A DNA stretch of 44,000 nt from Pseudomonadota bacterium (GTDB lineage Bacteria; Myxococcota_A; UBA796; SXON01): the NCBI GenBank assembly GCA_005778355.1, contig SXON01000042.1, forward strand, positions 1 through 44,000, given 5' to 3'. Positions 1 through 44,000 of this stretch are shown here, piece after piece. The translations under genes were made by a program, and so were the position numbers. Below the pieces are notes generated by a model. That model was not told where the DNA came from and made no database searches. It saw only the letters and a list, made by a program, of their open reading frames with translations. Within the stretch, counting starts at the first letter, position 1, and each line of letters begins with the position of its first letter.

Positions 1-1229
1 GCGGCGAGGACTTCGACAGCCGCATCGTGCAATACCTTCTCGACACTTTCCGCTCCGAGACGGGCACCGACCTCAGCGGCGACCCAGTTGCGCTGCAGCG
101 CATCCGTGAGGCGGCGGAAAAGGCCAAGCACGAGCTCTCCAGCGTCACAGAAACGGAGCTTCACCTCCCCTTCATCGCGGTAACGGCCCAGGGCCCGATG
201 CACCTGATGACGAGCCTGTCCCGCGCGCGACTCGAGGGGCTGGTGGCCGACCTCGTCGACCGCCTTGAAACGCCCTGCCTCTCGGCGCTTCGCGACGCCC
301 GCATGCGTCCCAGCGACCTCAACGCGGTCCTGCTGGTAGGCGGCATGACCCGCATGCCCCGCGTGCAGGAGAAGGTGTCCGAGATCTTCGCGATGGAGCC
401 CGAGCGCGGCATCAATCCCGACGAGGTGGTGGCGGTCGGCGCAGCGATCCAGGCGAGCGTGCTCAAGGGCGAGGTCAAAGACGTTCTTCTGCTCGAAGTC
501 TCGCCGCTCTCGCTGGGCATCGAGACCGCCGGCGGAACCTTCGAGCCGATCATCGTGCGCAACACGACGATCCCCTGCCGCAAGTCGAAGGTCTTCACGA
601 CCGCGCAGGACAACCAGGACATGGTGCGCGTGCACATCCTCCAGGCCGAGCGCGAGATGTCGGCCGACAACAAGTCGCTCGGCTTCGTCGAGCTCACCGG
701 CCTGCCGCCGGCGCCACGCGGACTGCCCGAGATCGAGGTGATCTTCGAGCTCGACAGCAACGGCATCCTGCACGTGCACGCCAAGGACAAGGGCACCGGC
801 CGCAGCCAGAGCACCCGGATCGTGAGCAACTCGGGGCTCAGCGCCGACGAGATCGACGCGATGATCGCCGAGGCGGAAACTCACCGGGCGCGAGACAAGG
901 AGCGTCGCGCCGTGGCCGAGGCCCGCAACCAACTCGACGGCCTCATCTACACCACGCGTCGTAGCCTCGAAGAGTACGCCGAGTTGGTGCCGCCTTCTGA
1001 CACGCAGGCCATCCGCGAGGCCATCGCTCGCGCCGAAGCCGCGCTCGATAGCGGCAGCGTCGACAGCCTCAGCCGGGCTCGGGAGACGCTGGCCATGGCG
1101 GCGCAGCGGCTGTCCGAGAGCATTTACGCGGCAGCGCGTCGCGACACCGGCGGCTACGGTGGTGCGCCCGGTCTGGGGGCTGGTCCCTCGGTGTCGATCG
1201 AAGACGACGTCGTGGACGACGAGGTCTAG
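1..1229 (+). CDS. dnaK: Chaperone DnaK (Hsp70), 5'-truncated by window edge
   Basis: This is the C-terminal two thirds of an Hsp70. The frame is open from base 3 and begins with GEDFDSRIVQ, the conserved block of the nucleotide-binding domain, so the true start lies outside the window and the GTG at 27 is internal. The end of the ATPase domain is visible (VLLVGGMTRMPRVQ). It is followed by the substrate-binding beta domain (SPLSLGIETAGG, FTTAQDNQ, GILHVHAKDKGTG) and a full helical lid of about 140 residues. The tail ends EDDVVDDEV, like the acidic end of classical DnaK. DnaK refolds proteins in the cytoplasm together with DnaJ and GrpE; dnaJ follows 51 bp downstream. This copy looks like the housekeeping DnaK, unlike the second Hsp70 at 10826. 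Confidence 0.95.
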   Translation, partial: GEDFDSRIVQYLLDTFRSETGTDLSGDPVALQRIREAAEKAKHELSSVTETELHLPFIAVTAQGPMHLMTSLSRARLEGLVADLVDRLETPCLSALRDARMRPSDLNAVLLVGGMTRMPRVQEKVSEIFAMEPERGINPDEVVAVGAAIQASVLKGEVKDVLLLEVSPLSLGIETAGGTFEPIIVRNTTIPCRKSKVFTTAQDNQDMVRVHILQAEREMSADNKSLGFVELTGLPPAPRGLPEIEVIFELDSNGILHVHAKDKGTGRSQSTRIVSNSGLSADEIDAMIAEAETHRARDKERRAVAEARNQLDGLIYTTRRSLEEYAELVPPSDTQAIREAIARAEAALDSGSVDSLSRARETLAMAAQRLSESIYAAARRDTGGYGGAPGLGAGPSVSIEDDVVDDEV

Positions 1230-1280
1230 GGATCGGCGGCGAGGTCTAGCGGCGCAAAAAGCGGATAGACGCGGCCCGCG

Positions 1281-2381
1281 ATGGCGCGACGCGACTACTA
1301 CGCGATCCTGGGGATTCCCCGTGGCGCCGGCCCCGACGAGGTCAAGAAGGCCTTCCGGGCGCTGGCGATGCGGTGGCACCCCGACCGCAACCCCGGCGAC
1401 GCGGAGGCCGAGCGACACTTCCGCGAGATCGCCGAGGCGTGGGACGTCCTCGGCGACCCTGAGAAGCGCGCCCGCTACGACCGCATGGGGCCGCTTTTTA
1501 CCCATGACGGCAAGCCGCCGCGTCCGGAGGAGCTCAACGAGATCCTCCTCGACGCCCTCGGCGGGCTGTTCGGCCGCAAGAAGCCGGGCGACCGGGGCGA
1601 CGACATCCGCTACACGCTCACGCTCTCGCTGGAAGAAGCGGCGCGCGGGGCCGAGCGCACCATCAGCATCCAGCGAACTATTTCATGTCGCGACTGTGGT
1701 GCCACGGGCGACGCGCAGGAGGGCCGCGCGCCCTGCACCGACTGCGGCGGCACGGGCCGGGCGACGACGCGGCGATTCCTACGCAACGACTGCCCCTTCT
1801 GCGCCGGGAAGGGCTACAAGCCCGCGGCCCGCTGCCCCCGCTGCAACGGGGAAACGCGAACCGTCGCCGACGAGACCCTGAAAGTGAAGATTCCTCCCGG
1901 CGTCAGCACCGGGCAGAAGCTCAAGTTGCGCGGGAAGGGAAACGACGGCCCCGGTGTGCCAGGAGGTGTGCCAGGCCCCGCCGGCGACCTGCTGGTTCTC
2001 ATTGACGTGGAAGACCACCCGCTCTTCCGCCGTCGCGGCGCCGACTTGCTCTGCGAGGTGCCCGTCACCTTCGTGGAGGCGGCGCTCGGCTGCGACCTCT
2101 CGGTGCCCACGCTCGACGCCGTCACGACCATTCGGGTCCCGCCGGGCACCCCCTCGGGCAAGTCTTTCCGCCTGCCAGGGCGAGGCCTCCAGAGCCCCGA
2201 TGGCAAGGCCAGAGGCGACCTCCACGTGAAGCTCGCGGTGGAAGTCCCCCCCGCGCTCGACGAGGCGGCGAAGCAAGCCCTGCTCGAGTTCTCGCGCTGC
2301 GCGGGGGGCGAGTGCCACCCCCAGAAGCGGGCCTTCGCCGAGGCCATGGGCGCCCGTCCTGCCGGGGGGAAGTCCGCATGA
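1281..2381 (+). CDS. dnaJ: Chaperone DnaJ (type I Hsp40)
   Basis: A 366-residue type I J-protein that stimulates DnaK ATPase and delivers substrates. The J domain covers residues 4-70 with HPD at 33-35. The Gly/Phe linker is unusually short and poor in Phe. The zinc-binding domain (about 136-193) has four CxxCxGxG-type repeats: CRDCGATG, CTDCGGTG, CPFCAGKG and CPRCNGET. The last has lost its final Gly, but all eight Cys are kept. The C-terminal substrate-binding domains follow (VKIPPGVSTGQKLKLRGKG; FRLPGRGLQ). It lies directly behind dnaK, and its last four bases are shared with the next gene (ATGA). Confidence 0.95.
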   Translation: MARRDYYAILGIPRGAGPDEVKKAFRALAMRWHPDRNPGDAEAERHFREIAEAWDVLGDPEKRARYDRMGPLFTHDGKPPRPEELNEILLDALGGLFGRKKPGDRGDDIRYTLTLSLEEAARGAERTISIQRTISCRDCGATGDAQEGRAPCTDCGGTGRATTRRFLRNDCPFCAGKGYKPAARCPRCNGETRTVADETLKVKIPPGVSTGQKLKLRGKGNDGPGVPGGVPGPAGDLLVLIDVEDHPLFRRRGADLLCEVPVTFVEAALGCDLSVPTLDAVTTIRVPPGTPSGKSFRLPGRGLQSPDGKARGDLHVKLAVEVPPALDEAAKQALLEFSRCAGGECHPQKRAFAEAMGARPAGGKSA

Positions 2382-4285
2382 TCGCCTGGTGCCTCGCTCT
2401 GCTCTTCGCGCTCCCCGCCCTCGCGGCCAGCGGCCCGCCCGCCGTGGTGAAAAAGGCCGCCAGCGCGGGCTCGCCCGAGGCGGCGGCGGCCTTCCTCGAG
2501 GAAGCCCTCAAAAGCGCGTCCCCCGACGACCAGGGCTGGATCCTGCTCTACGACGCCGAGTACTTGCGGCTGGCGGGCAAGGCATCCGAGTCACGCGTTA
2601 CCTTCGAGAAGGTGGCGGTCGACTATGGCAACCACGCGGCGCGCGAGCCCGCGAAGGTTGGCCTCGCGGTGATCGACGCCTCCACCCTCGACGCGGGCAA
2701 GGCCGGCGGCAACACGCTCGCCACGCTGGGCCTCATCTCCGAGGCCGGGGTGCCTGGCTCGCTCAACGCAGATCGGTGGTTGCTGGTGGGGAAGGCCGAG
2801 GCCGCCGCAGGCAACAACGGCAAGGCCCGCGAGGCCCTCCGACGCGCCGAGGCCAGCGCCCGGGGCACGCCCATCCAGTCGCGGGTGCAGGCGGCCGTGC
2901 AAGAGCTCCGGGGGCAGATTGGGAGCGGTGCCGCGGCGGCCGCGCCCGCCGACCAGCGCCCCGCCGATCTCGTGGCCATCGAGCAGATCAGGGCGGATCT
3001 CGCCGCATCGCGATTCAGCGATGCGAAAACCGCTGCGGGCGCATTCGCCAGCCTCCACGCCGACTCGCCCTTCGCCGCCGAGGCGGCGTACGCGCTGCGC
3101 CGCGCGGAGAAAGGGACGCCAATCCGTCGCGACGTGGTGGGCGTGGCCCTGCCGCTCAGCGGCGAGTACGGCCTTCCCGGCGGGCTGCTGAAAGAGGCGA
3201 TCAAGCTGAGCGCCGAGGCCCTGGGCGGTACCACCGTGGCCGTCTTCGACACCAAGGGCGACCCAGCCAACTGCAAGGCGGCCCTCGAGTCGCTGGTGAT
3301 CGATCAGGGCGCGGCGATCGTGCTCGGTCCGCTCACCAGGGACGAGGCGTTGGCTTGCGCCCCGATCGCCCAGGCGCTGCACACGCCGATGCTCACCTTC
3401 ACCAGCGCCGACGAGGCCCTCGCCGCCGGCGACCAGGTGTTCCGCCCCTACCCCTCCGTGGGCGAGCAGGTGGGCGCCTTGCTCGACGCCCTGATGGGCG
3501 GCCGAGGCTGGGCCCGGTTCGCGGTGCTCCACCCCACCACCCCCTTCGGCGAGGGCGCCGCGCGCAGCTTCCGGACCGCCGTCGAGGCCCGCGGGGGCAC
3601 CATCGCCACCGTGCACGGCTACGACCCCGCCTCCACCGACTTTCGCTCGGTAGGCAAGGTGCTCGGCCAGAAAGACTACAAGGCCCGGGCCAGCGAGTTC
3701 GCCTCGGTGCGGGCGGCGGTCGCGCGCGCCGGGGGCGACCCCGCGAAGGCTTCCCTGCCGCCGATCATCGACTACGACGCGATCTTCGTGCCCGACAGCT
3801 ACCAGCGCTCGGCCCTGCTCGCCTCGGCGCTCGCCTTCGAGGAGTTCCCGATCGGCGGTTTCCGTCCCCGAGCCGACGACGTGCCGCTTGGGCTGGTCGG
3901 GCTCAACGCGTGGAACAACCCCGAGTGGCCCCGGCGCGGCGGCGACTACGTGCACGACAGCGTGTTTGTCGATGCCTTCTGGGTCGGCGCAGAAAATGTG
4001 GGCAGTCGCGACTTCTTGAGGCGCTGGCGCGAGCGGGGCAAGGGCGACCCGACAGTGGTTGAGGCCGTGGGCTGGGATGCGCTCCGCGTGGCCAACGCGG
4101 CGTTGAAGGCGGAGGGCGCGGACATCGGCACCAACTTACTGGCGGCCGACGTGACGGATGGGGCCTCGGGCCTCCACGGCTTCACGCCGGAGCGCACCGC
4201 CCGTCGTGACTGGATCTACCTGACCGTGCGGGAAGACGCGGTGCGGCCGCTGTACGAGCAGGCGCCGCCCGCCGACGGCCAGTAG
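2378..4285 (+). CDS. Exported protein with helical-repeat N-terminus and type 1 periplasmic-binding fold
   Basis: A 635-residue protein. The ATG at 2378 overlaps the dnaJ stop by 4 bp and has a G-rich ribosome site just upstream. It gives a clear signal peptide (MIAWCLALLFALPALAA); the frame extends further upstream but only inside dnaJ. Residues 20-240 are Ala-rich and helical, like TPR repeats. From about residue 252 comes a Leu/Ile/Val-binding-protein type fold (VGVALPLSGEYG, GAAIVLGPLTRDEA, YDAIFVPDSYQ). The combination of helical repeats and a substrate-binding fold recalls LppC/LpoA-type activators of penicillin-binding proteins, but it could equally bind a small ligand. No lipobox Cys is seen, so it is probably a soluble periplasmic protein. 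The ligand is unknown. Confidence 0.8.
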   Translation: MIAWCLALLFALPALAASGPPAVVKKAASAGSPEAAAAFLEEALKSASPDDQGWILLYDAEYLRLAGKASESRVTFEKVAVDYGNHAAREPAKVGLAVIDASTLDAGKAGGNTLATLGLISEAGVPGSLNADRWLLVGKAEAAAGNNGKAREALRRAEASARGTPIQSRVQAAVQELRGQIGSGAAAAAPADQRPADLVAIEQIRADLAASRFSDAKTAAGAFASLHADSPFAAEAAYALRRAEKGTPIRRDVVGVALPLSGEYGLPGGLLKEAIKLSAEALGGTTVAVFDTKGDPANCKAALESLVIDQGAAIVLGPLTRDEALACAPIAQALHTPMLTFTSADEALAAGDQVFRPYPSVGEQVGALLDALMGGRGWARFAVLHPTTPFGEGAARSFRTAVEARGGTIATVHGYDPASTDFRSVGKVLGQKDYKARASEFASVRAAVARAGGDPAKASLPPIIDYDAIFVPDSYQRSALLASALAFEEFPIGGFRPRADDVPLGLVGLNAWNNPEWPRRGGDYVHDSVFVDAFWVGAENVGSRDFLRRWRERGKGDPTVVEAVGWDALRVANAALKAEGADIGTNLLAADVTDGASGLHGFTPERTARRDWIYLTVREDAVRPLYEQAPPADGQ

Positions 4286-4291
4286 ACGGGG

Positions 4292-5221
4292 ATGGGCAGT
4301 CCGCGCGCCGCGACCGAGGAAGACCCAGGCGAACGTTTCGTGATCGAGGCGGCCCGGGCGGCCGCAGGCCAGGGCGCCGTGGTGGGAATCGGCGACGATG
4401 GGGCGGAGCTCCCCGATGGCACCGTGGTGACGGTCGACACGATGGTCGAGGGTGTGCACTGGGACGAGCGCCTTTCCCCGGCCGACGTGGGCTTCAAGCT
4501 GGTGGCCACCAACATCAGCGACCTCGACGCGATGGGCGCCCGCCCGTCCTGGGCGGTGCTGGCGCTGTCCTTGCCGACGCCGCTCGACCGCGACTGGGTG
4601 ACCGAGTTCTTTTCTGGTTTCGCCGAGGCCCGTTCACGCTGGCCCTTCGTGCTCGCCGGGGGCGACACCACGCGCTCGCCCGGCCCCCGCGTGGCCAGCC
4701 TGACCCTCGCGGGTCGCGCCGCCCGTACTTGCCTGCGCTCAGGCGCCGCGCCCGGCGAGACCATCTGGGTCAGCGGCGAGCTGGGACTGGCCGCCGAGGG
4801 CTTCGCCTCCACCCGAACGCGACCGGAGGCGCTGCGCGCGCTGAAGCGGCCGTCCGTCCCGGCGCCGCTCGGCGCTCGCCTCGCCGAAGAGGGCCTCGCC
4901 ACCGCGATGATCGACCTGTCCGATGGTCTCGCGCGCGACCTCACCCGCCTCTGCCGGGCTTCAGGCGTGGGCGCCCTCGTCGACCCCTTCGTCCTGCCCA
5001 CCCGCAGTGGCCTGGCCCAGGCCGTCGCCTTCGGCGAGGACTACCAGCTGTGCTTCACCGCGTCGCCCAGCCGTCGCGCTTTGATAGAATCCCTCTCGTC
5101 GGCGACCGGAGTCGCCCTCACCGCCATCGGAACCACCACGCCCGAACCCGAGATCCGCCTGCTGGGCCACCATGAGTGGCCGAGCCCGCAGTTCGACCAT
5201 TTTACCGGATGTAGCTCGTGA
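4292..5221 (+). CDS. thiL: Thiamine-monophosphate kinase ThiL
   Basis: A 309-residue enzyme of the PurM/ThiL ATP-binding family, which phosphorylates thiamine phosphate to thiamine diphosphate, the last step of vitamin B1 cofactor synthesis. The metal and nucleotide motifs are intact: GIGDDGAEL at 32-40, VDTMVEGVHW at 48-57, NISDLDAMGARP at 74-85 and GGDTT at 123-127. A later DLSDGLARDL block and GEDYQL near the C-terminus complete the family pattern. The start ATG lies 6 bp after the preceding stop. Its stop overlaps the GTG of the next gene (GTGA). Confidence 0.93.
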   Translation: MGSPRAATEEDPGERFVIEAARAAAGQGAVVGIGDDGAELPDGTVVTVDTMVEGVHWDERLSPADVGFKLVATNISDLDAMGARPSWAVLALSLPTPLDRDWVTEFFSGFAEARSRWPFVLAGGDTTRSPGPRVASLTLAGRAARTCLRSGAAPGETIWVSGELGLAAEGFASTRTRPEALRALKRPSVPAPLGARLAEEGLATAMIDLSDGLARDLTRLCRASGVGALVDPFVLPTRSGLAQAVAFGEDYQLCFTASPSRRALIESLSSATGVALTAIGTTTPEPEIRLLGHHEWPSPQFDHFTGCSS

Positions 5222-6504
5222 ACTGGGCCAATCTGACGATTCCGCCCGTCAGCGGCATCACGGTGGTGAGTTTGCTCGCGCTGCTCGCTCTGAGCGCCTT
5301 CTTCGCCTCGAGCGAGGCCTCGTTGTTTTCCCTGCAGCGAATCGACCGCGAGGCCCTGAAAGAGGACCGCAGCGTAGGGGAAACGGTCAGGCATCTCCTC
5401 GCCGTCCCCAGGCGAGTGCTGGCCGCCATCTTGATCGGCAACGAGATCGTGAACATCGCCCTCGCCGCCGCGACGGCGCAGCTCGTACCCATCCCCTGGC
5501 TCAACGTCGTCATCGTAGCCCCGCTGCTGGTCTTGCTGGGCGACATCGTGCCGAAGACCCTCGGCATCCGTTTCGCCCGCACCGTGGCCCGCACGACGGT
5601 GCGCCCACTGTCCTTCTGGAACGAGCTGGTGAGCCCGCTGCGCTTCGTGCTCTCCGCGCTGGCCGACGGCACCCTCCGGTTGCTGGGCTTCACGCCGCAG
5701 CCGCCGAGCGAGGCCCTCGAGGAAGCCCAGCTCCGCGCGCTCATCGACCAGGGGCGAGCCACCGGGGTGATCCAGCCGATGGAGCAGGAGATCATCCACC
5801 GTGTCTTCGAGTTCGGCGACCTGCCGGTGTCGCGCGTGATGACGCCGCGTCCCGACATCTTCGCGCTGCCGCTCACCACCCCGTGGAACGAGCTGCTCGC
5901 GCAGATCAAGGAGGCCCGCTACAGCCGTGTCCCCCTCTACCAGGGGCAGCCGGAGAACGTGATCGGCATCCTCCTGGTCAAAGACCTCTTGCGCGCCCGC
6001 GGCCCGGGCACGCCACCCAACGCGCGTCAGCTCCAGAAGATGCTGCACCCCGCGATGTTCGTTCCCCCGTCGAAGCGGGCCCAGGACCTCTTGCGGGAGT
6101 TCCGCCAGAAGAACATGCACATGGCGATCGTGGTCGACGAGCACGGCAGCTGCGTGGGCCTCGTTACCCTCGACGACCTGCTCACCGAGCTGGTGGGCGA
6201 GGTGCTCGACGAGACCGACGCCGACGAGGGCGAGGTGGCCGAGCTCGGACCCGGCGTGTGGGGCGTGAAGGCAAGCATGGATGTGGATGATTTCGGCTCG
6301 AGGTTTGCTCGCGATCTCCCCGAGGGCGAGTACACCACCGTGGGCGGCTTCGTGTTCCACCTGCTCGGCCGAGCGCCGGAAAAGGGCGACGAGGTGGCCT
6401 GGGAGGGCATGCGCTTCCTCGTGGCCGGCATGGACGGGCGTCGCATCACGGATTTGACCGTAGCCTTCGACGTCGACGAACCCCGCCCGGCCGGCGACGC
6501 ATGA
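5218..6504 (+). CDS. CNNM/CBS/CorC-HlyC family membrane protein (first copy)
   Basis: A 428-residue protein with the three-part layout of the CorC/HlyC (CNNM) family. An N-terminal DUF21 membrane domain has hydrophobic segments from about residue 14 to 190 and the family motif FFASSEASLFSL. A CBS-domain pair follows (about 200-330; SRVMTPRPDIFAL, GLVTLDDLLTELVGE). A C-terminal CorC_HlyC domain ends the protein (about 341-421; TTVGGFVFHLLGRAPEKGD). Relatives act in divalent-cation (Mg/Co) handling; haemolysin names in databases are historical. The GTG start overlaps the thiL stop by 4 bp, and its own end overlaps a second copy of the same family. Confidence 0.9.
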   Translation: MNWANLTIPPVSGITVVSLLALLALSAFFASSEASLFSLQRIDREALKEDRSVGETVRHLLAVPRRVLAAILIGNEIVNIALAAATAQLVPIPWLNVVIVAPLLVLLGDIVPKTLGIRFARTVARTTVRPLSFWNELVSPLRFVLSALADGTLRLLGFTPQPPSEALEEAQLRALIDQGRATGVIQPMEQEIIHRVFEFGDLPVSRVMTPRPDIFALPLTTPWNELLAQIKEARYSRVPLYQGQPENVIGILLVKDLLRARGPGTPPNARQLQKMLHPAMFVPPSKRAQDLLREFRQKNMHMAIVVDEHGSCVGLVTLDDLLTELVGEVLDETDADEGEVAELGPGVWGVKASMDVDDFGSRFARDLPEGEYTTVGGFVFHLLGRAPEKGDEVAWEGMRFLVAGMDGRRITDLTVAFDVDEPRPAGDA

Positions 6505-7748
6505 GCCTCTCCACCGCCCTGCTCCTCCTCCTTGGCTGCATCGTGGCGCAGGGCTTCTTCAGCGGCAGCGAGATCTCGCTGGTGGCCGCCGACCGGCTCC
6601 TCCTGCGCTCCCGCGCCGAGGAGGGCGACCCCGGCGCCGGTCGCGCCCTCGCCCTGCTCCAGCGGCCCACGCGACTCGTCAGCACCTGTCTCATCGGCAC
6701 CGCCATCGCGAGCGTCGGCGGCACCACCGTGCTCACGATGGTGCTCGCCGACGTCGTGGGCCAGCCCGGACTCTGGGTGGCGCTCCTCTACCCGCCCGTC
6801 ACCGTGCTGCTCTGCGAGATGATTCCGAAGTCCGCGTTCCAACAGCGGGCCACCACTGCGGCGCCGCTCGTTGCGCCGATCATCGGTGCGGTCGCGACGG
6901 CCCTGCGGCCGGCACTCTGGCTCATCGAGCGCTTCACCCGGCTGGTGACCACCGCGCTCGGCGTCAAAGACGACGCGGGCGACGGCGTTCGACGGGAGGA
7001 CATCCAACTCTTGCTCGACAGCTCACCCACGGGTGACATCCACGCCGAGGAGCGGGAGATGATCCTCCGTGTCTTCAACTTCTCGGAAACCGAGGTTCAA
7101 GACGCGATGCGGCCGCTCATCGAGGTGGTGGCCGTCCCGGAGACGGCCAGCGTCGACGAGGCGGCTGCTCTCGCGGTCGAACACGGCTTCTCGCGTCTCC
7201 CCGTCTACCGCAAGCGCGTCGATCGCATCGTCGGCATGGTCAACCACGCGGATCTCATGTTCAGCAACGACGGGCAAACGCCGGTGCAGAAGGTGATGCA
7301 CGAGGTGCTGTACGTGCCCGAAACGAAGCGGGTCGACCAGCTCTTCCTGGAGCTTCGTCGCAAGCGTCAGCGCATCGCCATCGTGCTCGATGAGTACGGT
7401 GGCGCCACCGGCCTCATCAGCATCGAGGACATCCTCGAGGAGATCGTCGGCGACATCGAGGACGAGTTCGACCGCCGGCGCCCGCTCCTCCGGAAGAGCG
7501 GGGAGCGCGAGTGGACATTGTCGGGTCGAGTCGAGACCGAGCAACTGCTCGCCGCCACGGAGTTCGAGCTGCCCGAGGGCGACTACGAGACGATCGCCGG
7601 CTTCTTGCTGTCCCGGCTCGGGCACGTGCCCACCGTCGGTGAGAAGGTGCTCTACGACGGCTGGACCATCACGGTGACCAAGGCCAACGAGCGCGCCATC
7701 CTCGAGGTGACCGTCGCGGCGCCACCCCGCCCGGTCCCGACGCGGTGA
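6501..7748 (+). CDS. CNNM/CBS/CorC-HlyC family membrane protein (second copy)
   Basis: A 415-residue paralogue of the preceding gene with the same order: DUF21 membrane domain (FFSGSEISLVAADR; several hydrophobic segments to about residue 150), CBS pair (about 190-310; GLISIEDILEEIVGDIEDEFD) and CorC_HlyC domain (about 333-400; YETIAGFLLSRLGHVPTVGE). The usual MTPR sequence opening the CBS region is MRPL here. The start ATG overlaps the previous stop (ATGA). Such tandem pairs are often co-transcribed and may form hetero-oligomers; that is inference. The end overlaps the CheW-like gene by 4 bp. Confidence 0.88.
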   Translation: MSLSTALLLLLGCIVAQGFFSGSEISLVAADRLLLRSRAEEGDPGAGRALALLQRPTRLVSTCLIGTAIASVGGTTVLTMVLADVVGQPGLWVALLYPPVTVLLCEMIPKSAFQQRATTAAPLVAPIIGAVATALRPALWLIERFTRLVTTALGVKDDAGDGVRREDIQLLLDSSPTGDIHAEEREMILRVFNFSETEVQDAMRPLIEVVAVPETASVDEAAALAVEHGFSRLPVYRKRVDRIVGMVNHADLMFSNDGQTPVQKVMHEVLYVPETKRVDQLFLELRRKRQRIAIVLDEYGGATGLISIEDILEEIVGDIEDEFDRRRPLLRKSGEREWTLSGRVETEQLLAATEFELPEGDYETIAGFLLSRLGHVPTVGEKVLYDGWTITVTKANERAILEVTVAAPPRPVPTR

Positions 7749-8140
7749 GGCCGGTGTTCGCCTGGGACGACGCCGCGCGCGCCTTCGCGATCGACCGGCG
7801 CTGCGTCGTCGATACCATCGATCACCCGCAGCTGGTGCACGTCCCGGGGACGCCCCCGTGGCTTCGAGGCGTGTGCAATCGCTACGGGCGGGCGCTCGCG
7901 GTCGTAGACTGCGGTGTCCTCGGCGGCCTCGTCGAGACGCCGAGTGCGGTGAGGCAGGTGCTCGTGGTCCCGGCAGCGGGGGCCGAGCTCGGCCTCGCCC
8001 TCGCCGAACCGGCCCGTGAGCGCCTCGTCCCCTCGGGCGACCCGGAAGGGTGCTTCGACCGCGCGGACGACGACGATGGCACGCGGCTGGTGGTGCTCGA
8101 CCGCCTGGTGAGGCGCGTGGCGGAGGAGCTCGGCGGCTGA
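7745..8140 (+). CDS. CheW-like protein
   Basis: A 131-residue protein resembling a single CheW domain: FAWDDAARAFAID near the start, then VPGTPPWLRGVCNRYGRALAVVD, which fits the conserved 'VPxxPxWLxGVxNxRGxxLPVVDL' core. CheW links chemoreceptors to the CheA kinase. It is translationally coupled on both sides: the GTG overlaps the stop of the CorC-like gene, and its TGA overlaps the ATG of the CheA-like gene by one base (TGATG). No receptor gene is in the window. The Asp-rich loop ADDDDG near residue 112 is atypical. Confidence 0.75.
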   Translation: MRPVFAWDDAARAFAIDRRCVVDTIDHPQLVHVPGTPPWLRGVCNRYGRALAVVDCGVLGGLVETPSAVRQVLVVPAAGAELGLALAEPARERLVPSGDPEGCFDRADDDDGTRLVVLDRLVRRVAEELGG

Positions 8141-9513
8141 TGGCGATGGACCTCACGCGCTACCGTGGCCTTTTCGCCTCCGAGGCCACGCGGCACCTCG
8201 ACGCCATCGATCGCGACGTCGCCAGCGCCGAGCTAGTGCGACAGGAGAAAAACGCGATCTTTCGTGCGTTCCACACCATCAAGGGCATGAGCGCCACGAT
8301 GAACGTGCCCGCGATGGTCCTGGTGGCCCACGCGGTGGAGGAGGTTTGTCATCGGGTCGTGGCTGGCGACTTGCCCGTCAACGACGAGCTGCTCCTCCTG
8401 CTCGCCGAGGGCAGCCAGCGACTGCGCGCACAACTCGCCGCGTTCATGGCAGGTCACGAGCCCTTCACCGAAGGCGCCTTCGAAGACCGGGTGCGCGAGT
8501 TCGCACGCGGCGGTGGCACCTACGCCTTCACGCTCCTGCAGCCGATCGACGAGGAAACCCCCGTTTCCGCCCCAGACGCGCCCAGAGATCGCCTGGAGCA
8601 CGCCCAGGGCTCGATCGCCGAGGTGCTGAGCGCCCTCGGCCGCATCCGCGCGCGCGTGGAGGGCGACGCAGTAGCGGAGGTCGATCGGGCCGAGACGGCG
8701 GTGCGACGCCTCTACGAGCAGCTCGTCGTCCTGCGCACCGTGCCCCTCGGGGGCATCGTCCCCGGCTTGCGTCGGCAGCTGCACGCGGTGGCACGCCGGC
8801 ACGGCAAGGCCGCGACCCTCATCGTCCGGGGGGAGGACGTCGAAGTGGATAGCGAGCTATTGTCGCGACTTCATGCGGCACTAGTGGCGCTGCTCAACAA
8901 CGCGGTGGTCCACGGTATTGAGGGCCCAGAAACCCGCCTCGACAACGGGAAGTTTCGCGTTGGAGAGGTGACTCTGGCGGCGGAGCGCGTGGGGCGGACC
9001 CTGGTGCTCCGACTCGAGGACGACGGCCGAGGATTCGACGTGGCCCAGCTCGGAAGGCACGGCGCCGACCCCTTGCGGGCCGCGTTTCGCGACGGGGTGA
9101 CGACCGCCGCGGGCGTGACCGAAGACGCGGGGCGCGGCATGGGACTCTCGGCCGTGCGTGAGGTCGTCGAGAGCGTGGGCGGCACGCTCAGCGTCACATC
9201 GACGCCCGGCCAGGGTACGCGCGTGCGCATCGTGGCGCCGGTGCTGGCCGACCTGGTCCGCCTCGTGCTCGTGGCACGCGAGGGGGAGACCATGGCCTAC
9301 CGGGCCGCGTCCATCGTGCACCGCGACGCGACCCACCTCTGTTTTGTCGATGGCCGCGAGTTGCTCTACGATCATCTGGTGGACGAGGCTGACTACCTGG
9401 TCTCGGCGCCCCCCTTCCCGCTCCATCGACTGCGTCACCTGCTGGGGACGACGGTGGCGCCAGACGGGCGGATCTGCCTGGTGATGGATGAGGCGGCAGG
9501 CTCTAGGCTATAG
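8140..9513 (+). CDS. CheA-like hybrid-free histidine kinase
   Basis: A 457-residue kinase starting at the ATG in TGATG. An HPt domain sits at 1-110 with phospho-acceptor His45 in AFHTIKGMSATM. A helical dimerisation-like stretch spans about 150-235. The HATPase domain keeps its N box (LLNNAVVHGIE, about 249-259), G1 (DDGRGFD, about 294) and G2 (GRGMGLSAVREVVESVGG, about 330). A CheW-like regulatory domain (about 375-457) is degenerate. There is no CheY-docking P2 domain and no receiver, so it is shorter than E. coli CheA (654 residues). With the adjacent CheW-like gene it forms a minimal chemosensory core, possibly serving a non-flagellar output. The stop codon lies in a short TAGGCT repeat. 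Confidence 0.82.
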   Translation: MAMDLTRYRGLFASEATRHLDAIDRDVASAELVRQEKNAIFRAFHTIKGMSATMNVPAMVLVAHAVEEVCHRVVAGDLPVNDELLLLLAEGSQRLRAQLAAFMAGHEPFTEGAFEDRVREFARGGGTYAFTLLQPIDEETPVSAPDAPRDRLEHAQGSIAEVLSALGRIRARVEGDAVAEVDRAETAVRRLYEQLVVLRTVPLGGIVPGLRRQLHAVARRHGKAATLIVRGEDVEVDSELLSRLHAALVALLNNAVVHGIEGPETRLDNGKFRVGEVTLAAERVGRTLVLRLEDDGRGFDVAQLGRHGADPLRAAFRDGVTTAAGVTEDAGRGMGLSAVREVVESVGGTLSVTSTPGQGTRVRIVAPVLADLVRLVLVAREGETMAYRAASIVHRDATHLCFVDGRELLYDHLVDEADYLVSAPPFPLHRLRHLLGTTVAPDGRICLVMDEAAGSRL

Positions 9514-9529
9514 GCTAAAGCTCTTGAGC

Positions 9530-9547
9530 GGCGTCGGCATCGACGCC
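9530..9547 (+). terminator. Hairpin after the CheA-like gene, terminator-like without a T run
   Basis: A perfect 7-bp stem with a 4-base loop (GGCGTCG GCAT CGACGCC) lies 16 bp after the stop codon, in the 90-bp gap before the dehydrogenase gene. There is no T tract, so it may be a Rho-type end, an mRNA 3' structure or chance at this GC level. The gap also carries TAGGCT-type repeats in both orientations (9501-9516 and, inverted, 9572-9597). Confidence 0.35.
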
Positions 9548-9603
9548 ATCGTCCCGACACCAACGCCCCACAGCCTAATGCCTACCGCCTACCGCCTTCC
9601 TCG

Positions 9604-10782
9604 ATGAAAGCCCTCGTGATGCGCGCCGAATGGGATCCCCGGCCCGGCTACGTGCCCGACGCCGGCGAGCTGGCGTCTGGGAAAGCGCGGATGGCGTCGC
9701 AAGTCTGGCGCCGCCCTACCTTCGCCTGGGAATCCCTCCCCGATCCAGTGCCCGGTCGCGACGAGGTCTTGCTGCGGATCCGCCGCTGCGGGGTGTGTGG
9801 CAGCGACACCCACTGCTACGAGACCGACGCTGACGGGTACATCCTATTCTCAGGGCCCACGCGCCTGCCCTGCATCGTGGGTCACGAGTACACCGCCGAG
9901 GTGGTGGAGGTCGGCCCCGAGGTGAGACACCTGCGGGTCGGCGACCTCGTGTGCGCCGAGGGCATGCTCTCGTGCGGCGTCTGTGAAAACTGTCGAGTGG
10001 GGCGGCCCAACCAGTGCCCCGCCCTCGAGATGGTGGGCTTCTCCTCCCCCGGCGCCTACGCCGAGCTGATCGTCGCGAAGGAACGGTTCCTCTGGCGGCT
10101 CGACGGCCTCGCTGATCGCCTGGGTAACGCCGAGGCCGCCCTCGAGATGGCGGCGTTGGTCGAGCCAATCGGCTGCGCCTACAACGGGATGTTCGTCTCC
10201 GCGGGGGGGCTCGTGCCGGGTTCATGGGTGGCCGTCTTCGGCTGTGGTCCCATCGGGCTCGGTGCGATCGCGCTGGCTCGCGCGGCCGGGGCCGCAGGCA
10301 TTGTCGGCTTCGACGTTGTGCCGGAACGCGTGGAGCTGGCCCGCAAACTCGGGGCCGACGAGGCCTACGATCCGCGCGCCGTCGATGCCGTCGACGTGAT
10401 CCGAACGATGACGCGGGGGCAAGGAGCCGACATGATGGTGGAGGCGGCAGGCGCCGCCCACCTCACGATGCCCGCGATCGAGCGCTCTTTCGCCGCAGGG
10501 GGACGCATGGTTTACCTCGGGCGGACAGGCCTTCGGGCGCCGGTGATGCTCGACGTGCTCGTCACCCAGGCGGCGGGGATCGTCGGTGCCCGTGGTCACA
10601 GCGGTCAGGGCTGCTTTCCCCGCATCCTACGCCTGATGGAGCGAGGTCGGCTCGACGTCGCTGCGATGGTGACCACCCGGTTCGGCTTCGACCAGGCCCT
10701 CGGCGCGCTGCGCAAGAGCACGGATCGGCGCGACGGGAAGGTGATGATCGCGATGGATGGTGGTTTGACCGAATCGACGTGA
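9604..10782 (+). CDS. Zinc-dependent MDR dehydrogenase, scyllo-inosose 3-dehydrogenase-like
   Basis: A 392-residue medium-chain dehydrogenase. The catalytic zinc ligands are visible in CGVCGSD, GHEY and the later VEP. The structural zinc loop has four Cys (LSCGVCENCRVGRPNQC). The NAD fold carries VFGCGPIGLGAIALARAAG. The N-terminus with WDPRPGY and SQVWRRP, the DADGYILF segment and the C-terminal GARGHSGQG closely recall, from memory, the Thermotoga scyllo-inosose 3-dehydrogenase of myo-inositol breakdown. No other inositol genes are nearby, so the substrate is tentative; a threonine/sorbitol-type dehydrogenase is the fallback. It stands alone, between the chemosensory genes and an Hsp70. Confidence 0.82.
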   Translation: MKALVMRAEWDPRPGYVPDAGELASGKARMASQVWRRPTFAWESLPDPVPGRDEVLLRIRRCGVCGSDTHCYETDADGYILFSGPTRLPCIVGHEYTAEVVEVGPEVRHLRVGDLVCAEGMLSCGVCENCRVGRPNQCPALEMVGFSSPGAYAELIVAKERFLWRLDGLADRLGNAEAALEMAALVEPIGCAYNGMFVSAGGLVPGSWVAVFGCGPIGLGAIALARAAGAAGIVGFDVVPERVELARKLGADEAYDPRAVDAVDVIRTMTRGQGADMMVEAAGAAHLTMPAIERSFAAGGRMVYLGRTGLRAPVMLDVLVTQAAGIVGARGHSGQGCFPRILRLMERGRLDVAAMVTTRFGFDQALGALRKSTDRRDGKVMIAMDGGLTEST

Positions 10783-10794
10783 ACGTGGTAAGCC
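10765..10794 (+). promoter_or_regulatory. Possible sigma-70 promoter for the second Hsp70
   Basis: TTGACC (10765-10770) is a near-consensus -35 lying inside the end of the dehydrogenase gene. After 18 bp comes TAAGCC, a poor -10. No sigma-32-type sequence was seen. The site would place the start of transcription in the 43-bp gap ahead of the Hsp70 gene. This is weak evidence. Confidence 0.25.
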
Positions 10795-10825
10795 CTGCGC
10801 GATCTTAGCTGGATGAGTAGCGCGC

Positions 10826-12685
10826 ATGGGCAAGGCCATCGGCATCGACCTCGGCACGACAAACTCGTGCGCCGCCATCGTCGAAAATGGCAAGCCCCGG
10901 GTGATCACCTACAAGGGCGGTCAGAGCACCATCCCGTCGGTGTTCGCCATCGACGAGAAGGGTGAGCGCCTCGTCGGTCACGACGCAAAGAAGCAAGCAC
11001 AGCTGAACCCGACGAACACCGTCGCGGCCGCCAAGCGGCTGATCGGGCGCAACTACCACAGCAAGACGATCGAGAAGGTGAAGCAGGTCTTCACCTACGA
11101 GCTGGTGGAAGGCGAGTCCAACGAGGTCTTGATCAAGGTCCGCGACCAGATCTTCACGCTCGAGCAGATCAGCGCCGCCATCCTGCGGAAGATCAAGGAG
11201 GTCGCTGAGGAGGCGCTCTCCAGCGAGGTCGACCAGGCGGTGATCACCGTCCCGGCCTACTTCAACGACCGCCAACGCCAGGCGGTCCGCGCTGCCGGAA
11301 AGCTCGCCAATCTCAAGGTGCTGCGTGTGCTCAACGAGCCCACGGCGGCGGCGCTCGCCTACGGGCTGGGGAAGAACCTCAACCAGCGCATCGCTGTGTA
11401 CGACCTTGGCGGCGGCACCTTCGACATCTCCGTCATCGACATCAAGGAGCGCATCTTCGAGGTCATCGCCACCGGCGGCGACACCTTCCTCGGCGGTGTC
11501 GACTTCGACGACCGGATCATGCAGTGGGTCCTGGAGAGCTTCCAGAAGGCGCACGGTATCGACCTCAGCTACGACCGCGTGGCCATCCAGCGCATCCGCG
11601 ACGCGGCGGAAACGGCCAAGATCGAGCTTTCCAGCGTGATGCGCACGCGCCTGCACATCCCCTACATCGCCAAGGGCGAGGCCGGTCCTATCGACGTCGA
11701 CGTGGAGCTCACTCGCGAGAAGCTCGAAGACCTCTGCGCCGACCTCGTGGATCGCACCGTGCAGACGGTCGAGCGCATCTTCCGCGAGGCGGGCACCACG
11801 AAGGGCCAGATCGACGAGGTCTTGCTGGTGGGCGGCCAATCACGCATGCCTCTGGTGCAGCGGCGCGTGACCGAGTTCATGGGCAAGCCGCCTAGCAAGG
11901 GCGTCCACCCCGACGAGGCGGTGGGCATCGGCGCCAGCATCATGGCGCACTCGCTCGCCGCGGCCGCCACGAACGACGACGTCACCCTGCTCGACGTGCT
12001 CCCGATGCCCATCGGCATCAACAAGGTCGATGGTTCGATGCACGTGCTGTTCCAGAAGAACCAGCCGCTGCCTGACTACAAGACGCGCACGCTGACCACG
12101 TCGAAAGACAATCAGCGCAGCATCATGCTGAAGATCTACCAGGGCGAGCAAAACCTCTGCGCCGACAACGAGCTCCTCGGCACCTTCGTCTTCAGCAACA
12201 TTCGCCCGGCGCCCAAGGGCAAGGTGCAGATCGAGGTCACCTTCCACATCGACAGCGAGGGCATCCTCAACCTCACCGCGCGCGACAAGCAGACGGGCCA
12301 GACGGTCGAGAGCACCCTCAAGCTCGGGAAGGCGGGGGAGGAGAAGAAGAAGGAAGCGGACAAGGAGCCGGAGGCCTCGCCCCCGGTGGCCCCGCCCATG
12401 CCCTTCACCATGCCGCAGTCCACGCTGGCGGCGACGATCGGCGGCGGGGCCGCCCCCAAGGCCGACGCGAAGCCCACGCCGCCCGGGCCGGCCACGGAGC
12501 CGGAACTCACGAGGACCGTCACCCGCGGGGAGAGCACCGTCACCGAGCGCGCCGAGGCCAAGCCTGCCGAGAAGGCGCCCGAGAAGCCGGCCGCCAAGCC
12601 CGACGCCACGCCCGCACCCAAGGCGGCCGAGCCCGGCATCTGGGACAAGGTCACCGGCTGGTTCAAGGGCCTGTTTGGCGGGTAG
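10826..12685 (+). CDS. Lidless Hsp70 (DnaK-like) with Pro/Ala/Lys tail and C-terminal amphipathic helix
   Basis: A 619-residue Hsp70 paralogue. The ATPase domain is complete (IGIDLGTTNSCAAIVENG; VPAYFNDRQRQAV; YDLGGGTFDISVI; LLVGGQSRMPLVQ), and so is the substrate-binding beta domain (about 385-500). The alpha-helical lid is absent. After KLGKAGEEKKKEAD (about 500) comes a low-complexity stretch rich in Pro, Ala, Lys and Glu up to about 600. The last 16 residues are GIWDKVTGWFKGLFGG, a Trp/Phe-rich amphipathic segment that could bind membranes. Classical DnaK instead ends in a helical lid and acidic tail, as in the copy at 1-1229. Myxobacteria are known to carry extra Hsp70s with special roles, SglK being one. 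The gene overlaps trmJ by 11 bp. Confidence 0.9.
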   Translation: MGKAIGIDLGTTNSCAAIVENGKPRVITYKGGQSTIPSVFAIDEKGERLVGHDAKKQAQLNPTNTVAAAKRLIGRNYHSKTIEKVKQVFTYELVEGESNEVLIKVRDQIFTLEQISAAILRKIKEVAEEALSSEVDQAVITVPAYFNDRQRQAVRAAGKLANLKVLRVLNEPTAAALAYGLGKNLNQRIAVYDLGGGTFDISVIDIKERIFEVIATGGDTFLGGVDFDDRIMQWVLESFQKAHGIDLSYDRVAIQRIRDAAETAKIELSSVMRTRLHIPYIAKGEAGPIDVDVELTREKLEDLCADLVDRTVQTVERIFREAGTTKGQIDEVLLVGGQSRMPLVQRRVTEFMGKPPSKGVHPDEAVGIGASIMAHSLAAAATNDDVTLLDVLPMPIGINKVDGSMHVLFQKNQPLPDYKTRTLTTSKDNQRSIMLKIYQGEQNLCADNELLGTFVFSNIRPAPKGKVQIEVTFHIDSEGILNLTARDKQTGQTVESTLKLGKAGEEKKKEADKEPEASPPVAPPMPFTMPQSTLAATIGGGAAPKADAKPTPPGPATEPELTRTVTRGESTVTERAEAKPAEKAPEKPAAKPDATPAPKAAEPGIWDKVTGWFKGLFGG

Positions 12686-13478
12686 CGACGACGCGCGGCA
12701 GGCGCTGCGCGAGCGAGTGGTGGTTGTCCTGGTTCGCCCCTTGCAGTCGGGCAACGTGGGCGCTGCGGCACGGGCGATGAAGAACATGGGCTTGCGACGC
12801 ATGGTGATCGTCGCCCCGCAGGCCTTCGACATCGACCGGGCTCGCTGGATGGCGCCCGGCGCCGACGACATCATCGACGGTGCCCGCTTCGTGCCCGATG
12901 TCGCGACCGCAGTGGACGACTGCCGCCTCGTGGTGGCCTCGACCGCGCGGCGGCGTCACAGCCCCTGGCCGGCGCTCGAACCGGAAGGTCTCGCCGCCCG
13001 GTGCTTCGGCGACGACGCTCCGGTGGCCATCCTCTTCGGCCCAGAAGACCACGGGCTGGCGAACGACGAGCTGGCCCACGCCCACGCCCTGGTGCACATC
13101 CCCACCGACGCGCACGCCTCGATCAACGTGGCGCAAGCCGTCTTGTTGTTGTCGGCGAGTATCTACGCCGAGGCCCGCGGGCGTGGCTACGTGCCCGTGG
13201 CCGAGGGCGAGGGGCGACGCGGGGGGCCGAGGCGTGGCGCGGCCCCCGGCGCCACCCGCGAGCACCGTGCCGCGCCGCTCGGCCTGCTCGAACCCCTGGT
13301 GGGCGACTGGATGCAGACCGTGGAGATGGGCGGCTACCTCGTGGGTCACGAGCCCTTGCTGGTGTCGTCCACCTTGCGACGAATCCTGCAGCGGGCCCAG
13401 CTCGACGAGGGGGAGATCGCGATCCTGCGCGGACAGCTACGCAAGATCCGCTGGAAGATGGGTCACTCAGACTTGTAG
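12675..13478 (+). CDS. trmJ: tRNA 2'-O-methyltransferase TrmJ-like (SPOUT/TrmH family)
   Basis: A 267-residue SPOUT methyltransferase. Family motifs are motif 1 NVGAAARAMKNMG (27-39), motif 2 ILFGPEDHGLANDEL (about 118-132) and motif 3 IPTDAHASINVAQAV (about 141-155). The C-terminal extension with helical segments fits TrmJ, which methylates nucleotide 32 of tRNA. The TTG start at 12675 overlaps the Hsp70 end and has AAGGG five bases upstream; a GTG at 12717 would also leave the core intact. The region near residues 177-198 is a Gly/Arg-rich insert. The gene converges with the next one, overlapping by 16 bp. Confidence 0.85.
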   Translation: MAGSDDARQALRERVVVVLVRPLQSGNVGAAARAMKNMGLRRMVIVAPQAFDIDRARWMAPGADDIIDGARFVPDVATAVDDCRLVVASTARRRHSPWPALEPEGLAARCFGDDAPVAILFGPEDHGLANDELAHAHALVHIPTDAHASINVAQAVLLLSASIYAEARGRGYVPVAEGEGRRGGPRRGAAPGATREHRAAPLGLLEPLVGDWMQTVEMGGYLVGHEPLLVSSTLRRILQRAQLDEGEIAILRGQLRKIRWKMGHSDL

Positions 13479-14398
13479 TGCAGCATCATCCCGAGGTTGC
13501 CACCGGCCCAGAAGTTGGAGCCGGAAACGCCGTGGATGCTGTAGAAGGCGTTGTCGACGCCCGTGGGCAGGTCTTCCCAGCCGCCATTGGCGTAGCGCAG
13601 CGCCACGCCGTTGCTGCCCACCACCACCGCCACGCCCGCCTCGGGGACGAAAACCGCCCAGAGGGTCTCAGTCGTGGGCGATTCGAGGTCGCGCCAGCTG
13701 CTGCCGTCCCAGTGGAGAACGAGGCCGCCGGGGCCCACCGCGTACACGTCGTCGGCGGACGAACCGGCCACGCCGTTGAGATCGGACTCCGTGCCCGTGT
13801 CGCAGGCGGTCCACGCGCCGTCGCGACGCGACGCGCAGTCTCCCCCGTCGCCCACGGCGATCGCGGTGGTCCCGTCGGCGTAGACGTCGTTCAGGCGCTC
13901 GTTGCCAGGAAGGGTCTCGTAGGTCCAGGTGGTGCCGTCGTAGTACCAGGCTCGGCCGAAGCCCACGGCGAACAAGGCGTTGGCGCTCGATCCGCCCACC
14001 GCCTCCAGCACCGAGGTGTCGTCGAGGCTCCCGGTGGTCCAGGCGCCGCCGGCGTACTGCGCCACCTTGCCGTCGTTGGTGCTCGCGGCGAGGATGGTCT
14101 CGGTGTCCTGGCCCTGACCCCAGAGGTCGGTGAGGTCGGCGTCGTCGACGTCGATGGTCATGAACGACCAGTCCTGGTCAGCCCCGCCCAGCCAGGCGTA
14201 GCCCCCGGTGCCGACCGTGTAGACGCCGGCGCCCGAGGCGTACACTCCGAATAGGGTGCTGTTCGTCTCGATGCGGTGCTGGTCCCACACCGGGATCACC
14301 TCGGTGTCCTCGGCGCTGTCGCCACTGTCGCTACCACCACTGTCGGTCTGCTCGTCGTCGTTGCCGGTGCAGGCGAAGATCGCGAGGGCGAGGAACAT
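13463..14398 (-). CDS. Lipoprotein with propeller-like repeats
   Basis: A 311-residue putative lipoprotein. The signal MFLALAIFAC puts the lipid Cys at position 10, followed by an Asp/Ser/Gly-rich linker (about 14-34). The body has repeated units of the form 'AVGxxGxxxxxDGxxWxxxxxxTxxxLxxV' (for instance DVYAVGPGGLVLHWDGSSWRDLES), which suggests a beta-propeller such as the BNR/Kelch-like proteins of myxobacteria. GGAG lies five bases before the ATG. It is the last gene of a leftward set with dapB 24 bp upstream, and its 3' end overlaps trmJ on the other strand. The function is unknown. Confidence 0.75.
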   Translation of the reverse strand: MFLALAIFACTGNDDEQTDSGGSDSGDSAEDTEVIPVWDQHRIETNSTLFGVYASGAGVYTVGTGGYAWLGGADQDWSFMTIDVDDADLTDLWGQGQDTETILAASTNDGKVAQYAGGAWTTGSLDDTSVLEAVGGSSANALFAVGFGRAWYYDGTTWTYETLPGNERLNDVYADGTTAIAVGDGGDCASRRDGAWTACDTGTESDLNGVAGSSADDVYAVGPGGLVLHWDGSSWRDLESPTTETLWAVFVPEAGVAVVVGSNGVALRYANGGWEDLPTGVDNAFYSIHGVSGSNFWAGGNLGMMLHYKSE

Positions 14399-14422
14399 GG
14401 CGTCTCCAGGAGGGGGCCTAGT

Positions 14423-15082
14423 CTATCCACCCTCGCCCGCGATCACGCTGTCGATGGCGTAGAGCCCCGGCGGCTTGCCCACCAGCCAGCGGGCACAGCG
14501 CACGGCGCCGGCCGCGAAGAGGCCCCGGTGGGTGGCCACGTGCGCGAGTTGGAGGCGCTCGCCGGGCCCACAGAGGTAGGCGTGGTGCTCGCCCACGATG
14601 TCGCCGCCGCGCACCGCGTGGAGGCCCACCTCGCCGGGCACCCGGGGTCCGTCGCGACCGGTGGTGGCCGGGCCGAGCCCCTCGACCAGCCGGAGCGCCG
14701 TGCCCGAGGGGGCGTCGCGCTTCTGGTTGTGGTGCAGTTCGACCAGCTCGAGGTCCCAGCCGGGGAGCGCGACGCGCGCCTCGCGCAAGAGCCGAGCCAA
14801 GACGGCCACGCCGAGAGAGAAGTTCGCGGCGTGCAAGAGCGCAACCGGGGGATGCGACGGCGGCACCAGCCCGGTGGTGCCCGACACGACCGGGCATCGG
14901 GCAGCACGGAGGAGTCGCGACAAGCCGTCGGGCACGGAGAAGTCGATGATCACGTCGGCGTCGATGTCGCTGGGCAGGTCGCGCGACGCGGTCCACGCGA
15001 GGGACAGGTCTGTGTGCTGGCCGATCTGTTCGACCACGAGGCGGCCCATCCGTCCCGAGGCGCCGTGGACGCCGATCCTCAC
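14423..15082 (-). CDS. dapB: 4-hydroxy-tetrahydrodipicolinate reductase DapB
   Basis: A 219-residue enzyme that reduces the DapA product with NAD(P)H in lysine/diaminopimelate synthesis. The Rossmann start is IGVHGASGRMGRLV. The substrate site HHNQKRDAPSGTAL carries the conserved His-His, Lys and DAPSGTA residues, and the C-terminal GLYAIDSVI fits the family. It is short compared with E. coli DapB (273) but within the range of compact DapBs. The GTG at 15082 overlaps the dapA stop (GTGA). A longer open frame upstream in dapA is a shadow. Confidence 0.93.
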   Translation of the reverse strand: MRIGVHGASGRMGRLVVEQIGQHTDLSLAWTASRDLPSDIDADVIIDFSVPDGLSRLLRAARCPVVSGTTGLVPPSHPPVALLHAANFSLGVAVLARLLREARVALPGWDLELVELHHNQKRDAPSGTALRLVEGLGPATTGRDGPRVPGEVGLHAVRGGDIVGEHHAYLCGPGERLQLAHVATHRGLFAAGAVRCARWLVGKPPGLYAIDSVIAGEGG

Positions 15083-15954
15083 ACGAGATCCTTGTTCAAG
15101 TCCCAGTCTGGCAGGGCACCCGGCCACAGGGGCAAGCGCACCTCGTTGTGGCAGAGCCCCATGTCCGACATCAGGGCCTTCACCGGCACCGGGTTGACCT
15201 CGGCGAAGAGGTAGGTGGTGACGGGGTAGAGCGCGGCGTGCTCCCGCGCCGCCGTGGCGAGGTCGCCCCGGCAGAAGGCGTCGTAAATGGCGACGCACCG
15301 GCGCGGCGCCACGTTGGAGAGCACGCTGATCACGCCCCTGCCGCCCACCGCAAGCAGCGGCAGCCACGTGAAGTCGTCGCCCGAGAGCACGGGACACTTC
15401 GACCGCTGCATGAACTCCTGCCCGTAGATCAGGTCGCCCGTGGCTTCCTTGACCGCGACCACGCCCTCGGTGTCGCACAGGGTGGCGAGGTCGGCAGGCG
15501 AGAGGCGCTGCGCCGTGCGCCCCGGCACGTGGTACACCACCAGCGGCAAACCGGGCTTCGCCGCCTCGCGCACGTGGGCCCGGAGCCCCTCGCGATTTGG
15601 CTTGTTGTAATAGGGCAAGACCAACAGCCCGGCGTCGGCGCCGAGCGCCTGGGCCCGCTCCACGTTGGCGATTGTGCTGCGGGTGTCGTTGGTGCCCACG
15701 CCCATCGTGACCGCACACTTGCCCCGTGCCTGCTCACCGCGAGCCAGCTCGAGCGCATCGCGCAGCAGCGCGTCGCGCTCCTCGCCCGACAGCGTGGGCG
15801 ACTCGCCCGTCGTGCCCGCCACCACGATGCCGTGCACCCCGGCCCGGACTTGCCGGGCAACGATGCCCTCCCAGGCGGGGAGATCGAGCGCCCCCTCGAC
15901 GAATGGTGTCGCGAGCGCTGTGTGTACGCCCCCGGAAACGCCATGGCCGGCCAC
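15079..15954 (-). CDS. dapA: 4-hydroxy-tetrahydrodipicolinate synthase DapA
   Basis: A 291-residue TIM-barrel aldolase condensing pyruvate with aspartate semialdehyde, matching the usual 292-residue length. Visible are the pyruvate-binding loop GTTGESPTLSGEE, the catalytic Tyr in LPYYNKPNREG and the Schiff-base Lys in VVAVKEATGD. The start is GTG at 15954, with GGAG eight bases upstream, and lies 2 bp after the stop of the outer-membrane gene. The longer upstream frame overlaps that gene and was rejected. It is coupled to dapB by a 4-bp overlap. Confidence 0.94.
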   Translation of the reverse strand: MAGHGVSGGVHTALATPFVEGALDLPAWEGIVARQVRAGVHGIVVAGTTGESPTLSGEERDALLRDALELARGEQARGKCAVTMGVGTNDTRSTIANVERAQALGADAGLLVLPYYNKPNREGLRAHVREAAKPGLPLVVYHVPGRTAQRLSPADLATLCDTEGVVAVKEATGDLIYGQEFMQRSKCPVLSGDDFTWLPLLAVGGRGVISVLSNVAPRRCVAIYDAFCRGDLATAAREHAALYPVTTYLFAEVNPVPVKALMSDMGLCHNEVRLPLWPGALPDWDLNKDLV

Positions 15955-15956
15955 CG

Positions 15957-17306
15957 CTAGAACTCCACCGCCCCGACGACGCGTACGCCCACCGCTGGCT
16001 GGTCGAAGCCGCCGCCGAGCTCCTCGTCCTCGTACTCCGTGTAGAGCGGCCCCGGCAGCAAGACGCCAACGGTGCCCTGGAGCCACACGTGAGGGTGGGG
16101 ATCCACGCGCAAGGAGAAGTCGAGCTCGTTGCCGTAGCCCTCGGCGCTCTCGCTGCTGCCCTCGCTGTCCGCACGGCCGGCCACGAGCCAAGCGGCCTCG
16201 GCCTCGAGCTGCGGGATGAGCTTGTAGCGAATCGCGGGGCGGAAGTAGATGGCGTTATTGATGCCCTCGCCCGACTGCGCCGCGTCGGTGGAACGTCCCG
16301 CGTTGCTGTCGTTCATCACGCTGGTTTGCAAGGTGGGCAGCGGCTCTTCGAAGAGCAAGATGCCCACGTTGTGGTCGCGGTCGAAGGTGAAGGCGGTGAG
16401 CTTCTCGTCGGTGGGGTCGTCGTCGCCCGTGGCCACGCCGAACTCGCCGCTGATCCCGAGCTTCTCGCCCTGGTAGTCGCCCTTGGCCATCAGGCCGAAG
16501 GCCATCACCGAGATGTCGTTGGCGCCCGTGTCGAAGTCGCCACCACCAAACACGCCCACGCCCTCGAGCTCGGCCTTCACCGGGCCCATCTCGGCGAGCG
16601 CCCAGAGGCTTCCGGTGTAGGCCTGGTAGGCGTAGGGCTCCTCGGGCCGGAAGCGGTAGTTGTTGAGCATGCCGAGGCCCACCGTCTCGGTGCGGTAGCC
16701 AACGGCGAGCGACACCGCCTGCATGTCGTCGGGCGCGCCGAGGAAGCCCTCGTACTGCACGTCGTAGGCGCCCATCACGAACACGGGGCCGACCTTCGTC
16801 GTGACCTGAAAGCGGTCGGCGCTGTCGCCGAACTCGTCGGTGACATCGTTACCGTCGTTCCAGAGGATGCCCGCGCCCCACTGCATCGGCATGCGGCCCA
16901 TGCTGAACCGTCCCCAGCTGGTGTAGGCCTCGCCCCAGCCGCGCACGGCCTGGAGGCCGGTGCCGTCCGTCGTCACGCCGTCGGCCTGGGCCACCGCGAT
17001 CACCTCGCCGGTGACCGGGTCGGTGTAGGTGTCGGCCGTGTCGCCCCACAGGGTGAGCTTGAAGACATCGACCTGGGCGTGGATCGCCGCGTGGTCGGAG
17101 ATCATCCAGCTCGGCCGCAAGAGAAGGCGGTGGTCGAAGCTGTTGGACGTGCCCTCGGCGTTGGGGTTGCTGTCGGACAGGGACAAGGAGTCGAAGAGCA
17201 GCCCGCGGCCCCGGTAGAAGCCCTCCCAGGTGAGCTCGCCGGCGAGGGCGGGGGCGGACAGGAACAAGAGGGCGATCACGAAGACCCCGGGCGGAAAGGC
17301 CGGCAT
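15957..17306 (-). CDS. Outer-membrane beta-barrel protein (TIGR04551-like)
   Basis: A 449-residue protein with a signal peptide (MPAFPPGVFVIALLFLSAPALA) and a body of alternating polar/aromatic strands. It ends in VVGAVEF, the C-terminal Phe typical of barrels inserted by the Bam machine. The segments HAQVDVFKLTLWGD, MPMQWGAGILWNDGND and FGDSADRFQ resemble, from memory, the TIGR04551 family of myxobacterial outer-membrane proteins. The ATG at 17306 has AGG nine bases upstream; an ATG at 17315 would add three residues. It heads the leftward set with dapA and dapB, an odd partner for lysine synthesis. The transported compound is unknown. Confidence 0.78.
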   Translation of the reverse strand: MPAFPPGVFVIALLFLSAPALAGELTWEGFYRGRGLLFDSLSLSDSNPNAEGTSNSFDHRLLLRPSWMISDHAAIHAQVDVFKLTLWGDTADTYTDPVTGEVIAVAQADGVTTDGTGLQAVRGWGEAYTSWGRFSMGRMPMQWGAGILWNDGNDVTDEFGDSADRFQVTTKVGPVFVMGAYDVQYEGFLGAPDDMQAVSLAVGYRTETVGLGMLNNYRFRPEEPYAYQAYTGSLWALAEMGPVKAELEGVGVFGGGDFDTGANDISVMAFGLMAKGDYQGEKLGISGEFGVATGDDDPTDEKLTAFTFDRDHNVGILLFEEPLPTLQTSVMNDSNAGRSTDAAQSGEGINNAIYFRPAIRYKLIPQLEAEAAWLVAGRADSEGSSESAEGYGNELDFSLRVDPHPHVWLQGTVGVLLPGPLYTEYEDEELGGGFDQPAVGVRVVGAVEF

Positions 17307-17341
17307 CGGTAGCATCCTGGCCGGGGCTTCGCAATCGGGGG

Positions 17342-17370
17342 TTGACGGCGGCGCGACCTTCGCGCAGGAT
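17342..17370 (+). promoter_or_regulatory. Possible promoter giving a leaderless transcript
   Basis: TTGACG (17342-17347), a 17-bp spacer and CAGGAT (17365-17370) form a plausible sigma-70 promoter with a good -35 and weak -10. A start seven bases downstream would fall on the GTG at 17377, so the transcript could be leaderless. The site lies in the 70-bp gap between two divergent genes. Confidence 0.3.
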
Positions 17371-17376
17371 CGCGCC

Positions 17377-17622
17377 GTGCTCGAACTCTTCAAGACAATG
17401 TGGGACCGGTGGCAAGGCGTGGCCAAGGGCATCATGGCCGCCCAGAACGCGGTCCTGATGGGCTTCGCCTACTTCGTGGGCGTGGGACCGGTCGCGATCT
17501 TCTTCCGGGTGACCGGCAAGCAGCTCATCGACCGCGCACCGGCCGCGCCAGACGCCAAGAGCTACTGGCTAGCCCGCGACGGCAAGCCGATGAACATGAA
17601 AGAGGCGAACCGGCAATTTTAG
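17377..17622 (+). CDS. Small membrane protein, SxtJ-like
   Basis: An 81-residue protein starting with Trp/Lys-rich MWDRWQGVAKGI, then one or two hydrophobic segments (about 19-48) and a short soluble tail ending ANRQF. The layout resembles the small SxtJ-type proteins that often sit beside a DUF5989 protein and a carbamoyltransferase. No carbamoyltransferase is present here. The start could be GTG 17377 or ATG 17398; no ribosome site is obvious for either. It converges with the DUF5989 gene, their stops overlapping by 4 bp. Confidence 0.6.
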   Translation: MLELFKTMWDRWQGVAKGIMAAQNAVLMGFAYFVGVGPVAIFFRVTGKQLIDRAPAAPDAKSYWLARDGKPMNMKEANRQF

Positions 17623-17825
17623 AGCGTGTAGATGAAGGGCAGGACCGGCGCAGCCTCGGCCAGGAGGATGAAGCCCACCATCGCCACCAGGACAACGATG
17701 ATCGGGGTCATCCACCAGGCCTTCTCGTGGACGAGAAAGTCGATGAACTCCGAGACAATCCCGCGCGGGGCCTCGGGGAGCTGGGGGGTCGAATCGCTGG
17801 ACTGGGGTTCGGTCGCGTCGGACAT
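17619..17825 (-). CDS. DUF5989-type small membrane protein
   Basis: A 68-residue protein. A hydrophilic N-terminus (1-25) precedes FIDFLVHEKAWWMTPIIVV, then a single membrane segment (about 40-58) and the ending APVLPFIYTL. The Lys-x-Trp-Trp-x-x-Pro-Ile pattern and the Pro-Phe-Ile-Tyr-Thr-Leu ending match DUF5989 proteins as I recall them. The function is unknown. The family commonly neighbours SxtJ-like proteins in gene clusters; here the two genes face each other with overlapping stops instead of running in tandem. Confidence 0.72.
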   Translation of the reverse strand: MSDATEPQSSDSTPQLPEAPRGIVSEFIDFLVHEKAWWMTPIIVVLVAMVGFILLAEAAPVLPFIYTL

Positions 17826-17952
17826 GGCTGGGATGATACCGCAGTTGCCCGTCGCGGCGTATGGATAACTCTGGGGAAAAGCGGGTGAGGATCCCGTGCA
17901 CGGCGTTGGGAAGGGCGTTGCCCAACCGGCGATAGTCAACTTTGTTCCTAAC

Positions 17953-19680
17953 CTACTCGACAATCGGACCCCGAATCCAAAATATCAATAGACCCGAAAG
18001 CCCAGCGAGCGAGAGCCCGGTGCCCAGCGCGGGCCGAAGCGCCGCCGCCGTGGCGCTGGTGCCCGCCGCAGAGAGCAGCACCAGCGGCAGGAAGTAGTGC
18101 GTCGGCCGGTGGTCGATCGTGCAGAGAAGGAGCGAATAGACCAACGCCGTGCCGAGCGCCACCCGCGTGCCTCGGGGCCAGGCCACCGCAGCGAGGGCGA
18201 GCCCCCCGCCGCTGTACAGGAGCCAGGCCCAGTAGAAGCCCGGCAGGCGCGCGAGGAGCACGGCCGGGGTGGTCTCACCGTGCCAGTGCTCTGGCCCGCT
18301 CTCCCAGGCCACGGTCCCGAGCCAGCCGTCGAGGGCGCCGGTGGCGAAGCCGCCCACACCGAAGGCCGTAGCGACGACCCCAACCGCTGTCGCGACACGT
18401 AGGCCCGCGCGCCACCGCCCCGCGAGGAGCGCGGCCACCACGGTGACAAGGGTGGCCGGGTAGCGCAGCAACTGCGCCGCGAGGCCGAAGCACTCGAAGC
18501 GACCCGCGCGGAAGGGCTCCTCGCCAAGCGCCGACACCGCCGCGAGCAACGCCACCGCGTAGAGCGTGTCCGGCATGCCGGCGCTCCCCGCGGTGACGAC
18601 CAGCTTACCCACCACCACCGCCGCCGCGCCCGGTAGGCACCACGCCGGGAGCGGTGCCGCCGACGCGAAGTTCCTCAGGAAAAGCAGACCGGCCAGCACG
18701 GCTGCGAACAGCACGGCGGCGTGGAGCACGTTGGCCGTGGGCAGGTCGCCGCCTGTCACCGCGAGCACCGCGCCGTAGATGGGGGTCCACATCGGCGGCT
18801 GCACGTCGGTCACCCAGCGTTCGTGCGCCCAGTCCACCTGCTCCACCATGTTCAAGAGCTGGTAGTAGTGGGCCACGCGCAGCTCGCCGGAGCCGTCGAG
18901 CGTCCACAGCGCGTCTTGCGATGGGATCACGAAGGCCAGCGGCGCCTCCACCTCGGTGGGCGCGTCGATCCAGGCGGCCACGACGCCGAGCTTGCCCGGC
19001 AGGTAGCGACGCACCGGCCCCTCGCCCAGCTCCTCCACCGGCGAGGCCCGCAGCTCGATCTCCTCGGTCCCCACGCGCACGACGCTGCCCACCGGCCCCT
19101 GCAGCGCGAGCAAGACCGCGCCCTCGGCCTCGATACTCCCGGTGCCTCGAAGGCGAAGCAGTCCGGCGTCGCTCACCGGCGTCGCCTCGGCGAAACCCGT
19201 CGTCGCCGGCGCTGGCGCCAGCTCGGGGAGACGCTCCGCCGCACCCTCGCCCGGCCACCAGTAGCGCTCCAGCGGTCGCGCGATGTCGCCGCGCTGCCCG
19301 AAAAACCAGGCGCCCAGGAGAATGACGGAGACCGCGAGCCCGATGCGCTCGGGTCGCGACGACGCCACCTGCCCGCGGGCCCCTGAGGCCAGCCCGCCCA
19401 CCGCGAAGAAGCCAGCGACCCCGAGCGCCGCCCATGGCGAGCCGGTGTGTCGCGACACCGCGAGCACGACGAGCGCCGGCACCACGCCCACGAAGTAGGC
19501 GTCGAGCCCCACGCGCACGGGGTCGACGGGCCCCTTCGCGAAGAGCAATCGCAGCGCGAGGCCCGGCCCCAGGTACACCGCGGGCACCACCAGGAGCGCG
19601 AGCCACGTTTCCCGGAGATCGAGCGCGAGGCCCGCCGCGCAGGCGACGACCGAGAGGAGCGGCAGCGTGCGGAGGGTCAA
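17953..19680 (-). CDS. Polytopic membrane protein, possibly GT-C-like
   Basis: A 575-residue membrane protein. Hydrophobic segments occupy the first 120 residues. A soluble beta-rich domain follows (about 150-280; LRGTGSIEAEGAVLLAL), then about eight more hydrophobic segments to the C-terminus. An extracytoplasmic-type loop with VDWAHERWVTDVQPPMWTPIYG resembles the loops of GT-C glycosyltransferases and related lipid-linked sugar enzymes, but no definite motif is seen. Its ATG is 5 bp from the stop of the upstream phosphatase gene, so the two are co-transcribed. The 127-bp gap to the next gene holds no recognisable element apart from one DnaA-box-like 9-mer. Confidence 0.6.
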   Translation of the reverse strand: MTLRTLPLLSVVACAAGLALDLRETWLALLVVPAVYLGPGLALRLLFAKGPVDPVRVGLDAYFVGVVPALVVLAVSRHTGSPWAALGVAGFFAVGGLASGARGQVASSRPERIGLAVSVILLGAWFFGQRGDIARPLERYWWPGEGAAERLPELAPAPATTGFAEATPVSDAGLLRLRGTGSIEAEGAVLLALQGPVGSVVRVGTEEIELRASPVEELGEGPVRRYLPGKLGVVAAWIDAPTEVEAPLAFVIPSQDALWTLDGSGELRVAHYYQLLNMVEQVDWAHERWVTDVQPPMWTPIYGAVLAVTGGDLPTANVLHAAVLFAAVLAGLLFLRNFASAAPLPAWCLPGAAAVVVGKLVVTAGSAGMPDTLYAVALLAAVSALGEEPFRAGRFECFGLAAQLLRYPATLVTVVAALLAGRWRAGLRVATAVGVVATAFGVGGFATGALDGWLGTVAWESGPEHWHGETTPAVLLARLPGFYWAWLLYSGGGLALAAVAWPRGTRVALGTALVYSLLLCTIDHRPTHYFLPLVLLSAAGTSATAAALRPALGTGLSLAGLSGLLIFWIRGPIVE

Positions 19681-19685
19681 GGCCC

Positions 19686-21215
19686 CTACTTGGTAATCGT
19701 CTGCCGGTACAGCTCGGCGCCCGTGTCGTCGTAAAACACGCCGGTCAACGAGCGCCCGCTGATCTCAACCCAGAGGAAACCGTTGTCGGATGCCTCGAAG
19801 TATGTGGGCTCCGTGCCCACCAGCGGGTAGGACCCGGCGCCGCCACCGCCGGCCACAAGCTGCTCGGTGCCGCAGGAGGGTTCGAGCCATTGCAAGGTGT
19901 GGTCGTGCCCGGCGATGTACAGGTCGACGTTGCCACAGATGTAGGCGTCGAAGAAGTCCTTCATCGTCTGGCCCTCGCCGGGACGGCCGTCGAAGTCGCC
20001 CGCGTTGCCGTGGGGACCATTGCTGATGTAGGGGTGATGCCCGATCGCGATGCTCCAGGTGGTGCTGAGGCTCGCGATCGCCGTCGGGATCCAGGCTTCC
20101 TGGTCGGCGTAGCTATCCATCACCATCGCGTGCGTGTCGAGCCCCACCACCGTCAGATCATCCTCGATCTCGGTGTAGAAGCGCGCAGGCATGTACCACT
20201 TCGTGGAGTACGCGGTGTAGGCCACCTGGGCGGCCGCCCGAGCCGTGTCGAAGCCGCCGTAGTCGTGGTTGCCCAGCACCGCCATGAACCGGAAGGCGAG
20301 GCCCGCGTAGGGCGTCTCGAAGTGCGAGGTCCACAAGGGGTCGGACACGTCGGACACGCCGGAGCCGTAGAAGTTGTCGCCGAGGTAGAGCGCAAAGTCG
20401 CAGCCGTACAGCGAGCAGATGTCTTCCATCGCCTCCGCCACGCGCTCCTGCCGCGAGTCACCCGTCCCGGCGTCGCCGATGGCCACGAAGCGCACCACCT
20501 CGTGGCAGCCACCCGTGTCGCCGGTGTCGCAGGGCTCCGGGGTGTACACGGAGGTGTCGGCGATTGCGCTCCCGGTGTCGGCCACCGGGCCGGTGTCGCC
20601 CTTGCTCGGCGGGTTCCCCGTGTCGGCCGTCGCCGTGTCGCCGGCGCTGCTGTCTCCCAGGCCCGTGTCGAGGGCGCTGGATGCTGACGAGTCGTCCGAG
20701 GCCGAGTCGACGGCGGGGTCGCCAGAGCCACTGTCCCCAGCGCCGGTGTCGATCGACTCCGGGTAGCCGGTTTCGGCCTCGCTATTGCCCGAGTCCCCCG
20801 TCCCCGAGTCGCCGCTGGCCGAGTCGAGCGCGCCAGAGTCATCGGCACCGGAGTCCCCGGCGTCGCCGCTGTCGAGGTCGCCCGAGTCCGCGCCGGTGTC
20901 GAGACCACTGTCCTTGCCGGTGTCGTTGCCCGTGTCGTTGCCGGGCGACGTGTCGCCGGTGTCGGTGCCGACACCCGTGTCGCCGCCGCTGTCACCGGCT
21001 GAGTCGGTGGAGGTGTCGCTGTCCGAGTCGCTGTCGCTATCGGCGTCGCTATCGGCGTCGCTATCGGCGTCCACGTCGGTGTCGGCGTCGCCGGTGTCGC
21101 GACCTAAGACGTCGTCGAGCGTGACCGCGAGGTCCCAGGCGGGGTTCGCGGGGGTAATGCCGGGCTCCCCGCTGGGGCAGCCGAGCAACAGGATCGTGAC
21201 CGGGACGAGCCGCAT
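19686..21215 (-). CDS. Purple-acid-phosphatase-like lipoprotein with long Asp-rich linker
   Basis: A 509-residue lipoprotein. The signal MRLVPVTILLLGC puts the lipid Cys at 13. Residues 40-236 form a low-complexity linker of Asp, Ser, Gly and Thr (DSDADSD and DTG/DSG units). A calcineurin-type phosphoesterase follows with GDAG (247-250), GDN (279-281), GNHD (315-318), GHHP and GHDH, in the order of tartrate-resistant acid phosphatases. All metal ligands look present. It would act outside the cytoplasm, tethered by an extended acidic spacer that may bind calcium. It is co-directional with the membrane protein gene downstream. Confidence 0.85.
   Translation of the reverse strand: MRLVPVTILLLGCPSGEPGITPANPAWDLAVTLDDVLGRDTGDADTDVDADSDADSDADSDSDSDSDTSTDSAGDSGGDTGVGTDTGDTSPGNDTGNDTGKDSGLDTGADSGDLDSGDAGDSGADDSGALDSASGDSGTGDSGNSEAETGYPESIDTGAGDSGSGDPAVDSASDDSSASSALDTGLGDSSAGDTATADTGNPPSKGDTGPVADTGSAIADTSVYTPEPCDTGDTGGCHEVVRFVAIGDAGTGDSRQERVAEAMEDICSLYGCDFALYLGDNFYGSGVSDVSDPLWTSHFETPYAGLAFRFMAVLGNHDYGGFDTARAAAQVAYTAYSTKWYMPARFYTEIEDDLTVVGLDTHAMVMDSYADQEAWIPTAIASLSTTWSIAIGHHPYISNGPHGNAGDFDGRPGEGQTMKDFFDAYICGNVDLYIAGHDHTLQWLEPSCGTEQLVAGGGGAGSYPLVGTEPTYFEASDNGFLWVEISGRSLTGVFYDDTGAELYRQTITK
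20508..21098 (-). repeat. Low-complexity coding repeat (Asp/Ser/Thr/Gly linker)
   Basis: This is the DNA behind the acidic linker of the phosphatase lipoprotein. On the + strand it reads as irregular GTCGCT, GTCGCC and GTGTCG units. Identical GTCGCTATCG-type units near 21045-21068 encode the Asp-Ala-Asp-Ser run and look like recent slippage expansions. Confidence 0.8.
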
Positions 21216-21248
21216 CCGTTACGACGGCATCGTACCCCGGGCGAGACG

Positions 21249-22097
21249 ATGTGGACGCTGAAAGACAAGGTGGTGATCGTGACCGGCGCGAGCCGCGGCG
21301 TGGGCGCCGCCTGCGCGGTGGCACTGGCGCGACAGGGCGCGAAGCTGGTGCTGGCGAGCAAGACTCTCGAGCCCGATCCGCGGCTGCCGGGCACGCTCCT
21401 CGACACGCAGCGGGACTGCGAGGCCGCAGGTGGCGAGGCGCTGGTCGTGCAGATGGACGCGCGCGACAGCCAGGCTTGCGACGCGCTGGTCGCGCGCGCC
21501 GTCGAGCACTTCGGCGGCCTGCACGTCCTGGTGAACAACGCGGGCGCGATCTTCTGGTCGCCCGTGGCCGACTGGCCGGTGAAACGTTTCGACCTCGTCT
21601 TTGGCGTCAACATGCGCGCGGCCTTCGCGCTGTCCCGCGCGGCCATCCCGCACCTGCGCAAGGAAGGCGGCCACGTCTTGATGATGTCACCCCCGATCAA
21701 CCCCGAGGCGCTCCCCGGCAAGGCGCCCTACCTCGTGTCGAAGTGGGGCATGACTGCGCTCGCGATGGCGATCGACGCCGAGGAACAAGCCCACGGCGTT
21801 GCCGCCTGCGCACTCTGGCCGGTCACCGCCATCCAGACCGCCGCCACCGTGAACCTCGGCATGGGCAGCGCCGCCGAGTGGCGCTCGGTCGACATCCTCG
21901 CCGACGCCACCGTGGCGCTCCTCGCCCGCGACCCTCGCGCCTCTCGTTTCCGCGCCTGGCTCGACGAGGACATCCTCCGGGAAGCGGGGGTCACCGACTT
22001 CAAGAAGTACCGCTGCGACCCCGACTCCGAGCCGTCCCCGATGTCGATCTTGCTCGTCGACCCCTCCTGGAAAAAGGAGCCGGAGGTTAAGGGTTAA
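21249..22097 (+). CDS. Short-chain dehydrogenase, HSDL2-like
   Basis: A 282-residue SDR. The cofactor motif is TGASRGVGAACA, NNAG is present, and the catalytic Tyr and Lys sit in PYLVSKWGM, with Ser in MMSPPINPE. The segment SKTLEPDPRLPGTLLDT after the second strand matches the SKT..PHPKLPGT signature of HSDL2-type SDRs, which act on lipid-related substrates. The C-terminal sterol-carrier domain of animal HSDL2 is missing. It is divergent from the phosphatase gene, with 33 bp between starts. The substrate is not known. Confidence 0.85.
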   Translation: MWTLKDKVVIVTGASRGVGAACAVALARQGAKLVLASKTLEPDPRLPGTLLDTQRDCEAAGGEALVVQMDARDSQACDALVARAVEHFGGLHVLVNNAGAIFWSPVADWPVKRFDLVFGVNMRAAFALSRAAIPHLRKEGGHVLMMSPPINPEALPGKAPYLVSKWGMTALAMAIDAEEQAHGVAACALWPVTAIQTAATVNLGMGSAAEWRSVDILADATVALLARDPRASRFRAWLDEDILREAGVTDFKKYRCDPDSEPSPMSILLVDPSWKKEPEVKG

Positions 22098-22107
22098 GAC
22101 TTGGCTC

Positions 22108-22119
22108 TTGACTGGTCAA
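22108..22119. promoter_or_regulatory. Palindrome TTGAC-TG-GTCAA overlapping a -35-like box
   Basis: A perfect 5-bp inverted repeat with a 2-bp centre lies 44 bp before the UbiD-family start. TTGACT itself could be a -35, although no convincing -10 follows at 16-18 bp. It may be an operator or chance. Confidence 0.25.
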
Positions 22120-22120
22120 C

Positions 22121-22139
22121 CGCCTACGCGCGTTAGGCG
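22121..22139. other. Short hairpin in the leader of the UbiD-family gene
   Basis: CGCCTA and TAGGCG form a 6-bp stem around the loop CGCGCGT. It lies between the SDR stop and the UbiD-family start, so it could end SDR transcription or shape the 5' leader. There is no T run. Confidence 0.25.
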
Positions 22140-22162
22140 CGCCCCTCGCCCCGGAGCCGCCC

Positions 22163-23953
22163 ATGCGCGATTTACGTGCCTTTCTCGACGTTCTTCGCCG
22201 TGAAAACGAGCTCATCGAGATCGACGCCGAGTGCGACCCCCACCTCGAGGTCGCTGAGATCCATCGCCGCGTGATCGCGGGCAGCGGCCCCGCGCTCCTC
22301 TTCAAGCGTCCCCGCGGCGCCGACTTCCCCCTGGTCACCAACCTCTTCGGCACCAAGAAGCGCGTCGACCTGGCCTTCGGCCGCCGGGCCAACACCTTCA
22401 TCAAGCGCGCCGCCGGCCTGCCCCACGAGCTCGTTCCCCCCTCGCTCGGCAAGCTCTGGGGCCTACGCGACTTCGGCTGGGAAGCCCTGAGCGTGGGCAT
22501 GAAAACCGTGTCGAGGGGCCCGGTGACCGAGGTGAGCGCCGCCCCCAACCTCAGCCGCCTGCCGCTCTTGCATTGCTGGCAGAAAGATGGTGGCAGCTTC
22601 GTGACACTGCCCCTGGTGTACACCGAGCACCCCGAGACGGGGGTGCACAACCTCGGGATGTACCGCATCCAACGCTACTCCGACAGCGAGACCGGCATCC
22701 ACTGGCAGATCGGCAAGGGCGGCGGATTTCACTACTCGGTGGCGGAGAAGAACGGCCAGCCGCTGCCGCTCAACCTGTTCGTCGGCGGTCCTCCTGCCCT
22801 CATCGCCGGCGCCATCGCGCCCCTGCCCGAGAACGTGCCCGAGCTGCTGCTCACCTCGCTCCTGGTGGGGGAGCCAGTGCGCCGTGTCGCGACCGACGCG
22901 GGACCGCTCCCCGTGGTGGCCGACGCCGAGTTCGCGTTCGTCGGCGAGGTCGCGCCCCACGCGAGGCGTCCCGAGGGTCCCTTCGGCGACCATTACGGCT
23001 ACTACTCCCTGCAACACGACTACCCGGTCTTCACCGCACGCCGCGTTTTCCACCGGAAGGACGCCATCTTCCCGGCCACGGTCGTGGGCAAGCCCCGCCA
23101 GGAGGACTTCTTCCTCGGCGACTGGCTGCAAGAGTTGCTGTCACCCCTCTTCCCCGTGGTGATGCCGGCCGTGCGCGACCTCTGGAGCTACGGGGAAACC
23201 GGCTACCACTCGCTCTCGGCCGCCGTCGTGTGGGAACGCTACTCGCGGGAGGCCATGGCGAGCGCCTTCCGCATCCTCGGCGAGGGGCAACTCTCGCTGA
23301 CGAAGTTTCTCCTGGTGCTTGATCGTCCCATGGATCTGCGTGATTTCAAGACGGTCCTGGAGACCGTGCTCGCGCGCTTCCGTCCCGAGAAAGACCTGTA
23401 CGTCTTCTCCAACCTGTCGATGGACACTCTCGACTACTGCGGGCCCGCCGTCAACGAGGGCAGCAAGGGCATCATGCTCGGGGTCGGCGAGCCGGTGCGC
23501 GAACTACCGTGCCAGTTCCAGGGTGATCTCCCCTATGGTTGTCGTGACGCCGTGGTGTATTGCGGCGGGTGCGTCGTGCTGAGCGCGCCGGCCTACGTCA
23601 ACGACCCCGGGGCCGCCACGCGCATCGCCTCACACGCCGCACTGCGCGACTGGCCGATGGTGGTCCTCGCCGACGACGCCCATCGCACCTGCGCCACCGA
23701 CGCCCGTTTCCTCTGGACGGCATTCACACGGATGGAGCCCGCCGCCGACATTCACGGCGCGCGACGCATCCATCGCAACCACGTGGTCTTCGAAGGGCCG
23801 CTGGTCTTCGACGCGCGAATGAAGCCAACCTACCCCGAGGAGCTGTTCTGCGACCCCGACACCGCCGCGCTCGTGTCGCGACGCTGGGGGGAGTACTTCC
23901 CCGCGGGGAACGTGGAGATGGGCGACAGCGACGCGGGCCACCTCGACCGCTAG
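22163..23953 (+). CDS. UbiD-family decarboxylase (menaquinone-type)
   Basis: A 596-residue member of the prenyl-FMN-dependent UbiD family. The N-terminal pattern LRRENELIEIDAECDPHLEVAEIHRRV is typical. The core carries EGPFGDHYGYYS (about 270-281) and GYHSLSAAVVWERYSREAMASA, and near the C-terminus VFDARMKPTYPEELF. These and its length, longer than E. coli UbiD (497), fit the decarboxylases of the futalosine menaquinone route better than ubiquinone UbiD. No other quinone genes or the UbiX flavin prenyltransferase are nearby, so the substrate remains inferred. GGAG lies six bases before the ATG. It converges with the sulfatase gene, 3 bp apart. Confidence 0.85.
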   Translation: MRDLRAFLDVLRRENELIEIDAECDPHLEVAEIHRRVIAGSGPALLFKRPRGADFPLVTNLFGTKKRVDLAFGRRANTFIKRAAGLPHELVPPSLGKLWGLRDFGWEALSVGMKTVSRGPVTEVSAAPNLSRLPLLHCWQKDGGSFVTLPLVYTEHPETGVHNLGMYRIQRYSDSETGIHWQIGKGGGFHYSVAEKNGQPLPLNLFVGGPPALIAGAIAPLPENVPELLLTSLLVGEPVRRVATDAGPLPVVADAEFAFVGEVAPHARRPEGPFGDHYGYYSLQHDYPVFTARRVFHRKDAIFPATVVGKPRQEDFFLGDWLQELLSPLFPVVMPAVRDLWSYGETGYHSLSAAVVWERYSREAMASAFRILGEGQLSLTKFLLVLDRPMDLRDFKTVLETVLARFRPEKDLYVFSNLSMDTLDYCGPAVNEGSKGIMLGVGEPVRELPCQFQGDLPYGCRDAVVYCGGCVVLSAPAYVNDPGAATRIASHAALRDWPMVVLADDAHRTCATDARFLWTAFTRMEPAADIHGARRIHRNHVVFEGPLVFDARMKPTYPEELFCDPDTAALVSRRWGEYFPAGNVEMGDSDAGHLDR

Positions 23954-23956
23954 CGG

Positions 23957-25933
23957 CTAGTCACAGGGCTTCGACCGGCCCCCGCGCTGGCGATGGGCTT
24001 CGCATGCGGCTTTCGCAGCCTCCGCCCGGCCTAGTCCCTGGTCGAGCAGGGCCAGCCGCGCCCAGGCCTCCACCTGCATGGGTTCGAGGGCGAGGGACTT
24101 CTCGATGGCGCCGGCGGCCTCGGCGAGCTGGCGCTCCGAGGCCAGGGCATAGCCGTAGTCGAGCCAGGCCGAGGCGTCGTTTGGCGCGAGCTCGACGCAG
24201 CGAGCATAGTCGGGGAGGGCGGCCGCCACGCGACCACCGCGGTGACGAAGGCGGGCCCGTGCGAGCAAGAGGCCGACGTCGTCGAGCGGGTCGGCCACGC
24301 TTTCGAGGAGGTAGAGCGCGTCGTCGTCGCGACCGAGCCCGAGGGCCACCTTTGCGGCCGTGGTGAGGCTGCCTGGCCCGATGTGTCGCCCGGGACGCTT
24401 GGCCAGGACGAGGAAGGCGTCAAGCAGCGACGACCCGCGCGCTCGGTCACCGCCCTCCATCGCCACCCACGCACCTCGCGACACGAGCGCAGGCTCGCCC
24501 GGGTTGGCATCCGCCGCCTTCGCGGCCAGCGCGGCGTAGCCCGGCTTGCCGAGATCGCGCGCGAGCGGGAACAAGGACTCCCACACGGCCGGCGCGCCTG
24601 GGTAGGCCTCGGCGAGGGCGAGGAACTCGGCGTAGGCGCGCTCAGGTTCTTTCCCGACGAGCCCCTTGGCCTCGCTGACGCGCACGGCGAAGTCGAGGTG
24701 ATCGTAAATGTCGCCGCCCGCTTCATCGAGAGGAGCGTGGACGTAGCCGAGCGCCTCCAGTTGACGACGCTCATCATCGCCCACATCGCCGGGCGCCGTG
24801 CTCGTCGCCGCAGCGGCAACGACGACATCGAGCGCGGCGCCGAGTCGCTGGCGATCTCCCTCGCGCGCAGTGACGACGTCAACCAGCTCGCCGGGATCGC
24901 TGGCGAGGTCGAACAAACGATCGCGGTGGGTACGGACGAGGCGCACGTCGCCTTCGCGCATCGCGGTGATCGGCGCGAGCCCAAAGTTCTCGCTGGGGAC
25001 GGCCGACTCGGCGTAGACGAGCCGGGGACTGGCGGGCGTTGACCACGGCACGACGACGACGCCATCGAGACCCTGGGGGATGGGCCAGCCCATGAGCGTC
25101 GCGACGGTGGGGAGAATATCGGCGTGACGGGCGGGGCCGGGGACCACGAGCCCCTCGTCGATGGTCCCCGGCCACGAGACCACCAGCGGCACACGCGTGG
25201 TGCTGTCGTGCACGAGGAACCCGTGACGAAACTCTCCATGTTCACCCAGTGATTCCCCGTGGTCAGCTGTCGCGACCACCAGCGCGCCCCGTCCCACGGC
25301 GGCCAGCAGGCGGCCGAGCTCCGCGTCGGCGTAGGCCACCTCGCCGCGGTGCAGGGCGGGCTCGTCGTCACCGGGTTGGCGGTAGACGGCGGGAGGCGCG
25401 TAGGAATCGTGTGGATCGAAGTAGTGTACCCACAAGAGCCACGGGGACTTCAGGCTCCCGACGGCGGCGAGGGCCCGGTCCGTCACCTCCGTCGCCGTCC
25501 GCTGGCCTTCCTCGGCCGTCCCCGGTGCGTCGTCGTAGCTGTCGAAGCCCTGGTCGAGCCCGTAGCGTCGATACAAGACCGGGGCGGCCACGACGGCGGC
25601 GGTGGCGTACCCCTGGCCGCGTGCCACCTCGGCCAACGTGTCGAAACCGGGATCGAGCCGGTAACCACCGTTGTTTCGCACGCCGTGGCGTGGAGGTTCG
25701 AGCCCGGTGAGCAATGTGGCGTGGGCAGGCAAGGTGAGCGGCGCGGGGGTGAACGCGTGCTCGAAGCGCGTCCCGGCGGCAGCGAGGGCGGCCCAGGTGG
25801 GGGTGGCCGTGGGCGCCTCGAAGTCCAGGTCGTCCCAGCGCGTCGTGTCGAAGGTGACGAGGATGACGTTGGGCGAGGGCGGCGCAGGGGCCGACTCGGG
25901 CGCGCAGCCGTAGATGCTGGCGAGGAGCCACAT
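23957..25933 (-). CDS. Sulfatase-fold lipoprotein with C-terminal TPR domain
   Basis: A 658-residue protein. The short lipoprotein signal MWLLASIYGC puts Cys at 10. An alkaline-phosphatase-superfamily sulfatase domain spans about 20-360: VILVTFDTTRWDDL holds the first metal ligands and TADHGESLGEHGE the second set. The nucleophile region reads PLTLPAHATLLTG, so Thr67 replaces the Cys/Ser that becomes formylglycine, and His71 replaces the Arg of CxPxR. From about residue 430 come TPR-like repeats (AWLDYGYALASERQLAEAAGAIEKSLALEP). It probably hydrolyses a phospho- or sulfo-ester outside the cytoplasm; the Thr suggests a mechanism without formylglycine. Confidence 0.82.
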   Translation of the reverse strand: MWLLASIYGCAPESAPAPPSPNVILVTFDTTRWDDLDFEAPTATPTWAALAAAGTRFEHAFTPAPLTLPAHATLLTGLEPPRHGVRNNGGYRLDPGFDTLAEVARGQGYATAAVVAAPVLYRRYGLDQGFDSYDDAPGTAEEGQRTATEVTDRALAAVGSLKSPWLLWVHYFDPHDSYAPPAVYRQPGDDEPALHRGEVAYADAELGRLLAAVGRGALVVATADHGESLGEHGEFRHGFLVHDSTTRVPLVVSWPGTIDEGLVVPGPARHADILPTVATLMGWPIPQGLDGVVVVPWSTPASPRLVYAESAVPSENFGLAPITAMREGDVRLVRTHRDRLFDLASDPGELVDVVTAREGDRQRLGAALDVVVAAAATSTAPGDVGDDERRQLEALGYVHAPLDEAGGDIYDHLDFAVRVSEAKGLVGKEPERAYAEFLALAEAYPGAPAVWESLFPLARDLGKPGYAALAAKAADANPGEPALVSRGAWVAMEGGDRARGSSLLDAFLVLAKRPGRHIGPGSLTTAAKVALGLGRDDDALYLLESVADPLDDVGLLLARARLRHRGGRVAAALPDYARCVELAPNDASAWLDYGYALASERQLAEAAGAIEKSLALEPMQVEAWARLALLDQGLGRAEAAKAACEAHRQRGGRSKPCD

Positions 25934-26004
25934 GGGCCGTCGCTAACTCGCGTGCACCTCGTCACCGGGGCAGGCGCGGCAACGCGGGTCGGGTGATCCG
26001 CCCC

Positions 26005-26034
26005 TTGCGCCCCGCACCGGCGACCGGGTAAATG
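26005..26034 (+). promoter_or_regulatory. Possible promoter of the acyl-CoA dehydrogenase gene
   Basis: TTGCGC (26005-26010), an 18-bp spacer and TAAATG (26029-26034) form a weak sigma-70-like pair. The -10 abuts the FadR-type palindrome at 26033-26050, so a bound repressor would cover the promoter. The site is proposed mainly because of that geometry. Confidence 0.35.
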
Positions 26035-26050
26035 AATGAAGATTCATTCA
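26033..26050. promoter_or_regulatory. FadR(TetR)-type operator palindrome
   Basis: TGAATGAAGATTCATTCA is a perfect 8-bp inverted repeat around GA. It matches the Bacillus subtilis FadR (YsiA) consensus TGAATGANTANTCATTCA at all but one fixed position. That TetR-family repressor controls beta-oxidation genes and is released by long-chain acyl-CoA. Here the site lies just upstream of the ribosome site of an acyl-CoA dehydrogenase gene, the expected kind of target. No TetR gene is in the window. Confidence 0.75.
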
Positions 26051-26065
26051 CACCCTGGAGCCCCC

Positions 26066-27886
26066 GTGTCCGCTACCTCCTACAAGGCCGATCTCCGCGA
26101 CATCAAGTTCGTGCTCTTCGAGCAGATGAAGGCGCACGAGCAGCTCGCCGACGTGCCCCGCTACAAGGACTTCGACCGCGACATGTACGAGGCGGTGCTC
26201 GACATGGCGCGCGACCTGAGCGAGAACGTGCTGAGCCCGGTCAACAAGGTGGGCGACCGCGACGGCGTCAAGCTCGACAGCGAGGGCAACATCACCACGC
26301 CCGAGTGTTTCAAGGGGGCCTACAAGGCGCTTGCCGAGTCGGGTCTCATCGGCGCCTCGCTCCCGCAACAGTACGGCGGACAGGGGCTGCCGCACGTGGT
26401 CGACATCGCCACCCACGAGATGACCAGCGGCTCGGCGATGGCCTTCAACATGTACCCGGGCCTCACCCGCGCGGCCGCCAACCTGCTCACCTGGCCCGAT
26501 TCTCCCGCGTGGATCCGGGAGTTGGCCGTGGCGAAGATGCTCGGGGGCGAGTGGGGCGGTACGATGTGTCTCACCGAGGCCGGCGCCGGCACCAGCGTGG
26601 GCGACAACCGCGCCGCCGCCATCCCCACCGAGAAAGACGGCGTCTACCACCTCACCGGCGAGAAGGTGTTCATCTCAGGGGCCGACCAGGACCTCGTGTC
26701 GAACATCCTCCACATGGTGCTGGCCCGCACGCCCGGCGCCCCCCCGGGGACCAAGGGCCTCTCGATGTTCGTGGTGCCGAAGTTCCTCTTCGACGAGAGC
26801 GGCAACCTCGGCGCCCGCAACGACGCCAAGGTGGTGGGCATCGAGCACAAGATGGGCATCCACGGCAGCGCCACCTGCACGCTGGCCCTCGGCGCCACCG
26901 GCACCTGTGTCGGCTACCTCTACGGTGGCGAGCACCAGGGCATGGAGATCATGTTCCGGATGATGAACGAGGCGCGCATCGGCGTGGGCATCCAGGCCCT
27001 CGGCCTCGCCAGCGCCGCCTACCAGAATGCGCTCGCCTACGCGAAGGAGCGCGTCCAGGGCTCGGCCGTCGAGCACTTCCGCGATGCCGACCCGCCGCGC
27101 ATCACCATCAACAAGCACCCCGACGTGCGTCGCAACCTGATGACGATGAAGTGCCAGGTGGATGCGATGCGCTCGCTCATCTACAGCGTGGCCAACCGCT
27201 TCGACCGCACTGAGCACGGCGACGAGTCCGAGAAGGAGTACCTGCTCGGTCTGGTGGAGCTGATGACGCCGATTGTGAAGGCGTACTGCTCCGACGTGTC
27301 GTTCAACGTGTGTTCGACGGCCGTCCAGGTGTTCGGCGGCTACGGCTACATCGGCGAGTACCCGGTGGAGCAGCACCTTCGCGACAGCAAGATCATGGCG
27401 ATCTACGAGGGCACCAACGGCATCCAGGCCATGGACATGCTCGGCCGCAAGATGCGCAAGGGACAGGGCATGCTCTTCATGAGCTGGCTCAACGAGGCCA
27501 ACATGGAGCTCGAGCGCGCCCGGGCGGTGGGCTCGCTGGCGGAGGAGGTGGCCGGCCTCGAGCGCGCGCGCGACCAGCTGGGGCAAACGGCGATGCACCT
27601 CGGCATGGTGGGCGCGCAGGGCAACCTGCGCGGCGCGATGCTCCAGGCCACGCCCTTCCTCGAGCTCTTCGGCGTGGTGGTGCTCGGGCTCCACTCGCTC
27701 TGGCAAGCCCGGGTGGCCCACGAGGCCCTCCAGGACGGCGCCACCGGGGAAGACGGCAAGTTCTACCGCGGCAAGATCGCCAACGCGCGCTTCTACATGA
27801 AGAACATCATCCCGCGCGCCACCGCCATCGCCAAGGGCATCCAGATGGGTGACGAGAGCTGCCTCGAGGACGGCCTGTTCGACTGA
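26066..27886 (+). CDS. Acyl-CoA dehydrogenase
   Basis: A 606-residue flavoenzyme of the long acyl-CoA dehydrogenase type, catalysing the first oxidation of fatty acyl-CoA beta-oxidation. It has a helical N-terminus, CLTEAGAGTSVGDN for FAD and substrate binding, VFGGYGYIGEYPVEQ, and the catalytic Glu in IYEGTNGIQAMDM (about 447). An extra C-terminal helical domain is typical of the roughly 600-residue subgroup. I chose GTG 26066 because GGAG lies five bases upstream and the protein then starts SATSYKADLRDIKF, like its relatives. An ATG at 26036 lies inside the operator and has no ribosome site. Regulation by a FadR-like repressor is likely from the palindrome upstream. Confidence 0.92.
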   Translation: MSATSYKADLRDIKFVLFEQMKAHEQLADVPRYKDFDRDMYEAVLDMARDLSENVLSPVNKVGDRDGVKLDSEGNITTPECFKGAYKALAESGLIGASLPQQYGGQGLPHVVDIATHEMTSGSAMAFNMYPGLTRAAANLLTWPDSPAWIRELAVAKMLGGEWGGTMCLTEAGAGTSVGDNRAAAIPTEKDGVYHLTGEKVFISGADQDLVSNILHMVLARTPGAPPGTKGLSMFVVPKFLFDESGNLGARNDAKVVGIEHKMGIHGSATCTLALGATGTCVGYLYGGEHQGMEIMFRMMNEARIGVGIQALGLASAAYQNALAYAKERVQGSAVEHFRDADPPRITINKHPDVRRNLMTMKCQVDAMRSLIYSVANRFDRTEHGDESEKEYLLGLVELMTPIVKAYCSDVSFNVCSTAVQVFGGYGYIGEYPVEQHLRDSKIMAIYEGTNGIQAMDMLGRKMRKGQGMLFMSWLNEANMELERARAVGSLAEEVAGLERARDQLGQTAMHLGMVGAQGNLRGAMLQATPFLELFGVVVLGLHSLWQARVAHEALQDGATGEDGKFYRGKIANARFYMKNIIPRATAIAKGIQMGDESCLEDGLFD

Positions 27887-27947
27887 CAAATGGCGACGGT
27901 GCGGCAGGCCACAATCCGGGCACGCCGCGTGCTAGAAGGGCCTCGCC

Positions 27948-28595
27948 ATGGCCCCTCCCGCACCCCTGCGTTTTCTCCGCCAGTCGCTCGCCCAGGCGCA
28001 AACCGTGGGCGCGGTCTGGCCGTCCAGCAAGGGCCTCTCGCGCGCCATGGTGGAGCCCGTCTTCGCCGAGGCGCACAAGACGCGCGAGCCGCTCCGAGTG
28101 CTCGAGGTCGGCGCGGGCGTGGGCCCGGTCACCGAGGAGCTCGTGGCCAGGTTGCTCCCGGGCGACCGCCTCGACGTCGTGGAGCTCAATCCAGAGTTCT
28201 GCGTCGTCCTGCGCGACCGCTTCGCCACCGCGCCGGTGGTCCCGGCGGTGCACCAAGTGAGCATCACCGAGTTCAACCCCGGCGTGCGCTACCACCACAT
28301 CGTGAGCGGCCTCCCGCTGGCGAACTTCCCGGCGAAGCTGGTGGAGGCGGTCTACCGGCGCATCTTCGAGCTCCTCGAGCCTAGCGGCAGCTTCGTGATG
28401 TTCGAACATGTTTTCGGCCGCGAGATCCTCAACACCTTCGCCGCAGGTGAAGCGCGTGACCGGATCGCGCGCCTGCTCGAGATCGAGGCCCAACTCGAGC
28501 CCCTGGTGGTGAGCAGCAAGACGGTGCCGATCAACATGCCGCCGGCCCGTGTCGTGGTGCGGCGGCATCCCGAGGCGGGGAAGGCCGAGGCCTAG
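27948..28595 (+). CDS. SAM-dependent methyltransferase, PmtA-like
   Basis: A 215-residue class I methyltransferase. FLRQSLAQAQTVGAVWPSSKGLSRAMVEP at the N-terminus, then motif I VLEVGAGVGPVTEELV (about 51-66) and the acidic VVELNPEFC, match the phosphatidylethanolamine N-methyltransferase (PmtA) group and its rRNA-dimethylase-like relatives. The HHIVSGLPLANFPAKLV block fits the group's post-motif IV region (SGLPL). It may methylate phosphatidylethanolamine at the membrane. It stands 61 bp after the acyl-CoA dehydrogenase and may share its transcript. Confidence 0.78.
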   Translation: MAPPAPLRFLRQSLAQAQTVGAVWPSSKGLSRAMVEPVFAEAHKTREPLRVLEVGAGVGPVTEELVARLLPGDRLDVVELNPEFCVVLRDRFATAPVVPAVHQVSITEFNPGVRYHHIVSGLPLANFPAKLVEAVYRRIFELLEPSGSFVMFEHVFGREILNTFAAGEARDRIARLLEIEAQLEPLVVSSKTVPINMPPARVVVRRHPEAGKAEA

Positions 28596-28649
28596 ACGAG
28601 ACGACCGAGGGCCGACCCAGCTGGTCGCGGAGTCGTCACCGGCAATCGC

Positions 28650-28678
28650 TTGCCAGACGGCAACGCGAGGAGTAGACG
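28650..28678 (+). promoter_or_regulatory. Possible promoter with overlapping inverted repeat
   Basis: TTGCCA (28650-28655), 17 bp and TAGACG (28673-28678) form a candidate promoter for the small lipoprotein gene. GGCAA TCGC TTGCC (28641-28654) is an inverted repeat overlapping the -35. It could be a regulator site or a terminator-like hairpin for the methyltransferase gene. The gap from 28596 to 28736 also holds one GTCGCGAC site. Confidence 0.3.
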
Positions 28679-28687
28679 GTGTCGCGA

Positions 28688-28707
28688 CCAGGGCATCGTC
28701 GCCCTGG
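28688..28707 (+). other. Hairpin in the 5' leader of the small lipoprotein gene
   Basis: CCAGGGC ATCGTC GCCCTGG is a perfect 7-bp stem with a 6-base loop, 29 bases before the ATG at 28737. It would be transcribed as part of the leader if the promoter at 28650 is used, and might affect stability or translation. Confidence 0.4.
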
Positions 28708-28736
28708 CGCGAACTCCCACACTGGATCTACACGCC

Positions 28737-29042
28737 ATGCGAATTCTCCCCGTCTTCGCGGTTCTCCCCCTCGTTGCTTGCGGTCCCGACCTCGAGACCG
28801 CCTGCGAGAACTACATCACCGCCTACAACGACTGCGCCACCGAGTACGCCGAGGCGGCCGGCGGCGACGGCACCGAGCTCGACGCCGAGACCACCTGCGC
28901 GGCCTACGACGGCGTCACCGGCGCCGCAGCCGACGAGGCGGCCGACACCCTCCAGTGCTACGCCGACACCTACAACAACGCCGACTGCTCCACGGCCGAC
29001 GGCTGGTCGACGGCCTCGACCGACTTCGCCACCTGCGGCTAG
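28737..29042 (+). CDS. Small Cys-containing lipoprotein
   Basis: A 101-residue protein with signal MRILPVFAVLPLVAC (lipid Cys at 15). The mature part is acidic and rich in Ala, Thr, Tyr and Asp, with six further Cys (in TACENY, YNDCATE, TTCAAY, LQCYAD, NADCST and ATCG) that could form three disulfides. An upstream extension of the frame is possible but lacks the signal character. No known family is recognised. Similar small Cys-paired lipoproteins are common in myxobacterial genomes. Confidence 0.7.
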   Translation: MRILPVFAVLPLVACGPDLETACENYITAYNDCATEYAEAAGGDGTELDAETTCAAYDGVTGAAADEAADTLQCYADTYNNADCSTADGWSTASTDFATCG

Positions 29043-29092
29043 CCGCGTGAAACGACGGTCGCCGGGCCTGGCTCGGCGGCCGTCTCACGTGG
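29043..29092. terminator. Long hairpin between convergent genes (bidirectional terminator-like)
   Basis: The two sides pair almost continuously: CCGCGTGA with TCACGTGG (one G-U), GACGG with CCGTC, then CGCCG with CGGCG, around a 9-base loop, with one AAC bulge. It starts at the stop of the small lipoprotein gene and ends 38 bp from the stop of the facing gene. No T run follows on either side. Position and strength suggest transcription termination or 3'-end protection for both genes. Confidence 0.55.
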
Positions 29093-29130
29093 CATGGGAG
29101 GGGCCACGGAACCCCCCTTCCACCCTCGCT

Positions 29131-30276
29131 TCAGTTGGTGTTGCAGCCGTTGGTGCTCGCCCACGAGGAGCACGAGTCGCTGCACTTGTCGTCTTGCACC
29201 ATGTAGAGCGTCACGTTCGTCGGCTTGTAGGACTTCACCGACGTGGAAGTACCGGTGTTGAAGCCGTAGTAGGCGTCGCCGTACCAGTCGTCGGGGTCGA
29301 CGCTGTAGGTCGTGGAGTTGCGGATGTAGGCGGTACCGCTACTCGTGCCGCTCGGCGTAACGGTCGACACCGACTTGCTGTAGTACTGGGTGGAGGTGGA
29401 CGAGCCGCAGTCGTAGGACACGGACCCGCTCGATGAGCTGCTCGGCACGTACTGCCCGCTCGTCCGGTCGTCCTCGATGGGCACGACGTCGGTGTAGCAG
29501 GAGCTGCTCAAGGACTTGAGCGCCACGCCCGTCTTGTCGGTGTTCGCGCAATACAGTCGCCCGGAGCTGTTCATGTCCACGAACTTGGTGGAGCTCCCCG
29601 CCGCATCCGTGTGGCTCGACCCGTCGAACTTGTATGACGTCGTGTACGGGAGAACCGCGCTGGCGAGGCTGCTTGCGTTGCCCGAGCCCACGTAGAGCTC
29701 GAACTCGTCACTCGTCGCGCTGTCCTTGGCCGAGCTGATGTACGCGCCACACAGGCAGAGGTAGGTGGTGCTCGCCTTCGCGTCGGCCACCCAGGCATCG
29801 TCACCCACCTGGGGCACGTCCACGCTCCCCACGGTCACGACAAAGGTCGGCACGTCGAGGGCCGGGACGACCTCACCGAGCGCCAGGTAGCCGTGCTCCA
29901 GTTCGCCCTCGCGGACGAGCCAGTACTCCATGGCGCCGTCGACCGCCGCGAGATCGGGATCGACCGCCACCGCGAAACCGGCGCTCGCGTCGCGCTCGCC
30001 GTCGGCGGCGGGAAGGAGGCTCGCGCGCAGCTCGAAGGGGTTGCCGTTCTCGTCGACGAGATCGTAGGTGGGTTGGGCCACGGGGAGGGCGGAGAGCGCC
30101 ACCTCGGCGCCCGGGTAGCCGAGCGCCTCGACCGCGACCGGAGTCCAACTCGAGTCGCTGGCGAGGAGCAAAGCGGCGTCGCGGAGCGTGTCGCGCTGGT
30201 CCTGGAGGGCGAGGCCCTCCGACGCCGGCAGCTCGGGGGCACAGGCAAGCATGAAATACGAGACGAGGCCAATCAT
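29131..30276 (-). CDS. Lipoprotein of unknown function, Ser/Thr/Tyr-rich
   Basis: A 381-residue protein with signal MIGLVSYFMLAC (lipid Cys at 12) and a perfect AAGGAG six bases before the ATG. The N-terminal 150 residues are Ala/Leu/Asp-rich. The C-terminal 200 are rich in Ser, Thr, Tyr and Gly (YVPSSSSSGSVSYDCGSSTS), with Cys pairs suggesting disulfide-bonded beta structure. It ends in CSDSCSSWASTNGCNTN. No family is recognised. It is the last gene of the leftward accessory run, 46 bp after the FAD oxidoreductase gene. Confidence 0.65.
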   Translation of the reverse strand: MIGLVSYFMLACAPELPASEGLALQDQRDTLRDAALLLASDSSWTPVAVEALGYPGAEVALSALPVAQPTYDLVDENGNPFELRASLLPAADGERDASAGFAVAVDPDLAAVDGAMEYWLVREGELEHGYLALGEVVPALDVPTFVVTVGSVDVPQVGDDAWVADAKASTTYLCLCGAYISSAKDSATSDEFELYVGSGNASSLASAVLPYTTSYKFDGSSHTDAAGSSTKFVDMNSSGRLYCANTDKTGVALKSLSSSCYTDVVPIEDDRTSGQYVPSSSSSGSVSYDCGSSTSTQYYSKSVSTVTPSGTSSGTAYIRNSTTYSVDPDDWYGDAYYGFNTGTSTSVKSYKPTNVTLYMVQDDKCSDSCSSWASTNGCNTN

Positions 30277-30322
30277 GGTGAGCTCCTTGTTTGATGCTCA
30301 TCCCGTAGACCACGCCGGAGGC

Positions 30323-31927
30323 TCAAGCGGACAGCGACGCCCTCACCTCCGCCTCCACCTCGAGCGCCCGCACCAGGCAGGTCTCCAGCGCCGGGAGCGC
30401 CCAGTCGTCCTGGTTGCAGAAGAACACGCGACCCCCGAGAGGGCGCCGCGCGGTCGCAAGCGTGCCGTCGGCCACGAGGCCCTTGGCCGCGAGCGGCAGC
30501 GCGTGTCCCCAGCGCTGGATGCGCAGGTCGTACACCGGCGCGTCGCCGATCCCGAGCGACGCCATCAACGGGCCGAGCTGCGCCATGAACGCGGCGCGGT
30601 GGGCCTCGAAGCTCGCGTCGTCGAGCACCGAGGCGCGGCCGCTGTCGGTCGGGAGCGCCCGGTAGAGGGTGAGCACGCTCCGGGAGGGGTGCCCGCCGGC
30701 CGCCCACTCCGCCACCACGAAGTCGGTGAAACCGTCACTCGGCGGGTCGAGCAGGTACATGCCCATCGTCTCGCTCGGCCCTGGCGCCTCGATGAGCGCG
30801 TTGGCCACGAGGTAGGCGCGGTAGCGGATCTTGCGCATGGCCTCGAGCTGGTCGGCGGGGAGGTCTCGCACCACCCGCGCGCACACGAACTTGGGACAGG
30901 CCATCACCACCGTGTCGGCGAGGACGACCATCGGCTTTTCGCCCCCGGAATAGGCGACGGCCGCGCCCTTGTCGCCCAGCCACACGCGGAGCGCCGTCCG
31001 CCCAGCGCGTACGTCCGCTCCGGCTGCCCCCAGCTCGGCCAGCATCCGCTCCGCCACGCGGCTGTTCCCCCCGGGCAAGGCACAGTTGCCCTCGAACTCG
31101 GCGCAGTAGAAGTTGTACCCCGCAGCCGCGGAGATCTCGTCGAGCGTGCCACCGAAGGCGGAGGAGCAGTAGCTCTGCAGCAAGGCCTCCACGTGGGGGT
31201 GCAGCGGGCCGGTGGCCCCGACCAGCGCGTCGCGGAAACTCTGCTTGTCCAACTCTGCAAGTTGCGACTCGCTCAGTACCTGCCACTCGCCCGGAGGCAT
31301 GTCGGGGTAGGCTGCCTCCGACACTTGCCGGAAGTGGTCGGCCACGCGCACGAAGGCATCGGTGGCCGCCGGGTCGGTGGCCCCCTCCCAGAAGCCGGGG
31401 ACGGTCTTGCCTGCCTGCATCACCGTGTCTTCCGGCTCTGACACTCGCCAGGCCCGGTGCAGCCCGAGCGGCCGATAGAACTCGCGAGAGAGCAGGCTGC
31501 TCGCGGGCGCCTGCGCGAAGTAGGCGGCGCCCACCGAGAAGGCGAGGCCGTCCCAGTCTTGGCCCTGGCTGTTGCCGCCGAGGCGGCTCTCGTGCTCGAT
31601 CAGCACCGGCTTCAGGTCCCGCAGGCGCCAGGCGAGGGCGAGCCCCGAGAGGCCCCCGCCGACGATGACCAGCGGCGCGCGCTGCATCCCCGCGTCGCCA
31701 GCCATGGCCGCCTCGATGTCCCAGAGGCGCTCGTGGGCCCGCGCGGGCACCGGCCCCTGGAACCCGACACTCGGGCCCGTCACCGGCGCCACCGGGGAGC
31801 CCGGCAGCCCCTCGGCGAGGACCATCGGCGAGGGCTTATGGGCGCACCCGGCGAGGAGCGCCGCGCCGCCGCCGAGGAGGCCACGTCGCGACAGGGGAAA
31901 GGTCAGGATCCGTGGGGACAAGGTCAC
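30323..31927 (-). CDS. Tat-exported FAD/NAD(P)-dependent amine-oxidase-like lipoprotein
   Basis: A 534-residue protein. The N-terminus FPLSRRGLLGGGAALLAGC has the twin-Arg motif SRRGLL, then a lipobox, so it is predicted to be folded with its flavin in the cytoplasm, exported by Tat and lipid-anchored. The dinucleotide fold starts VIVGGGLSGLALAWRL (about 87-102). AFGGTLDEISAAAGYNFYC and the later CALPGGNSRVAERML resemble spermidine-dehydrogenase or amine-oxidase-type flavoproteins. GTG 31927 gives this signal; longer frames overlap the upstream gene. The substrate is unknown. Confidence 0.75.
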   Translation of the reverse strand: MTLSPRILTFPLSRRGLLGGGAALLAGCAHKPSPMVLAEGLPGSPVAPVTGPSVGFQGPVPARAHERLWDIEAAMAGDAGMQRAPLVIVGGGLSGLALAWRLRDLKPVLIEHESRLGGNSQGQDWDGLAFSVGAAYFAQAPASSLLSREFYRPLGLHRAWRVSEPEDTVMQAGKTVPGFWEGATDPAATDAFVRVADHFRQVSEAAYPDMPPGEWQVLSESQLAELDKQSFRDALVGATGPLHPHVEALLQSYCSSAFGGTLDEISAAAGYNFYCAEFEGNCALPGGNSRVAERMLAELGAAGADVRAGRTALRVWLGDKGAAVAYSGGEKPMVVLADTVVMACPKFVCARVVRDLPADQLEAMRKIRYRAYLVANALIEAPGPSETMGMYLLDPPSDGFTDFVVAEWAAGGHPSRSVLTLYRALPTDSGRASVLDDASFEAHRAAFMAQLGPLMASLGIGDAPVYDLRIQRWGHALPLAAKGLVADGTLATARRPLGGRVFFCNQDDWALPALETCLVRALEVEAEVRASLSA

Positions 31928-31958
31928 CTCGCCCGCGGAGCCTACCAGACTCGTGGCG

Positions 31959-34586
31959 CTACTCCAGCGCCCGGCCCACTTCCACGCCGGTGTCGCAGGC
32001 CTTTGGGCCCGGGGCGGTCCACGCGCCGTCGCCGTCGGCATCGACCAGGACGGGGTTTGAGATGAAACGCGGCACGTTTCTCTGGTCGTAGTCCGAGAGG
32101 CCGCGCGGCATGTCGGCCACGCCGAAGCCGAGCACCACCACGTGCGCGTCGGCGTTGAAGTCGAGCTCGACCTCGCCGTCGAACTTCACCACGCCGCCCG
32201 GGTCGGTCGCGGCCACCGTGGCCGCGAGGTCGCAGTTGACGAGCACGTAGATCGTCGTGACATCCACCTGCGGAATGGCCTGCACGCGCAGCGACAATGG
32301 CCCGGGCGCCGCCAGCTCGCCGGGCCCGGCGCCCTCGATACTCACCTCGGCGAAAGCACCGGCGCTGATGAGCGCCGCCATGTCGAGCGTGGCCTCCGCC
32401 GCCTCGTCGGCGGTGACCACGGCGGGGTCGTCGTCGGCCACGCGCACGTAGGTGCGAGGTTGCCCCGGGATCTCGAGGCCGTGCACGTCGGTGACGGCCA
32501 CGCCGGCTCGCGGATAGCCGAGGTTCGCGAAGGCGAGCCAGTCGACCAGCGCGCCCGTGTGACGTGGATCGGCGGGGTCGATCAAGGGCGACCGCGCGTC
32601 GTTGAGCACCTCGAAGCTGTCGAAGTCCCAGGACCACACCTCGGTGCCGGGCAACAACGCGAGTCCCTCGGGGTCGTCGGTCGCGGGCGGGTCGGTGAGA
32701 CGGTCCCAGTCGAGCACGCAGAGGATGCCGCACTCGCCGTTCACCCGGCTGTGGTTGAGTTGGATCACCGAGGCGCCCCGCTCCCGCGTGGCCGCGTAGA
32801 TCCCGGGGAAACCGAGCTGGTACCACTCCGGGGGGCTGCCGCGCGGGTCGTCCACCGCTGGGAAGGGCCAGGCGTTACTGTGCTCGGGGATGGTGGCGGT
32901 TACCTCCTCGCCGAGTCCGTAGGCCATCCACTGGCCGAGGCCGCTCGCCTCCAGCTCGGGCGCGAGGTCGATGATCGCCTCGTGGTCGGTCGATACCATG
33001 ATGTCGAGTCCGCTCGCGACCACCGTCCGGAAACGCAGCTCGTTCACCGTGTCGCTGTCGGCGCTCGGCGCCTGGTGCACGTGGGTGTCGAGGCTGGCCC
33101 AGCCGGTGGTGTCGACCAGGTGGTCGAGGGTGACGGACAAGAGGCCCTCGCCTGACTCGGGGATTGTGACACTCGTGGACACGACATCGTACTCGTAGCC
33201 TCGCGCCACCCAGGCGCTGTAGTCACCCGGGGGGACGGCCAGCACGTCGCCGGGGACGGCGTAGAGCACGGTCGAGAAGCCATCGCCGCGTTCCAGCTCC
33301 ACGCGCGCGGGGATGGGCTCGCCCGAGTCGTCGATCACGTCGATGATCAGCGCGCCCGGGGCGCCCATCTCGAGCGCGAAGTCCGTCCCCTCCAGGGTGT
33401 CGCTGTCGTCGCGCCCGGGGGCCGAGGCATGCGCCCGCCAGGTGTCGCGGAGCACCGTCCGACCCGCGAAGCGACCGGACGCGTCGGCCACCAGGGTGTC
33501 GATGGTGGCCCAGCCGCCGCTACTGTCGGGGGCCTCCAGGGTTACCCACGCCCCGGCGACCGGGCCGTCCGGTCCCGCCACCGTGCCGGACACGGCGGTC
33601 CACGCGCTCTCCACCACCCCGAGCGGCTCGGGCAGGTTCGGCTCCAACGAGGCGGAGGCGCTCGCCCCGTCGCCCGGGCCCACGCCGACGAGGAAGGGCA
33701 CCCGGGCCTCGGCGGCGCCGGCGATGTCGAGCGGCGACAGGGCCTGGTTCACGTCGAGCAGCGCGCGCACCCCGGCCACCGAGGTGTAGGCCATCTGGGC
33801 CTCGGGCATGGCCACCACGAGCGATCCCTCGTCGCTGGCCATCGAGAGCCAGGGCACGCCGAGGTCGAGGCCGAAGCCACCGACAGACAGGTCGCCATCG
33901 GCGTAGGTGCTCACCTCGGTGAGGTCGGAAGGGAACACAACGGCGCCGACCATGAAACCGTCACTCGGGGGGTCGCCGTCGAGGATCACCTCCACCTGCA
34001 GCGCGCTCGCGCCCGGTTCCAGCGTGTATCGCGTCGTGACCTGCAGACCGTATGGGTCGCCGATGAGCTTGCGGCTGCCGCTGTCCCAGGCCGACCGGAC
34101 GAGCGTCATCTCCACCAGCCAGAAGTGGTCATCCGTGCCGTGTACCTCCACCACGGCCGCCTCCCCATTCGTCCCGTCGTTCACCACCTCGATCTCTTCG
34201 GCGCGGACCTGGTGGAGCGTGCTCGACACGAAGTCGGCGAGGTCGAGCTGCCCCACGATGAAGCCCATTTCCTCGAGCAGCTCCGGTCCCGCCTGTTCAC
34301 AATCCTGGACGGCCACCGCGTCGATGGGGCCGCCGCCGTAGTGGTAGTAGGTGTCGGGGTCGCCCACGCCCTGGATCACGAAGGCGGCGTGCTCGTTCAA
34401 GAGCAGCGCGTCGCCCGGCCCGGCGAGCCCCTCCTCGCCCCAGGGGCGCTCCGCCGGGTCGACCAGCATGCGCGCCGTGGCCTCGCCTGCTACGGGACAG
34501 CCGCCCAGGAAGAGACCGTCGCCCGTGGGGTTTGCGACGGGATCGCCCGGGTCGTCGGGGCAGGCGGGGAGGAGGAGGAGGAACAT
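31959..34586 (-). CDS. PHP-domain (CehA/McbA-type) metallohydrolase lipoprotein
   Basis: An 875-residue lipoprotein with the very short signal MFLLLLPAC (lipid Cys at 9). The first 350 residues are beta-rich. A carboxypeptidase-regulatory-like domain follows (about 345-410; VSGTVAGPDGPVAGAWVTLEAPD), then a PHP-type hydrolase. Its metal residues are visible in SLDTHVHQAPSADS (about 500), MVSTDHEAI (about 528), IQLNHSRVNG (about 608) and TDVHGLEIPG. The layout fits the CehA/McbA family, which hydrolyses esters or carbamates, but exported and lipid-anchored. ATG 34586 was chosen over a longer frame that runs into the upstream gene. Confidence 0.75.
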   Translation of the reverse strand: MFLLLLPACPDDPGDPVANPTGDGLFLGGCPVAGEATARMLVDPAERPWGEEGLAGPGDALLLNEHAAFVIQGVGDPDTYYHYGGGPIDAVAVQDCEQAGPELLEEMGFIVGQLDLADFVSSTLHQVRAEEIEVVNDGTNGEAAVVEVHGTDDHFWLVEMTLVRSAWDSGSRKLIGDPYGLQVTTRYTLEPGASALQVEVILDGDPPSDGFMVGAVVFPSDLTEVSTYADGDLSVGGFGLDLGVPWLSMASDEGSLVVAMPEAQMAYTSVAGVRALLDVNQALSPLDIAGAAEARVPFLVGVGPGDGASASASLEPNLPEPLGVVESAWTAVSGTVAGPDGPVAGAWVTLEAPDSSGGWATIDTLVADASGRFAGRTVLRDTWRAHASAPGRDDSDTLEGTDFALEMGAPGALIIDVIDDSGEPIPARVELERGDGFSTVLYAVPGDVLAVPPGDYSAWVARGYEYDVVSTSVTIPESGEGLLSVTLDHLVDTTGWASLDTHVHQAPSADSDTVNELRFRTVVASGLDIMVSTDHEAIIDLAPELEASGLGQWMAYGLGEEVTATIPEHSNAWPFPAVDDPRGSPPEWYQLGFPGIYAATRERGASVIQLNHSRVNGECGILCVLDWDRLTDPPATDDPEGLALLPGTEVWSWDFDSFEVLNDARSPLIDPADPRHTGALVDWLAFANLGYPRAGVAVTDVHGLEIPGQPRTYVRVADDDPAVVTADEAAEATLDMAALISAGAFAEVSIEGAGPGELAAPGPLSLRVQAIPQVDVTTIYVLVNCDLAATVAATDPGGVVKFDGEVELDFNADAHVVVLGFGVADMPRGLSDYDQRNVPRFISNPVLVDADGDGAWTAPGPKACDTGVEVGRALE

Positions 34587-34608
34587 CGGGGGCGAGTGTA
34601 TCGCCGGG

Positions 34609-35205
34609 TCAGATCGACAGTGCGTACTTCTCGAAGCCGAGCAGATCGACCACCGCATCGTTGGCGCCGGTGAGGTCGAGGTCGGTCACCAGGAGGTTCA
34701 GGTCTACCCACTGGGCCTGCAGGAGGCGGAGGCCGAAGCCGACGTCGTAGAAGGTGGCCACGTCGGGAGTGCCGAGGTCCTCCACGAAGCAACTCATCGT
34801 GGCGCCGATGCCGAGGCCGGTCGAGGTGCCGCCGGCGTAGTCGGAGTTGGCGGACACGGCGTTCGATCTTGACTCGTCGGTGAGCTCGTCGATCGGGTCG
34901 ACGAACTCGATGATGATCCCCTCCTCCCAGAAGGCCCACACGCTGAGGTTGTCGGGCTCGCCGAGCACCGCCTTGATCTCGCCGTAGGTCATGCCGAGGC
35001 AGGCACCGGACAGGCAGCTACCGTCGAGGTCGATGGCACCGTCGGTGGCCACGCGCTCGCAGGGCGGGAGCATGGCGAGCAGGTCCGCCTCGGTGAGTTC
35101 GCCATCGGCAGCAGGGGCGGTGTCGTCGGAGGATGTGCCGTCGACGGTGCCAGTGTCCTTCGTGTTGGCCGGGGGGCAGGCGAGGAGGAAGAGAATGTCG
35201 AGCAT
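34609..35205 (-). CDS. Small lipoprotein with BamE/SmpA-like motif
   Basis: A 198-residue protein with signal MLDILFLLAC (lipid Cys at 10) and a Thr/Asp/Ser-rich linker. The core contains GMTYGEIKAVLGEPDNLSV, resembling the 'GMTxxEVxxxLGxPD' motif of SmpA/OmlA (BamE) domains. The rest (DVATFYDVGFGLRLLQ) is unassigned. It lies between the PHP lipoprotein (22 bp) and the Cys-rich lipoprotein (50 bp) on the same strand. A function in outer-membrane assembly is only a possibility. Confidence 0.6.
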   Translation of the reverse strand: MLDILFLLACPPANTKDTGTVDGTSSDDTAPAADGELTEADLLAMLPPCERVATDGAIDLDGSCLSGACLGMTYGEIKAVLGEPDNLSVWAFWEEGIIIEFVDPIDELTDESRSNAVSANSDYAGGTSTGLGIGATMSCFVEDLGTPDVATFYDVGFGLRLLQAQWVDLNLLVTDLDLTGANDAVVDLLGFEKYALSI

Positions 35206-35255
35206 TTGGGGGATCCTGGGAAAGGCAGAGCTACCAACAGGGTGTCCGCACAGCG

Positions 35256-35732
35256 TCACGGAGGCTGGCAGGTCACCGTCGCGAGCATGCCAGCGGTCAG
35301 GCCATCCTTCGAAGCCTCGAACCCCGCCCCGGAGCTGCGAAAGATCGGGCCGTTCCCCGATGGAACGAAGGCGGTCACGAGACACTCTGGACAGCTCAGC
35401 GTGGCCCAGGCGGAAAATCGTTCGATGTCGACCGCATAGCCGTGCCCACAGGGCACGTACGACTGCCCTTCCGCTCCACTCGCAGAGTCGTCATCCGCCC
35501 CTCTCGGCGATTGAACGGCATCATCGTCGCACCAGTCCCCCCCGCAATCGTCGCAGCTCACCACCAGCCTTCGCGCATCGGTGACCACGCCGGCGCCGGA
35601 GTAGAGGTAGCATACGGACGGAGTCTCGCCGGAAAGGCACATTTCTCTAGCCCGGACGTGAAATCGATCCTCGGCGTTCGGACACGGACCCGGCTCGAAG
35701 CAGGCGATAAGGAGCAGCGTCCACGGCGCCAT
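35256..35732 (-). CDS. Cys-rich lipoprotein of unknown function
   Basis: A 158-residue protein from ATG 35732, with signal MAPWTLLLIAC (lipid Cys at 11). It has about a dozen Cys, including SCDDCGGDWC and SCPECL, which could bind metal or form disulfides, and a central Asp/Ser-rich loop (GADDDSASGAEG). An ATG at 35777 inside the end of the upstream gene has a better ribosome site (GAGAAG) and would add 15 basic residues before the same hydrophobic core. The upstream large protein also carries Cys clusters. No family is recognised. Confidence 0.55.
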   Translation of the reverse strand: MAPWTLLLIACFEPGPCPNAEDRFHVRAREMCLSGETPSVCYLYSGAGVVTDARRLVVSCDDCGGDWCDDDAVQSPRGADDDSASGAEGQSYVPCGHGYAVDIERFSAWATLSCPECLVTAFVPSGNGPIFRSSGAGFEASKDGLTAGMLATVTCQPP

Positions 35733-35763
35733 CGAAAGGCATCGCCCCAGCGTCCGAGCCCGG

Positions 35764-38700
35764 TCACACGTTGACATCGGGCTTCTCGACATCGTCGGTC
35801 GGTATGTCCGGCATCCGGCCGGGGTCAAACGGGCTGGGGAAATCGAAGTCTCCCGAGAACGGCCCACGATCGGCGCCCCCGCCGCCGTCGTCGCCGCCCA
35901 CGCAGCAACAGCCGCCGTAGCCGTCCGGGGGCGACGACGGCCAACACGGGGTGCTCTCGGCTGTGCCCCCGCAGTCGGCGTTCCGATTGAGCACGCAACA
36001 GAAGGTCACGTTGCCGTCCATCTCGAGCGGCCGGTCGATACTGAAGAAAAGATCGCCGAAGTGGCCGGTCTTGGTGAGCTCGTCGGCGAGCCACAGGCTC
36101 AGCATGGAGAGGCCGGCGAGTTCGGCCGCGGTCGCCACGTCAAGTGACAGTAGCTCCCAGCCAGCAGCCACCGCGAGGGCGGCTCCGGTCACCTGGAGGG
36201 CCGTCCTCACCGTCGGCGCGACATTACCACCCACCACGCCCCCCTGGATACACTCGATCACTCCCTGGTGGAAATAGGGTTGGAACTGCGATCCCGCTCC
36301 GGTCGCACCGGCCGAGCTGGTGCCGCCGGTCTGGAAGGCGCGCGCGATGGCACCCCCTGTCTGCGCCACGGCGCGGGTGCAGATCTCGCGAGTAGAGAAT
36401 CCTCGCGACGACTGGATCTGTCCCAGGTCCGGATGCCAGTAGACATCGCTATCCACCGGATCGCCCGAGTTTGAGACCGCGAAATAGTGATAGATCCCAG
36501 GCAATCCCAGCCGCGCGGTCACAAACCTCGCCCACACCTGCCCTGCCACGTCCTGCACGCAACCCATGCTTCCCTCGGGGCCACCGCCACAGTGCCAGAG
36601 CCCGAAGTTGTGGGCGGTCTCGTGAATGACCATCGCCGCGAACTCCACGACCACCGACATGGCCATGCGCAAGCAGAAGTTAGCGGCCTCCAGTTGGCGG
36701 GCCAGCTCGTCACCTTGGGCGAAGTCTTCGCTCGTGGGGGCCACCGCCTTGCAGTAGTGCCGGGTGGCCAAGGCCACGAACCAGTCGAACATGATCGAGG
36801 CGCGGTCGAGCCGGGTGGAGCACACCCACACCCGGGTGCCATACGGATAGAGCGTGACGTCCGGGCCGAAGCTGGCCACGACCCCGTGGTTGGCCGTCGA
36901 CTGGCCTGGCGAGACGGTGGAGTCAAAGTCGAACGTGAAGGTGATCGTGTCCCGCAAGTCGACCACCTGGGCGGGGCCGAGGTCGGCGCAGCTCGCCCAG
37001 GCGGCGCCCAGCGTCGACACGAGCGACACGGACGTGGGCCGCGTCGCGAAGGACGCGGCCGGCGTACCGCCCCCGGAGCCAGCCGTGCTGGCGCCGCCGC
37101 CCCCGCCAAAGGTGTCCGGCAAGGTTGTGACGGTAAAATCCCCCGGGGCCGAACAGTTCACGGGCCGGATAAGTGCCTCCACCACCATCTCCTCGAGGTC
37201 GGCGGCGAAGCGCGCGATGAAGCTTATGAGCTCCGCGATCGCCTCCGCCAGCTCCTCGATCGCCTCCACCAGCGACACCACCAGGTCGCCGAGCGCCGAC
37301 AAGCTGCCAAGAATGGAGGACCCCAGTTCCACGAGCGCCTCTCCCAGCGCTTCGGCGAGGTCGGCCAGGGGCTTGATCACCGCCTCCCAGTCGATCTCCT
37401 CCCCAGACACCAGTGCGTCGACCAGCTCGATGAAGAACTGGATGAGCGTGCCAAGGGCAGCACCGGGGAGGGCCGCGATCAGGAGGAGCACAACCGCAGC
37501 GTCACCCATCAACTCCGCGACCTCTTCCCCAAGGCGATCCACGCGCTTGCCCAGCTCTTCCACCGACTCCACCAGCTCCGCGAACTCCTCGATGAGCTCG
37601 GCGCCGCCCGGCATGTCGCCCGGCTCGTAGATCCGGAAGTCCATGGCACCGGACTCGATCGCGTCGATCACCGCTTTCCGGGGCGTCCACCCCTCCCACT
37701 CCCTCGGCATCCCCTCGCCGAAGTCACAGATGGTCTGGAGCACCCGCGACATGAACTTCAGGCGGGGGTCGTAGGAAACGCTCGGGGTGTACCCCGACCG
37801 GCTCTTGGACCACTGGTACCACAGCGGCTCCTCTTCCCGCGGGGCGATGTTGTCTTCGAGTGCCTCGTCCACCGCGCCGAGCCCGATCAGCGCCCAGAGG
37901 CCATCCTCCCAGTCCTCCCCCGTGGCGTCGTCCTCCATCGAGCGGAGCAGGTTCGCGGCGGCGTCGTAGGTGAGCGTGCCCTCGATGCAGGCCACGAAGT
38001 CGGTCGCGGTCCAGTCCGTCAACCGCTCGTTGGGGCAGGGTTGACCCGAGGGATCGCCCGTCCGCGTCCAGCGGCGGTACTGGTAAGCCCGCGTGCCCTC
38101 GGCCGAGGGCGCCTCGAACCCCGAGGACACGCCGAGCGTGGCCGGGTCGATCGTGGCCAGCTTCAACACGAGAGAACGAGCCCGCTCGCGGTAGGCCCCG
38201 ATCGCCTCGCTGGCCTCGCCGAGCCGCTGGGCGAGGACCGCCTGGTCGACACCCGTATCGCCCGTGGAGTGGCGAACCCGGGGCACGCCGGACAGCGCCT
38301 CGTGGAAGGCGGCCGCGATCCGCGTGCCACAACCTCTCGGCTCGCGACGGTGCTCGGGCTCGGCGCCCAGGGGCACGGTAAGGAGCTGCGCCCACTCCGC
38401 CTCCACCAGCTCGTGGTCCCGGCGCGTGCCCAGGTCGGCACGAGAGAAACGCGTCGCACCGAGGCCCGGGATGGGGGGAACCCCCTTGACCTGCAAGGGG
38501 ACGGATCCAGCGGGCGGTGGCCTCTGGCGAGCACGTTCAGATTCGCGCAGCTCGCCGAGGAACTTGCGCACCTGCACGCGGGCACGCACTCGGCGGTCGC
38601 GCGGACGCTCCGGTGCGGACTCGCCCTGCCCCGGCCCGTGGCCGCCGCAACCGTTCGCCGAGAGGGGCGAGCGAACTTCCGACTTCTCGCGCGCCGCCGG

Positions 38701-38808
38701 GGGTCGGCGCCGGGCGCGAGCACTCGTGCCCTGGCAGCCGCAGGCGCCGCCGCCGCCGCACCGGCCGCCGCACCCGCAATCGCCGCCCTTGCAACCGCCG
38801 TCTGCCAT
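35764..38808 (-). CDS. Large leaderless Cys/Gly-rich protein with metzincin-type zinc site
   Basis: A 1014-residue protein with no signal peptide. The first 27 residues are a Cys/Gly cluster (CKGGDCGCGGRC, then GACGC), followed by an Arg/Pro-rich basic stretch. Residues 400-550 are long amphipathic, partly hydrophobic helices rich in Glu, Ala and Leu (ELAEAIAELISFIARF). Residues 729-739 read HETAHNFGLWH, the exact HExxHxxGxxH of metzincins, with SMGC shortly after as a possible Met-turn. A second Cys cluster lies near the C-terminus (GGCCCVGGDDGGGG). It starts 6 bp after a small gene, in frame with it. It is probably a protease exported or delivered by an unseen machine. The protein as a whole matches nothing I recognise. 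Confidence 0.75.
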   Translation of the reverse strand: MADGGCKGGDCGCGGRCGGGGACGCQGTSARARRRPPAAREKSEVRSPLSANGCGGHGPGQGESAPERPRDRRVRARVQVRKFLGELRESERARQRPPPAGSVPLQVKGVPPIPGLGATRFSRADLGTRRDHELVEAEWAQLLTVPLGAEPEHRREPRGCGTRIAAAFHEALSGVPRVRHSTGDTGVDQAVLAQRLGEASEAIGAYRERARSLVLKLATIDPATLGVSSGFEAPSAEGTRAYQYRRWTRTGDPSGQPCPNERLTDWTATDFVACIEGTLTYDAAANLLRSMEDDATGEDWEDGLWALIGLGAVDEALEDNIAPREEEPLWYQWSKSRSGYTPSVSYDPRLKFMSRVLQTICDFGEGMPREWEGWTPRKAVIDAIESGAMDFRIYEPGDMPGGAELIEEFAELVESVEELGKRVDRLGEEVAELMGDAAVVLLLIAALPGAALGTLIQFFIELVDALVSGEEIDWEAVIKPLADLAEALGEALVELGSSILGSLSALGDLVVSLVEAIEELAEAIAELISFIARFAADLEEMVVEALIRPVNCSAPGDFTVTTLPDTFGGGGGASTAGSGGGTPAASFATRPTSVSLVSTLGAAWASCADLGPAQVVDLRDTITFTFDFDSTVSPGQSTANHGVVASFGPDVTLYPYGTRVWVCSTRLDRASIMFDWFVALATRHYCKAVAPTSEDFAQGDELARQLEAANFCLRMAMSVVVEFAAMVIHETAHNFGLWHCGGGPEGSMGCVQDVAGQVWARFVTARLGLPGIYHYFAVSNSGDPVDSDVYWHPDLGQIQSSRGFSTREICTRAVAQTGGAIARAFQTGGTSSAGATGAGSQFQPYFHQGVIECIQGGVVGGNVAPTVRTALQVTGAALAVAAGWELLSLDVATAAELAGLSMLSLWLADELTKTGHFGDLFFSIDRPLEMDGNVTFCCVLNRNADCGGTAESTPCWPSSPPDGYGGCCCVGGDDGGGGADRGPFSGDFDFPSPFDPGRMPDIPTDDVEKPDVNV

Positions 38809-38814
38809 CGTCGC

Positions 38815-39246
38815 CTACTGCAAGTAGATGGCAGTGTAGCAGACTTCCACCTCGACCCAGGTCGTGGCGTTGCCGCTCACCAGCATCGCGACGTCGAGCA
38901 GGCCCATGCCCGGGGTGTACGACACCGCGCCGTCGTCGGGGACCGCGGTCATGTTGGTGGCGTTCCACCGCAGCGAGGGCGAGGCCGCGTCGGTGGCGGA
39001 GACGGTGAACTTCCGCAGCCCGTCACGGGGGAGCTGGTCGGGCAGGCAACCGTGGCTCACGTCGAAGTCGATGGAGGGCGAGCCAGCGCCCGAGCGATCG
39101 TACACCCGCGCATGCAGCCACACCTTGTCGGCCGCGCCGAGCAAGGCAGCCATCTTCGACCGGTCGGCCGGGAAGTAGACTGCGGGTTGCGTGCCGCCCA
39201 GGTAGCGGCTGCGCTTGAGTAGAACTCCGGTGACCTTTCGTGCCAT
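38815..39246 (-). CDS. Small beta-rich protein upstream of the metzincin-like gene (module A)
   Basis: A 143-residue protein starting at ATG 39246 with GAGG six bases upstream. It opens MARKVTGVLLKRSRYLGG, then alternates strand-like segments (KVWLHARVYDRSG, SPSIDFDVSHG, TTWVEVEVCYTAIYLQ), suggesting a small beta sandwich. No signal peptide or membrane segment is seen. Its TAG is in frame with, and 6 bp before, the start of the Cys/Gly-rich gene. Its general plan resembles the small gene at 42740, which also precedes a Cys/Gly-rich gene. The function is unknown. Confidence 0.65.
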   Translation of the reverse strand: MARKVTGVLLKRSRYLGGTQPAVYFPADRSKMAALLGAADKVWLHARVYDRSGAGSPSIDFDVSHGCLPDQLPRDGLRKFTVSATDAASPSLRWNATNMTAVPDDGAVSYTPGMGLLDVAMLVSGNATTWVEVEVCYTAIYLQ

Positions 39247-39300
39247 TGATTGCCTCAAGTTGCGGCGGGAGGGTAGCGCATCCATCGGCACTTGAGTCGC

Positions 39301-39333
39301 AAAAAAAACAGTTCGTTGCGTGGTGATTCACGC
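39301..39333 (-). terminator. Hairpin followed by a T8 run (leftward terminator)
   Basis: On the minus strand GCGTG AATCAC CACGC (39333-39318) is followed, after nine bases, by eight Ts (39308-39301). It would end transcription of the leftward Uma2 gene before the module A genes. The stem is short and the distance to the Ts is long for an intrinsic terminator. The rest of the 142-bp gap holds a GTCGCGAC site at 39342. Confidence 0.4.
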
Positions 39334-39388
39334 TACAATTTGTCGCGACGCACGGACATTTGAACGGGGCACGATGTCCCCGCTCCGT

Positions 39389-39967
39389 CTACCCCTCGAT
39401 CCCAAACAGTCGCCCCACGTCGATCTCCACCTCGACGAAGGGCGGCGCCGCCACGGTTTCGCCCGGGCTCCCGGTGAGCACCAGCTCGTAGGCGCGATCA
39501 CCACGGGCATACACGTAGAGGAGCTGGTTCTGGCGGTCGATCACCCAGTAGTGGCCCACGCCGTGCTGGTAGTAGGCGCGCATCTTGACGCCGAGATCGC
39601 GGGCGGCCGTGCTCGCGGAGAGCACCTCGGTCACCCAGTCCGGGGCCACCGGGACCGGCCACGCGCTCGGCATCACCGGCACGCGCTCGCGACGCCAACC
39701 GGCGATGTCCGGGCAGACGACCATCTCGCCCAGGGCGACATGGACCTCGGTGCGGATCCACCAGCCGCCGGGACCGCCCTGGCCACCGCGCCGGTTGTAG
39801 GGTGCATGCACCCGCCCGACCACCTCGCTCTGAGCCCCCCCATGGCCCTCGTCGGCGGCGGCCTTCTCCACCATCACCCCGTCGATGATCTCGCAGCGCC
39901 GTTCCTCGTGGATCGCTCGCAGCAGATCATCGAGGGTCGCGACGCGGAGGGCGGGTTCGCCGGGCAT
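39389..39967 (-). CDS. Uma2-family (DUF820) putative endonuclease
   Basis: A 192-residue protein of the Uma2 family, a PD-(D/E)xK-type nuclease fold. It shows YEI-like CEIIDGVMVEKAA at the N-terminus, the acidic VCPDIAGWRRER core, WVTEVLSAST with the catalytic-type Glu, and DLGVKMRAYYQHGVGHYWVIDRQNQLLYVY, the usual 'K..Y...GV.EYWivD' block. The biological role of Uma2 proteins is poorly known. It is isolated, divergent from hpt across a 358-bp gap with palindromic repeats, and upstream of the module A genes. Confidence 0.85.
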   Translation of the reverse strand: MPGEPALRVATLDDLLRAIHEERRCEIIDGVMVEKAAADEGHGGAQSEVVGRVHAPYNRRGGQGGPGGWWIRTEVHVALGEMVVCPDIAGWRRERVPVMPSAWPVPVAPDWVTEVLSASTAARDLGVKMRAYYQHGVGHYWVIDRQNQLLYVYARGDRAYELVLTGSPGETVAAPPFVEVEIDVGRLFGIEG

Positions 39968-40174
39968 GGCGGGAAGTATACCGCACCACCGAGCGCGGTC
40001 GCCCCCAGGCGAATCCCGTGGCGACCGCGGGGTGACGACGTGGCGCTACGGGTTCTCGGCGAGAACCTCGTTCGCGGGGCGCAATGGAAACCACATCTTG
40101 TCGCGACACCTCAGCAACAGCTCAACGGGACTCGACGGTCCCGCAGGCTTACGGCCGCGCCGACGGCCCTGCGC

Positions 40175-40218
40175 GGCAACAAGTCCCCCGAACCCCTCGG
40201 TCCCCTCGACTTGTTGCC
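40175..40218. repeat. 44-bp palindromic repeat, copy 1
   Basis: Perfect 11-bp arms GGCAACAAGTC and GACTTGTTGCC enclose a 22-base C-rich centre with an inner CCGA/TCGG pair. It lies in the 358-bp gap (39968-40325) between Uma2 and hpt. That gap otherwise holds a GTCGCGAC site (40100) and no convincing gene. On the minus strand the centre has three G runs of four or five. The layout is that of REP-like intergenic repeats. Confidence 0.85.
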
Positions 40219-40236
40219 GCAATCCCGCCACCTTCC

Positions 40237-40280
40237 GGCAACAAGTCCCCCGAACCCCGGGGTCCCCCCGACTTGTTGCC
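40237..40280. repeat. 44-bp palindromic repeat, copy 2
   Basis: A second copy with identical 11-bp arms and a slightly diverged 22-base centre, 18 bp after copy 1 and in the same orientation. Arms are conserved while centres differ, which suggests selection on the stem. The end is 45 bp before the hpt start, so a transcript of either strand would form two tandem hairpins. Confidence 0.85.
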
Positions 40281-40325
40281 ACCACCCGACCCGCCGTCGT
40301 CCCGCCATGACGATACACCCCACCG

Positions 40326-40847
40326 ATGAAAGCCCTCGTCACCGAGCAGCAGATCGCCGAGCGCCTCCCCGCCCTCGCGGCCGAGATCGCCACCCAGTGG
40401 CCCCGTCCCGAGCGCCTAGTATTGGTTGGCCCGCTCAAGGGGTGTGTCATCTTCATGGCCGACCTGTCCCGCGCGCTCTGGCGAGTGGGTGTGCCCCACG
40501 ACATGGACTTCCTCCGCGTGTCCTCCTACGGCGCGGGCACCGAGTCAACCGGGGTGCTCCGCCTGGAGAGCGACCTTTACCACCCGGTGGAGGGTCGCGA
40601 CGTGTTGCTCGTCGATGACATCTGCGACAGCGGGCGAACGATGGACTTCGTGTCGCGACATGTCGCCGCGAAGGGTGCCCGCGCCGTGCGCACGGCGGTA
40701 CTGATGGACAAGCCCTCCCGCCGCGCGCTCCCCTTCGCCGTCGACCACGTGGGCTTCACCATCCCCAACGCCTTCGTCGTGGGCTACGGCTGCGACCTCG
40801 CCGAGGGCTACCGTGCGCTGCCGTACGTGGGGATCTACGAGGGCTAG
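40326..40847 (+). CDS. hpt: Hypoxanthine phosphoribosyltransferase
   Basis: A 173-residue purine salvage enzyme transferring phosphoribosyl from PRPP to hypoxanthine or guanine. The flavodoxin-like start VLVGPLKGCVIFMADLSRAL, the MDFLRVSSYG segment, the PRPP loop VLLVDDICDSGRTM (about 93-106) and the late FVVGYGCDLAEGYRALPYVGIYE with the base-binding residues are all typical. Its length fits the family. It follows the palindromic repeats and precedes a metallopeptidase gene by 50 bp. Confidence 0.93.
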   Translation: MKALVTEQQIAERLPALAAEIATQWPRPERLVLVGPLKGCVIFMADLSRALWRVGVPHDMDFLRVSSYGAGTESTGVLRLESDLYHPVEGRDVLLVDDICDSGRTMDFVSRHVAAKGARAVRTAVLMDKPSRRALPFAVDHVGFTIPNAFVVGYGCDLAEGYRALPYVGIYEG

Positions 40848-40897
40848 GGCCCCCTCCACGGCAAGGGGCTACATTCCCCGCGCCCCCGGAGCCGCCC

Positions 40898-42508
40898 TTG
40901 TTCCTGCTCTCCCTCCTCCTCGCCTGCAACGGCAGCGGCGCCGACGTGCTCGCGCCGGTCGACGCCCGCTATTCCGACATCATGTTGAGCCTCGGCGCCG
41001 CCGACCGCGACACCACCCGCAACGTGCACAACAAGGACGCGCGCCGTCGTAAGGCGGAGGCCGAGGGCGACAAGGTCGAGTTCTTCCGCGACGACAAGGT
41101 GAAGGCCGCCATCGACGAGGCCGCGAAGGCCGCCGAGGGGACATCCCTGCGGGTGCGCGGCGAGCACTACGCGCGGCAGGCCATGGTCAACCGCGCGTGG
41201 ACCGAGGCCGACAAGGCCGAGGAAACCCGACTGCTCGGCGTGCTCGACGAGGCGCAGTCGGCCACGGCGGAGTGGTTCTCGCCCGACGGGCACAAGTTCG
41301 TGCTCGACCGCGCGTGGGACGAGGTGAGCAAGGAAGCTGACACGCTGGCCGACGCGCAGCGTCAGGAGCTCGCCCGCGCCTTCGTGAACCACCGCATGCG
41401 CCTCGCCGGGGGCGAACTGCAAGCCCTGGTGAAGCTGCGCAACGAGGTGGCCAAACGCGCGGGGCACGACAACTACTACAAGCTGTCACTGGCGGCCCAG
41501 GGCATCGAGGAGAAAGACCTCGAGGCGGTGATCGGCGAGATGGAGGCGGTGGTGAAGCCCGGCTACGAGGCCGACCGCGCCGCGATCGCCGCCACCGGCG
41601 AGGCCGACGACTTCGCCAACCACCCGCGCCTGCGCCGCCTCGCCAAGCTCGACGCCGACCGCGACCGCGCCGAGAGTTATTTCGACGGCGACCTCGCCGA
41701 AGATCGCATCGTCACCGCCTACCGCGACATGGGTTTTGACACCTCCACGCTCCAACTCTACACCGGGCCCTCCCGCGTGGTGCGCCCCGGTGTGTACGGA
41801 TTCGCCGTCCAGCCGCCGCAGTTCGTGGCGATCGTGCTCAGCGTGGATGAGCGCTGGTCGGCCTGGCCCTACGAGGCCCTGATCCACGAGCTCGGCCACG
41901 CCGTGTGGTGGATGAACCTCAGCCCCGAGGCGGCCAAGAGCCCGGCCACCTGGGAACCGGACGCCCCCTGGTTCGAGGGCTATGCGCAGCTCTTCGAGCG
42001 GGTGCTCGCCGAGCCCGCGTTTACCGCGAAGTATGTGCCCGAACTGCCGGAGGGCGACCGTGCCGCCTTCCGGAGCGCGAGGGTGCGCGAGGTGGCCGAC
42101 GGCATCGTCGACGCGATTGTCACCACCCGCGCCGAGCGCCGATTGTACGAGAACCCCGACGACCTCGCCGGGGCCTTCCAGGTGGCGATCGACACCCGCG
42201 CCGCGCTCACCGGCTCGCCCCTGCCCCCGGCCGACGGCTCCGCCTACGACCCGGCGCTGCTGAGCGGCCTCGCCTGGCACTACCCGGCGTATAGCCCCAA
42301 CTACCTCTACGCCTACATGACCGAGGCGCGGCTCTGGGAGGCGGTGACCAAGAACGTGGGCGACCCGGTGGCCAACCCGAAGCTCGCGCCTTTCCTGGTG
42401 GACAAGCTCGTGCGCCAGCCGGTCACGACCCCCTTCGCGGCGCGGCTCGACGCCATCGCCCCCGGCGACCGGGCGGCCCCGCTCAAGGCGTACCTGGGCG
42501 GCGGTTGA
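40898..42508 (+). CDS. Lipoprotein zinc metallopeptidase, M2/M3-like gluzincin
   Basis: A 536-residue protein. TTG 40898 has GGAG six bases upstream and gives the lipoprotein signal MFLLSLLLAC (lipid Cys at 10). The rest is mostly helical. The zinc site is HELGH (330-334), with the third ligand likely Glu360 in PWFEGYAQLFERV, 26 residues on, the spacing of peptidyl-dipeptidase A (M2) and oligopeptidase (M3) enzymes. SPNYLYAYMTEARLWE near the C-terminus fits that fold. It probably trims peptides at the cell envelope. The substrate is unknown. Confidence 0.82.
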   Translation: MFLLSLLLACNGSGADVLAPVDARYSDIMLSLGAADRDTTRNVHNKDARRRKAEAEGDKVEFFRDDKVKAAIDEAAKAAEGTSLRVRGEHYARQAMVNRAWTEADKAEETRLLGVLDEAQSATAEWFSPDGHKFVLDRAWDEVSKEADTLADAQRQELARAFVNHRMRLAGGELQALVKLRNEVAKRAGHDNYYKLSLAAQGIEEKDLEAVIGEMEAVVKPGYEADRAAIAATGEADDFANHPRLRRLAKLDADRDRAESYFDGDLAEDRIVTAYRDMGFDTSTLQLYTGPSRVVRPGVYGFAVQPPQFVAIVLSVDERWSAWPYEALIHELGHAVWWMNLSPEAAKSPATWEPDAPWFEGYAQLFERVLAEPAFTAKYVPELPEGDRAAFRSARVREVADGIVDAIVTTRAERRLYENPDDLAGAFQVAIDTRAALTGSPLPPADGSAYDPALLSGLAWHYPAYSPNYLYAYMTEARLWEAVTKNVGDPVANPKLAPFLVDKLVRQPVTTPFAARLDAIAPGDRAAPLKAYLGGG

Positions 42509-42577
42509 GCGGGGCAAATCGAAAATCTCCGAACTCTCGTACATCTTTAGTCGCGACCACCCGATCATCACGAGCGG

Positions 42578-42594
42578 TAATGTAGACCACATTA
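42578..42594. promoter_or_regulatory. Inverted repeat TAATGT-N5-ACATTA
   Basis: A perfect 6-bp inverted repeat with a 5-bp centre, in an AT-richer patch of the 231-bp gap before the module B genes. It looks like a dimeric regulator site. The gap also holds two GTCGCGAC sites (42550, 42640) and no other clear gene. Confidence 0.45.
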
Positions 42595-42739
42595 TGCGGC
42601 CTTGCGGGGGGGGTCGGCTTCCGCTTTTGTGTGCTCGTTGTCGCGACACCATCGCGGCATCGCGTTCCAATCACCGCACCCGAGACCCCCGACGCAAGAC
42701 GCCGATCTCTCCGCCTCCCTCGCCCTTGCCGCGCCAAAT

Positions 42740-43147
42740 GTGCTGCTCCTCCCGCTCTTCCGCCGCCGCGCGCTGGTGACAACCGGCACCGCCTTGCAGA
42801 AGAGCTTCGAGGATCTGGATATCCCCCGGTTCCGTCACGCCTTGCCGCGCTGCACGGGCCTCTTCATGATCGGCCTCGTCGAGAACGTGCCTTCGACCGA
42901 GTTCGAGTTCAACGTGGCCTTCTTCTCGGGCTTCGACCGCGACCACCAGCCCGCCACCCCGCTCGACATCGCCGCCTCCGCGATCAACTCGTCGAATACA
43001 CAGGGCGTGCGCTCGGCGGACTACACCAACGTGCAGAACTTCCTGCTCGACTCGCGCCTGCAACTGTGGTGGCGCAACCCCGCCGGCATCAGCGGTGTGA
43101 AGACGGGCGTGGCGAGTGCTATCCTCGGCCAGTACCTGAGCACGTAG
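42740..43147 (+). CDS. Small protein upstream of a Cys/Gly-rich gene (module B)
   Basis: A 135-residue protein, if GTG 42740 is the start. The frame is open upstream from 42602, but no ATG and no good ribosome site are found, so the 5' end is uncertain. It opens VLLLPLFRRRALVTTG, then has strand-like segments (LFMIGLV, FEFNVAFFSGFDRD, RLQLWWRNPAG) and ends SAILGQYLST. The plan resembles the module A small protein. The last bases are TAG GCC then ATG of the next gene, in the same frame. Confidence 0.55.
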   Translation: MLLLPLFRRRALVTTGTALQKSFEDLDIPRFRHALPRCTGLFMIGLVENVPSTEFEFNVAFFSGFDRDHQPATPLDIAASAINSSNTQGVRSADYTNVQNFLLDSRLQLWWRNPAGISGVKTGVASAILGQYLST

Positions 43148-43150
43148 GCC

Positions 43151-44000
43151 ATGCACGGCGCCTTCCAACCCATCGACTGGAGCCAGATCGACGGTGGCGC
43201 GCCGGGGACCGGGTGTGGCTGTGGCGGCTCGTGCGGGTGCGGCAAGCGGGAGTCCGGGTGCGCGGCGAAGCCGTCCCCGAGGCATCCCCAGTTCACCTCT
43301 ATCGCCGCACCGAACCTCGAGGAAGAACCGCCCGAGCGGGAGGATCACCCCGACTGGTTCGAGGGGCCCCGATGGGACGATCTGTTGAGCCTCGACGGGT
43401 TGCACGACCGGGCGGTCGAGCGAGCGGAGAAGAGGGCCAAGGGCGAGAACATCGAGCCGATCTGTCCCGAGGAGCCGCTGGTCGTGGCGTGGGCCCGGCA
43501 TGCCTCGTCGCTGCGTGACGGGTGCCGAATCGACATCGGGAACATGCGCGTGGGCGGTGCGAACGTCTCACTCAGCACGGCCATCCCGAAGGGCTACGAG
43601 CCAAAGACCTCCCGGAAGCAGATGTTCCAGGACTTCCTGGGCGACTACATGGCCGCCAACCGAATGGACTGGGACGACCTCGCCGAGAACATTAGGTCCG
43701 ACGAGACACCCGGGTTCAAGGGCTGCTTCTGGGACTCCGGTGGGGGCATGCTCTACCGCGCCACGCTCCACGCGCTCCAGATCATCGCCTGCACAACCAT
43801 GCCTGCGTCCGTTTCCGCCGGGCTGCGGGATCGCTTCGTGGCGGTGCGCGACAAGGTCCGCGGCGGGACACTCAATGTCGTGCTCAGCGACGACGCGCTC
43901 GGCGGGGACGAGCGATCGGTACTCGTGGCGGGTCCGTCGGGCGAGGTGACCGCCGAGTACATCGGGCCCACGGGGGCGTTGGCTTGGGAAAGAGGTGATA
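43151..44000 (+). CDS. Cys/Gly-rich leaderless protein (module B), 3'-truncated by window edge
   Basis: At least 283 residues, open to the end of the window. It starts MHGAFQPIDWSQIDGG with no signal peptide. Residues 22-31 are a CGCGGSCGCG cluster, followed by Lys/Arg and a Pro/Glu-rich stretch (NLEEEPPEREDHPDW). Further on are CRIDIGNMRVGGANVSLSTAIPKGY and GFKGCFWDSGGGMLYRATLHALQ, with no known domain recognised. The N-terminal cluster matches that of the large module A protein, and it likewise follows a small gene in frame. Any catalytic domain would lie beyond the window. Confidence 0.68.
   Translation, partial: MHGAFQPIDWSQIDGGAPGTGCGCGGSCGCGKRESGCAAKPSPRHPQFTSIAAPNLEEEPPEREDHPDWFEGPRWDDLLSLDGLHDRAVERAEKRAKGENIEPICPEEPLVVAWARHASSLRDGCRIDIGNMRVGGANVSLSTAIPKGYEPKTSRKQMFQDFLGDYMAANRMDWDDLAENIRSDETPGFKGCFWDSGGGMLYRATLHALQIIACTTMPASVSAGLRDRFVAVRDKVRGGTLNVVLSDDALGGDERSVLVAGPSGEVTAEYIGPTGALAWERGD

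Follow-up and report, generated by a model that had tools for sequence, protein, structure and literature searches.

The window, a stretch of 44,000 nucleotides, carries two gene pairs in which a small gene precedes a longer gene for a leaderless protein with a Cys- and Gly-rich N-terminus, and the question that they raise is what such pairs do for the cell. Our tentative preference is that they are phase-variable adaptor-effector-immunity cassettes, in which the small protein serves as adaptor, the tagged protein is an exported effector and a lipoprotein encoded nearby is the immunity partner. Slipped-strand changes in upstream repeats would alter promoter strength or leader length, and each cell would express a subset of the cassettes. 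The small protein would bind the disordered tag and pass the enzyme to a Sec-independent exporter, perhaps a contractile injection system conserved in these genomes, while the lipoprotein, exported by Sec, would shield the producer. The tagged protein is predicted to take an unusual way out of the cell, and the lipoprotein is probably its partner or antidote. The features of the window on which this reading draws are listed here.

38815..39246, minus strand: module A gene for a small beta-rich protein (143 aa, family A11)
35764..38808, minus strand: module A leaderless long protein (1014 aa), tagged and metallopeptidase-like, beginning MADGGCKGGDCGCGGRCGGGGACGC
38719..38808, minus strand: module A N-terminal Cys-Gly tag, about residues 1-30, from sequence
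36589..36624, minus strand: zinc-site motif HExxHxxGxxH followed by Cys in the module A long protein, HETAHNFGLWHC
35256..35777, minus strand: third gene of module A, a Cys-rich lipoprotein with an LLLIAC lipobox recognized by eye
39301..39308, minus strand: T8 tract upstream of the module A small-gene start (62 bp by repeat scan)
42740..43147, plus strand: module B small protein gene, predicted jelly-roll fold
43151..44000, plus strand: module B leaderless tagged long protein, beginning MHGAFQPIDWSQIDGGAPGTGCGCGGSCGCG
43151..43264, plus strand: module B N-terminal tag, with a PIDWSQ box and a CGCGGSCGCG box
42606..42613, plus strand: G8 tract, 134 bp upstream of the module B small-gene start

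Both pairs have the layout that was originally predicted, a small gene and then a leaderless long gene. In-frame stops lie two codons (A) and one codon (B) ahead of the long-protein starts, leaving open frames of 1016 and 284 aa; therefore no signal peptide has been overlooked in either module, which upholds the earlier claim that the long proteins lack one. The module B long frame runs without a stop to 44000, the last position of the contig itself, and the start of the module B small gene is uncertain (GTG at 42740, or a GTG or TTG further upstream). The module A lipoprotein gene overlaps the long gene by 14 nt. Neither the upstream repeats nor the downstream lipoprotein gene figured in the original prediction.

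The pairing recurs, often in many copies, in other genomes of the phylum, drafts that probably come from myxobacteria, as it should if the original prediction is right. Such genes occupy 18 places in at least 17 loci of the window's own genome, and, of the 377 genomes of the phylum, 22 contain relatives of the cassettes; 12 of these 22 belong to the same family as the window's genome. A typical cassette consists of a small beta-rich gene, a leaderless long gene that often bears the N-terminal tag, and usually a lipoprotein gene; the gap between small-gene stop and long-gene start is mostly -4 to +23 bp, and the order is sometimes small-lipoprotein-long (L087, L210). Small-protein families and cargo types shuffle among cassettes. 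The module A small type precedes a metallopeptidase in the window, but in G265 it stands ahead of a tagged A9-type protein that is 37% identical to C218 (E 7e-58).

The long proteins of the window had been thought unlike beyond the tag; they are not, because both belong to an HExxH metallopeptidase group. The metallopeptidase core of module B was read from a full-length relative, P0055, which is 80% identical over the first 281 aa and continues to HEDVHRDIDPHC. The module A long protein has three relatives, all Cys-rich at the N-terminus, and its zinc site with the Cys that follows (H729, E730, H733, H739 and C740) is invariant in alignment A6. The motif HExxHxxGxxH, shared with metzincin peptidases, is present in module A; its spacing deviates in the relatives. 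Other cassettes carry a second cargo group, A9, whose likeness to the HExxH group is confined to the tag, the comparison of the two profiles giving only a weak alignment there (probability 4.3%). The idea of a common tag on differing cargo therefore holds across cassettes (HExxH versus A9 groups) and fails between the two window proteins, which share a metallopeptidase core. The four window proteins gave nothing above cut-off with Pfam and NCBIfam, in keeping with the earlier statement that no named family is involved, and of 20 further long proteins only one, a G087 cargo (L094), had a Pfam match above cut-off, to Pect-lyase_RHGA_epim. PDB sequence searches returned no match for the metallopeptidase profile and one chance-level match (E 0.85) for the A9 profile, and the best Foldseek hit to a cargo model had an E of 1.5. 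A GH43-type propeller, proposed by eye for the A9 cargo, was supported neither by Pfam (no families in five members) nor by the PDB search. Outside the tag, the cargoes (n=27) exceed control ORFs (n=71) in median Cys content, 2.1% to 0.8% (P 2e-8). This richness is a weak mark of export, because control lipoprotein ORFs (n=13), exported by nature, have a median of just 0.59%.

A lipoprotein gene lies directly downstream in 24 of 35 cassettes, compared with 28 of 237 controls, or 15 of 69 when only controls with a close neighbour are counted; one of the 24 sits at +89 bp, and three of the 11 cassettes scored without a lipoprotein are recovered by a looser rule. Not among the 35 are module B (cut by the contig end), L079, L087, L089, L091, L092, L095, the second C73 copy, C112, C97 and any locus retrieved after the phylum-wide genome search; the module A lipoprotein is one more beyond the 24. 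Lipoprotein length pairs with cargo type: 11 of 12 HExxH cargoes are followed by a lipoprotein of 98-173 aa, and 13 of 14 lipoproteins after other cargo have at least 290 aa. An adjacent partner gene specific to the effector type, as expected of effector-immunity cassettes, is thus found. The short lipoproteins are mostly unalignable with one another, which would fit immunity proteins and also unrelated genes.

Alternatively, and this is a reasonable possibility, the cassettes could encode phase-variable surface enzyme complexes, in which the lipoprotein is an anchor or receptor and the enzyme and jelly-roll protein assemble on it at the cell exterior and break down polymers or prey, with no toxin or immunity involved. 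The pectate-lyase-like G087 cargo would suit digestion better than toxicity. The window long proteins have no signal peptide, however, so a Sec-independent step is still required, and 11 of 12 metallopeptidase cassettes have a short lipoprotein, which resembles an inhibitor pairing.

The preferred adaptor-effector-immunity reading has parallels in known export systems. T6SSs use adaptor-effector-immunity cassettes, and the likeness to those found here extends to a leaderless effector with a conserved N-terminal marker and a variable C-terminus, a small gene before it and a partner gene after it. Polymorphic toxin cassettes share these features as far as the excerpted survey describes them (PMC3482391); their immunity genes are there said to be adjacent without exception and, as a rule, to code for small proteins of one domain. 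The cassettes differ from both in that the T6SS sheath VipB/TssC (PF05943) was detected in 0 of 30 genomes, with a positive E. coli control, and in that no known marker domain was found. Lipoprotein immunity is termed exceptional in the excerpt of that survey (PMC3482391). The large lipoproteins that follow the non-protease cargo here are another difference. Extracellular contractile injection systems load varied cargo via an N-terminal signal, according to an excerpted account (PMC12923769), and are similar in having an N-terminal tag on varied cargo and in that contractile sheath genes (PF04984) are present in 29 of the 30 genomes, a family that does not separate such systems from phage tails. 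These sheath genes occur in 17 of 17 listed genomes with an A4 small-gene match and 12 of 13 without one, and therefore give no co-occurrence signal, and the cassettes showed no link to an export apparatus. In a further difference from those systems, no cassette was seen in the 20 kb about the sheath loci in the window's own genome.

The original prediction treated the small proteins as one kind, which was not borne out. At least three small-protein families occupy the same cassette position, and sequence comparison detected no kinship among the three; those of modules A and B have no detectable sequence relationship (hhalign probability 4.9%). Family A11 has relatives in three other genomes of the bacterial family (E 1.7e-35 to 5e-8). 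The module B small protein is confidently predicted to be a jelly-roll-like sandwich (pLDDT 97), and its closest Foldseek matches include viral capsid jelly rolls. Such a fold would suit a cargo-loading compartment, an unlikely explanation in which the small protein would build a shell, with the tag as loading peptide, and the enzymes would be packaged within the cell as in encapsulins with another fold. Consistent with this are the disorder of the tag region in the P0055 model (residues 1-89 with pLDDT < 50) and the one-to-one ratio of small to long genes in most cassettes. The shell protein of encapsulins has the HK97 fold, in contrast to the sandwich predicted here. The best BFVD hit to the small protein (E 5.7e-6) has an uninformative name, PHROGs gave none at E 0.01 for 57 A4 small proteins, Pfam gave five stray matches for the same set (one member each, E 0.015-0.099), and a PDB sequence search with the small-protein profile gave no match.

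The tag takes the form of a DWSRA-like box, a CGCGG/CxCxxC box, or both. Among 67 small genes, those at contig ends being left out, a frame starting -30 to +150 bp from the small-gene stop has a tag motif in 45 cases, about six of them judged to be chance (L039, L097, L140, L143, L153 and L157), compared with 22 of 203 control genes. Both motifs occur together in 14 of the 67, including L140, and in 0 of 203 controls. The other 22 lack a motif, and distant members, such as G087, G043 and C97, are often untagged. A search of 22 genomes with a profile of the tag, along the lines that the original prediction proposed, gave 14 matches at E < 1e-6, every one of them beside a small gene; the profile itself contains 13 of these 14 as rows, and scoring was limited to 150 candidates per genome. 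A delivery tag is a possible reading of these data. The Cys cluster could instead be a modification or metal site (a RiPP-like thioether, iron-sulfur or zinc) that serves maturation and not delivery, which seems improbable. The Gly-Cys pattern resembles that of rSAM-modified peptides, two of four nearly invariant tag positions are Cys, and Cys 17, 23 and 25 of module A are invariant in the four-row alignment A6, yet the DW box occurs without the Cys cluster in L073, L080 and L099, and no NCBIfam model was above cut-off for the window long proteins. A Gly-Cys signature is also common to the MYXO-CTERM sorting signal, for which 6 of 6 genomes tested were positive and which is described in an excerpted source as a generic C-terminal GCGC motif with a transmembrane helix, an Arg cluster and an N-terminal signal peptide (PMC11980579). 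The tag differs in being N-terminal and in having none of these three elements, and MYXO-CTERM C-termini score weakly with the tag profile.

The repeats ahead of many cassettes probably act as on-off switches, a reading drawn from their sequence and position. A simple-sequence repeat lies within 250 bp upstream of the small gene in 31 of 46 discovery, 11 of 26 held-out and 3 of 7 third-set cases, so that by this criterion one discovery gene in three and over half of the held-out set have none. The discovery set leaves out L090, C120 and the first C73 copy, with short or no upstream sequence, as well as C112 (no repeat) and C97 (T9), which were recognized later. By comparison, repeats occur at 2 of 65 clean control genes (95 kb, mostly the window's own genome), 1 of 27 with intergenic upstream sequence, and in 515 of 8000 random windows. 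An earlier control from the module loci, impure because it took in miscalled ORFs and repeats in common with small genes, gave 24 of 227 other genes and 18 of 103 with intergenic upstream sequence. That the high GC content of the genome by itself yields the repeats and Cys-Gly runs as low-complexity by-products is very improbable: Gly and Cys codons are GC-rich, and repeats occur in 6.4% of random windows far from modules, in 7.9% within module loci and at those 24 other genes, but they are found at only two clean controls, the two tag motifs never coincide in controls, and position and gene order recur across genomes.

Besides poly-G/C, the repeats include 6-mers and 12-15-mer repeats. The counterparts of the module B G8 tract in three paralogous upstream regions are G10, G10 and G11 at the same place, and such length differences are seen among paralogues only. 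Six cassettes have a G/C tract of 9-11 in a -35/-10-like spacer, read without a shuffled control: TTGACA-19-TACGCT (L099), TTGACG-19-TAGCCT (L084), TTGACA-15-TAGCCT (L086), and TTGCGG-18/19-TACACT or TACAGT (C229, C244 and C102). This reading fails in 8 of 16 upstream regions examined, including both window modules. The element GTCGCGAC, considered as a regulator site near promoters, was ruled out, as it is over-represented across the whole window. Neisseria porA, as presented in an excerpted source (PMC3639595), likewise has a poly-G tract of about 9-11 between -35 and -10; the cassettes differ in being many and unlinked and in also having 6-mer and 12-15-mer repeats, and switching is here inferred from sequence.

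On a wider and rather doubtful view, the cassettes would belong to an undescribed Myxococcota export pathway in which interchangeable beta-sandwich adaptors and a DW/Cys tag export unrelated leaderless enzymes, and repeat-switched promoters give each cell its own mix of about twenty effector-immunity cassettes, a code by which a social or predatory bacterium would mark identity or mount attack. If true, one bacterial family would possess a large switchable arsenal marked by a substrate tag, its protein families left without a name by the Pfam, NCBIfam and PDB sequence searches run here; its exported enzymes could be listed by tag, and Sec-independent export in these bacteria would become testable. 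Repeat-driven phase variation, familiar from host-adapted pathogens, would be extended to Myxococcota, for which a literature search joining phase variation, simple sequence repeats and Myxococcota returned no paper. The phylum is already known for colony-type phase variation in Myxococcus xanthus, where a yellow/tan switch involves many regulated genes (PMC4880591); the likeness lies in switching within myxobacterial populations, and the excerpt of that source mentions no sequence repeat. In L081, L085 and L086, frame breaks, which may be draft-genome errors, lie between tag and cargo.

The genome that carries the window is a 6.6-Mb draft, 85% complete, and the window spans one entire 44,000-base contig. 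The original prediction placed two pairs of a small and a long gene here, and the ORFs confirm both pairs at the following positions, to which a lipoprotein gene found by a looser scoring rule is added:

35256-35777, lipoprotein gene of module A
35764-38808, minus strand, long gene of module A
38815-39246, minus strand, small gene of module A
42740-43147, plus strand, small gene of module B
from 43151, plus strand, long gene of module B, truncated by the contig end

Both long proteins lack a signal peptide, as had been predicted, and one is impossible in either because each start codon is preceded by an in-frame stop at a distance of only 1-2 codons.

These pairs belong to a cassette family that is real, recurrent and unnamed in the libraries searched. 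Its anatomy (a gene for a small beta-rich protein, one for a leaderless, often N-terminally tagged long protein or cargo, and usually a lipoprotein gene) is well supported. A single query with the module B small protein gave 10 more matches in its own genome, and a profile built from eight of these (A2) found 15 places there at E values up to 10. Three of these places are weak and look real judging by length, pattern and downstream ORF; two of them have close relatives in genome G312, with E values of 4e-19 and 4e-21 for A4, a 57-row profile of the same type of small protein. Cargo-based searches and searches with module A added window A and places on contigs C197 and C41. The total is 18 places but at least 17 loci, because the places on C120 and on either C102 or C244 could be two halves of one locus. 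Several places are truncated by contig ends, those on C112 and C97 lack a tag, and the second copy on C73 has no recognisable cargo. Contigs C11, C120, C102, C244, C73, C130 and C151 start or stop within a cassette or next to one, and it looks as though the assembly broke where copies are nearly identical.

With profile A4, cassettes of this kind are detected in 22 of the 377 genomes surveyed from the phylum: 12 belong to the same taxonomic family as the genome of the window, 8 to other families within the order, and 2 are more distant. About 11 candidates were scored per genome, so the copy numbers are lower bounds. MYXO-CTERM proteins occur in all six of these genomes tested versus none of 14 control genomes, which makes Myxococcota the likely phylum. 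Among 5.8 billion sequences 49 proteins matched, own-genome ones included, and none has a precomputed Pfam domain.

The long ORF mostly starts -4 to +23 bp from the small-gene stop, and many long proteins begin with a tag consisting of [ILV]DW[SGT]xA and/or CGCGG, CxC..C or CxCxxCAxxRA clusters. When 13 tags are aligned, four positions hardly vary: one D, the W and two Cys. In a lenient scan a tag motif lies downstream of 45 of 67 small genes versus 22 of 203 control genes, and both motifs downstream of 14 versus none. Roughly six of the 45 appear to be chance frames, and one of these six also counts among the 14. When 150 candidates were scored in each of the 22 genomes, all 14 tag-profile matches with E<1e-6 adjoined small genes. 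Thirteen of these, however, are rows of the profile itself; the sole independent match, on contig C89 of G312, likewise adjoins one. In ten genomes of the same family that lack A4 matches, the best tag-profile match (E 0.002) is a MYXO-CTERM-like C-terminus. A weaker match on contig C67 of genome G184 (E 2.7e-4) led, by eye, to a small gene of a new type immediately upstream, together with a metallopeptidase-like HExxH cargo and a downstream RCC1-like lipoprotein frame.

At loci L081, L085 and L086 (second copy) the cargo goes out of frame with the tag soon after it, and these may be pseudogenes or draft-genome errors. At L041 (C97), L139, L155 and L039 (C112) the small proteins' own N-terminal extensions seem to bear Cys motifs (e.g. 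SDCGCF, NGGCGC, TCGG), without a clear tag in the protein encoded downstream. Another small family, A10, has members at L184, L205, L206, L207 and L208, one of which matches phrog_5707, a phage family of unknown function, at E 2.4e-5.

A lipoprotein-type N-terminus starting -30 to +100 bp from the long stop follows 24 of 35 cassettes versus 28 of 237 other genes, or 15 of 69 controls with a close same-strand neighbour. The looser rule added window A, L077 and L098. Short lipoproteins (98-173 aa) accompany 11 of 12 HExxH cargoes. Behind other kinds of cargo, 13 of the 14 lipoproteins reach at least 290 aa; four of five long ones scanned contain RCC1 or FG-GAP repeats. The order at L087 and L210 is small gene, RCC1-type lipoprotein gene, long gene.

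The order of small partner, leaderless variable enzyme and exported partner is like that of adaptor-effector-immunity cassettes, and it is mainly for this reason that we tentatively prefer effector-immunity delivery, a mechanism we infer and to which we give somewhat less than an even chance. The lipoprotein would then be the putative protective partner of the enzyme-like effector. VipB of the T6SS is absent from all 30 genomes examined. Contractile-sheath genes occur in 29 of the 30, whether or not A4-type small genes are present, so that export by a contractile injection system is possible but lacks support. N-terminal signals are described as loading eCIS cargo in PMC12923769. Two adjoining contractile-sheath genes lie at L160 in the genome of the window (G000:C133:3575-7164).

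Repeats (homopolymers of >=8; period 2-5 of >=12 bp and 3.5 copies; period 6-20 of >=2.4 copies) occur within 250 bp upstream of 31 of 46 small genes in the discovery set, in which the pattern was first seen before the criteria were fixed. With unchanged criteria they precede 11 of 26 later-fetched small genes and 3 of 7 from other small families (of eight such genes, seven had 100 bp or more of sequence upstream). In clean controls taken away from any module, repeats precede 2 of 65 genes, or 1 of 27 where the upstream sequence is intergenic, and occur in 515 of 8000 random windows. The highest rate among these is 6.4%, and relative to it the binomial P values for the three sets of small genes are 2e-26, 2e-7 and 0.008, respectively. 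In less clean controls they occur in 7.9% of random windows taken within module loci and before 24 of 227 genes; among genes whose upstream region is intergenic the count is 18 of 103. Among 16 upstream regions inspected, eight have candidate -35/-10-like hexamers on either side of the tract: it is a G/C tract of 9-11 in six of them, G6 in one and T11 in one. In the remaining eight, among them those of window A and window B, the tract is not flanked in this way. Related upstream regions in the genome of the window have tracts of G8 (window B), G10, G10 and G11. This anatomy is like that of phase-variable promoters such as porA, as described in PMC3639595.

The palindrome GTCGCGAC occurs at 29 places in the window, from 1138 to 42640, versus 4.5 expected and a maximum of 10 in 100 shuffles, and in this it resembles a highly iterated palindrome.
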